Shown in pieces: positions 1 through 35,731 of a stretch of 35,731 nucleotides of DNA. Positions within the stretch are counted from its first letter, which is position 1; each line of letters opens with the position of its first letter. The notes below the pieces were generated by a model that had not been told where the DNA came from, did no database searches, and was given only the letters and a program-made list of their open reading frames with translations. Source of the stretch: Ignavibacteria bacterium (GTDB lineage: Bacteria > Bacteroidota > Ignavibacteria > UBA10030 > SZUA-254); NCBI GenBank assembly GCA_016178595.1, contig JACOSY010000007.1, positions 1 to 35,731 of the forward strand, given 5' to 3'. A program made the translations under genes and the position numbers.

Positions 1-129
1 AACTTCGACGCTGTCTCCAATGCTGATGTGAAACGTTTAGAACGACGCATGAACAACAGACCAAGAAAAATATTACATTATCAAACACCACGCGAAGTCT
101 TTAACCGACGTGTTGCACTTGCTCATTGA
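1..129 (+). mobile_element. IS30-family transposase, C-terminal fragment cut by the window edge
   Basis: An open frame enters from the left edge and stops at 127-129. Its 42 residues contain LERRMNNRPRKILHYQTPRE followed by VFNRR. This is the characteristic end of IS30-family DDE transposases, where the last conserved segment reads N-N-R-P-R-K-x-L-x-Y-x-T-P-x-E-V-F. The rest of the element lies outside the window, so whether it is intact is unknown. The element's right end should lie close after the stop; 108-150 is a candidate for the terminal inverted repeat, but this cannot be confirmed without the left end. The next gene begins 73 bases downstream. Confidence 0.85.
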
Positions 130-201
130 ATCCAGCAAATTCAATGACGCCGGCAGCCGAACCTGCCTGGATTTATTACCCACACTGAAAAGGAATAATT
201 C

Positions 202-894
202 ATGAAATTCGCATGGATCGCGCTGATTTCCGTGCTCTTCGCGGCTTGCCAAAGCAACACGCAAGACAAGGCACACGTGATGAAATCCCAAAAAGACACC
301 GTCAGTTATACCATCGGCATGAATATCGGTCGAGACCTCAAGCGCCAGTCGATTGATATCGATCCGGATCTTCTCGCACAAGGAATCAAGGACATCGTCG
401 CCGGCGGTAAGACCCAGATTACCGATGAACAGGCTCAGGCTTGCATGATGGCATTCCAGCAGGAGATGCATGTCAAGACCGAACAGAAGAAGAAGGAAGA
501 CGGAGAGAAGAATAAAAAAGAAGGCGACGCCTTCCTCGCTGCGAACAAGACGAAAGACGGTGTGAAGACTACTGAGAGCGGCTTGCAATACAAGATCTTG
601 AAGGCAGGAAGCGGTCCGAAACCCACGGCCACTCAGACCGTGAGCGTCCATTATCGCGGCACTCTCATCGATGGAACTGAGTTCGATAGTTCCATCAAGC
701 GCGGTCAACCGGCAGAGTTTCCTGTTAACGGTGTTATCAAAGGATGGACTGAAGCATTGCAGCTGATGTCTGTCGGCTCGAAGTGGCAGTTGTTCATCCC
801 GCCGGACATCGCATATGCCGATCGGGGCGCACCGCCGCTCATCGGTCCCAACGCGGTTCTTATTTTTGAAGTCGAGCTGCTCGCCATTAAGTAA
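202..894 (+). CDS. FKBP-type peptidyl-prolyl isomerase, predicted lipoprotein
   Basis: A 230-residue FkpA/Mip-like isomerase that would catalyse cis-trans isomerisation of prolyl bonds in exported proteins. The N-terminus is a lipoprotein signal ending in the lipobox LFAAC, with Cys16 as the predicted lipidated residue. Residues about 30-95 match the helical FKBP N-terminal domain (DTVSYTIGMNIGRDLK), which dimerises Mip-type enzymes. A Lys/Glu-rich linker follows. Residues about 122-230 form the FKBP fold, with VHYRGTLIDGTEFDSS, FPVNGVIKGWTEAL and FIPPDIAYADRG. The start ATG has an AGGAA ribosome site about 8 bases upstream. It stands alone between the transposase remnant and a strong terminator. 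A 293-codon frame on the opposite strand is its shadow. Confidence 0.93.
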   Translation: MKFAWIALISVLFAACQSNTQDKAHVMKSQKDTVSYTIGMNIGRDLKRQSIDIDPDLLAQGIKDIVAGGKTQITDEQAQACMMAFQQEMHVKTEQKKKEDGEKNKKEGDAFLAANKTKDGVKTTESGLQYKILKAGSGPKPTATQTVSVHYRGTLIDGTEFDSSIKRGQPAEFPVNGVIKGWTEALQLMSVGSKWQLFIPPDIAYADRGAPPLIGPNAVLIFEVELLAIK

Positions 895-910
895 TTCATT
901 CTGCACAAAT

Positions 911-951
911 CCTCTCCTCATATTTATTACGAATACGAGGAGAGGGTTTTT
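911..951 (+). terminator. Rho-independent terminator after the FKBP gene
   Basis: A perfect 9-bp stem (CCTCTCCTC at 911-919 with GAGGAGAGG at 936-944) is extended inward by TATT/AATA after one mismatch, and a T run follows at 947-951. It lies 17 bases after the FKBP stop codon and ends 29 bases before the next start. Confidence 0.85.
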
Positions 952-979
952 CATATATCATTTCTTATGAGGAATCGCT

Positions 980-3118
980 GTGCAGACGTTGCCGCGCATC
1001 CATAGTCTTCTCATTCTCCTCTTCCTCTCCACGCATTCGATCTTCTCCCAAACAACTCCGTTCTTAACCGACGATCAAATCCGGATGCTCGAGAATGAAA
1101 TCTCAGGCGATCGGGCGTTCGAGCATATCCGCGTGCTGAGCCGGTATCACCGCGACTCAGGGATGAAAGGGTTTTTCAAAGCCGCCGACTATGTCATGCA
1201 AGCTGCGAAAGACGCGGGACTGGAGAACGTTCACTTCATCGAGCAGACGATGGATGCACCGAACTACACGGCTCGCTCCGCCGAATTGTGGATGATGGAA
1301 CCCGTTGAAGTGAAGCTCGCAGACATTGCCGACCATCCGGTCATGCTTGCTGACGGAAGTCATGATGCCGATATCGCAACCGAGTTGGCATGGATCGGTG
1401 ACGCAAAGACCGATTCGCTCGACGGCATCGATGTGAAAGGAAAAATCGTTCTGACAAACGGTTCGCCGGGTTGGGCAGTGCAACACGCTTGTTACGAGCG
1501 CGGTGCGGTTGGCGTCGTTTCCTTCCAAACATCGGAAAATCGCAATCCCCTTGACGTGCCCGATCAGATTTGCTGGGGACGTATCGGTTCGACTCCTCCA
1601 GAAGGAAAGAAAGGCGCATTCGCGTTTATGCTCTCCCCCCGTCGCGGTGAGATGTTGAAGAAAGTTTTGCAGACGCATGACATGCAAGATATCTTTGCAA
1701 CCGGCAGGAAGATGCGGGGCGGACGGGTTGTTTTGAAAGCGAAAGTTCATACTGAGATTGGAACGACGCCGGGCCGCACCGGTTTTGTCGAAGGATGGAT
1801 GAAAGGAACGACCTACCACGACCAGCAGATCATTATCACTGCGCACTTACAAGAAGAGAAAAGCTCCGCAAACGATGACGGGAGTGGCTGTGCAAGCATT
1901 CTGGAAATCGCTCGCACATTGAACAAGCTCATGCAGGATGGAAAGATACCCCGGCCACTTCGTGACATCCGCTTCTGGTGGACGGATGAAATCTCGTCGG
2001 AGTACCGATACTTCAAAGAACATCCCGACGAGCCGAAGAAATTTCTGGCGAACATCCATCAGGATATGGTCGGCGCAAACCAGTGCATGGGCAGCCGCGT
2101 GCAGCACTTGATCTTCGCTCCCTATTCGCGAACGTCGTACCTCGATGCCATCTTCGAGAGCATCGGCAATTTCGTCATCCTCACGAACAACAGCTTCCTC
2201 GCGGCAAGCAGACAGGGTGGACTGCCGCGCCCGTTCACTCGGCCGATCTTCTCTGCACTCGGCTCACATGACGGCTATAATGCTCGCTTCGTTCCGTACT
2301 TCAACTCATCCGACCACATGACGTTTGTGGAAGGAATCATCGGCGTGCCGGCAATCGCTACCATCAACTGGGACGATCCGTTCATCCATTCCTCAGGCGA
2401 CGACTTATACCAGATCGATCAAACACAATTGAAGCGCAACTGCTTCATCATGGGCTCGACGGCGTTCGTGCTTGCGTTTCTCGACGATAGCAAGTTGGCT
2501 ACGGTTGCAGAGGAAACATTTGCACAAGGGGAAAAAAGACTTGCAAATGATTTTTTGGCGGCGATGCGTTCATTAGGCGAATCAGGGGTATGCGAGTCTT
2601 GCGATGCACGCATCGTTATCGAACAAGGCATCGAGCGTGAGACGCGGGCATTGAATTCAATTCGTTCATTGATTCAGGCCGATTGGACATCCCGTGAAAA
2701 ACAATACTTCAATAGTTATCTTGATCGCCTTCTTGTATTCATGAAGCAGAAGAAGCAAGGCCTTTTGAATACTCTTTCCACCTTAGATTCTACACACGTA
2801 AGAATTAATGATGCCGTGATTATTTCCTCGCCGCAAGATTCTTTGGTTCGCAAGAAAATTCCATCCAATCCAATATCAGTCAAAGCATACTTCGAGAACC
2901 GCGACAAGGTGCGCGCGAAAACCGATTTGCATCCTCTCATGCGAGAAGAGGTCTACAACTTTGTTGACGGGAAGAGAAGTTACTATGATATTTACAAAGC
3001 CGTTCGTGCAGAGCAGCTTGCGGCCGGCTCGTGGTACTACGGCAACGTTACTCTACAGGACGTTGTAAATTTGCTGGATGCCGCAGTCGAAGCGAAGGCG
3101 CTGGAATTGAAACAGTAA
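980..3118 (+). CDS. secreted M28-family metallopeptidase with PA domain
   Basis: A 712-residue exported zinc peptidase of the M28 aminopeptidase type. Residues 1-24 are a signal peptide ending FSQ. Residues about 140-230 resemble a protease-associated (PA) domain (GIDVKGKIVLTNGSPGW, YERGAVGVVSF). The co-catalytic domain runs about 270-500: TAHLQ near His288, ANDDGSG near 298, DEISSEY near 335, NIHQDMVG near 360 and SDHMTF near 443 supply the usual ligand positions. The first motif reads H-x-Q rather than the common H-x-D. A C-terminal region of about 200 residues is helical and ends in a winged-helix-like stretch (VDGKRSYYDIYKAVRAE). The start is GTG with TGAGGA upstream. Substrate is unknown; M28 assignment is firm, exact function is not. 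Confidence 0.85.
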   Translation: MQTLPRIHSLLILLFLSTHSIFSQTTPFLTDDQIRMLENEISGDRAFEHIRVLSRYHRDSGMKGFFKAADYVMQAAKDAGLENVHFIEQTMDAPNYTARSAELWMMEPVEVKLADIADHPVMLADGSHDADIATELAWIGDAKTDSLDGIDVKGKIVLTNGSPGWAVQHACYERGAVGVVSFQTSENRNPLDVPDQICWGRIGSTPPEGKKGAFAFMLSPRRGEMLKKVLQTHDMQDIFATGRKMRGGRVVLKAKVHTEIGTTPGRTGFVEGWMKGTTYHDQQIIITAHLQEEKSSANDDGSGCASILEIARTLNKLMQDGKIPRPLRDIRFWWTDEISSEYRYFKEHPDEPKKFLANIHQDMVGANQCMGSRVQHLIFAPYSRTSYLDAIFESIGNFVILTNNSFLAASRQGGLPRPFTRPIFSALGSHDGYNARFVPYFNSSDHMTFVEGIIGVPAIATINWDDPFIHSSGDDLYQIDQTQLKRNCFIMGSTAFVLAFLDDSKLATVAEETFAQGEKRLANDFLAAMRSLGESGVCESCDARIVIEQGIERETRALNSIRSLIQADWTSREKQYFNSYLDRLLVFMKQKKQGLLNTLSTLDSTHVRINDAVIISSPQDSLVRKKIPSNPISVKAYFENRDKVRAKTDLHPLMREEVYNFVDGKRSYYDIYKAVRAEQLAAGSWYYGNVTLQDVVNLLDAAVEAKALELKQ

Positions 3119-3156
3119 TCTCTTTGCGAGCGAGTGTGGCAGAGCGAGACAAACAT

Positions 3157-3185
3157 TTGCCTCTGTGTTAACAACGCGATATATT
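3157..3185 (+). promoter_or_regulatory. predicted sigma70-type promoter for the DUF1684 gene
   Basis: TTGCCT at 3157-3162 and TATATT at 3180-3185 are separated by exactly 17 bases. The -10 box lies about 70 bases before the DUF1684 start codon, in a non-coding gap. Confidence 0.5.
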
Positions 3186-3254
3186 ATCAAATGCTTCACG
3201 TCGTGTAGGTGTCAACACAATAGCACACACTACTTCACCATTTCCTGAATCGAT

Positions 3255-4172
3255 ATGAAAACTGCAAGGTACATCGGCATTCTGATCATTCTCACCTGCA
3301 TCATCGGAGGTTGTGCGAAGAAATCCGGAGTTACCGATCTTAACGCATACAAGAAAGAGATCGACGAATGGCAGAAGAAGCGCCTCGCACGGCTCACGCG
3401 CGACGACGGCTGGCTCACACTCGCCGGACTCTCGTGGTTGAAGGAAGGCGAGAACTCCGTGGGCAGCGATTCATCGACTACCGTTCTTCTTCCCGCCGGC
3501 AAAACACCGGGATCTCTCGGTTCAATCTGGCTGGAAAACGGCGCGCTCCGATTTGTTGCTAAGGCCGGCGTTGAAGTGAAATACAAAGACTCTCTCATTA
3601 CCTCGATGCCGTTGAAATCAGATGCCGACGATGAGCCAACCGTTCTTTCCCATGGGACGGTGAGTTTCTACGTGATCAAGCGCGGCGATCAGCTGGGCGT
3701 GCGCGTGAAGGACAAGGAGAATCCGGCGCGGTTGAATTTCAAAGGGTTGGAATATTTTCCCATCGATCCGAAGTGGCGGTTCGAAGCGAAGCTCGAGCCG
3801 TATCGCCCGCCGAAGATATTGGAAATTCCTTCTATGATCGGAACGGTTGAAAAAGATTCCTGCCCTGGCGCACTTGTCTTCAAGCTCGATGGGAAGGAAT
3901 ACCGTCTCGATGTCGTGATTGAAAAAGGCTCGGAAGATCAGTTCTTCATCATGATGAGCGATGAAACAAGCGGCAAAGAGACATACACAGTCGGCAGGCA
4001 ATTATATGCAACGCTTCCGGATTCCGACGGCAACGTCGTTCTCGATTTCAACAAAGCCTACAACTGGCCGTGTGTGTTCACGGTCTTCGCAACGTGCCCC
4101 ATTCCTCCCAAACAGAATCATCTTCCGATTCGCGTCGAGGCGGGAGAGAAGATGTATGCGGGGCATGAATGA
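3255..4172 (+). CDS. DUF1684 family lipoprotein
   Basis: A 305-residue protein recognisable as DUF1684 along its whole length. The landmarks are YKKEIDEWQKKRLARLTRDD, GWLTLAGLSWLKEGENSVGS, GLEYFPIDPKWRFEA, DETSGKETYTVGRQLYA and VLDFNKAYNWPCVFTVFATC. The last of these, with the following PIPPKQNHLPI and AGEK, is the family's most conserved segment. The N-terminus is a lipoprotein signal with Cys at the end of CIIGGC. The biochemical role of DUF1684 is not established; the protein is predicted to sit on a membrane facing the periplasm. No neighbour suggests a pathway. Confidence 0.9.
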   Translation: MKTARYIGILIILTCIIGGCAKKSGVTDLNAYKKEIDEWQKKRLARLTRDDGWLTLAGLSWLKEGENSVGSDSSTTVLLPAGKTPGSLGSIWLENGALRFVAKAGVEVKYKDSLITSMPLKSDADDEPTVLSHGTVSFYVIKRGDQLGVRVKDKENPARLNFKGLEYFPIDPKWRFEAKLEPYRPPKILEIPSMIGTVEKDSCPGALVFKLDGKEYRLDVVIEKGSEDQFFIMMSDETSGKETYTVGRQLYATLPDSDGNVVLDFNKAYNWPCVFTVFATCPIPPKQNHLPIRVEAGEKMYAGHE

Positions 4173-4182
4173 AACGTCGCGC

Positions 4183-4294
4183 GGGAAGTACGGCAGTGCG
4201 GGCGAACGTGAGCTGTTCTTGCTCACGTTTCGACGGCACGCATTGACGTGCTTCCCGATGTTCCGCGCCGTTCGCGAAGCGAACAAGCGGAACA
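4183..4294. repeat. cluster of nested inverted repeats in the gap after the DUF1684 gene
   Basis: The gap 4173-4399 holds two separate palindromic structures. The first runs 4183-4256, with outer arms GGGAAGTACG and CGTGCTTCCC (one G-T pair) and an inner stem AACGTGAGC/GCTCACGTT. The second runs 4259-4294, with TGTTCCGC/GCGGAACA enclosing GTTCGC/GCGAAC. Neither is followed by a T run, so they resemble repetitive extragenic palindromes more than terminators. No gene is seen in this gap. Confidence 0.6.
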
Positions 4295-4399
4295 AGGGTG
4301 TAACCCGCGCGACGTTCCGCAGCGCTCTCATGAGTGAGCGAATCTTTTGTGGTTGCGCATGTGCTCGATGAACAGATTCACTGTAATAAGTAATTCAAA

Positions 4400-5302
4400 A
4401 TGAAATTTACTAACTGCCTCCTCAAACTTATGGGAGGCTGCCTGAATCAGGACGGCAGCTTTAACGTCGAGCGGCGGGGACTTCCCTTCTTCCGTTCGCT
4501 CAATGTGTATCATTGGATGCTGTCGATGTCGTGGATGAAATTCAATGCGCTCATCGTAGCGGCATATTTTTTCACGAATGTAATGTTCGCCATTGGATAC
4601 ACGTCATGCGGACCCGGCGCACTGAACGGCTCAACGGCCATGACGCTTGGAGAGCGTTTCCTCGAAGCCTTTTTCTTCAGCGTCCAAACGCTCGCAACCA
4701 TCGGCTACGGCAGAATGAGCCCGAACGGACTCGCCGCGAATATTCTTGTCACGATTGAAGCGCTGTTTGGCCTGCTTGGCTTTGCACTTGCTACCGGGCT
4801 GCTGTTTGCACGGTTCTCCCGACCGAGTGCAAAAATCATTTTCAGCCGCAATGCACTGATCGCACCGTACCGAGGAATGACGGCATTCGAGTTCCGAATT
4901 GCGAACGAGCGGACGAATGAATTGATCGAAGTCAATGCGACGGTCGTCCTGACGAGAAATGAAATGATCGACGGCAACATTGTCCGAAAATTTTATCCGC
5001 TGACACTTGAACGTCATCAGGTCATGTTCATGCCGCTGCATTGGGTGATTGTCCATCCGATTGATGAGAAAAGTCCATTATACGGCATCACCAAAGAACA
5101 CTTCGATGCCACCGATGCAGAAATTCTTATCCTTCTGACAGGCGTGGATGAAACCTTCTCACAGACGGTGCATGCCCGATCATCCTACAAACATCATGAA
5201 GTGGTATGGGGCTCGAAATTCGCCGACATATTTCTGAAAGACGATGAAGGAAAGCTTTCGATCGATCTTCGGAAGATTCATGATATTGAAGTTCCCGTGT
5301 AA
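4400..5302 (+). CDS. inward-rectifier potassium channel (KirBac family)
   Basis: A 300-residue inner-membrane channel subunit. It starts with an amphipathic segment (LNVYHWMLSMSWMKF) that matches the KirBac slide helix. TM1 follows (residues about 48-66), then a pore loop with selectivity filter TLATIGYG near residues 98-104, and TM2 (about 115-137). Residues about 145-300 are the immunoglobulin-like IRK cytoplasmic domain (FEFRIANERTNELIEVNATV, LHWVIVHPIDEKSPLYGIT). Length and domain order match KirBac1.1/3.1-type channels, which act as tetramers. The ribosome site is weak. The gene lies 21 bases before the next coding region, suggesting shared transcription. Confidence 0.93.
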   Translation: MKFTNCLLKLMGGCLNQDGSFNVERRGLPFFRSLNVYHWMLSMSWMKFNALIVAAYFFTNVMFAIGYTSCGPGALNGSTAMTLGERFLEAFFFSVQTLATIGYGRMSPNGLAANILVTIEALFGLLGFALATGLLFARFSRPSAKIIFSRNALIAPYRGMTAFEFRIANERTNELIEVNATVVLTRNEMIDGNIVRKFYPLTLERHQVMFMPLHWVIVHPIDEKSPLYGITKEHFDATDAEILILLTGVDETFSQTVHARSSYKHHEVVWGSKFADIFLKDDEGKLSIDLRKIHDIEVPV

Positions 5303-5323
5303 GATGTTTTTCGACGTCTGCCG

Positions 5324-6439
5324 ATGAACGTTCAACGATACACCGCATATATTCTTGGCAGCCTCACCATTACCTTTCTGAGCTGCAAGGAATCCGCGGT
5401 CGGTCCAATCGTATCACATCATCGTCCGGAGATAAACGGTTTTTCCTACACAGCATTCACATCAAACGGATTTGCGCTCGGAGGTCAGCGGAACGCACTC
5501 GGCGAACTCCGGACGCAGACAAATAGTGCCTGGATCGCGCTCACCGTATTCGAATACCAGAGCACAACAGCCTCAAGCGACATCGCTCCGAATACTTCCG
5601 GCACGAATCCGCTGAACGACGAACCGTGGTCAACGACATCAACGGAGGATGATATTCGACAAGGAGTTCGGCAGGCACGGTCTCTCAATATGAAGGTCAT
5701 GCTCAAGCCGCACGTCGATCTTTACACGGGAGAATGGCGCGCGAACATCCTTCCCGGCATTGCCTGGTTTGCTTCTTACACTCAGGTGATGATGAAGTAC
5801 GCTCATCTCGCTGCCGAGTTGAACATCGAGATGTTGTGTATTGGAACGGAATTCATTCGCGCAACACAACATCAGTATACACCACAATGGCGGTCATTGA
5901 TCGCAGCGATCCGACAGCAGTATAAGGGTAAGCTCGTCTACGCCGCCAATTGGAGCGGCAACTACGCGTTCAACATCACGTGGCCCGAGTACGAACAAGT
6001 TGAATTCTGGAACGACCTCGATTACATCGGTATCGATGCGTATTACCCTCTGACAAATAGAAAAGACGATCCACAACCCTCTCTGATCCTTGCACTCTAC
6101 AAACTTCGCTTGCCGGCGGAGGAATTAGGGACCGCATCGGCTCGATTCGGCAAGCCGATTCTTTTCACCGAGGTCGGAATCCAATCGGTTACAGGAGCCC
6201 TTGCGACACCGTGGGATTATTCGATCGGATCTGCCGTTGATGCTCTGCCGGATCTGAATGCGCAGGAATTCTATTACAACGTGATCATCCAGTCGTTTGG
6301 CGGCGAGCCCTGGTGTGCCGGGATGTTTTGGTGGAACTGGGAAAGTGTCGCTTCTCTAAACGAATTGACCAACTACACCCCACGCAACAAACCCGCTGCA
6401 GTTACACTGAAGCAGTGGTATGCAGAGTCGTCACTGTAG
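5324..6439 (+). CDS. GH113-like glycoside hydrolase, predicted lipoprotein
   Basis: A 371-residue TIM-barrel enzyme resembling glycoside hydrolase family 113 (beta-mannanase type). It has a lipoprotein signal ending in FLSC. NMKVMLKPHVDLYTGEWR is typical of the barrel's third strand. IGTEF near residue 176 would carry the acid/base Glu, DYIGIDAYYPL is the next conserved strand, and FTEVGIQS near residue 283 would carry the nucleophile Glu. GMFWWNWES closes the barrel. Both catalytic carboxylates appear present. The true substrate is not predictable from sequence alone; a surface-anchored beta-mannan or beta-glycan hydrolase is the best guess. It follows the KirBac gene with a short gap. Confidence 0.8.
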   Translation: MNVQRYTAYILGSLTITFLSCKESAVGPIVSHHRPEINGFSYTAFTSNGFALGGQRNALGELRTQTNSAWIALTVFEYQSTTASSDIAPNTSGTNPLNDEPWSTTSTEDDIRQGVRQARSLNMKVMLKPHVDLYTGEWRANILPGIAWFASYTQVMMKYAHLAAELNIEMLCIGTEFIRATQHQYTPQWRSLIAAIRQQYKGKLVYAANWSGNYAFNITWPEYEQVEFWNDLDYIGIDAYYPLTNRKDDPQPSLILALYKLRLPAEELGTASARFGKPILFTEVGIQSVTGALATPWDYSIGSAVDALPDLNAQEFYYNVIIQSFGGEPWCAGMFWWNWESVASLNELTNYTPRNKPAAVTLKQWYAESSL

Positions 6440-6446
6440 AATAAGT

Positions 6447-6474
6447 CTCCGCCTTTGACCAAACCGGAGCTTTT
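6447..6474 (+). terminator. possible weak terminator after the GH113-like gene
   Basis: CTCCG (6447-6451) pairs with CGGAG (6465-6469), with flanking AAG/CTT and then TTTT. The stem is short and has one mismatch, so termination would be modest. Confidence 0.35.
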
Positions 6475-6495
6475 CGTTCGTGTGAACAAATATTT

Positions 6496-6524
6496 TTGGA
6501 CAAAAAGGGAATATGTTGTATCTT
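6496..6524 (+). promoter_or_regulatory. predicted sigma70-type promoter for the desaturase gene
   Basis: TTGGAC at 6496-6501 and TATCTT at 6519-6524 have a 17-base spacer. It lies 42 bases before the ATG in an A/T-rich gap. Confidence 0.55.
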
Positions 6525-6566
6525 ATGGTGTTCAATATTACCTCCATTTCATAGGATTCAATAGCG

Positions 6567-7616
6567 ATGGTCACACCTGACGCATCAAAGATACTTTCAG
6601 AACGGTTTGAAGTCATAAAAGGTATGGAGGGATTTGTCGGCGAGCAGATTCCTACGCTCCTCAAATCTGTTGAAGAAAGCTGGCAGCCATCGGATTTTCT
6701 TCCGTCGCTTTCGTCAGAGACGTGGGTTGAAGACCTTACTGAATTCCGTGAGCGGTCACAATCTCTCCCGGACGACCTCCTCGTCGTGCTCGTCGGCGAC
6801 ATGGTCACCGAAGAAGCATTGCCCACGTACCAAACATTCCTTAATCGTCTTCACGGCTTGACAGACCCCACCGGGGCGAGTGAATCGCCCTGGGCGCAGT
6901 GGAGCCGAGGATGGACGGCAGAAGAGAATCGTCACGGCGATTTGCTCAACCGCTACCTCTATCTCTCCGGAAGGGTTGATATGCGTTCGGTCGAAGTAAC
7001 GATTCACCACCTTATCAAAAATGGTTTTGATCCGCGGACTGAAAACGACCCGTACCTCGGTTTTGTTTATACGTCCTTTCAGGAACGGGCAACCAAAATC
7101 TCCCACCGGAACGTCGCGCGCCTTGCACAAAGGGCCGGGGAAGATAAACTCCATCAAATTTGTGGTTTGATTGCTGGAGACGAAGCGAGACACGAGAAAG
7201 CATATAAACTGTTCATGCACAAGATCTTCCAGGACGACCCGGCTGGAGCCATCAATGCTTTCGCGACGATGATGCGACGAAAGATCGCCATGCCGGCAAT
7301 CCTTATGACTGACGGTCGGGATATGAACTTGTTCACGAGATTTTCAGCAGTTGCTCAGGCGATCGGGGTTTATACTGTCCGGGACTACGCTGAGATCATC
7401 GAAGACCTGGTCAAGCAGTGGGAGGTCGAGACCTTGAGCGGCCTCTCCGACGCCGCAGCCAAAGCACAGGACTACCTCTGCGGTTTGGCAGACCGGTACA
7501 AGCGACTTGCCGAACGAGTTACATTTGATGGCAGGCAAAAATTCAGCTGGATTTACGATAGGGAGGTAACCTTCTCTCCTCCTGGAATGAAGGGACTCCA
7601 AACCGCTAATCAATAG
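6567..7616 (+). CDS. acyl-[acyl-carrier-protein] desaturase (soluble, di-iron)
   Basis: A 349-residue ferritin-like enzyme that introduces a double bond into acyl-ACP, giving unsaturated fatty acids. The di-iron ligands of the family are visible. Glu lies in [11 protein letters not shown] (about residue 82), Glu and His in [20 protein letters not shown] (about 118-123), Glu in [11 protein letters not shown] (about 172), and Glu and His in [13 protein letters not shown] (about 205-208). Length agrees with plant and actinobacterial homologues. A predicted promoter lies just upstream and the gene appears monocistronic. Soluble acyl-ACP desaturases are less common in bacteria than membrane desaturases. 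Confidence 0.9.
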
Positions 7617-7754
7617 CATCTCCTTGGAGTACTCTCGTCGACACGGCGAGAGGCACAAACCGAAAGAGTCATCTGTCTCTCTTCTCTTTCCTCCGGTATT
7701 TTCATATAGTTTCTTCATCATCTCCGATTCACAACAACTTACAATTTACTACTC

Positions 7755-9428
7755 ATGGCAGACAACAAAATTATTTTCTCGATGATCGGCGTTGGCAAAG
7801 TCTACAAGCCCAACCGTCAAGTTCTGAAAGACATTTATCTCTCCTTCTTCTACGGTGCGAAGATCGGCGTACTCGGTTTGAACGGCGCAGGCAAGAGCAG
7901 TCTCCTCCGCATCATCGCCGGCATCGACAAAGACTACATCGGGCAGGTTCAATCGCAGAAGGGAATCACCTTCGGCTACTTGCCGCAGGAACCCGAACTC
8001 GATTCCACCAAGACTGTGAAGGAAGTGGTGGAAGAAGGCGCACAAGAAACAGTGAGGCTCTTAAAGGAATATGAAACCATCAGCGCGAAATTCTCCGAGC
8101 CTGATGCCGACTACGACAAGCTCATCGAGCAGCAGGCAAAACTGCAAGAAAAGATCGATCACCTGAATGCCTGGGACATTGACAGCAAGCTCGAACAAGC
8201 GATGGACGCGCTTCGCTGCCCATCCGGCGACACTTCAGTGAACATCATCTCCGGCGGCGAGCGTCGCCGCGTGGCTCTCTGCCGCTTGCTTCTCCAGGAG
8301 CCCGACGTCCTGTTACTCGATGAACCGACAAATCACCTCGACGCCGAATCCGTCGCCTGGCTCGAGCAACACCTTGCGCAGTACAAAGGAACGGTTATTG
8401 CCGTCACGCATGATCGTTACTTCCTCGATAATGTTGCAGGATGGATCTTGGAGCTTGATCGAGGCGAAGGAATTCCATTCGAAGGAAATTATTCGTCATG
8501 GCTGGAACAAAAACAGGCGCGGCTCTCCATCGAAGAGAAACAGGAATCGAAACGCAAGAAAGCGCTTGAACAGGAGCTTGAGTGGATCCGCATGAATCCC
8601 AAAGGTCGCCATGCGAAGAGCAAGGCGCGTATCGCTGCCTACGAAAAGATGCTTGACGACGAACAGGAGAATCGCAACGAGGAATTGGAAATCTTCATCC
8701 CACCCGGTCCACGGCTTGGCGACGTGGTTATTCGATCGGAACATGTCGCAAAAGCTTATGGCGACATACTGCTCTACGACGATCTTAACTTCAGCCTTCC
8801 TCCCGGCGGCATCATCGGTATTATCGGCCCGAATGGCGCGGGCAAGACGACGCTCTTCCGCATGATCACCGGTCAGGAGAAACCCGATGCCGGTACGTTC
8901 AAGATCGGTGAGACGGTGAAGTTCGCGTACGTCGATCAAAGCCGTCCGCTCGATCCCAACAAAACGATATGGCAGGAAATCTCCGGCGGCGAGGATTTAA
9001 TCAAGCTCGGCAATCGCGAAATGAACTCGCGTGCGTACGTGGCACGCTTCAACTTCAGCGGCACCGATCAACAAAAACCGACGGACGCTCTATCGGGCGG
9101 CGAGCGCAACCGCGTTCACCTTGCCAAGGTGTTAAAAGAAGGAGCAAACGTCCTCCTTCTCGATGAGCCGACGAACGACCTCGATGTGAACACCCTCCGT
9201 GCTCTCGAAGAAGCGCTGCTGAACTTTGCCGGATGCGCCGTTATCATCTCGCACGACCGGTGGTTCCTCGACCGCGTCGCGACACACATCCTCGCCTTCG
9301 AGGGAGACAGCACTGTGGAATGGTACGATGGCAATTACTCAGAGTTCGAGGAGTACCGCAAGAAAAAACTCGGCATCGAAGCGGACAGGCCGCACAGGAT
9401 TAAGTATAAGAAGTTGATGCGGGCTTAG
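7755..9428 (+). CDS. ettA: energy-dependent translational throttle protein EttA (ABC-F ATPase)
   Basis: A 557-residue soluble ABC-F protein, very close to the length of E. coli EttA (555). It binds the ribosomal E site and gates entry into elongation according to ATP/ADP ratio. ABC1 has Walker A GLNGAGKSS, signature SGGERRRVAL and Walker B LLLDEPTNHLD. ABC2 has GPNGAGKTT, LSGGERNRVHLAKVL and LLLDEPTNDLD. Between them lie the arm and the P-site tRNA interaction region, with WIRMNPKGRHAKSKARI, a segment specific to the EttA subgroup. A TTTTC-type -10-like motif lies at 7699-7710. The last 7 codons and stop context are duplicated downstream (see the repeat at 9402-9575). Confidence 0.95.
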   Translation: MADNKIIFSMIGVGKVYKPNRQVLKDIYLSFFYGAKIGVLGLNGAGKSSLLRIIAGIDKDYIGQVQSQKGITFGYLPQEPELDSTKTVKEVVEEGAQETVRLLKEYETISAKFSEPDADYDKLIEQQAKLQEKIDHLNAWDIDSKLEQAMDALRCPSGDTSVNIISGGERRRVALCRLLLQEPDVLLLDEPTNHLDAESVAWLEQHLAQYKGTVIAVTHDRYFLDNVAGWILELDRGEGIPFEGNYSSWLEQKQARLSIEEKQESKRKKALEQELEWIRMNPKGRHAKSKARIAAYEKMLDDEQENRNEELEIFIPPGPRLGDVVIRSEHVAKAYGDILLYDDLNFSLPPGGIIGIIGPNGAGKTTLFRMITGQEKPDAGTFKIGETVKFAYVDQSRPLDPNKTIWQEISGGEDLIKLGNREMNSRAYVARFNFSGTDQQKPTDALSGGERNRVHLAKVLKEGANVLLLDEPTNDLDVNTLRALEEALLNFAGCAVIISHDRWFLDRVATHILAFEGDSTVEWYDGNYSEFEEYRKKKLGIEADRPHRIKYKKLMRA

Positions 9429-9575
9429 GCGAGAATGTGCCACGCACCTAAGAAAAGTGCGTGGCACTTCGTCGACCCTCACCCTATGATCCCTCTCCCA
9501 CTGGGAGAGGGATGTCACGCAGTGACAGGGAGAGGGTAAGAGAGACACAAGATAAAGTATAAGAAGTTGATGCGG
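9402..9575. repeat. hairpin element flanked by a 21-bp direct repeat of the ettA 3' end
   Basis: The end of ettA (9402-9422, encoding KYKKLMR) is repeated exactly at 9555-9575; the match extends to 25 bp with one mismatch. The second copy still reads as KYKKLMR followed by Gln and a stop. Between the copies lie an 11-bp perfect hairpin (GTGCCACGCAC 9437-9447 with GTGCGTGGCAC 9457-9467), the string CTCACCCTAT (9478-9487), CCCTCTCCC/GGGAGAGGG and GTCAC/GTGAC palindromes. No gene is present. The first hairpin could also end ettA transcripts, though it has no T run. Confidence 0.75.
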
Positions 9576-9590
9576 CAGTGAAGCCCACCG

Positions 9591-9820
9591 TTACCCGATA
9601 TATTCCTTCCCGGTACTGATACGTTTGCTTTTCTCCATGTAATTCTGTAATGTAGCCTCAAGTGTTTGAGGCAAGATCGTCACGCGTTTTTTTGTAAACT
9701 GCAATCGCGAACGGTTGTTTGGAAGGAATCGAGGTCGAGGTTATTGACACGCAACAGTACACATTCCAAGAGACGTAATCCCGATCCGTAGAAGAAGCTT
9801 GCTATAAGCCAATGCAAAGC
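9591..9820 (-). pseudogene. integron integrase (IntI) relic, frameshifted and truncated
   Basis: Reading right to left, the frame from about 9820 gives ALHWLIASFFYGSGLRLLEC, then VLLRVNNLDLD and TTVRD. This matches the IntI box I region ([21 protein letters not shown]). After a 7-base A run (T run at 9687-9693) the match continues in the next frame as RVTILPQTLEATLQNYMEKS to a stop at 9591-9593. The phrase RVTxLPxxLxxxL is diagnostic of integron integrases rather than Xer proteins. One missing A would restore the frame. The N-terminal domain and the C-terminal box II (HxxR and Tyr) are absent, so the gene is dead whatever the cause of the frameshift. Its orientation, opposite to the following cassettes, is as in intact integrons. 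Confidence 0.82.
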
Positions 9821-9913
9821 GACTTGCTATGTGGCAGTTGCAGTATAATTACTAGCTAGGTGACGGTTGCCGTCCTGATGTCTTGAGCTGACAGACACCA
9901 CAAGAGAATTGAT

Positions 9914-10396
9914 ATGGAGTTAACGCCAGACTCGTTGCCGCTGAGGGCAGAACTGATCAAGCATCTCTCAAAAGAGATCGAAGTTCTATCGACAAACATG
10001 ATAACGACAAGGCTGAGAGCTGCTTTTACGGTCTGGGTTGGTCCATATATTCTTCTAGGTGCACTGGTGTTGAAGCAACAGCTTAGCGCCGTAGTCATGC
10101 GCCTCGACCCTCTCGGTGTATCCTTGCTCGCACTTGTATTTGGGTTGTACCTGTCGCTGGCATATATCGCAGGAAGAATGGAAAGGTATGGCGCGCTGAA
10201 ATGTAACGAATGGCGAGACCTGATTACTCGGCTTGGTCTGAAACAAAACCTTGATCTTGATGAAGTCAAAGAGCTATTGCTTGATAACTATCTCCACCGG
10301 AGAATTCGAATTGCCTACGTATTTGTCTGGGTGGCCATGTTTACATCATTCGTGATCATCTTGTACATCTTGGTTCATTTAGGGGTCGGCGGCTAG
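9914..10396 (+). CDS. small membrane protein of unknown function (integron cassette 1)
   Basis: A 160-residue protein with no family I recognise. Three hydrophobic segments are visible, near residues 34-54, 64-86 and 132-156. A soluble stretch around residues 90-130 (YGALKCNEWRDLITRLGLKQ) separates the last two. The N-terminal 30 residues are charged. AAGAGA upstream of the ATG is a weak ribosome site. It begins about 95 bases beyond the integron-integrase relic and its stop lies 29 bases before the attC R'' box, the standard geometry of a gene cassette. Small membrane proteins are common in cassette arrays and some act in phage defence, but nothing in this sequence proves a role. Confidence 0.75.
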   Translation: MELTPDSLPLRAELIKHLSKEIEVLSTNMITTRLRAAFTVWVGPYILLGALVLKQQLSAVVMRLDPLGVSLLALVFGLYLSLAYIAGRMERYGALKCNEWRDLITRLGLKQNLDLDEVKELLLDNYLHRRIRIAYVFVWVAMFTSFVIILYILVHLGVGG

Positions 10397-10425
10397 TGCC
10401 AGTTCAGGCCGTTGACACTGTCGCC

Positions 10426-10497
10426 GCTTAACCCCACATGCAGCCGACGGCGCAAGTGTGATCGTTGGCGCTACGGCTGATGCGCGGTCCGTTAGGC
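10426..10497 (+). other. attC recombination site of cassette 1
   Basis: R'' is GCTTAAC (10426-10432) and R' is GTTAGGC (10491-10497), fitting RYYYAAC and GTTRRRY. Inside, CATGCAGCCG (10437-10446) pairs with CGGCTGATG (10474-10482) leaving one unpaired base in the left arm, as expected for L''/L' with its extrahelical base. Total length is 72 bp, within the attC range. Recombination would occur between G10491 and T10492, which makes 10492 the first base of the next cassette. Confidence 0.85.
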
Positions 10498-10536
10498 TGC
10501 TGCTCCATTCATCAACTACACATTCTCACATACTCC

Positions 10537-12243
10537 ATGAAAATCATCTGCATCGACAAGGACGTCAAAACAACGCTTGAAAGCGGATACTTTATTATTC
10601 CGAGATTTCAGCGACCTTACCTCTGGGAACGGGAGAACGTAGAAGAGTTCTGGAATGATTCAGTAGTTGACAGCAACGAAGAGCATTTTATTGGGTCCAT
10701 CGTCGTCTTTCGAACTAGGGATAGCAAACTTGGTATCGTAGATGGTCAACAGAGACTCACCACCATTACAATGATCCTTTGCGCTCTTCGAAATGCCCTC
10801 TTCGAAATGGGATTCTCCGATCTTGCAAAGGGGGTTCATAGGCTTGTAGAAAAACCAGACATTGGAAACAAAAATCAATTTGTCTTGCAGACAGAGACCT
10901 CATATCCATATCTTCAAGAATACATTCAAAAATTCGGAAAACCTGAAGCAGAACCTTCTCATGGTAAAGAAGAAGATTATTTGAAGGCGGCATTTGATCT
11001 TATTACCTACGGTATCCGTGAAAAATTACAGGCCGCAGGTGCAAGGGCGGGACATCCACCAAAATCGAAACGCAAAAAGCTTCAAAAATTGATTGAGCAG
11101 ATACGCGACCGAATTCTGAACCTTAAACTTATTTTCATCGAGCTTGATCAGGAAGATGATGCGTATTTTGTTTTCGAAACCCTAAATACCCGAGGCAAGG
11201 ATCTCCGTCTCGCAGATCTCGTAAAAAACCACGTAACGCGTCTCTTAAGACCAAAAAATCAGAATGTAGACCTCGCGAAAGACAAGTGGAACAAAATCGT
11301 CGACGTCATCGAGGAGAATGACAATATCTCTCTTGACAGTTTCCTCCATCACTATTGGCTGTCCAAACACGAGTATATCACGGTCAAGAAACTTTTCAAA
11401 TCGTTGAGAAGAGTTATCAAGCTTTCAAACGCGCGCCAATTTCTGGACGAGCTAATCAAAGACTCTCGAACATATAGGGAGATCTACGAACCTTCATTTG
11501 CAATATGGTCCAAGCAGGAATTATCAATCAGTAACTCTTTGAAGGCCTTAAATGAATTCCGAGTAAAGCAGGATCTTCCCATGATTCTCGCGGTTATGAG
11601 GGATTATCGAGACAGCGCCATCAAAAAGAAACACGTTGATCTCCTCCTTCAAGCCGTTGAGAATTTCCACTTTATGTTTACTGCCATCACTTCACAGCGA
11701 TCATCTGGTGGGATCTCTTTTATGTACGCCATGCACGCCCGCCAACTTTCAAGTGCGAAGTCGCTCCAATCCAAAGTTAAGATTATAAGCGATCTCATCA
11801 GAAAACTCCGCGACAAGAAGCCGTCCTACCAGGAGTTTGAGGCTAACTTCGTGCAGAAATTATATTCTAAGGAATTCTCGAAGGACAAGATCCTTGTCCT
11901 ATATGTCCTTAGTAAATTCTACCGACATTTCGACCAATCTGGTGTCCCCGTGGATTTTTCACAAATGACCATTGAACATGTTTCACCTGAGAAACCTCAC
12001 AAAGGCAAAGCAGGCATCCCTAACACAACCATCGGTCAAATCGGTAATCTTCTCTTAGTCGATCATCAACTCAACTCGCAACTTGCAAACAAGGGCTTCG
12101 ACGATAAGAAGCCAATTCTCATCGAATCGAAAGTCTGGCTTGACCCGAAAATACGTTCAGCCAAAAAATGGGGAAAGAAAGAAATTGAAGATCGAACAAA
12201 ATATTTGGCAAGAGAAGCATACAACAAGGTTTGGAAGTTTTAG
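10537..12243 (+). CDS. DUF262/DUF1524 protein, GmrSD-like, in integron cassette 2
   Basis: A 568-residue protein starting at the ATG that begins MKIICIDKDV; an upstream TTG in the same frame lies inside attC and is unlikely. The N-terminal DUF262 (ParB-fold NTPase, GmrS-like) shows IPRFQRPYLWERENVEEFWN, FIGSIVV and the key IVDGQQRLTTITMIL, followed by FETLNTRGKDLRLADLVKNH. The C-terminus is a DUF1524 HNH-type nuclease (GmrD-like) with MTIEHVSPE, IGQIGNLLLVD and NSQLANKGF. Proteins with this fusion include type IV restriction enzymes that cut modified phage DNA (GmrSD) and relatives in BREX and Ssp systems. A phage-defence role is an inference from family. It is the only gene of its cassette. 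Confidence 0.88.
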   Translation: MKIICIDKDVKTTLESGYFIIPRFQRPYLWERENVEEFWNDSVVDSNEEHFIGSIVVFRTRDSKLGIVDGQQRLTTITMILCALRNALFEMGFSDLAKGVHRLVEKPDIGNKNQFVLQTETSYPYLQEYIQKFGKPEAEPSHGKEEDYLKAAFDLITYGIREKLQAAGARAGHPPKSKRKKLQKLIEQIRDRILNLKLIFIELDQEDDAYFVFETLNTRGKDLRLADLVKNHVTRLLRPKNQNVDLAKDKWNKIVDVIEENDNISLDSFLHHYWLSKHEYITVKKLFKSLRRVIKLSNARQFLDELIKDSRTYREIYEPSFAIWSKQELSISNSLKALNEFRVKQDLPMILAVMRDYRDSAIKKKHVDLLLQAVENFHFMFTAITSQRSSGGISFMYAMHARQLSSAKSLQSKVKIISDLIRKLRDKKPSYQEFEANFVQKLYSKEFSKDKILVLYVLSKFYRHFDQSGVPVDFSQMTIEHVSPEKPHKGKAGIPNTTIGQIGNLLLVDHQLNSQLANKGFDDKKPILIESKVWLDPKIRSAKKWGKKEIEDRTKYLAREAYNKVWKF

Positions 12244-12248
12244 CAGCC

Positions 12249-12264
12249 GCCTAACCAGCGGCTC
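12249..12264 (+). other. left half of a decayed attC site after cassette 2
   Basis: GCCTAAC (12249-12255) fits R'' and is followed by CAGCGGCT, a plausible L'', starting 5 bases after the DUF262 gene stop. No GTTRRRY box that could pair with it is found in the following 180 bases, so the right half seems lost. The adjoining DNA is the pair of palindromes at 12265-12319. Confidence 0.5.
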
Positions 12265-12319
12265 CCCGACAAGAATTGTCGGGTCAGGCAAACTGATCCC
12301 GATAAAAAACGTATCGGGA
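12265..12319. repeat. two consecutive perfect hairpins at the end of the cassette array
   Basis: CCCGACAA/TTGTCGGG (12265-12272 and 12276-12283) is followed by TCCCGATA/TATCGGGA (12297-12304 and 12312-12319). Each has an 8-bp stem. They replace the expected right half of attC and may act as terminators or be intergenic palindromic repeats. Confidence 0.6.
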
Positions 12320-12363
12320 CAAACCGCCGCCAAACAACTCAACCTGACTGTGGTTGCCCGGAG

Positions 12364-12392
12364 TTGATACTTTCGTTCCCGCTCGCTACATT
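12364..12392 (+). promoter_or_regulatory. predicted sigma70-type promoter for the small Rho-N-like gene
   Basis: TTGATA (12364-12369) and TACATT (12387-12392) are separated by 17 bases and lie 50 bases before the start codon at 12443. Confidence 0.45.
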
Positions 12393-12442
12393 GCGACGAG
12401 AGGCTATTCGTCAATAACGTACCACAAACAGGAGGATGGATC

Positions 12443-12769
12443 ATGTCGTACACGTACGAACAGCTCAACATCATGACGGTGGCCGACCTTCGGACGATTG
12501 CCGAAGGAGTTGAGCATGACGCTGTCAAGGGTTTCAGCACGATGCACAAGGAGAAGCTGCTGCCTGCGCTCTGCACCGCATTGGGGATCGAAGCACACAC
12601 CCATCACCATGTGGTGGGCGATTTCAACAAGAGCACGGTGAAGCAGCAGATCCGGCAATTGAAGGTACAGCGCGACGCGGCGATGCAGAGTCATGACAGC
12701 GCAAAGTTGCGCGAGGTCAGGGATCAGATTCACAAGCTGAAACGCGAGCTTCGGAAGCACATCGTGTAA
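12443..12769 (+). CDS. small protein with Rho-N/SAP-like N-terminus and basic coiled-coil tail
   Basis: A 108-residue protein. Residues about 9-50 (MTVADLRTIAEGVEHDAVKG followed by FSTMHKEKLLPALCTALGI) have the pattern of a Rho termination factor N-terminal or SAP-type helix-extended-helix motif, in which short helices bind nucleic acid. A His cluster (HTHHH, about 52-56) follows. The last 45 residues are strongly charged and helical (VKQQIRQLKVQRDAAMQ, KLKRELRKH). A perfect AGGAGG ribosome site lies 7 bases before the ATG, suggesting strong expression. Nucleic-acid binding is an inference from fold resemblance. The gene sits alone, 10 bases before the barrel gene. Confidence 0.75.
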   Translation: MSYTYEQLNIMTVADLRTIAEGVEHDAVKGFSTMHKEKLLPALCTALGIEAHTHHHVVGDFNKSTVKQQIRQLKVQRDAAMQSHDSAKLREVRDQIHKLKRELRKHIV

Positions 12770-12778
12770 AACGTCCGA

Positions 12779-13999
12779 ATGACTGAATCGGAAGCAAGAT
12801 CGCAGCCGGCGAGTATCATCGATCGTTACCGCCGCGGCTTCGTATGCACAAGTGTGCTCCTGTTCCTAACGGCTCACTCAATGTGTTCAGGCCAATCGAC
12901 ACAGAGTGTATCCGATCCATATCCGATTACCCGAGCCACACCATTCAGCAGGATCGGAATCAGTGCGTGGTCGGCCGGCGGAACGGGCGTTGCCGATGCC
13001 GGGCTTCCCGGTGCACCGTTTGCCAATCCTGCGACACTTCGCCTGCAAGGACCTTCCGTGTACATCGAGGCCGGCAAGAAGTTCAGTACAACGTGGATAC
13101 TCGATCTCGATTACGATGGACAGTTTTTCATTCCCGCCTACATTTCGATCGGAACGTTGATCGGCACTCTTTCTCTGGAAGGAGGATACGCGAACACCTA
13201 CAATGAACGTTTCTCCTCCACCATCCCGGTCACGACAGAACAATTCCCCGATGGAACCGGTCAGTTTATCGATTTCGAGGAGGCAACGAATGTGCACGCA
13301 TTTTACGGCTCATTGGGCTTTTTTCCTTCCGACCATCTTTCACTCGGTATGACTGCGGGAGTGAATTACATTCGCACTCATGAAAGTCTCGGACAAGTTT
13401 CAGGAACCGGCAGCGGCACCGGAATCTTCTTCAATCTTGGAGTTCTTGTACAGCCCCTCCCGGTTATCTCGCTTGGCGCAACGTTCAAATATTCTTTGAC
13501 GATTGATTATTCTCTCAGGTACGATGGGCTGAACCTGCTCCAGTCCGATTCCACTCGCGGGAATTACTATAGAGTAGATGCATCGTTCCCGTATCGGGCT
13601 ACCTTTCCGTGGATAGCTGAAGTCGGCGCAAAATGGGATCTGAGCGCAAACATCGGAATACTGGCAAGCGTGGAGTATCAAAAGTGGTCGCTGATTGGCG
13701 ACTACTTCCAAGACAGGTTCAACGTGCATATGGGAACGGCTTACGAACTCTCCCCCACATTTTCTCTTCGGCTTGGATTCTTCACGCAATACGATCCCAG
13801 TAAAAGTACCGGCGCATATACAGACCAGGATTTTTTGACGGCAGGGATCCAATGGACTGCAACTGACGGCGTCATTATTTCGGCAGGCATTCTCGATAGC
13901 CATCTCTTCGGCAAGTCTCCATCGCAATCCTATTTCTGGAACACTAACAATACATTTCATCAGACGTACATCTCGGCTGGAGTCGGATATGATTTTTGA
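12779..13999 (+). CDS. FadL/OmpP1-like outer-membrane beta-barrel protein
   Basis: A 406-residue predicted outer-membrane protein. A positively charged 20-residue extension precedes the hydrophobic signal (VCTSVLLFLTAHSMCSGQ). The mature part begins with GISAWSAGGTGVADAGLPG followed by APFANPATL, the N-terminal signature shared by FadL/TodX transporters and Bacteroidetes OmpP1/PorV-like proteins. Alternating hydrophobic strands fill the rest, and the chain ends GVGYDF with the terminal Phe needed for BAM insertion. The cargo is unknown; FadL relatives take up fatty acids or aromatic compounds. It follows the small Rho-N-like gene by 9 bases and may be cotranscribed. No good ribosome site precedes the ATG. 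Confidence 0.8.
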   Translation: MTESEARSQPASIIDRYRRGFVCTSVLLFLTAHSMCSGQSTQSVSDPYPITRATPFSRIGISAWSAGGTGVADAGLPGAPFANPATLRLQGPSVYIEAGKKFSTTWILDLDYDGQFFIPAYISIGTLIGTLSLEGGYANTYNERFSSTIPVTTEQFPDGTGQFIDFEEATNVHAFYGSLGFFPSDHLSLGMTAGVNYIRTHESLGQVSGTGSGTGIFFNLGVLVQPLPVISLGATFKYSLTIDYSLRYDGLNLLQSDSTRGNYYRVDASFPYRATFPWIAEVGAKWDLSANIGILASVEYQKWSLIGDYFQDRFNVHMGTAYELSPTFSLRLGFFTQYDPSKSTGAYTDQDFLTAGIQWTATDGVIISAGILDSHLFGKSPSQSYFWNTNNTFHQTYISAGVGYDF

Positions 14000-14079
14000 G
14001 GCCGTTCGGCTGTGACTCTGCGTACCCGCTACCATTTCAAAATTTCAATTGCCTCGTTATTTTTCCGTATCGACATCGA

Positions 14080-14091
14080 TTTTCGTATATT
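14080..14091 (+). promoter_or_regulatory. TTTTCGTATATT motif upstream of sua5
   Basis: This 12-mer occurs identically at 15077 and 33260, each time in a gap upstream of a gene. TATATT would be the -10 box; TTCCGT at 14063-14068 is at -35 distance with a 17-base spacer. It ends 14 bases before the sua5 ATG, so the transcript would have a very short leader. Confidence 0.5.
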
Positions 14092-14105
14092 CGAGTCATC
14101 ACACA

Positions 14106-15059
14106 ATGATTACTCGAATAACAACCTCCTCACGAATTGCTGCTGCGTTCATTCGCAACGGGTCACTTGCCGCTTTTCCGACTGAGACCGTCTATGGACT
14201 TGGCGCCGATGCCTTCAACGAGAAAGCAGTCAGAAAAATATTCATTGCAAAAGGGCGTCCATCCGATAATCCACTGATCGTGCACATCACGAGCACGTCT
14301 GAGATCGAACGACTTGCAAAGAGAATCCCCGCCACCGCCGAGAAATTCATTGCGACTTTTTTTCCTGGGCCTCTCACGATTATTCTCCCGAAACGTGAGA
14401 ACGTATCACCTCTTATTACCGCCGGCTTGTTCACTGTTGGCATCCGCATGCCCGGCCATACTGTGACGCAAAAGTTTCTTCATGAGTGCGGCACACCGGT
14501 CGTTGCACCCTCGGCAAACCGCTCAGGCAGACCAAGCCCAACAACATGGCAAGCGGTGAAACACGATTTGGATGGAAGGATCGCGTGCATCCTCAAGGAC
14601 GATCAAACAGAAGTGGGATTGGAATCGACGGTTGTTGACTGCACCGGAAGCATACCCATCATTCTCCGTGCGGGTGCGGTCACGCTCGAACAACTTCGCA
14701 AAATAATTCCGGCAACGCGAGTTGCAGATCACCTCCGACACGGTGTTCGCGCTGCAAAAAGTCCCGGCTTGAAGTACCGCCATTACGCGCCGAAGGCGCG
14801 CGTTGCCATTGTCTCATCGCCGGAAGAGATCCCTCCTGCTACGGCATCAGCCTATATCGGACTTGCGCAACCAGTCTCACGACACACATTGAAGCTCGTG
14901 CGCGTGTGCCGCAACCTCAGCGACTACGCACACTCACTCTTCCTCTTCTTTCGCCAGTGCGACGAGGCTCATGTTCAACGAATCTATTGCCAGGTTGTCC
15001 CGGATACCGGACTCGGCCTTGCTCTTATGGACAGGATCATGCGTGCCTCACAGAAGTGA
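14106..15059 (+). CDS. sua5: L-threonylcarbamoyladenylate synthase (Sua5/YrdC)
   Basis: A 317-residue enzyme that makes threonylcarbamoyl-AMP from threonine, bicarbonate and ATP, the first step of t6A modification at position 37 of ANN-decoding tRNAs. The ATG at 14106 is preferred over an in-frame upstream TTG because it precedes the conserved core directly. The YrdC domain shows FPTETVYGLGADAF, KGRPSDNPLIVHI, PSANRSGRPSPTTW and LESTVVDCT. The linker SPGLKYRHYAPKA and a C-terminal domain of about 110 residues identify the long Sua5 form rather than short TsaC. The upstream TTTTCGTATATT motif suggests its own promoter. Confidence 0.93.
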   Translation: MITRITTSSRIAAAFIRNGSLAAFPTETVYGLGADAFNEKAVRKIFIAKGRPSDNPLIVHITSTSEIERLAKRIPATAEKFIATFFPGPLTIILPKRENVSPLITAGLFTVGIRMPGHTVTQKFLHECGTPVVAPSANRSGRPSPTTWQAVKHDLDGRIACILKDDQTEVGLESTVVDCTGSIPIILRAGAVTLEQLRKIIPATRVADHLRHGVRAAKSPGLKYRHYAPKARVAIVSSPEEIPPATASAYIGLAQPVSRHTLKLVRVCRNLSDYAHSLFLFFRQCDEAHVQRIYCQVVPDTGLGLALMDRIMRASQK

Positions 15060-15076
15060 TTCCTTCTCTCGCCCCA

Positions 15077-15088
15077 TTTTCGTATATT
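15077..15088 (+). promoter_or_regulatory. TTTTCGTATATT motif upstream of the second ABC-F gene
   Basis: This is the second exact copy of the 12-mer, with TTCCTT at 15060-15065 at -35 distance (17-base spacer). It ends 35 bases before the TTG start of the ABC-F gene. Confidence 0.5.
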
Positions 15089-15123
15089 CTCTCATTCTTT
15101 TCTGATATACTCTCTATACTGTA

Positions 15124-17085
15124 TTGCTCTCTCTTGACCACATATCCATGCAGTTCGGCGGGCGTGTCCTTTTCGACGAGGTCTCGCTCACCATCGGACC
15201 GCACGACCGCATCGGTCTTGTCGGTTCAAATGGCACGGGAAAATCCACGTTATTGAAGATCATTGCCGGCATCAATCATGCGGAAAGTGGCAGCGTCAAT
15301 AAAGCGCATTACGTCACCGTAGGATATTTGCCGCAGGATGGCGTCATTGCCAGCGGATTGACTCTCTACAAAGAAGTCGAGACGGCATTCGAGAGCGTGA
15401 TGGAAGTTCGACATGAATTGGAAGAAGCACAGGGACGCCTTGTCTCACTTGACCCGGAAAACGAAGAATACAGCGAGACGCTTGAGGTCTTCGGCGAGCT
15501 TCACCACAAGCTCGAAGACCTCGATGCCTTCCGCATGAAATCCAAAATCGAGCGCGTGCTGATGGGGCTTGGCTTTTCCGTTGTCGACTTCAACCGCCAG
15601 ACGGAAGAATTCTCCGGCGGCTGGCAAATGCGTATTGCGCTTGCGAAACTTCTGCTGAAGGAGCCATCGGTTCTTCTCCTCGATGAGCCGACGAACCATC
15701 TTGATCTCGAATCGCTTCAATGGCTGGAAGAGTACCTCCAACGGTACAACGGCGCAATCATTCTCGTCTCTCACGACCGCACATTTCTCGACAGCCTCAC
15801 GACAAAGACACTTGCACTCGGCATGGCAAAGCTCGATGTGTATGCCGGCAACTATTCCTTTTATGAAATAGAAAAGGAAGTCCGGCGAGAACAGCAGCTC
15901 AATGCGTTCAAGAATCAGCAGAAGCAATTGAGGCACACGCGGGAATTCATCGATCGCTTCCGGTATAAAGCAACCAAGGCGCGACAGGTACAAAGCCGCA
16001 TCAAGCAGCTTGAGAAAATCGAGCTTGTAGAGGTTGAAGGCACGGAAGAAGAAATCCATTTCCATTTCCCGCAGCCTCAACCGAGCGGCGCGGTCGTGAT
16101 GGAATTGAAGAATCTTTCCAAAAGCTACGGCGAGAAAAGAATCTTTGAGCGATTGAGTTATACCATCGAGCGCGGCGACCGGATTGCTGTCGTTGGCGTC
16201 AATGGTGCAGGGAAATCGACATTTTCCAGAATCATTGCCGGCGCCGAACGATTCGAGAGCGGTGAGAAAATCGTCGGCTACAATGTTATCCTCTCCTACT
16301 TTGCTCAACATCAGGCTGAAGAACTCGACATGTCAAAGGAGGCATTACAGATTGTTGACGAGGTTGCAACCGGAGACATTCGCACGAAACTTCGAACTAT
16401 TCTCGGCTCGTTCCTCTTCCACGGCGATGACGTGTTTAAGAAAGTTTCTGTTCTCTCCGGCGGTGAAAAGAGCCGGCTCGCGCTCGCGAAGATGCTGCTG
16501 CTGCCGGCGAATTTCCTCATTATGGACGAGCCAACCAACCACCTCGACATGCGCTCGAAGAAAGTGTTGCAGGATGCGCTTCGGGAGTATGAAGGAACGT
16601 ATGTCATCGTCTCACATGACCGTGCATTCCTCGATCCGCTCGTGACAAAAGTGTTGGAAATCAGTCCGGCAGGAGTTCGCACCTATCTCGGCAACGTCTC
16701 CGATTACATAACAAAAAAGAAAACCGGGCGCCAAACAGCTAAAGAAGTAACTCGTATCCCGCATCCGGCATCTCGAATCAGCTCCCCTGCTCCTCTTTCC
16801 GAGAAAGAAAAAAAACGTCTCGAAGCCGAGCAACGACAGCGTCTTTCTGTAAAGCTCAAGCCCTTCAAGCAGAAGCTTGAGAAGATTGAGAAGGAGATCG
16901 AGCGGATGGAAAAACGAAAAACCGAAATCGAGGCGATGATTGCGAATTCGGATTTCTACAAGAACGGTGAGGAAGCCAAGAAGATATCGCACGAATACAA
17001 AGAAATCCAGTCAACGTTGAAAGATTCGTACTTCTCATGGGCGCGTGTGAACGAAGAGATGGAATCGATTCAAACCGACGGCTAA
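15124..17085 (+). CDS. ABC-F family ATPase with long C-terminal coiled coil (Uup/YheS-like)
   Basis: A 653-residue soluble ABC-F protein without membrane segments, predicted to act on ribosomes. ABC1 has GSNGTGKST, FSGGWQMRIALAKLLL and LLLDEPTNHLD. ABC2 has GVNGAGKST, LSGGEKSRLALAKMLL and IMDEPTNHLD. The linker (RHTREFIDRFRYKATKARQV) is typical of the Uup/YheS group. From about residue 560 a basic helical tail forms an alternating Lys/Glu coiled coil (QRLSVKLKPFKQKLEKIEKE). The TTG start is favoured because MLSLDHISMQFGGR is the normal family N-terminus, and starting at the first ATG would remove the first beta strand. It is a distinct paralogue of the EttA protein at 7755. The GNAT gene follows after 14 bases. 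Confidence 0.88.
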   Translation: MLSLDHISMQFGGRVLFDEVSLTIGPHDRIGLVGSNGTGKSTLLKIIAGINHAESGSVNKAHYVTVGYLPQDGVIASGLTLYKEVETAFESVMEVRHELEEAQGRLVSLDPENEEYSETLEVFGELHHKLEDLDAFRMKSKIERVLMGLGFSVVDFNRQTEEFSGGWQMRIALAKLLLKEPSVLLLDEPTNHLDLESLQWLEEYLQRYNGAIILVSHDRTFLDSLTTKTLALGMAKLDVYAGNYSFYEIEKEVRREQQLNAFKNQQKQLRHTREFIDRFRYKATKARQVQSRIKQLEKIELVEVEGTEEEIHFHFPQPQPSGAVVMELKNLSKSYGEKRIFERLSYTIERGDRIAVVGVNGAGKSTFSRIIAGAERFESGEKIVGYNVILSYFAQHQAEELDMSKEALQIVDEVATGDIRTKLRTILGSFLFHGDDVFKKVSVLSGGEKSRLALAKMLLLPANFLIMDEPTNHLDMRSKKVLQDALREYEGTYVIVSHDRAFLDPLVTKVLEISPAGVRTYLGNVSDYITKKKTGRQTAKEVTRIPHPASRISSPAPLSEKEKKRLEAEQRQRLSVKLKPFKQKLEKIEKEIERMEKRKTEIEAMIANSDFYKNGEEAKKISHEYKEIQSTLKDSYFSWARVNEEMESIQTDG

Positions 17086-17099
17086 TAATATTTAAAGAA

Positions 17100-17675
17100 A
17101 TGACTGCCGTGTCTGGAAAACTCACGTTCCACCCTTTCACCAAAGAACGCTGGAAAGATTTCGAACGACTCTTCGGCGAGCGTGGCGCGTGTGGAGGGTG
17201 CTGGTGCATGTCGTGGCGGCTTGCCCGCGCCAACTTCGAGCGGCAAAAAGGCGAGAAGAACAAGCGTGCCATGAAAGCTCTGGTCGCAAAGGGTGAGCAG
17301 ATTGGAATTATCGCGTACCAGAACGGGACGCCGGTTGGATGGTGCGCTGTTGCTCCGCGCGAAAAGTATGTGAAGCTCGAGAACGCCCGCGTCCTCAAGC
17401 GCATCGACGATAACCCGGTCTGGTCGATTCCCTGCTTCTTCATCGCCAAAGAGTTTCGCCGGCAAGGATTATCGGTCGAGATGCTGAAAGGCGTTGTCTC
17501 GCACTGTAAGAAGAATGGCGTGAAGATTTTGGAAGCGTATCCGATCATTCCCTATTCATCGAACATGCCGGCAGCGTTTGCGTGGACGGGGATTTTGTCT
17601 TCCTTCAAGAAGGCAGGATTTGTGGAAGAGAAACGTTGGTCGAAGGCGCGGCCGATTGTGCGGTATTATATTTGA
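17100..17675 (+). CDS. GNAT family N-acetyltransferase
   Basis: A 191-residue acetyltransferase. The ATG at 17100 follows the ABC-F stop by 14 bases, so cotranscription is likely. GACGGCWCMSWRLAR near residues 25-39 is the hallmark of a GNAT subgroup with a Cys-rich N-terminus. VGWCAVAPREKY is the central strand, and FFIAKEFRRQGLSVEMLKGV is the acetyl-CoA binding motif A (R-x-x-G form). A late KKAGFVEEKRWSKARPI ends the fold. The substrate is not predictable. The last codons (RPIVRYY) and stop are duplicated 301 bases downstream. Confidence 0.85.
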   Translation: MTAVSGKLTFHPFTKERWKDFERLFGERGACGGCWCMSWRLARANFERQKGEKNKRAMKALVAKGEQIGIIAYQNGTPVGWCAVAPREKYVKLENARVLKRIDDNPVWSIPCFFIAKEFRRQGLSVEMLKGVVSHCKKNGVKILEAYPIIPYSSNMPAAFAWTGILSSFKKAGFVEEKRWSKARPIVRYYI

Positions 17676-17976
17676 GCCAAAGGCGGTAGGACAGGACTCT
17701 GTCCTGTCCACGCAGGACAGAAAAGGATTTCTGTCTTACCAGACGGGAACTCACCCTATAGTCTCCCGCTTAAGAGCATAGCGGGACAAGCCTCTCTTAA
17801 GAAGAGAGGGACGCCAACGCTCCCCTTCTCTTTTTAAGTCGAAGATCCCGCCTACTTTGACGGGGAGAAGGGGCCGGGGGATGAGTTCCGAATAAAAACA
17901 TGACTGTACTCTCTCGCTCACAGAAGAAGATAAAATGCTTTTCATTGCCCGGCCGATTGTGCGGTATTATCTTTGA
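17646..17976. repeat. hairpin element flanked by a 30-bp direct repeat of the GNAT gene 3' end
   Basis: The end of the GNAT gene (17646-17675) recurs at 17947-17976 with 2 mismatches in 30; the perfect core is 21 bp. The second copy still reads RPIVRYYL and a stop. Between them are hairpins AGGACAG/CTGTCCT (17688-17705), CCCGCT/AGCGGG (17765-17785) and CCTCTCTT/AAGAGAGG (17791-17809), and a CCCCTTCTC/GAGAAGGGG pair further on. The string CTCACCCTAT (17750-17759) is shared with the element after ettA. No coding region is seen in 17676-17988. Confidence 0.78.
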
Positions 17977-17988
17977 TCGGTATTGCTC

Positions 17989-18017
17989 TTGACTTTTCCC
18001 CCAATCATTCCTATTTT
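17989..18017 (+). promoter_or_regulatory. predicted sigma70-type promoter for the DUF1801 gene
   Basis: TTGACT (17989-17994) and TATTTT (18012-18017) have a 17-base spacer. The predicted transcript would begin near 18024, which argues against the in-frame TTG at 17973 as the start codon. Confidence 0.5.
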
Positions 18018-18080
18018 GCTCACCATCTATCTGAAAAATCAATACGTGCTCTTGAATCTTTTTTCAAGAAAAGAAAACGG

Positions 18081-18512
18081 GTGAGCCGCTCTCCCGCAAA
18101 AAAGGTGAAACGCTCTCCGGCGAAGAAGGCGCCTACTGTCGATCAGTTCTTGCGGAAGTACCCGGTGAACATCAGGCAACTCGCGACGTCGCTGCGGACT
18201 CTTATCCGGCGAACAATGCCGGAGATCTCCGAAGCTGTCTATCCGGGATGGAAACTCATTGGCTACCGGATTCATACCGAAAAGCGGAGTCACTATTTCT
18301 GCTTCATCGCTCCCTTCGACGATTTCATCCATCTCGGCTTCGAGAATGGAACAATGCTCACCGACAACCACAAGATTCTTGCCGGCAACGGGAAACAAGT
18401 GCGACACGTGGTTATCCGCTCGTCAGCTGACATCAAGCGCGTACATCTTTCTCCGCTCATCGCCGAGGCTGCGATGATTGCACTGATGCGGGAATTGATC
18501 CAGCACCACTGA
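18081..18512 (+). CDS. DUF1801 (YdhG-like) protein with SPAKK-repeat basic N-terminus
   Basis: A DUF1801 protein of about 143 residues if it starts at GTG 18081. The domain begins at APTVDQFLRKYPVNIRQLA and includes ISEAVYPGWKLIGYRI, HYFCFIAPFDDFIHLGFENG and VRHVVIRSSADIK. The family resembles iron-chaperone YdhG and is of uncertain function. The frame stays open to a TTG at 17973, inside the duplicated GNAT tail, but a predicted promoter lies between, so the GTG is preferred. The N-terminus holds a tandem RSPAKK repeat, a basic S-P-x-K-K-like sequence of the kind that contacts DNA in histone H1 tails. It converges on the DUF5683 gene with a 15-base gap. Confidence 0.8.
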   Translation: MSRSPAKKVKRSPAKKAPTVDQFLRKYPVNIRQLATSLRTLIRRTMPEISEAVYPGWKLIGYRIHTEKRSHYFCFIAPFDDFIHLGFENGTMLTDNHKILAGNGKQVRHVVIRSSADIKRVHLSPLIAEAAMIALMRELIQHH

Positions 18513-18527
18513 CGCCACGGATTTCGT

Positions 18528-19121
18528 TTACAGGCGCAGTCGAATTGTGGCCGTTGCCTTCCGTGCCATTCTTCCATCCAATCCGAGATCGGAGCCCACA
18601 TCGAAATCAAATAAGCTCGCACCGACGTACGCATCCACGAGGTTCAAAAAATAGAGCGCACCGAGATACCACGCGAACTTGTCGCGTTCATCCCGATAAA
18701 AGTCACGAAGGTTGCGATACGTGTCGTTACCATTCGGCGTCATCGGTGCAATACTGCCGGTGTATTGATCGCGGAAGTCCTTGTAGTTATTGTTGAGCTT
18801 GATCCATTCTGAAATCCAGTATCCTCCCAACCCGATGATGATCGGCGTCTTCCAATAGTTTTCGTTGTAGATTTGACCCAGGCCTGGAACGGCGGCGGAA
18901 AGCCCCACGGCAACCCACGGTTTTTTCGCAGGTCTGTAGTGAAGTGTGTCGCTGAGTGCAAGCTGCGTTGTTGCAGCGAGCCTGAGTGAATCAGATGAAG
19001 GCAGAGGAGCCGTGATCGTCGTATCGAGTGCGGTGTGAACGGAATCCGATTGAGAGAGGCAGGGAAGGCTTACGAGAAACAAGGAACCGACAACGAACGA
19101 CCAGTGCGGAACACGTCTCAT
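18528..19121 (-). CDS. DUF5683 domain protein, exported
   Basis: A 197-residue protein with a signal peptide ending LSQ. A Ser/Thr/Leu-rich low-complexity stretch follows (about residues 25-65), then the DUF5683 core: AKKPWVAVGLSAAVPGLGQI, YNENYWKTPIIIGLGGYWIS and FYRDERDKFAWYLGALYFLN. The family is common in Bacteroidetes, Chlorobi and Ignavibacteria and its function is unknown; two hydrophobic segments suggest membrane association. It is the last gene of the parAB-ridA run and starts directly after the ridA stop codon with no gap. Confidence 0.85.
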   Translation of the reverse strand: MRRVPHWSFVVGSLFLVSLPCLSQSDSVHTALDTTITAPLPSSDSLRLAATTQLALSDTLHYRPAKKPWVAVGLSAAVPGLGQIYNENYWKTPIIIGLGGYWISEWIKLNNNYKDFRDQYTGSIAPMTPNGNDTYRNLRDFYRDERDKFAWYLGALYFLNLVDAYVGASLFDFDVGSDLGLDGRMARKATATIRLRL

Positions 19122-19514
19122 CTACTTATCGTCGACGACTGCAATCGCTTCGATTTCTACTTTCACATCTTTCGGAAGACGTGCAACTTCCACTGTCGAG
19201 CGCGCAGGAGGATTCTGGGAAAAGAATTCGCCGTAGACTTCGTTCATCGCGGCAAATTCATTTATGTCTTTCAGGAAGACCGTCGTTTTCACCACACTGC
19301 CAAGCGACGTCCCTGCTTCCTCGAATATCGCTTTGAGGTTTTGCATCACTTGGCGTGTCTGGACTTTGATGTCGCCCTGCACGACCTGTCCGGATTGCGG
19401 ATCGATGGCAACTTGACCCGCCGTAAACAGGAACGAACCTTTGGCAATGATCCCCTGACTGTAGGGGCCGATTGGCGCGGGTGCTTGCTTCGTGAGGACG
19501 GTGGATGCGGGCAT
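19122..19514 (-). CDS. ridA: RidA family enamine/imine deaminase
   Basis: A 130-residue protein of normal RidA (YjgF/YER057c/UK114) length. It hydrolyses reactive enamines and imines released by pyridoxal-phosphate enzymes, protecting other enzymes. Landmarks are [56 protein letters not shown] and [20 protein letters not shown]. The Arg in the PARS motif that binds the substrate carboxylate and the late Glu are present. It lies 12 bases after parB and abuts the DUF5683 gene. Confidence 0.95.
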
Positions 19515-19526
19515 GGCTGAGAAAAT

Positions 19527-20447
19527 TTAGCGTTCGATGGATGAGATAAGATCGAACAGGCGGCCCAGATCGTCCGTCGAATAGAACTCGATCATGATCT
19601 CCCCTTTGTCGCCGTCGTGTACGTTGACTTTTACTCTCGTTGCAAGAATTTGCTGCATCCGCTGTGCGAGGTCGTCGATGGCGCTGCCGGCAGTGCGCGG
19701 CCTGGGAGAAATTTTCTTGTGTGCTTTTTTTCCGACATCCCGCACAAGCTTTTCAACCTGCCGGACGTTCAAATCCTTTTTCACGATCTGCTCGAACAAC
19801 TTGAGCTGTACGCGGTCGTCGGGAATACCGACGAGTGCGCGGGCATGTCCCATCGTCAACCGACCTTTACGAAGCGCGTCTTGTATCGTCGTGGGCAGCT
19901 TAAGGAGGCGAAGGAAATTAACAACCGTCGTCCGATCCTTGCTGACTTTCTGCGCAATATCTTCGGCGCTCAATCCAACATCGTGCATAAGACGCTGGTA
20001 CGAAATTGCAATTTCGATGGAGTTGAGATGCTCACGCTGGAGGTTCTCGATCAATGCAAGCTCCAACATTTCAGACTCTGTCCGGACATCCAGAATGTAC
20101 GCAGGGATCGCGGTGAGTCCGAGTTCCTGTGATGCGCGTATCCGGCGCTCTCCGGAGATCAGATCGTACATTCCATCGCCGGCGCGGCGTACCGTCACCG
20201 CCTGGATAATTCCTTTCTGCCGGATGGACTCCTTCAGCTCATCGAGTGCCTGCTGGTCGAAGTCGGCGCGCGGCTGGAACGGATTTGGCCGGATCTTCGC
20301 AATTTCAATGTGCATTACTGAATCCGCGGCCGGCACCGATCCTGGCTGTGACGAAACTCGTGCCTGTGATGATTGTATCTCCTGCTCGGCGACAGGACGA
20401 ATGAGCGCCGACAATCCCTTCCCTAATCCGCCTTTCACTTTGGACAT
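19527..20447 (-). CDS. parB: chromosome-partitioning protein ParB
   Basis: A 306-residue ParB/Spo0J protein that binds parS, spreads as a CTP-dependent clamp and loads SMC. The N-terminus KGGLGKGLSALI recruits ParA. The CTPase/ParB domain shows IRPNPFQPRADFD, LDELKESIRQKGIIQAV and LISGERRIRASQELGL (the GERR motif that binds CTP). The helix-turn-helix includes LSAEDIAQKVSKDRTTVVNF. A C-terminal dimerisation region ends the chain. It follows parA with a 6-base gap. No parS site (TGTTTCACGTGAAACA) was seen in this window. Confidence 0.96.
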   Translation of the reverse strand: MSKVKGGLGKGLSALIRPVAEQEIQSSQARVSSQPGSVPAADSVMHIEIAKIRPNPFQPRADFDQQALDELKESIRQKGIIQAVTVRRAGDGMYDLISGERRIRASQELGLTAIPAYILDVRTESEMLELALIENLQREHLNSIEIAISYQRLMHDVGLSAEDIAQKVSKDRTTVVNFLRLLKLPTTIQDALRKGRLTMGHARALVGIPDDRVQLKLFEQIVKKDLNVRQVEKLVRDVGKKAHKKISPRPRTAGSAIDDLAQRMQQILATRVKVNVHDGDKGEIMIEFYSTDDLGRLFDLISSIER

Positions 20448-20453
20448 ATTCTC

Positions 20454-21257
20454 CTACGATACATGAGCCGTCACCGGAATCGGCGCGGTCTCTGGTTGTT
20501 GACGTCTGATGAACTCTTGTGCGAGTTCCATGTAATTACGCGCACCTGACGAGATCGCCTCGTAGAGAAGAACCGGCTTCCCGTAACTTGGCGCCTCGCT
20601 GAGTCTCACATTGCGCGAGATAATGGTGGAATATACTTTTGAACCAAAATACTTCCGCACTTCATCGACGATTTGATTCGAGAGCCGCAGCCGGCTATCG
20701 TACATCGTCATGAGCACGCCTTCGATCTCAAGCATCGGGTTCAAATTTTTCTTCACGATGTTGATCGTATTCAGGAGCTGGCCCAACCCTTCGAGCGCAT
20801 AATATTCGCATTGAACGGGAATCAAAACAGAGTCCGACGCAACGAGACTGTTCAGTGTGAGGAGTCCGAGCGAGGGTGGGCAATCGACGAAGATGTATTC
20901 ATACTCACCGCGCACTTTTTCGATCACCTCTTGCATGATACGCTCGCGATGCGGTATGTCCACCAACTCCACTTCCGCCCCGACAAGATTAATATGTGAA
21001 GGAAGGAGAGAGAGGAACGGCATTTCGGTCTTGACGATCACTTCGTGAGGATCGACCTCATTGATGAGCGCATCATAGACGCTCTTTCCCGTTGTTCGAT
21101 GATCGACGCCAAGCCCGCTCGTCGTGTTTGCCTGCGGGTCGGTATCGATCAGGAGTGTCGGGAATTCTGCTACGGCGATGCCCGCCGCCAGATTGATGGC
21201 GGTGGTTGTTTTTCCGACACCGCCTTTTTGATTTGCGATTGTGATAACTTTAGCCAT
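20454..21257 (-). CDS. parA: chromosome-partitioning ATPase ParA
   Basis: A 267-residue Soj/ParA ATPase that works with ParB to segregate origins. The deviant Walker [19 protein letters not shown] is at the N-terminus, [13 protein letters not shown] is the A' motif, and [15 protein letters not shown] carries Walker B. The ATG overlaps the stop of the CopD-like gene by 8 bases (21250-21257), so the two are translationally coupled. A predicted promoter upstream of the CopD-like gene would serve the run copD-like - parA - parB - ridA - DUF5683. Confidence 0.97.
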
Positions 21258-21729
21258 AGACTTGCATCGCAGCGGCCAGGAGCAGCGCAGCGATTCCTAA
21301 GACAATACTGATCTTCCGAAATTGATCGAGACGGCGGCGGTACAGTTCCGCTTTTTCATTGAAGCCGCCATTCGATGAAGGCGTTTCCAGATACTTCAAC
21401 ATCCGCGCATAGCCGAATGCATAGAACATCATCAGCACAAATATGAGCTGTTTCGACGCGAGGAGAACCGACCACCGGTCTTGATACCGGAACCACACGA
21501 ATCGCGGGTTCAACAGCATCAGGAGAACGCCCGTAATCAGCATTGTCCACGCGCTCATCCACACGAACGCCACAAAGCGCTTGTGTACTTTGCGCATCGC
21601 GGCTTTAGCAAGCTCGCCTTCAAACTGGATGATGGGCGCAGCAACCGCGCTCTGAAACATCAAGCCCCCAAGCCACACAACGATGCCGAAGACGTGCATG
21701 CTTCGGCAAACCCAGAGTACAAAATCCAA
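21250..21729 (-). CDS. CopD-like four-helix membrane protein
   Basis: A 159-residue inner-membrane protein with four hydrophobic segments (about residues 5-28, 50-72, 85-107 and 135-157). The opening [17 protein letters not shown] matches the CopD/DUF2269-type motif (H-x-x-x-x-x-x-W-x-G-G), where His may bind haem or copper. The function is not established. It is the first gene of the parAB run and its stop overlaps the parA start. Confidence 0.7.
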
Positions 21730-21784
21730 AATTCAATGTTGAATCTGTGATAAAACTGTGACGGTACCGCTTTGTAATGCGTGC

Positions 21785-21813
21785 AATATAAAATTTTTTC
21801 GGAGAGAAAGCAA
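21785..21813 (-). promoter_or_regulatory. predicted promoter for the copD-like - parAB - ridA run
   Basis: On the minus strand TTGCTT (21808-21813) and TATATT (21785-21790) are 17 bases apart, about 56 bases before the CopD-like ATG. Confidence 0.55.
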
Positions 21814-21826
21814 CGGCTACAGAAAT

Positions 21827-22312
21827 TCACTGATCGACCACACGTGCTTCGCCAGGAAGCGATGTCGATGGCTGTGTATCTTCTGTCATTTTCGGAGCGG
21901 AAACAAAGAACACGTACAGGCTAAGTACCAACAGGCCGACATCTTCAAGCACCTTTCCCCACCCCACCGGCGTTGCATGTGAAGGTCCGAAGCAGCCGCA
22001 ATCGATTTTGAGTTCTCTCAAGAGCGCCGAAATCAGTGCAACGACAAAAACCGCGAGAAGCCCTGAAAGAAGAGCGGAGCTTGCCCGTACGAAAACTCCC
22101 GCAATCAGGAACAGGCCGCACACCAGCTCGACCCACGGAATGACAAGCGCGAAAACATTGATAACGTATGTCGGAATGAGTTTGTATGCTTCAACTGAGA
22201 TGGCGAATGTTTCCGGGATCGCGATCTTTTCGATTGCCGCGATAACGAACACTACGCCGAGAAAACACCGGACGAGTAGAACCACATATGGATGTGCGAG
22301 GATTCTCTTCAT
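21827..22312 (-). CDS. MauE/DoxX-family redox-associated membrane protein
   Basis: A 161-residue protein with four membrane segments in the MauE arrangement: LLVRCFLGVVFVIAAIEKI, VINVFALVIPWVELVCGLFL, LSGLLAVFVVALISALL and VLEDVGLLVLSLYVFFV. The motif IDCGCFG near residue 108 is the Cys pair typical of MauE-like proteins, which help exported proteins form disulfides or mature. It lies 9 bases after the rhodanese gene; these two families are often neighbours, and together they suggest a thiol/sulfur redox function at the membrane. Confidence 0.88.
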   Translation of the reverse strand: MKRILAHPYVVLLVRCFLGVVFVIAAIEKIAIPETFAISVEAYKLIPTYVINVFALVIPWVELVCGLFLIAGVFVRASSALLSGLLAVFVVALISALLRELKIDCGCFGPSHATPVGWGKVLEDVGLLVLSLYVFFVSAPKMTEDTQPSTSLPGEARVVDQ

Positions 22313-22321
22313 AACGTTAAC

Positions 22322-23008
22322 CTACCATTGCACCGTTGTCGAATCGACGGGCATCTTCGCTTTTTCCCAGCCGTCCCATCCATCGTCGTAGAGATAGAGA
22401 TTTGTGAATCCGATGGCGGTCAGAAAATCCGCCGCCATCCTTCCGAGGTGACAATCGGGATTATTGCAATAGAGTACGATGAGCGTATCGCGCGGGATGG
22501 TGACAAGCTGTTCGAAGCGCTGATCGGCTTCAAGTCCGTAGAGATTGCGCGCTCCTTTTACGTGTCCTTTCCGGTACCCTTCGGCGTCACGGTCATCGAA
22601 GATCACCGGTTTCGCCTGCGCCATGAGTCGCTTGAATTGATCGAGCGTGATAATACGAAAAACATCCTTCTTCGTTTCTTGTTTTCGTTCTCCGGCAACA
22701 GTGGCAGCCACGGAATCGGGATTCTTGAGTGCGCGATCGTGTTCCGGCGCGATCACCTTCACGTCGGTATGATCGTCCTTTGTTGATTCCGGAGTTTGTC
22801 CCTCATTGCCTGCAGTCGACGCCGAATCTTTTCGTTGGGGAAAGGATGAGAAGAGCGCCGAGTCCGACACCGACACCTTTTCCACTTCCTTCCGAACGAG
22901 CGGAATACTTTTGCTGTTGAAGATATTGAACGTGAATGCGAGGAAGATGCTCGTGCCAAGCACGATCGCAATATCTCGAATCAATGGCCGTTGGGAATTC
23001 ATGTTCAC
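22322..23008 (-). CDS. membrane-anchored rhodanese-domain protein
   Basis: A 228-residue protein. One N-terminal transmembrane helix (IAIVLGTSIFLAFTFNIF, about 12-29) is followed by a long Ser/Glu/Lys-rich linker. A rhodanese domain runs from about residue 115: FKRLMAQAKPVIFDDRDAEG, YRKGHVKGARNLYG and the active-site loop VLYCNNPDCHLGRMAADFL. Two Cys lie in the loop (YC and DCH). The domain would transfer sulfane sulfur outside the cytoplasm. It follows fmt by 3 bases and precedes MauE by 9, so def-fmt-rhodanese-mauE form one run. Confidence 0.85.
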   Translation of the reverse strand: MNMNSQRPLIRDIAIVLGTSIFLAFTFNIFNSKSIPLVRKEVEKVSVSDSALFSSFPQRKDSASTAGNEGQTPESTKDDHTDVKVIAPEHDRALKNPDSVAATVAGERKQETKKDVFRIITLDQFKRLMAQAKPVIFDDRDAEGYRKGHVKGARNLYGLEADQRFEQLVTIPRDTLIVLYCNNPDCHLGRMAADFLTAIGFTNLYLYDDGWDGWEKAKMPVDSTTVQW

Positions 23009-23011
23009 TTG

Positions 23012-23935
23012 CTACTGAAATTTCTTTCCTAATTGTAAAGGATACCCGCGAAGGAATTCTGCCGCCGGGAGCCGCCGTTTTCCCTCCTGCTGAAGTTCCA
23101 CAATCTCAATTGCACCATCACCGGTATTCACGATCAACTTCGTGTCTGCACATACGATTTCACCGGGACTCCCATTCCCGTGGGCGACAGCCCGACGCGA
23201 GCGATACAGTTTCAAGAATGTGGCGTCGTAGCAGGTGAACGCAGCCGGCCGCGGTGAAAGTCCGCGAATAAAATTGTGTACTTCGGCGGCGCTCTTCGTC
23301 CAATCGACGCGGCAATGCTCTTTGAAAATCTTCGGCGCGGGTATTGCGAGCAAATTATCCTGCGGTTTGGGCGATGCCTTTCCCGTTTCGATCAATCGTA
23401 CGGTGTGAAGAACGATCTCGGCACCGACCTCGGCAAGCCTGTCGTGCAGCTCACCCGCCGTCTCATCCTCGTTGATCGGGACGCGCGCCTGGAGAATAAC
23501 GCCGCCCGTATCGACCGACTGTTGCAACAAGAATGTCGTCACGCCGGTTTCTTTTTCCCCGTTGATGATCGCCCAATTGATCGGCGCCGCGCCACGATAC
23601 TTGGGGAGAAGCGATGCATGCAGATTGAACGCGCCGCACCGAGGGATCATAAACACTTCGAACGGTAAAATCCGAAATGCAACCACAATGAACAGATCGG
23701 GAGCGAGCGTTCGGAGCTGCATGATGAATGCGGGATCTTTCAGTTGTTCCGGCTGGAGAACCGCAAGCCGATGTGCAAGCGCAAACTCCTTCACGGGCGA
23801 TGGCGTCATCACTTGCCCGCGTCCCGCCGGCTTATCCGGCACTGTGACGACAGCAGCAATCTGGTACCGGTTCTCAACGAGAATGTTGAGACTGGGGATT
23901 GCAAATTCCGGGGTTCCCATAAACACGATCCGCAT
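23012..23935 (-). CDS. fmt: methionyl-tRNA formyltransferase
   Basis: A 307-residue enzyme, close to the usual length. It formylates Met-tRNAfMet using 10-formyl-tetrahydrofolate. The N-terminus MRIVFMGTPEFAIPSLNIL is standard. Catalytic Asn-His-Asp positions are visible in FNLHASLLPKYRGAAPINWA and the later QSVDTGGVIL. The C-terminal tRNA-binding domain includes VHNFIRGLSPRPAAFT. It lies 39 bases after def, the usual pairing. Confidence 0.96.
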   Translation of the reverse strand: MRIVFMGTPEFAIPSLNILVENRYQIAAVVTVPDKPAGRGQVMTPSPVKEFALAHRLAVLQPEQLKDPAFIMQLRTLAPDLFIVVAFRILPFEVFMIPRCGAFNLHASLLPKYRGAAPINWAIINGEKETGVTTFLLQQSVDTGGVILQARVPINEDETAGELHDRLAEVGAEIVLHTVRLIETGKASPKPQDNLLAIPAPKIFKEHCRVDWTKSAAEVHNFIRGLSPRPAAFTCYDATFLKLYRSRRAVAHGNGSPGEIVCADTKLIVNTGDGAIEIVELQQEGKRRLPAAEFLRGYPLQLGKKFQ

Positions 23936-23974
23936 CGGCTGTTATCGTATATGCGTGGCTGGTGTGCCGGGGAA

Positions 23975-24532
23975 TTAGACTTCGACGGTCACCGACGTGA
24001 CCACAGGGTATGAAACTTCCATCTCGCTGCGCCGAATCTTCTTGAGCTCTTCATTGTGTGCTTTCCGCATCTTGGGAGAAAGATGATCGAGGAAAAGGAT
24101 ACCATTGATGTGATCGATTTCGTGGAGGATGACGCGACCGAGCAGCCCGGAAACCTCAAGCGTGACTTCCTCGAAATTCATATCTTTGAATCGCACTGTG
24201 ATTCGCTCGGCACGCTCCACTTCGTCCCGGACGTCGGGAATGCTGAGGCATCCCTCCTCGATCACCCACGTGCCTTCTTGCTCGAAGACTTCCGGATTGA
24301 TGAGCACCAATGGTTTCGTGTCTTTATATTCCTCCACGTCCGAAATATCAATCACAATGACGCGGCGGAGACTGCCGACCTGGTTCGCCGCAAGCCCGAT
24401 GCCGTTGGCCTTCCGCATCGTCTCGAACATATCCATGACGAGCTTGATGATTTCATCATCAATTTTGTGGACTGCCTTTGCTTTCTTGCGGAGGACGCTT
24501 GTACCGTATGTATAAATAGGAAGAACTGCCAT
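23975..24532 (-). CDS. def: peptide deformylase
   Basis: A 185-residue metalloenzyme that removes the N-formyl group from new proteins. The three motifs are present: GIGLAANQVG (motif 1), EEGCLSIP (motif 2, with the metal-binding Cys) and VILHEIDHINGILFLD (motif 3, HExxH). The ATG at 24532 is chosen over an upstream in-frame TTG because MAVLPIYTYG is the normal N-terminus. A predicted promoter lies 36 bases upstream and would drive def, fmt, the rhodanese gene and mauE. Confidence 0.97.
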   Translation of the reverse strand: MAVLPIYTYGTSVLRKKAKAVHKIDDEIIKLVMDMFETMRKANGIGLAANQVGSLRRVIVIDISDVEEYKDTKPLVLINPEVFEQEGTWVIEEGCLSIPDVRDEVERAERITVRFKDMNFEEVTLEVSGLLGRVILHEIDHINGILFLDHLSPKMRKAHNEELKKIRRSEMEVSYPVVTSVTVEV

Positions 24533-24567
24533 GTCGGGATCGTGAGGACGAATCAAAACTTATCGTC

Positions 24568-24596
24568 AATATAATTATCCAACAGACGAAAAACAA
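24568..24596 (-). promoter_or_regulatory. predicted promoter for the def-fmt run
   Basis: On the minus strand TTGTTT (24591-24596) and TATATT (24568-24573) are separated by 17 bases, in the gap before def. No gene is seen in the gap 24533-24682. Confidence 0.55.
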
Positions 24597-24682
24597 GGAA
24601 TGGAATTATGGGGTAGTGCTCAAGTTTGCTTTTTCGGGGAGGGATGAATGACAAGAAGGCAGGCGCGGGTTCGGCGGGAGGA

Positions 24683-25234
24683 CTATCTTTTCTTGTGTCT
24701 TCCGCGATGCTTGGCGTTTTCGATTTCGCGAAAGTTGGTTTTCTGTTCTGGTCGCATTCCATATCTGCGATTAAATTCTTCAACGAAGTCAATTCTCGTC
24801 GATGATGGAACCACAAAACTCATGCAAGTAAACCCCTCGTGGTTTGTAATTGCAAAATCTCCCATTCCAATGATGTCCATCCCAAGAAGTAAATCGACAT
24901 CCGTCGTAATAATCCCTTTGGTCACACCCAACCCAATTACTTCAAGATTATTTGGCAATCCAATGTTGACGAGATATGTATTCACATTACGGACGAGACC
25001 ATTGGCGGTGTGTACATCGGTTTGTCCAGATGCTGCAAGACCAAGTTCCATAATCACTTTTTCTGTAATAACAGAAGCAGATGCACCAGTATCCCAGATA
25101 GCTTTGTAACCTCTGAACTGGGGATGGACTCCACCTTGCGCAGGATCAAAAGCCTCGCTAACGGAAACATCGTTTATCAGGACATTCGTGATTCCAGGAT
25201 AACGAGTCGTGAAGCATCGCGAGTTTCTGTTCAT
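24683..25234 (-). CDS. retropepsin-like aspartic protease
   Basis: About 183 residues from ATG 25234. The flap-type beta domain carries AIWDTGASASVITEKVIMEL, with the catalytic D-T-G-A, and later VDLLLGMDIIGMGDFAITN, the usual L-L-G-M-D segment of single-domain bacterial retropepsins that work as dimers. A Lys/Arg-rich tail (KHRGRHKKR) ends it. The frame is open further upstream (to 25339), but that part overlaps the small gene before it, and the ATG leaves a 16-base gap. It appears paired with the small gene at 25251. By eye this pair is A/T-richer than its neighbours. Substrate and role are unknown. Confidence 0.8.
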   Translation of the reverse strand: MNRNSRCFTTRYPGITNVLINDVSVSEAFDPAQGGVHPQFRGYKAIWDTGASASVITEKVIMELGLAASGQTDVHTANGLVRNVNTYLVNIGLPNNLEVIGLGVTKGIITTDVDLLLGMDIIGMGDFAITNHEGFTCMSFVVPSSTRIDFVEEFNRRYGMRPEQKTNFREIENAKHRGRHKKR

Positions 25235-25250
25235 TGAGGGAAGTCCCCAA

Positions 25251-25493
25251 TTATTCCCGTCGGATATCAACTCTTGAATGAAATGTTTGTGTGTAACCGG
25301 CTGAACCTGGAGTGACGTGTTGAATGAGGAAAGTACCAACAGCGTGGTTTTTTTTTGTTTCTGTATATGCTTCTAACTCAGAGTTGTAAGCACCCAAAAC
25401 TTTTTCATCCTTGATTACAACATACTTGTTGTTGTACTCTTGAACTAATTCTGTTTGATGTTCGCGGTAGTATTTGAATTCTTTTTCCAGCAT
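25251..25493 (-). CDS. small conserved-looking protein upstream of the retropepsin
   Basis: An 80-residue protein, MLEKEFKYYREHQTELVQEY at the start, with KYVVIKDEKVLGAYNSELEA and FLIQHVTPGSAGYTQTFHSR. This resembles small DUF5678-like proteins often seen just before retropepsin-like proteases. AAGGAA sits next to the ATG as ribosome site. No signal peptide or membrane segment is seen. It may be a partner, substrate or regulator of the protease; that is inference from adjacency only. Confidence 0.75.
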   Translation of the reverse strand: MLEKEFKYYREHQTELVQEYNNKYVVIKDEKVLGAYNSELEAYTETKKNHAVGTFLIQHVTPGSAGYTQTFHSRVDIRRE

Positions 25494-25585
25494 TTCCTTG
25501 CCCTTCCTATTTGAAATGTAGCGAAAAAGGACTTAAGAATCAAAGACCTTGTGATTCAGGTTTACAACGCAGATAATCAGAAAAT

Positions 25586-25617
25586 CCCGCTATGGGAGAG
25601 GTTTAGGCTTAAGCGGG
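25586..25617 (-). promoter_or_regulatory. hairpin at the start of the retropepsin-pair transcript
   Basis: CCCGCT (25586-25591) and AGCGGG (25612-25617) form a stem that, on the minus strand, is followed by ATTTT. It begins right at the transcription start expected from the promoter at 25624-25652. CCCGCTTAAG and CATAGCGGG flank the loop here (minus strand) and in the hairpin at 17765-17785, so it may belong to the same repeat family. It could stabilise or attenuate the transcript. The gap 25494-25852 otherwise holds no convincing gene. Confidence 0.45.
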
Positions 25618-25623
25618 TAGGAC

Positions 25624-25652
25624 AATATAGGATGTTTCAAACCAAAAGTCAA
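25624..25652 (-). promoter_or_regulatory. predicted promoter for the small gene and retropepsin
   Basis: On the minus strand TTGACT (25647-25652) and TATATT (25624-25629) have a 17-base spacer. The start codon of the small gene lies about 120 bases downstream. Confidence 0.55.
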
Positions 25653-25820
25653 TGTTGGTACTGGCTGGTAGCGAGCCTCCGCGCACCGATGTACCGTTGC
25701 TGATAATAGTGATCGCCCATGAGCGAAATCGTAACACCATGGAAGTACTCACGTGGGCAAAGAGGAGGAGAAAACCGAGGAGGTGTAGCACGATAAGGAA
25801 ATATTCCCCATCAAACAGGT

Positions 25821-25846
25821 GAGCCACCCGGTTGTGCGGATGGCTC
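25821..25846 (-). terminator. possible terminator after rpoD
   Basis: GAGCCA (25821-25826) pairs with TGGCTC (25841-25846), extended inward by CCG/CGG after a mismatch, a few bases beyond the rpoD stop. The following T content is low, so it is weak. Confidence 0.35.
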
Positions 25847-25852
25847 GTATGC

Positions 25853-26710
25853 TTACCCAAGGTATGCTCGCAATTGTTTGCTGCGAGAGGCATGACGCAG
25901 CCGGCGGATGGCTTTCTCCTTGATCTGCCGGACGCGCTCACGCGTCAGCTGAAATTTTTCGCCGATCTCCTCCAGCGTCAACGAGTGTTCTCGACCAAGG
26001 CCGAAGTAGAGACGAATGACTTCCGCCTCACGTTCCGTCAGCGTGCCGAGTGCCCGCTCAACTTCCTTGCTGAGCGATTCTTTGATGAGGGCATGATCAG
26101 GCAACGGAGTACGCTCGTCCTGGATAACATCGAGGAGGCGATTGTCTTCGCCCTGTGCGAATGGAGCATCCATGGAAAGGTGACGGCCGGAAATCTTGAG
26201 CGTGTCAGCCACTTCGAACAGGGACATATCGAGCTCTTCGGCGAGCTCGCTTGCGCTTGGCTCACGCTCGAATTCTTGTTCGAGCGTGCTGAAGGCTTTC
26301 CCAATCTTGTTCAGTGCGCCGACGCGGTTCAGCGGCAGGCGAACGATACGCGATTGTTCCGCCAGCGCCTGCAGGATCGACTGGCGGATCCACCACACGG
26401 CATACGAGATGAATTTGAAACCGCGCGTCTCATCGAACCGCTTGGCTGCCTTGATGAGACCGAGATTTCCCTCATTGATCAAATCTCCGAGTGAAAGTCC
26501 CTGGTTCTGGTACTGCTTCGCAACGCTGACGACAAACCGCAGGTTCGCCTTGGTAAGCTTCTCAAGCGCTTTCTGATCTCCTTTCTTGATGCGGCGGGCA
26601 AGATCGATTTCTTCCTCGGGATCCAACAACTCTACGCGGCCGATCTCCTGGAGATATTTATCCAGAGACTGGCTTTCCCGATTCGTGTATTGTTTATTGA
26701 CCTTTGCCAT
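25853..26710 (-). CDS. rpoD: primary RNA polymerase sigma factor RpoD/SigA
   Basis: A 285-residue primary sigma factor of the short FCB type, lacking region 1.1 and the long non-conserved insert. Region 1.2 is [20 protein letters not shown]. Region 2 includes [40 protein letters not shown] and [19 protein letters not shown]. Region 3 has [20 protein letters not shown] and region 4 has [20 protein letters not shown]. The ends [20 protein letters not shown] match Bacteroidetes/Chlorobi primary sigmas closely. A promoter with TTCGCA and TATACT (16-base spacer) lies upstream at 26725-26752. Two microcompartment vertex genes precede it on the same strand. Confidence 0.97.
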
Positions 26711-26724
26711 GGAGTATCCTCATC

Positions 26725-26752
26725 AGTATATCATTCTTCACAGTATTGCGAA
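26725..26752 (-). promoter_or_regulatory. predicted promoter for rpoD
   Basis: On the minus strand TTCGCA (26747-26752) and TATACT (26725-26730) are separated by 16 bases, about 15 bases before the rpoD ATG. Confidence 0.42.
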
Positions 26753-26791
26753 TGCGCAAAGCAGAATCTCAGACTTACCGGAACAATCTCA

Positions 26792-27085
26792 CTACGACAA
26801 ATCGCCATCCGGATGTCGTGTCTCCACATCTATTCTATCAACAATGCCGACGATGCTGGCATCGACCGGAGCCATTTCGATAGGAAGTGGAATCGTTGCT
26901 TCACGTGCTGTAATATAAAAGACAGTCTCACCCGGACCTGCGCCAATCGTGTCAACAGCAACAATCGGGTCGCCGATTTCCTTCCGCTCGGCAGTGAGCG
27001 GCTGGATGAACTGTAATTTGCATGCCCGAAGGCTCTCATCCTTCCGCGTTGCCCAGACCGTTCCAATGACTTTCGCGAAGAACAC
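26792..27085 (-). CDS. EutN/CcmL-type microcompartment vertex protein (BMC-P), copy 1
   Basis: A 97-residue BMC-P protein. These form pentamers that cap the vertices of bacterial microcompartments. It opens with MFFAKVIGTVWATRKDESLR, continues CKLQFIQPL and DPIVAVDTIGAGPGETVFYI (the G-A-G-x-G-E-x-V core), and ends VDASIVGIVDRIDV. The start is GTG with AAAGGA 7 bases upstream. It lies 11 bases after the second copy and 81 bases before rpoD. No hexameric BMC-H shell gene or encapsulated enzyme is present in the window. Confidence 0.92.
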   Translation of the reverse strand: MFFAKVIGTVWATRKDESLRACKLQFIQPLTAERKEIGDPIVAVDTIGAGPGETVFYITAREATIPLPIEMAPVDASIVGIVDRIDVETRHPDGDLS

Positions 27086-27096
27086 CGTCTGTTCCT

Positions 27097-27366
27097 TTAA
27101 TCTGCAATGTCGAGTTTATCGATAACCGCCATAATGACGGCATCGACCGGCTTGTTCTTTGTGAGAGCAGTTTGCCGCGCAGAGCTGCCGCTGCAGACAA
27201 GCACGACGTCGCCGACACCGGCCTGTACCGTATCGACAGCGACGACGAACGTCTCCTTCGTCTTGTAGTCCAAGCCGACATGCTTGACGATTTGGAGCTT
27301 CATCCCGACAAGTTCTTCGTCCTTCCTTGTCGCCCATACTGTTCCGACAACTTTTCCGAGAAACAT
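27097..27366 (-). CDS. EutN/CcmL-type microcompartment vertex protein (BMC-P), copy 2
   Basis: An 89-residue BMC-P protein clearly paralogous to the one after it: MFLGKVVGTVWATRKDEELV, MKLQIVKHV, FVVAVDTVQAGVGDVVLVCS, then GSSARQT and PVDAVIMAVIDKLDI. It keeps the GSSAR motif of typical EutN/CcmL proteins, which copy 1 has replaced by ITAREAT. The two copies differ across most positions, so the duplication is old. The gap 27367-27601 upstream holds no gene I can support. Confidence 0.93.
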   Translation of the reverse strand: MFLGKVVGTVWATRKDEELVGMKLQIVKHVGLDYKTKETFVVAVDTVQAGVGDVVLVCSGSSARQTALTKNKPVDAVIMAVIDKLDIAD

Positions 27367-27601
27367 CTTAGTGCCCTATGAAAATGTACGATGGTTTGTC
27401 CTGCGGGTAACTCATTTCGCCACGTTCAGAATTTCCGGTCCACTGAGATTCTCTCTTAATGAGGCGCGCAGGAATAATTCTCAACTCTTTGACTCCGCGG
27501 AACTCGGTAGTCTATGCAATGTTTTTCTTTGGAAGGACTGAGGTATACCGGCACGACGAGAGGCACGGCATCACGCTTTGATCCGACAAGAGTGATCGAC
27601 G

Positions 27602-27796
27602 TTATGCGAACACTTCCTTCTCGTTGCACTTGCACAACTGGACGCGCCGGTGACTGAAGCGGACACTGCCATGCTTCGACGGCTCCGATGCGACATAGAG
27701 AATGGGTTGTCTGATCGCTCCGCACTTGGGGCACTTCTTGCCGGGTTGTGCCGCAGCTTTCGTAGCTTTGTCTGCGAATGTCTGTTGTTTTGCCAT
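27602..27796 (-). CDS. small zinc-ribbon protein
   Basis: A 64-residue basic protein with a likely zinc ribbon: CPKCG near residues 22-26 and a second pair CKC near 56-58, separated by RQPILYVASEPSKHGSVRFS. A consensus AAGGAG lies 6 bases before the ATG, so it is well translated. The role is unknown; such ribbons usually bind nucleic acid or protein. It sits between the GAF protein and the vertex genes on the same strand, 18 bases after the former. Confidence 0.8.
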   Translation of the reverse strand: MAKQQTFADKATKAAAQPGKKCPKCGAIRQPILYVASEPSKHGSVRFSHRRVQLCKCNEKEVFA

Positions 27797-27814
27797 TGTA
27801 GCTCCTTGTGAGAA

Positions 27815-29809
27815 TTAAAAAACTCGCACGACGTTTCCACCGGCTTCGACAGCACGGTCAAGAACAGTCGTTGTATTGGTGAGGAATTCTTCACGGCGCA
27901 TGCCCTCAAGTGCTCCACACACTCCGATACTGATCGTGACGGAAAAGCTCTTTCCATCGAGCGCGATGACATGACCGGCAACGCTCTTGCGGATTTTTTC
28001 CGCCCAGAGGTAGGCATCGTTCGTTCCCGTATCAATCAATGCAATTGCGAAACGGCTGCTGTCGTACCGACCGACGACATCGTACGGGCGAACACCTTGG
28101 CGAATCGCCCGCGAGAGTGTCAGCAGCACGCGTTCAAATCCTTCGTGACCATACCGGTTGACGATCTCGTTTGATTTGTCGATGGTGAGAAAGAGCAATG
28201 ACAGATCCGTCCTCATATCGTCGGCCCGGTGTAATTCTTCTTCAAGGCGTTGTGAGAAAAATTTTCGCGAGTATACTCCGGTCGTATCATCGACGATGAC
28301 ATATTCGTTGATGACTTCTTCCATGTAGAGAATTTCGAGTGCAAAAGCGGCGTTCTCTGCGAGACGGTACAACATCTCGATATCTTGCCGCGAGAAGTTG
28401 TACTTGTCACGGCTCTCTACGTTCAGTGAGCCGTAGCATTTATTGAGAGAACTGATCGGTACTGCAACGAACGAGCCTTTTTTTTCAATTTGCTCGTGAG
28501 TATGAAAGCGCGGTACCGGCGCCGACTCGATGTCATCGACAATACCATGCGTATTATTCCTGATCGCCTGACCAACAATACTCTCAGGGAATTCGATAAT
28601 CTGTTCCTGCGCAATGTATCCTTCCGGGGCACGGTTTGTCACTTTCTTCACCAGCCATGCGTGTTTCTTTTCTTCATACAGCACAACCGAAATATGATCC
28701 CAGCTTACCAGTTTCGACGTCTCTTCGGAAAGTGAGTGCAGAATCGTGTTCAGCGAGAAATCGTTTCGGACGCGTTCCTGAAGACGACGGATGGAGCGAA
28801 GTAATTCGGAGTCGAGCAAGAGATCATACTTATCAGTATAGCTTTTGATGAGTGCAGAAACAAGCTTCGTGAATTGCCCAAGCAATGCAAGCGTCTCTTG
28901 TCCAAATGCATCTTCCACTTTGCTGTCGATTGCGATCACGGCAACCGGATACGTTGGTATCTGTTCGTGATTCAAGCGGGAGAAGTACACCGGGACGCCG
29001 ATGAATGAATGAATGCCAACGGGTGTCGTGTAATAGGGAAGCAACTCTCGCTCGGACATTGGGTTCACTTCGCTGACAAGCTCGGGCTTTCCATTCTCTG
29101 CCACTCCCGTCACAAGATCATGCCCCATCGCATACCGCCGCGTTGGTATAAAATTCGGACTATCGCTCACTCGTGCTTCCATCACCATCTGGTGCTTCTC
29201 ACGATTTGCCCAGAAAAAGACAACCGAATTCGCAAACAGAACATCTTTCACCACCATCAACACTTTATGAAGAAGGAAGTTGAACTCGGTCCGAGGCTCC
29301 GGATCGCCGCGGTAAATCTCCGAATCGATATCAAAAAAATCCGAAATCTGAAACTCCCTCACAACCGGGGGCACAATTTCTTTTGGCGGTACGTAATACT
29401 TTGGCTGCGCAGGTTTTCCTGAACTCGGAATAGACGCCGTATGCGTTGATAGAGCTCGATGCTCGTGAACGGAAGCACTGTCATAGACTTCCTCGGCCTT
29501 CAATCGCTCCGCCGAATGCGATTGAAAATCATCGAAGAATAGTTTCTTCATATGTTCATTCTCTGCTTGTGAATGGGAGTGCCGACTGACACTAACAGCT
29601 CCATTGTGGCCGTCAAGTCGCTTTACCCTGACAAGTGCGTAGAGCAAGACCGCGGAACTCGCGACAACTAACAGGCACACGAGACGGATGATGAAAATGT
29701 CCACCAGGATGCCGCACACCAGTGAAGCAACTCCAATTGAAACAATAATGCCATCACTTGAATTAACTTCCTTCAGCAGAAAGTTGATTCGTTCCTTGAT
29801 GGCATTCAT
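27815..29809 (-). CDS. membrane-bound two-GAF protein with degenerate GGDEF domain
   Basis: A 664-residue sensor-like protein starting at ATG 29809; the longer frame begins with a TTG inside the promoter region. Two membrane helices (about residues 20-60) precede a 100-residue polar linker. Two GAF domains follow, roughly 170-330 (HSFIGVPVYFSRLNHEQIPT) and 345-495 (GSFVAVPISSLNKCYGSLNV). A GGDEF-fold domain fills about 505-664: VDDTTGVYSRKFFSQRLEEE and NEIVNRYGHEGFERVLLTLS. The active-site motif reads GRYDSSRF where GRYGGDEF is expected, so diguanylate cyclase activity is unlikely. It may bind nucleotides or signal by contact. Its promoter faces that of the REC-DHp gene. Confidence 0.85.
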   Translation of the reverse strand: MNAIKERINFLLKEVNSSDGIIVSIGVASLVCGILVDIFIIRLVCLLVVASSAVLLYALVRVKRLDGHNGAVSVSRHSHSQAENEHMKKLFFDDFQSHSAERLKAEEVYDSASVHEHRALSTHTASIPSSGKPAQPKYYVPPKEIVPPVVREFQISDFFDIDSEIYRGDPEPRTEFNFLLHKVLMVVKDVLFANSVVFFWANREKHQMVMEARVSDSPNFIPTRRYAMGHDLVTGVAENGKPELVSEVNPMSERELLPYYTTPVGIHSFIGVPVYFSRLNHEQIPTYPVAVIAIDSKVEDAFGQETLALLGQFTKLVSALIKSYTDKYDLLLDSELLRSIRRLQERVRNDFSLNTILHSLSEETSKLVSWDHISVVLYEEKKHAWLVKKVTNRAPEGYIAQEQIIEFPESIVGQAIRNNTHGIVDDIESAPVPRFHTHEQIEKKGSFVAVPISSLNKCYGSLNVESRDKYNFSRQDIEMLYRLAENAAFALEILYMEEVINEYVIVDDTTGVYSRKFFSQRLEEELHRADDMRTDLSLLFLTIDKSNEIVNRYGHEGFERVLLTLSRAIRQGVRPYDVVGRYDSSRFAIALIDTGTNDAYLWAEKIRKSVAGHVIALDGKSFSVTISIGVCGALEGMRREEFLTNTTTVLDRAVEAGGNVVRVF

Positions 29810-29850
29810 CCGCCTGACTTTCGGTTTTGAAATTCCTTGCAAAGTGTTTA

Positions 29851-29879
29851 AATCTAATCAATTATGCCATGAAAGTCAA
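29851..29879 (-). promoter_or_regulatory. predicted promoter for the GAF protein gene
   Basis: On the minus strand TTGACT (29874-29879) and TAGATT (29851-29856) have a 17-base spacer. The leader to the ATG at 29809 would be about 35 bases. Confidence 0.5.
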
Positions 29880-30033
29880 TCATTTTTTTCTGTAAACAAT
29901 CCAATTTATTGCACGTTCGCTCTCACTTGAAAGATGATTCTTATCCTCGCCGTACACGCCAAGGTGCTCTGCCAGAATGGGATTGACAGATTCCGTAGAA
30001 AAACTCTGAACCAGAGCGATCGTCACAAAAACC

Positions 30034-30062
30034 TTGCATCTGTGGCAGAGAAATGGTATACT
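30034..30062 (+). promoter_or_regulatory. predicted promoter for the REC-DHp gene
   Basis: TTGCAT (30034-30039) and TATACT (30057-30062) are separated by 17 bases, with TGG just before the -10 box. The start codon lies 21 bases downstream. Confidence 0.6.
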
Positions 30063-30083
30063 TGACGCATTATCTTACTTCCG

Positions 30084-30737
30084 ATGGATCCGAACACCGT
30101 ACATGTGTTACTCGTTGACGATGATGCCGACTATGTCAGCGTCGTCCAGCATCATCTCCACTCTTTCGCGGGCAAAAGGTTTCAGCTTACCTGGGTAAAC
30201 GACGGAGAGAAAGCCCTCGCTCATCTGAAATCCGGTACAAAGACCGATCTCATCATTATGGACTACTACCTCCCGAGCACCAACGGGATTAGCATCATGA
30301 AACAGATCCTTGAAGAAGGGTTTGCGATGCCCGTTATTCTCCTCACGTCCAACAAGGATTTTCGGATTGCCATCGAGGCGATGAAGTATGGGATCGAAGA
30401 GTACCTGGTCAAAGAAGAAATGGCCGATACAATCCTTCCCCGGACAATCATCAACGTCCTGGAGCGCGTCCGACTACAACGACAGATTGGTGAAGCCGAG
30501 AAAGAAAAACTTCTTTCTCTCAAGAAGACAGAGGCAATTCAGGAACTCGTCGTTACAATGTGCCACGAGTTTAATAACCCCCTCGCAGCCATCAAGATCA
30601 GCGCGGATATCCTTTCACGCCAAAAGATTTCCGACGACGAAAGACAGCTCGTACAGCAGCTGAACGCAAGCATTTCCCTTCTTGAGAAGCAGATCATCCG
30701 GCTCCGCGATCTTAATTCCGGCGCCGCTCCTTTATGA
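30084..30737 (+). CDS. response-regulator receiver fused to a DHp histidine domain without ATPase
   Basis: A 217-residue protein. The receiver domain (about 1-125) has the acidic pair at Asp12-14, phospho-acceptor Asp60 in LIIMDYYLPS, Thr near 88 in ILLTSNKDF and Lys near 110 in YLVKEEM. After a helical linker, residues about 150-210 match a histidine-kinase dimerisation domain: VVTMCHEFNNPLAAIKISAD with His161 in the H-box, then a second helix. The chain ends right there, and no HATPase domain is found in any frame downstream. It cannot autophosphorylate and may act as a phosphotransfer protein or partner for a separate kinase. It is divergent from the GAF protein gene. Confidence 0.85.
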   Translation: MDPNTVHVLLVDDDADYVSVVQHHLHSFAGKRFQLTWVNDGEKALAHLKSGTKTDLIIMDYYLPSTNGISIMKQILEEGFAMPVILLTSNKDFRIAIEAMKYGIEEYLVKEEMADTILPRTIINVLERVRLQRQIGEAEKEKLLSLKKTEAIQELVVTMCHEFNNPLAAIKISADILSRQKISDDERQLVQQLNASISLLEKQIIRLRDLNSGAAPL

Positions 30738-30768
30738 TGACCTTCTCTTTGCCCATGAACCATTCATC

Positions 30769-30797
30769 TTGATTTTCTACGGGAGAATGTCTATATT
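30769..30797 (+). promoter_or_regulatory. predicted promoter of the candidate small RNA
   Basis: TTGATT (30769-30774) and TATATT (30792-30797) are separated by 17 bases. Transcription would start near 30804. Confidence 0.6.
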
Positions 30798-30803
30798 AGT
30801 ATT

Positions 30804-30962
30804 GTCATGAGCCTCTCGTTGCGACATACGCAGCACAGAAAACAAGGTACATCGTTCAATAGGAAATTTCTTGGATCGAGCTGCAACAGAAAGCGAATGA
30901 AGGCATCTCAACAAAGTATCAAAATAGAACGTGTCCCGCCAAAAGACGGGACATTTTTTTTC
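30804..30962 (+). ncRNA. candidate small RNA or attenuated leader, about 160 nt
   Basis: Bounded by a good promoter upstream and a strong terminator downstream, with no coding frame. Nested complementary segments suggest one long folded structure: GCCT (30811-30814) with AGGC (30901-30904), GCAGC (30830-30834) with GCTGC (30880-30884), and CAAG (30843-30846) with CTTG (30870-30873). The shape, a long imperfect rod with an internal loop, is reminiscent of 6S-type RNAs, but no family signature was identified. Because the terminator ends 18 bases before the nif3-like gene, it could equally be a terminating leader of that gene. Confidence 0.5.
30932..30962 (+). terminator. Rho-independent terminator before the nif3-like gene
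   Basis: TGTCCCG (30932-30938) pairs with CGGGACA (30947-30953), followed by nine T residues (30954-30962). It is one of the strongest terminators in the window. Confidence 0.88.
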
Positions 30963-30980
30963 GTCTGACAACCTGAGGTC

Positions 30981-32087
30981 ATGGTCCTCCGGGACATACA
31001 TCATATACTCGAATCGTGGACGCCAAGTGCAATCGCGTGGGAGCGAGATAATGTGGGACTTCAGATCGGCTCAATGGATCAAATAATCCGGAGAATCTTA
31101 GTAACGCTTGATGTGACTGATGAAGTGCTTGATGAAGCGCGGCGAAAACGCGCCGACTTGCTCATGAGTCATCATCCCCTCCTTTTCCATCCCCTCACAT
31201 CCATCAGCGCAGATCATCGGGTTGGTCGGCTGGCATTGAAAGCGATCGAGAACAACATTTCCCTCTACGCGATGCATACGAATCTGGATTTTGCAGAATC
31301 GGGCGTGAGCTTCGCTTTAGCCACGGCTCTTGGTCTTGAGGAGATTCAATTTCTTGAACACGATCAACATCGTCAGAAAAAAATTGCCGTCTTCGTGCCA
31401 TCCGATCACGTCGAGAAGGTTATGACTGCAATGGCTCTTGCAGGCGCGGGTCGGGTTGGAGAATATGAAGCGTGCTCGTTCAGAATGGACGGGACGGGAA
31501 CATTTCGTCCGCTCGAAAGAGCAGCACCCCTTATCGGAAGAGCGGGAGAGCTTGAAAAAGTGAGTGAAGTTCGATTGGAAATGGTCGCACCTGAGTGGAG
31601 AACCGACGCCGTTATCAGGGCAATGCGCTCGGCCCATCCGTATGAGGAAGCCGCATACGATATATATGATCTTTCCAATGCCAGCACCGGCATTGGCGTT
31701 GGCGCAATCGGCATGTTACGCACGCCGCTCTCGCTCAAGAAATTCCTTGCACATGTGCAGCGGTCATTGCGTATTCCTGCACTCCGGTATGCTGGTGATT
31801 CCGCCCTGAGTGTCACGCGAGTCGCAGTGTGCGGCGGCAGCGGCTCGAAGTACGTTGCGGCGGCTATACGGCGTGGGGCAGATGCATTCGTCACTGCCGA
31901 TGTGGCGTACCATTCGTTCCAGGACACCGATGGACGCATCGCACTCATCGACGCAGGCCATTACGAGACCGAGCAGCCTGTTATAAGGCATGTCGTCGAC
32001 TTTTTGAAATCAAACGCAACAATCCGGAAACGCAAAGTCAAGGTTTCTTCATCCACTATTAAAAGTAATTTTATTCAGTATTACTAG
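30981..32087 (+). CDS. Nif3-like dinuclear metal-centre protein (YqfO/YbgI family)
   Basis: A 368-residue member of the NIF3/DUF34 family of the long form, with a PII-like insert in the middle (about residues 128-230, IAVFVPSDHVEKVMTAMALA). The two-metal site is outlined by DNVGLQIG, LLMSHHPLLFHPL, YAMHTNLDFAESGVSFALA, and near the end DAFVTADVAYHSFQD and LIDAGHYETEQPV. The family is widespread; proposed roles include metal chaperoning and GTP cyclohydrolase-like chemistry, none settled. It starts 18 bases after a terminator and ends 2 bases before the zinc-ribbon gene, so the next two genes are probably cotranscribed. Confidence 0.93.
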   Translation: MVLRDIHHILESWTPSAIAWERDNVGLQIGSMDQIIRRILVTLDVTDEVLDEARRKRADLLMSHHPLLFHPLTSISADHRVGRLALKAIENNISLYAMHTNLDFAESGVSFALATALGLEEIQFLEHDQHRQKKIAVFVPSDHVEKVMTAMALAGAGRVGEYEACSFRMDGTGTFRPLERAAPLIGRAGELEKVSEVRLEMVAPEWRTDAVIRAMRSAHPYEEAAYDIYDLSNASTGIGVGAIGMLRTPLSLKKFLAHVQRSLRIPALRYAGDSALSVTRVAVCGGSGSKYVAAAIRRGADAFVTADVAYHSFQDTDGRIALIDAGHYETEQPVIRHVVDFLKSNATIRKRKVKVSSSTIKSNFIQYY

Positions 32088-32089
32088 CC

Positions 32090-32833
32090 ATGAAGGAAAC
32101 GCTCGTGGAAAACAGGTTAAAGCATCTCTATGCATTGCAGCATGTCGATTCTCAGCTTCAGGAAATACAGGAACTCAAGGGTGACTTGCCAAACATCGTC
32201 GCCAATCTTGAAGCAAACGTCGATGAGCTGAAAACAAAGATCAAAGAACTCAATAACACGATCAAGAAAGCGAAAACGGATCGCGACAGCGCCGACGGAG
32301 AGATCATCGAACTTCAAGGAAAGATCGAGAAATACAAGGGGCAACAGCTCCAGGTGAAGTCGAACAAACAATACGATGCGCTCACAAGAGAGATCGATGC
32401 TGCCGAGCAGCGCTCGTCGAAACTCGAAAAGGAAATGGAAACCCTCGAAGGGAAAATGCAACTCGCAAAAGCCGACATTGAAACTTTTACTGTGCAACTT
32501 GAGGAAGCCACTGCCGAGTTCGGAGAACGACAAAAGGAACTGAAGGAAGTCAACAAAGAACACGAGAAGGAAGAAAGGAAGCTTCATCACGAGCGGGAAA
32601 AACTCATCGTACGAATCGATAAACCTGACCTCGAACGGTATGAGCGTATTCGAAAAGCAAAGGGAGGGCTTGCAGTTGTGCCTGTCAAGCGTGGCGCTTG
32701 CGGTGGATGCTTCAACCGTGTCCCTCCGCAAAGGATTCTTGAGCTCCGTCAGAATTCGGGATTATATCAGTGTGAGCATTGCGGTCGCGTTGTCGTCTCC
32801 GACCAGATCGTCGAGACGAGCATGGCAGTCTGA
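32090..32833 (+). CDS. coiled-coil protein with C-terminal C4 zinc ribbon
   Basis: A 247-residue protein. Residues about 10-185 form a long antiparallel coiled coil (KIEKYKGQQLQVKSNKQYDA in its conserved middle). The C-terminus is a C4 zinc ribbon: GACGGCFNRVPPQ and YQCEHCGRVVV. This is the family annotated as a nucleic-acid-binding Zn-ribbon protein (zf-RING_7), usually found next to Nif3-like and RNase H genes as here. Its exact role is not established. Its stop codon overlaps the RNase H start in a TGATG. Confidence 0.92.
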   Translation: MKETLVENRLKHLYALQHVDSQLQEIQELKGDLPNIVANLEANVDELKTKIKELNNTIKKAKTDRDSADGEIIELQGKIEKYKGQQLQVKSNKQYDALTREIDAAEQRSSKLEKEMETLEGKMQLAKADIETFTVQLEEATAEFGERQKELKEVNKEHEKEERKLHHEREKLIVRIDKPDLERYERIRKAKGGLAVVPVKRGACGGCFNRVPPQRILELRQNSGLYQCEHCGRVVVSDQIVETSMAV

Positions 32834-33249
32834 TGACGGTACATGCGTACACTGACGGAGCCTCGCGTGGTAATCCAGGTGAGAGCGGCATCGGTTTCAT
32901 CCTGAAAGACGAGAAGGGTACCGTTCTCTATTCCGGCAGCGGCTATATCGGTACGACGACAAACAACGTTGCCGAGTATGAGGCGCTTCTGGCATGTCTG
33001 ACGAAAGCACACGAACTTAGCTGTTCGGCGTTGGTCGTGCACTCCGATAGTCAACTCATGGTTCGGCAGCTCCTCGGTCAATATCGAGTCAAAGACAAGA
33101 ATCTCCGACAGTATTTCTTCAAGGCACAGCAGTTAATTCGAACCGCGCCCTTTCGGTTCACGATTATTCATGTCGAGCGCGAGGAAAATCACGATGCTGA
33201 TTTGCTCGCAAATGCCGGGATTGATAGCAAACGACCTTTGAGTATGTAA
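32833..33249 (+). CDS. rnhA: RNase HI family protein
   Basis: A 138-residue RNase H, cleaving RNA in RNA-DNA hybrids. The ATG at 32833 overlaps the previous stop. Catalytic acids lie in HAYTDGASRGNPGESGIGF (Asp), VAEYEALLACL (Glu), VVHSDSQLMVRQLLGQYRVK (Asp) and EENHDADLLAN (Asp). The short form without the basic protrusion resembles archaeal-type and Bacillus YpdQ-like RNase HI. It lies directly upstream of rnpB. Confidence 0.93.
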   Translation: MTVHAYTDGASRGNPGESGIGFILKDEKGTVLYSGSGYIGTTTNNVAEYEALLACLTKAHELSCSALVVHSDSQLMVRQLLGQYRVKDKNLRQYFFKAQQLIRTAPFRFTIIHVEREENHDADLLANAGIDSKRPLSM

Positions 33250-33259
33250 TGTCCCGCTC

Positions 33260-33271
33260 TTTTCGTATATT
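33260..33271 (+). promoter_or_regulatory. TTTTCGTATATT motif upstream of rnpB
   Basis: This is the third exact copy of the 12-mer, starting 10 bases after the rnhA stop and about 75 bases before the mature rnpB 5' end. A clear -35 box is not visible. Confidence 0.45.
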
Positions 33272-33346
33272 ACAATAACGAACGAAGGCATTGCATAGGG
33301 GAAGGATTTTTTCCTATCCTTTCAAAGTACGATGGAAAAGACTTTC

Positions 33347-33766
33347 GACTGCGTGTTGTGCAATCGCGGCGCCATAGGCGTCGAGGAAAGTCCGAGCTCC
33401 AGAGGACAGAGTACCTCCTAACGGGAGGGTACTATTGGCGCAAGCCCATAGCAACGGACAGTGTCGCAGAAAATATACCGCCCTGCCGTTGGCAGGGTAA
33501 GGGTGAAAAGGCGAGGTAAGAGCTCACCACTGACGTCGTAAGGCGTCACGTTGATAAACCCTACTCGGAGCAAGACCATGTAAGTTCCGCTTTCCGCCTC
33601 CGCGGAAGAAGGGTTGTCCGCTCAACTTCTCACACAATGGGAAGACGGAACGGGTAGGTCGCTAGAACTCGTTTGCGAGAACGGGTCCAGAGAAATGATT
33701 GCGGCCCCTTCAATCTTTTTCAAAAGGTTGGAGGGGAGACAGAACTCGGCTTACAGACACGCAGTC
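33347..33766 (+). ncRNA. rnpB: RNase P RNA (class A)
   Basis: The catalytic RNA of RNase P, which matures tRNA 5' ends. Helix P1 is formed by GACTGCGTGT (33347-33356) and ACACGCAGTC (33757-33766), which sets both ends and a length near 420 nt. The universally conserved segments are present: GAGGAAAGTCCGAGCTCC from 33383, AGGGTGAAAAGGCGAGGTAA near 33500, GATAAACCC near 33553 and CAGAACTCGGCTTAC at 33740-33754. A pyrimidine-rich stretch follows the 3' end. A 79-codon frame inside it is spurious. Confidence 0.96.
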
Positions 33767-33865
33767 CTTTCTTTTCCATCAAACCCCGACGAAGATTTTT
33801 ATAGGGAATTGTATGACAAGAATTTGTGTAATCACTCGGCACCCCAGTGAGGATCGGTCCTGTTC

Positions 33866-35611
33866 ATGAGAAGAGATTATCGTTGGACGATATCGCAGCC
33901 ACCGGAACCTTCGCTGAGCGCGCAGCTCGCAAAAGAGATCAACGTCACCGAGACGATCGCCAAGATACTCATCCGCCGAGGTATCACGACGTATGAAATG
34001 GCAAAGGAATTTTTCCGCCCCCAATTGAGCCACCTCCACGACCCGTTCATCATGGACGGAATGGAGCAGGCGGTAAATCGGGTCATGCGCGCAATTGAAT
34101 CCCAAGAGCGCATAGTAGTGTTTGGTGATTACGACGTCGACGGCACCAATAGTGCAGCGATGCTCTACCTCTTTTTCAAACGGCACCTCGGCCTCGAGAC
34201 AATTTTCCACATTCCCGATCGCGTGAAAGAGGGGTACGGTATTTCTGCAACGGGAATCGATCGCGGGAAGGAATTCGGTGCAACGCTGCTCATCTCCGTC
34301 GATTGCGGCATCACGGCAATCGAACAAGTCGAATATGCACGCGCACAAGGGATCGACGTTATCATCTGCGATCACCACGAGCCATCGGCTGAACTCCCGA
34401 AAGCATTTGCAGTTCTCGATCCTCTCAAGCCCAACTGTCCCTATCCGTTCAAGAGCCTCTGCGGTTGTGGTGTGGGTTTCAAGCTGCTCCAGGCAATCGC
34501 CAAACGTCGCGGCAATGAAGAATCCATTTATGAATACATCGACTTTGTAACCCTCGCAACAACAGCGGATATCGTTCCGCTCGTCGGCGAGAACCGCGTC
34601 ATCACAAAGATTGGTCTCGAGCAGATCAACAAGAATCCCCGGCCCGGTATTCGCGCACTCATCGATAGTTCGGGTACCCATCTGGGACGAATTACCACAG
34701 GACAGATCGTCTTCGTCCTCGCACCACGCATCAACGCGGTCGGTCGGATGGGCGATGCCTCACGCGCAGTCGAGCTTCTCACCAGTGATGATCAACTTCT
34801 TGCAATGCAGCTGGCACAGGTATTGGAAGAAGAAAATCGGAATCGTCGGAAGGTTGATGAAGACACATTCTTGAAGGCACAGGAACTGGTCGAAAACGCA
34901 TTACCGGGAAACACTGATCCGGCGATTGTTCTCCACCACGAGCAATGGCATCCCGGCGTCATCGGTATTGTTGCATCGCGTCTTGTTGAGAAGTACTACA
35001 GACCAACAATCATGATGACGACTGTTGATGGCATGGCAAAAGGCTCCGCGCGCAGCATCATTGGATTCGATATTCACAAGGCGCTGAAGCGAGTGGAGGA
35101 TAAGCTTATCCAATTCGGCGGCCACAAATACGCAGCAGGTTTGTCGGTCTCTCTTGATCAGATTGAGAATTTCCGCGAGGCATTCAACGCTGTCTGCACA
35201 GAGTTGATGTCGAGTGAAATTCGGACTCCGGAATTAAGAATCGACACGGAAATTATTCTTAGTGAGTTGACGCAGCGGTTTATCCGAGTCCTGAAAGAAT
35301 TTGCTCCGTTCGGCCCCGGCAATATGCGTCCCGTTTTCCTCGTCCGCAACGTGGAAGTTGTCGGCCTGCCAAAGATCGTCGGAAAGGATCACTTGCGCTT
35401 CAAGGTGAAGCAGAACAACCAGATCATCGATGCGATTGGTTTCGGTCTTGGCTCGCTGATGGATGATGTGAGGGCGAACAGCAAACATCTCGATATCGTT
35501 TTCTCAGTCGACGAGCACGAATGGTTGGGAACAAACGGTGGCAGCCGGGAAGTTTTCCCACAATTGAAAATCAAGGATTTACGTAAATATATGTACAGAC
35601 CGGAGAGATAG
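33866..35611 (+). CDS. recJ: single-stranded-DNA-specific exonuclease RecJ
   Basis: A 581-residue 5'-3' single-strand exonuclease used in recombination and mismatch repair. The DHH domain shows VVFGDYDVDGTNSAAMLYLF (motif I), SVDCGIT and VIICDHHEPS (motif III with D-H-H). The middle includes LAPRINAVGRMGDASRAVEL. The DHHA1 domain has HPGVIGIVASRLVEKYYRPT and QFGGHKYAAGLSVSLD. The C-terminal OB-type domain covers the last 120 residues. Length is that of the core bacterial RecJ. It lies 100 bases after rnpB. Confidence 0.97.
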   Translation: MRRDYRWTISQPPEPSLSAQLAKEINVTETIAKILIRRGITTYEMAKEFFRPQLSHLHDPFIMDGMEQAVNRVMRAIESQERIVVFGDYDVDGTNSAAMLYLFFKRHLGLETIFHIPDRVKEGYGISATGIDRGKEFGATLLISVDCGITAIEQVEYARAQGIDVIICDHHEPSAELPKAFAVLDPLKPNCPYPFKSLCGCGVGFKLLQAIAKRRGNEESIYEYIDFVTLATTADIVPLVGENRVITKIGLEQINKNPRPGIRALIDSSGTHLGRITTGQIVFVLAPRINAVGRMGDASRAVELLTSDDQLLAMQLAQVLEEENRNRRKVDEDTFLKAQELVENALPGNTDPAIVLHHEQWHPGVIGIVASRLVEKYYRPTIMMTTVDGMAKGSARSIIGFDIHKALKRVEDKLIQFGGHKYAAGLSVSLDQIENFREAFNAVCTELMSSEIRTPELRIDTEIILSELTQRFIRVLKEFAPFGPGNMRPVFLVRNVEVVGLPKIVGKDHLRFKVKQNNQIIDAIGFGLGSLMDDVRANSKHLDIVFSVDEHEWLGTNGGSREVFPQLKIKDLRKYMYRPER

Positions 35612-35731
35612 GTAACGGATGTTCGGGGACATGGGTAACACATTTAGGTTGAATGAATATCGGTATTGAGATTGATTTGTGCAATCTGTTCATGACAGAA
35701 AAAGACGTTGAACTGACCATCAATTGTGGTT
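35612..35731. other. window end: repeated GGTAAC motif and an incomplete short reading frame
   Basis: GGTAAC occurs directly at the recJ stop (35611-35616) and again at 35634-35639, around GTTCGGGGACATG. Repeats of this sort are seen at the ends of some IS481-type elements, but too little is present to decide. An ATG at 35653 opens a frame beginning MNIGIEIDLCNLFM that runs off the edge. It could be the start of a gene; no ribosome site is convincing. Confidence 0.25.

What the first reader, a model, noticed from the sequence alone, without database searches (positions are those of the whole stretch)
9591..12264. Decayed two-cassette integron with an IntI relic in an FCB-type genome
Seen: a minus-strand relic reading YGSGLRLLECVLLRV and RVTILPQTLEATL, then two plus-strand genes, a complete 72-bp attC (GCTTAAC...GTTAGGC) between them, and a half attC after the second. 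Known: intact integrons have intI divergent from the cassettes with this spacing. The relic shows an integron once active here that lost the integrase N- and C-termini. Few integrons are recorded in this part of the tree, so its integrase clade would be informative.
Basis: partly seen in the sequence, partly recalled or inferred. Interest (0 to 1): 0.75.

Follow-up and report, generated by a model that had tools for sequence, protein, structure and literature searches.

The report
Decayed integron in an Ignavibacteria genome
A broken gene-capturing platform (an integron) with two captured genes sits in this uncultured bacterium's chromosome; that is ordinary for its relatives, but the same genome also carries what looks like an integron-like platform whose recombinase lacks the part thought to define integrons.

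Summary
The finding is real. Window 9618-9814(-) is a frameshifted, truncated integron-integrase (IntI) fragment; IntI scores highest of the integrase groups tested. 10426-10497(+) is a complete 72-bp attC: 30.7 bits, E 5e-7 in the window, with a covariance model that did not contain it. 12249-12264 is the left arm of a second attC, identical over 16 bases to an attC arm of an integron with intact IntI in the same order. Two cassettes remain: an orphan protein and a GmrSD-like restriction protein. More IntI scraps lie at two contig ends; no IntI over the cut-off was found in the draft genome. This is a decayed chromosomal integron, and not a rarity: IntI passes the cut-off in 23 of 98 genomes of the order and 107 of 392 sampled in the phylum.

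Following it led to something less ordinary. Contig C55 holds a cassette array beside a tyrosine recombinase that groups with IntI against XerC/XerD but lacks the I2-helix region. Similar arrays occur in other Ignavibacteria and, divergent, in Patescibacteria. That is inferred from sequence only.

The parts
9618..9814 (-). intI relic: TIGR02249 positions 117-172 and about 25 residues more, one frameshift near 9690, no N-terminal domain and no C-terminal catalytic part
   Evidence: tblastn with 20 IntI proteins 35.0-45.8 bits for the best piece, against at most 31.2 for 6 I2-less integrases and 22.7 for 2 Xer; profile scores; TIGR02249 31.1 bits
9914..10396 (+). cassette 1 ORF, 160 aa, orphan, membrane-protein-like by eye (not tested); the expected start of this cassette (a GTTAAGC core) was not seen upstream
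   Evidence: ORF; 0 families in Pfam, NCBIfam and PADLOC; match in 1 of 98 genomes of the order, its own
10426..10497 (+). complete attC, R'' GCTTAAC ... R' GTTAGGC; crossover expected after the G at 10491 (from knowledge of integrons)
   Evidence: R1 30.7 bits, E 5.1e-7; in the genome scan one of two hits, with 150 of 715 first-look candidates scored
10537..12243 (+). cassette 2 ORF, 568 aa from the ATG, GmrSD-like (type IV restriction) protein; cassette start TTAGGC (10492-10497) is the reverse complement of GCCTAA at its end (12249-12254)
   Evidence: scanned from 10540: PF03235 122.8 bits and PF07510 72.3 bits; PADLOC Orf5 467.9 bits and HEC-06 321.5 bits
12249..12264 (+). half attC (R'' and L'' arm GCCTAACCAGCGGCTC); a GTCAGGC at 12283-12289 may be a mutated R'
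   Evidence: no match in 100 shuffles; identical to L063 733-748, the arm of an attC, and to L063 2806-2821, a similar arm; R1 only E 0.25-0.37 for 12249-12289
9402..9422 (+). 21-base tail of the upstream ABC-F gene, repeated at 9555-9575 just before the relic: possible scar of a rearrangement
   Evidence: exact matches at both places
4173..4441 (.). copy of the recombination-site repeat of the second cassette system (contig C55); not part of the decayed integron
   Evidence: 98% over 128 bases to C55, and a gapped 79% match over 4173-4441; not recognised by model R2

Best explanation
This is the remains of a chromosomal integron. An IntI recombinase, divergent from the array, once inserted circular cassettes at an attI site by recombination with folded attC sites. 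Two cassettes are still in place, each in the + direction. The integrase gene has lost its first third and its C-terminal part, which holds the remaining catalytic residues, and has a frameshift, so it cannot act. The deletion on its 5' side probably also took attI and the start of cassette 1. The second attC has lost its right half, so cassette 2 can probably no longer be excised normally. The cassette genes may still be expressed; the platform is dead in cis. Shown: relic identity, attC, half attC, layout, no IntI over the cut-off in the draft genome. Inferred: past activity, the deletion of attI, the order of events.
For: Relic fits IntI best. attC scored by a model that did not contain it. 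Second R''/L'' arm identical to an attC arm of an integron in the same order. Relic and cassettes are divergent, as in integrons. Cassette 2's start and end match as a circular cassette requires. Cassette 1 has no relative in the 97 other genomes of the order and cassette 2 is a defence-type gene. More IntI scraps in the genome: C42:182-274 (47.1 bits; reads [29 protein letters not shown]) and C17:163-210 (17.6 bits; reads DVKTTMIYTHVLN), C17 with an attC of 31.3 bits.
Against: No attI and no GTTAAGC core before cassette 1 were seen. Folding energy of the attC is not unusual. There is only one complete attC, below the default of two that IntegronFinder 2 asks for an array without integrase (passage). 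R1 is of limited sensitivity. Its training rows were trimmed, and of the 9 training sites present in the sources it listed 4 at full length, 2 as weak partial matches and 3 not at all (long-loop sites); it listed no site in L073, an E. coli plasmid with a dfrA5 cassette. The genome scan scored 150 of 715 candidates, so other attC may exist. No near relative allows a comparison of the locus: 1 of the 14 other genomes of the family has the downstream gene, at 36% identity.
Confidence: 0.93

Rival explanations
1. The cassettes and the IntI fragment are real but were brought together by rearrangement: a small attC cluster beside an unrelated intI scrap, not one integron decayed in place.
For: A 21-base repeat of the neighbouring gene's tail lies just before the relic, and IntI pieces that do not overlap this one lie on C42 and C17, so the region may have been rearranged.
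Against: Order and divergence are those of an intact integron, and all pieces fit one platform.
Confidence: 0.08
2. The relic belongs to a XerC/XerD, phage or I2-less integrase and the attC is a chance palindrome.
For: Tyrosine recombinases share the GLR motif, so the other groups match the relic weakly.
Against: IntI scores are clearly highest; the attC has E 5.1e-7 in the window; the exact half-site arm is not expected by chance.
Confidence: 0.02
3. The two cassettes belong to the genome's second cassette system (the C55 array) and the IntI relic is unrelated.
For: That system is in the same genome, and a copy of its site lies in the window at 4173-4300.
Against: The models tell the two site types apart: R2 gave no match in the window at E up to 1; at E up to 0.1, R1 gave 1 weak match in 285 kb of I2-less loci and R2 none in 198 kb of IntI loci and C17.
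Confidence: 0.02

Closest known systems
Chromosomal integron of a relative (genome G031, locus L063)
   Same: IntI divergent from a cassette array; attC arms GCCTAACCAGCGGCTC and GGTCCGTTAGGC
   Different: G031 has an IntI of 442 bits without internal stops and six attC sites in the stretch read (five by the mechanical rule; one more by R1); here only a relic, one attC and a half attC
CALIN (attC cluster lacking integrase), IntegronFinder term, proposed to be degraded integrons (PMC9024848, passages seen)
   Same: cassettes and attC without a working integrase
   Different: only one complete attC, and an intI fragment is still attached
IntI integrons, for comparison with the second system on C55
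   Same: AAC...GTT sites with inner arms between codirectional small genes, cassette start complementary to the cassette's own end, recombinase in one branch with IntI against Xer
   Different: the recombinase lacks about 40 residues around the I2 helix, the sites are hardly seen by the IntI attC model (one weak match), and the array lies 3' of the integrase on its own strand in Ignavibacteria
NCBIfam NF040815 (recomb_XerA_Arch, described as site-specific tyrosine recombinase/integron integrase)
   Same: the C55 integrase scores 216.3 bits and one of an Uhrbacteria genome 214.7
   Different: both just under the cut-off of 220; that family is defined by sequence, not by a cassette array

Membership tests
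Integron (IntI type) | recombinase of the IntI family | tested here: met
   relic fits IntI better than I2-less integrases, XerC and XerD
Integron (IntI type) | intact integrase with the I2 region and catalytic residues | tested here: not met
   fragment of TIGR02249 positions 117-172 plus about 25 residues, with a frameshift; no IntI over the cut-off in the draft genome
Integron (IntI type) | attC site at the cassette end | tested here: met
   10426-10497, R1 30.7 bits
Integron (IntI type) | cassette start matches the R'' at its own end | tested here: inconclusive
   met for cassette 2 (TTAGGC/GCCTAA), not seen for cassette 1 (read)
Integron (IntI type) | attI site next to intI | tested here: inconclusive
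   none seen by eye between 9820 and 9914; no model of attI was used
Integron (IntI type) | cassette integration or excision by the integrase | not testable with these tools
   needs an assay
CALIN (IntegronFinder 2 default) | at least two attC sites and no integrase | tested here: not met
   one complete attC and a half site; threshold from PMC9024848
IntI family, for the C55 integrase | I2 region between the two catalytic halves | tested here: not met
   GLR to HxLRH distance 90-98 residues in 75 of 80 related loci (5 not measured), 133 in 39 of the 41 IntI measured among 48 loci; against IntI4 of 2a3v, 17 profile positions stand for 57 residues
IntI family, for the C55 integrase | phylogenetic grouping with IntI | tested here: met
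   IntI plus I2-less against XerC+XerD, SH-aLRT 100; whether IntI lies inside or beside the I2-less group is not resolved, p-AU 0.387

The most novel reading that the evidence does not exclude
The genome runs a second cassette platform on contig C55 whose recombinase belongs to the sister lineage of IntI (or the lineage from which IntI arose) and lacks the I2 helix. The same kind of platform occurs across Ignavibacteria (array 3' of the integrase) and Patescibacteria (array divergent, as in integrons). If so, cassettes, circular intermediates and paired AAC...GTT sites came before I2, and these are the living relatives that work on integrase evolution has lacked.
Probability: 0.6. Interest if true: 0.85.

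Novelty: new member of a known kind. Interest (0 to 1): 0.5.

Why it matters
The decayed integron itself adds one more case of integron loss in a phylum where intact IntI genes are common, and shows a defence-type gene left behind after the platform died. The system beside it matters more. The eLife 2020 paper on integrase evolution (PMC7790495; [quoted passage not shown] A cassette array run by an I2-less sister of IntI would make that history directly testable.

Tried and rejected
Rfam gathering search: only RNase P was hit. Folding energy of the attC: not informative. My first idea that C55 carries an ordinary intact IntI was rejected: it lacks the I2 region. A synteny test failed for lack of near relatives. 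IntI as a descendant of one particular I2-less branch (Patescibacteria, support 80 and 83) is not claimed, because the alternative is not rejected (p-AU 0.387). In the tree two very long generic recombinases met each other; they were left out. Rows lost before the trees: 76 of 85 named loci gave a row, and 10 of 13 added loci. Covariation in the second site type is partly built in, because my finder had asked for complementary inner arms. The split of the 80 loci at 51% identity was chosen after a first look. Ten literature searches showed, in titles and starts of abstracts, nothing on I2-less cassette arrays; seven of these lists were cut before the end, and the library holds open-licence PMC papers only and no preprints. 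Papers: PMC9024848 and PMC9668308 seen as passages, PMC7790495 as abstract and passages; all others only in search listings.

Full report
What was checked. The window is contig C3 of a 3.10 Mb, 97% complete draft genome in 61 contigs. The closest named match of the C55 integrase is an uncultured Ignavibacteria genome (88% identity). The minus strand at 9814-9686 reads LIASFFYGSGLRLLECVLLRVNNLDLDSFQTTVRD and, after one frameshift, 9692-9618 reads KKRVTILPQTLEATLQNYMEKSKRI. TIGR02249 hits this place with 31.1 bits, E 1.7e-7.

Is the relic IntI? In tblastn with 28 proteins, all 20 IntI gave 35.0-45.8 bits for their best piece; the best of 6 I2-less integrases gave 31.2 and the best of 2 Xer 22.7. 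Profiles gave IntI 36.7 and 9.9 bits for the two pieces, the two I2-less groups 16.2-20.9 and 7.3-8.5, XerC 10.9 and 3.0, XerD 5.5 and -1.1. So it is an IntI fragment without its first third and without the C-terminal part.

Is the attC real? I built a covariance model, R1, from 12 attC sites of other genomes (10 from the order and phylum, 2 from a class 1 integron), leaving the window out. It scores 10426-10497 at 30.7 bits, E 5.1e-7, with the next window match at E 0.19. The genome scan, which scored 150 of 715 candidates, has two hits: C17:1957-2033 and this one. As controls, R1 found all five sites of the class 1 array L071 (two were in the training, two more are near copies) and many sites in phylum arrays it had not seen, such as L115, L117, L118 and L103. 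It also has clear misses: of the 9 training sites in the sources, 4 were listed at full length, 2 as weak partial matches and 3 not at all, and L073 gave none. The half site 12249-12264 equals the left arm of an attC, and one more such arm, in the G031 array. R1 sees 12249-12289 only at E 0.25-0.37, as one would expect of a truncated site.

The cassettes. Cassette 1 (160 aa) has no family in Pfam, NCBIfam or PADLOC and no match in the 97 other genomes of the order searched. Cassette 2 (568 aa) has GmrSD N and C domains and matches PADLOC Orf5 and HEC-06 models. Cassette 2 begins TTAGGC and ends GCCTAA, as a circular cassette should; the corresponding start of cassette 1 was not seen.

The rest of the genome. 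No IntI passes the family cut-off. IntI C-terminal scraps lie at the ends of C42 and C17, next to short inverted repeats and what reads by eye as IS3-type transposase ends. They do not overlap the window's fragment. C17 continues with small plus-strand ORFs and the other R1 attC. IntI over the cut-off is common around this genome: 23 of 98 genomes of the order, 107 of 392 sampled from the phylum at 85% completeness or more. The finding is therefore a decayed example of a known kind.

The second system. The integrase with the highest TIGR02249 score in the genome, on C55, matches that model in two parts and lacks positions 178-232. Its closest solved relative by profile is the integron integrase 2a3v (206 bits), ahead of a XerC-like archaeal protein, XerA and XerD, with 17 profile positions where 2a3v has 57 residues. 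The distance from GLR to HxLRH is 90-98 residues in 75 of 80 related loci (5 not measured) and 133 in 39 of 41 IntI measured (48 loci looked at; the other two hit an earlier chance motif). C55 and relatives carry runs of small codirectional ORFs with sites of the form TAAC-A-L''...L'-nnAC-GTTA between them.

Tests of that system. A genome-contig scan found 148 relatives and kept the best 80 loci. With a mechanical rule, in the 27 loci of at least 51% identity 25 of 27 sites lie 3' of the integrase on its strand, although 186 kb of 5' flank and only 67 kb of 3' flank were held; in the 53 others, mostly Patescibacteria, 32 of 36 sites lie 5' on the opposite strand, with 234 kb of 5' and 412 kb of 3' flank. 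At least one such site is present in 9 of 27 and 17 of 53 loci; among loci with more than 1.5 kb of the relevant flank, in 7 of 9 and 17 of 30. So many loci show none, and many contigs end beside the integrase. With a somewhat different setting of the rule, single-base shuffles gave 1 hit in 183 kb. The first bases of a cassette match the reverse complement of its own end (5 or 6 of 6) in 18 of 33 neighbouring pairs, against 9.9% of random pairs and 8 of 71 sites paired with themselves. A model R2 from 20 Ignavibacteria sites gave 39 matches at E up to 1 in 74 sources; I compared each listed place with the integrase, and all 39 lie on the expected side and strand. Several of these sources overlap the training records and three loci are present twice; only 5 of the matches are in Patescibacteria loci (L194, L203, L205 and two in L217). 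At E up to 0.1, R1 gave one weak match in I2-less loci and R2 none in IntI loci. In this genome R2 has four hits on C55 and one each on C4, C27, C44, C18 and C15, with 150 of 799 candidates scored. Against a wide reading: none of the 10 stretches from other Bacteroidota outside the order (L280-L289) had an R2 hit, although several carry related integrases; the mechanical rule found sites 3' on the same strand in 4 of these 10.

Phylogeny. IntI and the I2-less integrases form one side of a branch against XerC and XerD, SH-aLRT 100. IntI is one group. IntI falls inside the I2-less rows in the best tree, but holding the I2-less rows together is not rejected (p-AU 0.387). Apart from Xer only ten other tyrosine recombinases of this phylum were added, so a nearer outgroup may exist. 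No recombination was tested, and I cannot exclude that some of these integrases act on other sites.

Verdict. Taken alone I would score it about 0.25. The overall 0.5 reflects the second cassette system that the check uncovered, a site copy of which lies in the window.

Noticed in passing
contig C55 (loci L009, L124): Integron-like cassette array beside an I2-less tyrosine recombinase that groups with IntI; relatives in Ignavibacteria and Patescibacteria.
   Followed up: yes
window 4173-4441: Copy of the C55 site plus the start of the gene at 4400-5302 (ion-channel-like by eye, not tested); C55 carries the same site with only about the first 40 bases of that gene, as if a cassette had been made from chromosomal DNA.
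   Followed up: partly
G000 C42:167-289 and C17:1-270 (L304, L123): IntI C-terminal scraps at two contig ends beside the inverted pair TTTACCCCGTGAGATA / TATCTCACGGGGTAAA: possibly one integrase gene split by an insertion.
   Followed up: partly
L011 (C17) 240-2040: Three small plus-strand ORFs with attC-like palindromes between them (by eye); the stretch 'gatcaatataaacaatgtt' occurs twice, before the first and the second; only the last site is seen by R1.
   Followed up: partly
window 9402-9575: The 21-base end of the ABC-F gene is repeated at 9555-9575; the stretch between holds two hairpins that look nearly perfect by eye.
   Followed up: no
C17 end (L123 13462-13609) and C55 end (L009 8539-8686): The two contig ends share 148 bases at 98%: a repeated element that may have broken the assembly next to the C55 integrase.
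   Followed up: no
L031 (G038): A long IntI match with one TGA in its range and, about 240 bases on and on the other strand, the first half of another IntI.
   Followed up: no
window 33348-33769: Bacterial RNase P RNA, class A.
   Followed up: no

Follow-up and report, generated by a model that had tools for sequence, protein, structure and literature searches.

A gene-end duplication around a palindromic element in an Ignavibacteria bacterium as the probable scar of a homing-type element of the DUF559 kind

The structure at positions 17646 to 17976 of the window, in which a palindromic element separates two versions of the end of a GNAT acetyltransferase gene, probably records the invasion of a mobile element of the homing type, belonging to the DUF559 kind. 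In the source genome and its relatives, palindrome type and DUF559 clade go together, and both full and bare elements lie between two versions of a gene end, one on the intact gene and the other cut off beyond. The window, meaning the whole stretch of DNA analyzed, is the entire contig C3 (35,731 bases) of a draft genome of 3.1 Mb in 61 contigs, 96.9% complete. Its features at the two loci concerned are as follows.

7755 to 9428, plus strand: ettA gene, intact (TIGR03719 / PRK11819)
9393 to 9428, plus strand: functional ettA tail, HRIKYKKLMRA-stop (sequence comparison)
9475 to 9538, plus strand: type A palindromic element at ettA (inverted ends, genome copies)
9546 to 9581, plus strand: displaced second ettA tail, HKIKYKKLMRQ-stop (sequence comparison)
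17100 to 17675, plus strand: intact GNAT acetyltransferase gene whose end is the functional tail (open reading frame, Pfam PF00583)
17646 to 17675, plus strand: functional GNAT tail, ARPIVRYYI-stop, continuous with the gene and presumably acquired with the element (sequence comparison)
17689 to 17709, no strand: short palindrome past the GNAT stop, ahead of the element (read from the sequence)
17746 to 17889, plus strand: type B palindromic element GGAACTCACCC...GGGGATGAGTTCC, enclosing two hairpins (inverted ends, related genomic copies, same palindromes flanking DUF559 genes)
17947 to 17976, plus strand: displaced second GNAT tail, ARPIVRYYL-stop, presumably the resident gene end (sequence comparison)

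The two GNAT tails, GCGCGGCCGATTGTGCGGTATTATATTTGA at 17646-17675 and GCCCGGCCGATTGTGCGGTATTATCTTTGA at 17947-17976, are spaced 301 bp from start to start, are identical at 28 of 30 positions with an exact core of 21 bp, and both translate as ARPIVRYY(I/L)-stop; the displaced tail now terminates a 13-codon open frame starting at 17935. The original prediction that the 3' end of the gene recurs 301 bases on, over 30 bp with two mismatches, a 21-bp core and RPIVRYY plus a stop at both places, is confirmed. So are its claims that ettA has the same architecture (9393-9422 and 9546-9575, 28 of 30 identical) and that CTCACCCTAT is common to both inner DNAs (at 9478 and 17750). A 28-of-30 match at an offset of 100-400 bp occurs nowhere in the window but at GNAT and ettA, and 20 first-order Markov resamples yielded no such repeat; runs of N are absent at both loci. 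A common process had been proposed from the shared architecture and the equal 21-bp cores. The process is borne out by many further cases, but the equality of the cores is a coincidence, the lengths varying elsewhere. An Rfam scan of the window returned a single match, RNase P class A RNA at 33348-33769 (RF00010, E 3.7e-84).

The inner DNAs had also been expected to have shared ends, and they are indeed related palindromes, yet of two different types. Type A, at ettA, has the form ACCCTCACCCTATGATCCCTCTCCC...GGGAGAGGG...GGGAGAGGGT and measures about 65 bp, and type B, at GNAT, has the form GGAACTCACCC...GGGGATGAGTTCC enclosing two hairpins, in about 90-145 bp. Type C is CCTCCCCT / CCTCTCCT, and type D is CCCCCTT and similar. 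BLAST with the type A or the type B element found ~33 sites each in the source genome; CTCACCCTAT has nine genomic occurrences versus three for the reversed pattern. A hairpin pattern occurs 40 times in the source genome, where its reversal occurs 0 times, 30 times in G014, and 27 times in G004. Other repeats are associated with some type B elements: two of them, at L011 1431-1700 and L019 1380-1570, are enclosed by inverted repeats resembling AACTGATGTTACGCAA that may mark the termini of a further small element, and another repeat, with GTTGAAAAA...TTTTTCAAC ends, is nested within type B elements at L028 1290-1510 and L013 1575-1720.

DUF559 (PF04480) was matched in 9 of the 15 genomes of the bacterium's family, and the full element has the layout palindrome, DUF559 gene, palindrome. 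Palindromes lie within 250 bp of the DUF559 gene at 24 of 28 loci, versus 4 of 65 control gene loci (p 3e-14), and within the same distance of Y1 transposase genes at 0 of 8 loci. Palindrome type changes six times on a tree of 49 DUF559 proteins, compared with a mean of 24.7 when types are shuffled (0 of 200 shuffles as low). In a type B element of G004, the DUF559 gene stands between two palindromes with common outer ends; thus, recombination between the palindromes would leave a bare palindrome. By profile comparison, DUF559 matches 3hrl, an endonuclease-like protein (2e-33), and, modestly, 3r3p, the mobile intron protein I-Bth0305I (E 7e-6), and residues D55, E66, and H72 show no variation across nine sequences. 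Judged from its sequence, DUF559 is a predicted Vsr-like nuclease, probably related to the homing enzyme I-Bth0305I. The earlier reader could not see these genes, which are carried by full-length relatives of the window's elements. No DUF559 gene lies at the GNAT locus, and the source genome yielded none of type B; we assign the locus to elements of the DUF559 kind because of its palindrome and its footprint. Elsewhere, a type C DUF559 gene at a contig end (L352, G000:C15 221500-223462) is interrupted by an apparent IS30-type transposase frame, and in many genomes of the phylum DUF559 lies within open frames of ~700-1,400 amino acids (L253-L258, L265, L268, L273, and others).

The gene-end copies extend well beyond the window. 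In a scan of ±700 bp around the element sites of the source genome, imperfect repeats of 19-37 bp span the element at eight loci, with almost none elsewhere in these intervals. Tails are duplicated for GNAT, ettA, and a T9SS-type secreted protein (TIGR04183), and starts for clpB, an HAD hydrolase, and Ser/Thr kinases (the last seen by translated comparison); the kinase and T9SS pairs may have paralogues as their source. The suggested family of small, apparently non-autonomous gene-end elements is therefore supported, with many more cases in the source genome and relatives. Stop-codon ends as the target are not, since starts are also hit (clpB, HAD, mqnC, Ser/Thr kinases). The clpB gene has three serial starts, in the order MNFPNFTIK, type B element, MNFQKFTIKSQEAVEKA, type C palindromes with a DUF559 gene, and the real clpB, and the HAD gene also has three (MNAILLDFGG, MKAVLFDFGS, and MNAVLFDFGG), with a type A and a type C element in between. 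One or two clpB start remnants lie upstream of the real start at 5 of 29 clpB loci (G000, G004, G024, G046, and G052), two of these genomes carrying two, and palindromes are present at four of the five loci with remnants versus 2 of the 24 others.

The clpB remnants end at about codons 9 to 17, remnants in general span 8-30 codons in nearly all cases, and the same gene ends are hit repeatedly across different genera. At L038 1475-1582, L039 1475-1582, and L043 (reverse strand), the displaced start remnant forms an open frame through an A or C element, stopping at a TGA that overlaps the ATG of the next start (ATGA), a possible case of translational coupling. A second duplicated tail was found in none of the GNAT genes of 46 relatives, one of which (L164) has one type C hairpin 17 bp past the GNAT stop, and a DNA-level scan of the G014 elements found no gene-end repeats spanning them. 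Nearly all of the genomes compared are draft metagenome assemblies.

The same footprint surrounds complete elements. When their translated flanks were scored against 98 mismatched controls (best control 47), scores above every control were obtained for a serS tail in G005 (EGKVIVPKVLHKYTGFEIIG* / ...TRFEVIG*, 101), a small lipoprotein-like gene in G005 (PVRVEETGVIKPMK*, 88), and the clpB start in G000 (81); the mqnC start in G009 scores 49. The HAD start in G009 scores 44-45, inside the control range, and is listed solely because the site recurs, the target gene being the same as in G000. Across the phylum, ~37 of 85 standalone loci exceed the best of 85 controls (43.5); on inspection, however, most flank repeats in distant genomes turned out to repeat the element's own ends in direct orientation and were left out of the gene-end count. 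The clear gene ends among the phylum-wide loci are menH in G192 (tail) and clpB in G024 (start), and at about half of the family's own full elements, the gene-end copy is undetectable.

How the paired copies differ bears on their origin. Over 21 pairs there are 150 differences, distributed 28/22/100 over codon positions 1, 2, and 3 (binomial p 8e-17, a value that serves only as a guide because the pairs, like their frames, were chosen by hand and are partly of shared ancestry), and stop codons are swapped for other stop codons between copies. The third-position bias indicates that the copies diverged as the ends of coding sequences rather than drifting as non-coding target-site duplications. 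The GNAT pair, with only two differences, carries little information by itself. What had been called gene-tail duplication is thus real as a repeat but not as a simple duplication of the target, since the copies differ as orthologues do and, in G013, the functional ettA appears to come from another lineage.

This G013 locus is the one further duplicated-tail case found at ettA in relatives, its second tail lying 1,373 bp downstream. For clpB and GNAT, G013 is nearest to its congener G008 (86.9 and 81.4%, versus 78.9 and 76.7% to G005). Its ettA, compared by window, is 85-99% identical to that of G005, a member of another genus, versus 72-92% to that of G008, and the DNA directly past the ettA stop is common to G013 and G005. 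The displaced tail (87 nt, a remnant of 29 codons) matches G008 at 70 positions versus 66 for the donor lineage G005, a comparison of few bases, and has the final AAAAAGCTTATRCGATAAAAA in common with G008. From these comparisons, the functional ettA and the element look foreign and the displaced tail native. The pattern suggests that gene and element entered together and that the native end was pushed aside, at a single locus that now has no DUF559 gene; the insert includes a cargo gene. Between the two ettA tails (L077) lie a secreted or lipoprotein-like gene and a palindrome, without DUF559. Palindromic or repeated DNA immediately past the ettA stop is seen at L077, L078, L079, and L081, in several genera of the family, and so the ettA site may be a hot spot. 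In the window, an open frame of 592 amino acids at 10465-12243, ~900 bp beyond the ettA element, resembles DUF262/DUF1524 by eye and is a possible defense gene.

These structures probably arose as follows. An element settles within about 10-30 codons of the start or stop of a conserved gene. The endonuclease would cut a gene end free of the element, repair on the gene side would copy the donor gene end along with the element, and the other broken end, retaining the resident gene end, would be joined behind the element without homology, leaving the host with a working gene and a displaced remnant. The bare hairpins of type B at GNAT and type A at ettA would either be non-autonomous copies or be solo relics, DUF559 having been lost from between the palindromes. 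We infer the cutting, the homing, the joining step, and a donor for the window's genes from the structures described. Strictly type-specific cutting would not lead one to expect different palindrome types at one gene start, as seen with B and C at clpB and with A and C at HAD.

That last observation, one target gene common to different palindrome types, also fits an account in which foreign DNA, carrying a gene and a palindrome downstream or upstream of it, replaces the resident gene through homologous exchange at one end and illegitimate joining at the other, that is, homology-facilitated illegitimate recombination, with palindromes and DUF559 as passengers without a role. Orthologue-like duplicated ends are expected under either reading, and the ettA of G013 appears to have been replaced along with a cargo gene at a locus now lacking DUF559. 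We nevertheless consider passive hitch-hiking unlikely, because it leaves the association of DUF559 with the palindromes unaccounted for, because remnants are nearly always 8-30 codons rather than of any length, and because the clpB start was hit in five genomes, in some twice. A transposition event that creates a long target-site duplication (20-40 bp), in which only gene-sparing insertions survive and the copies then drift, would explain why direct repeats of rather uniform size stand on both sides. It is improbable, as the repeats do not abut the element but lie up to 70 bp from it, and as the ettA of G013 looks foreign; a transposon or MITE of this kind was rejected for the codon-like divergence, with its third-position differences and stop-for-stop exchange, and for the repeat edges, which coincide with start or stop codons.

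The draft metagenome origin of the genomes raises the concern that contigs of two strains, with and without the element, were joined at a gene end, and both the strain-like synonymous differences and the ability of palindromic repeats to break contigs fit such an artifact. The clpB structure, however, recurs in five separate assemblies with differing remnants, DUF559 genes lie inside the repeats, G013 has a 29-codon remnant and a cargo gene, and the window loci lack runs of N, so that we regard misassembly as very improbable. REP/REPIN palindromes mobilized by a RAYT (Y1) transposase would likewise be palindromic, dispersed, and intergenic, and the source genome has Y1 genes (11 matches). Because these are not beside the palindromes (0 of 8 Y1 loci within 250 bp), a RAYT/REP origin was rejected; it would also leave the gene-end copies unexplained, and we give it hardly any credence.

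The closest known counterparts are the mobile ORFs (mORFs) of fungal mitochondria, which have a carboxy-terminal duplication in Glomus atp6, atp9, cox2, and nad3 and in Allomyces atp6, the inserted end being expressed and the native end matching close relatives (PMC3630166). As there, an endonuclease element at the gene end has its presumed inserted end fused in frame and the presumed native end displaced behind, and the two ends differ chiefly at silent sites. Two versions of the gene end flank the element, with the functional one fused to the gene, and a homing-capable nuclease family is found in the full elements (PF04480), though not in the bare GNAT and ettA copies. The mORFs use LAGLIDADG or GIY-YIG nucleases in mitochondria and affect C-termini (PMC3630166), whereas here we find DUF559, bacterial chromosomes, palindromic ends, gene starts as well, and many bare palindromes. 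By analogy, the window structure looks like one that works as mORFs do; being one of them would depend on cleavage.

The 3r3p profile match and the conserved acidic residues and histidine suggest a likeness to EDxHD homing endonucleases such as I-Bth0305I (PMC3943268). Those are phage homing enzymes with long DNA-binding extensions, whereas the proteins here are of ~120 amino acids, with no intron or intein seen. VsrA of Caulobacter has the same Pfam domain and, in the part of its account considered here, is read as a mismatch-repair enzyme and linked to DNA damage in cells without a methyltransferase; that part makes no mention of mobility or gene-end duplication (PMC12907096). The window's elements resemble REP/REPIN in being short, dispersed, palindromic, and intergenic, but unlike REP/REPIN and RAYT, the palindromes accompany DUF559 rather than Y1 genes and are flanked by gene-end copies. 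Among free-standing phage homing genes (T4 seg/mob), the nuclease gene adjoins a conserved gene without splicing, as here, and we know of no palindromic ends or swarms of bare copies in that system. On DUF559 mobility we found nothing in the literature covered, most subscription journals lying outside its scope, and with this partial coverage the novelty of the DUF559-palindrome link is provisional.

More generally, and more tentatively, DUF559 could drive widespread bacterial homing elements at the coding ends of essential genes, which would move replacement ends from genus to genus, while the non-autonomous palindromes shed by them would account for much of the REP-like repeat content of the Bacteroidota-Ignavibacteria; we find this broader proposal plausible but would not yet favor it. 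Nucleases of the DUF559 family are common and palindromic repeats are widespread between genes, and the link between the two, together with the gene-end footprint, makes both testable. If true, it would provide a route for swapping the ends of essential genes such as serS, clpB, and ettA between genera.
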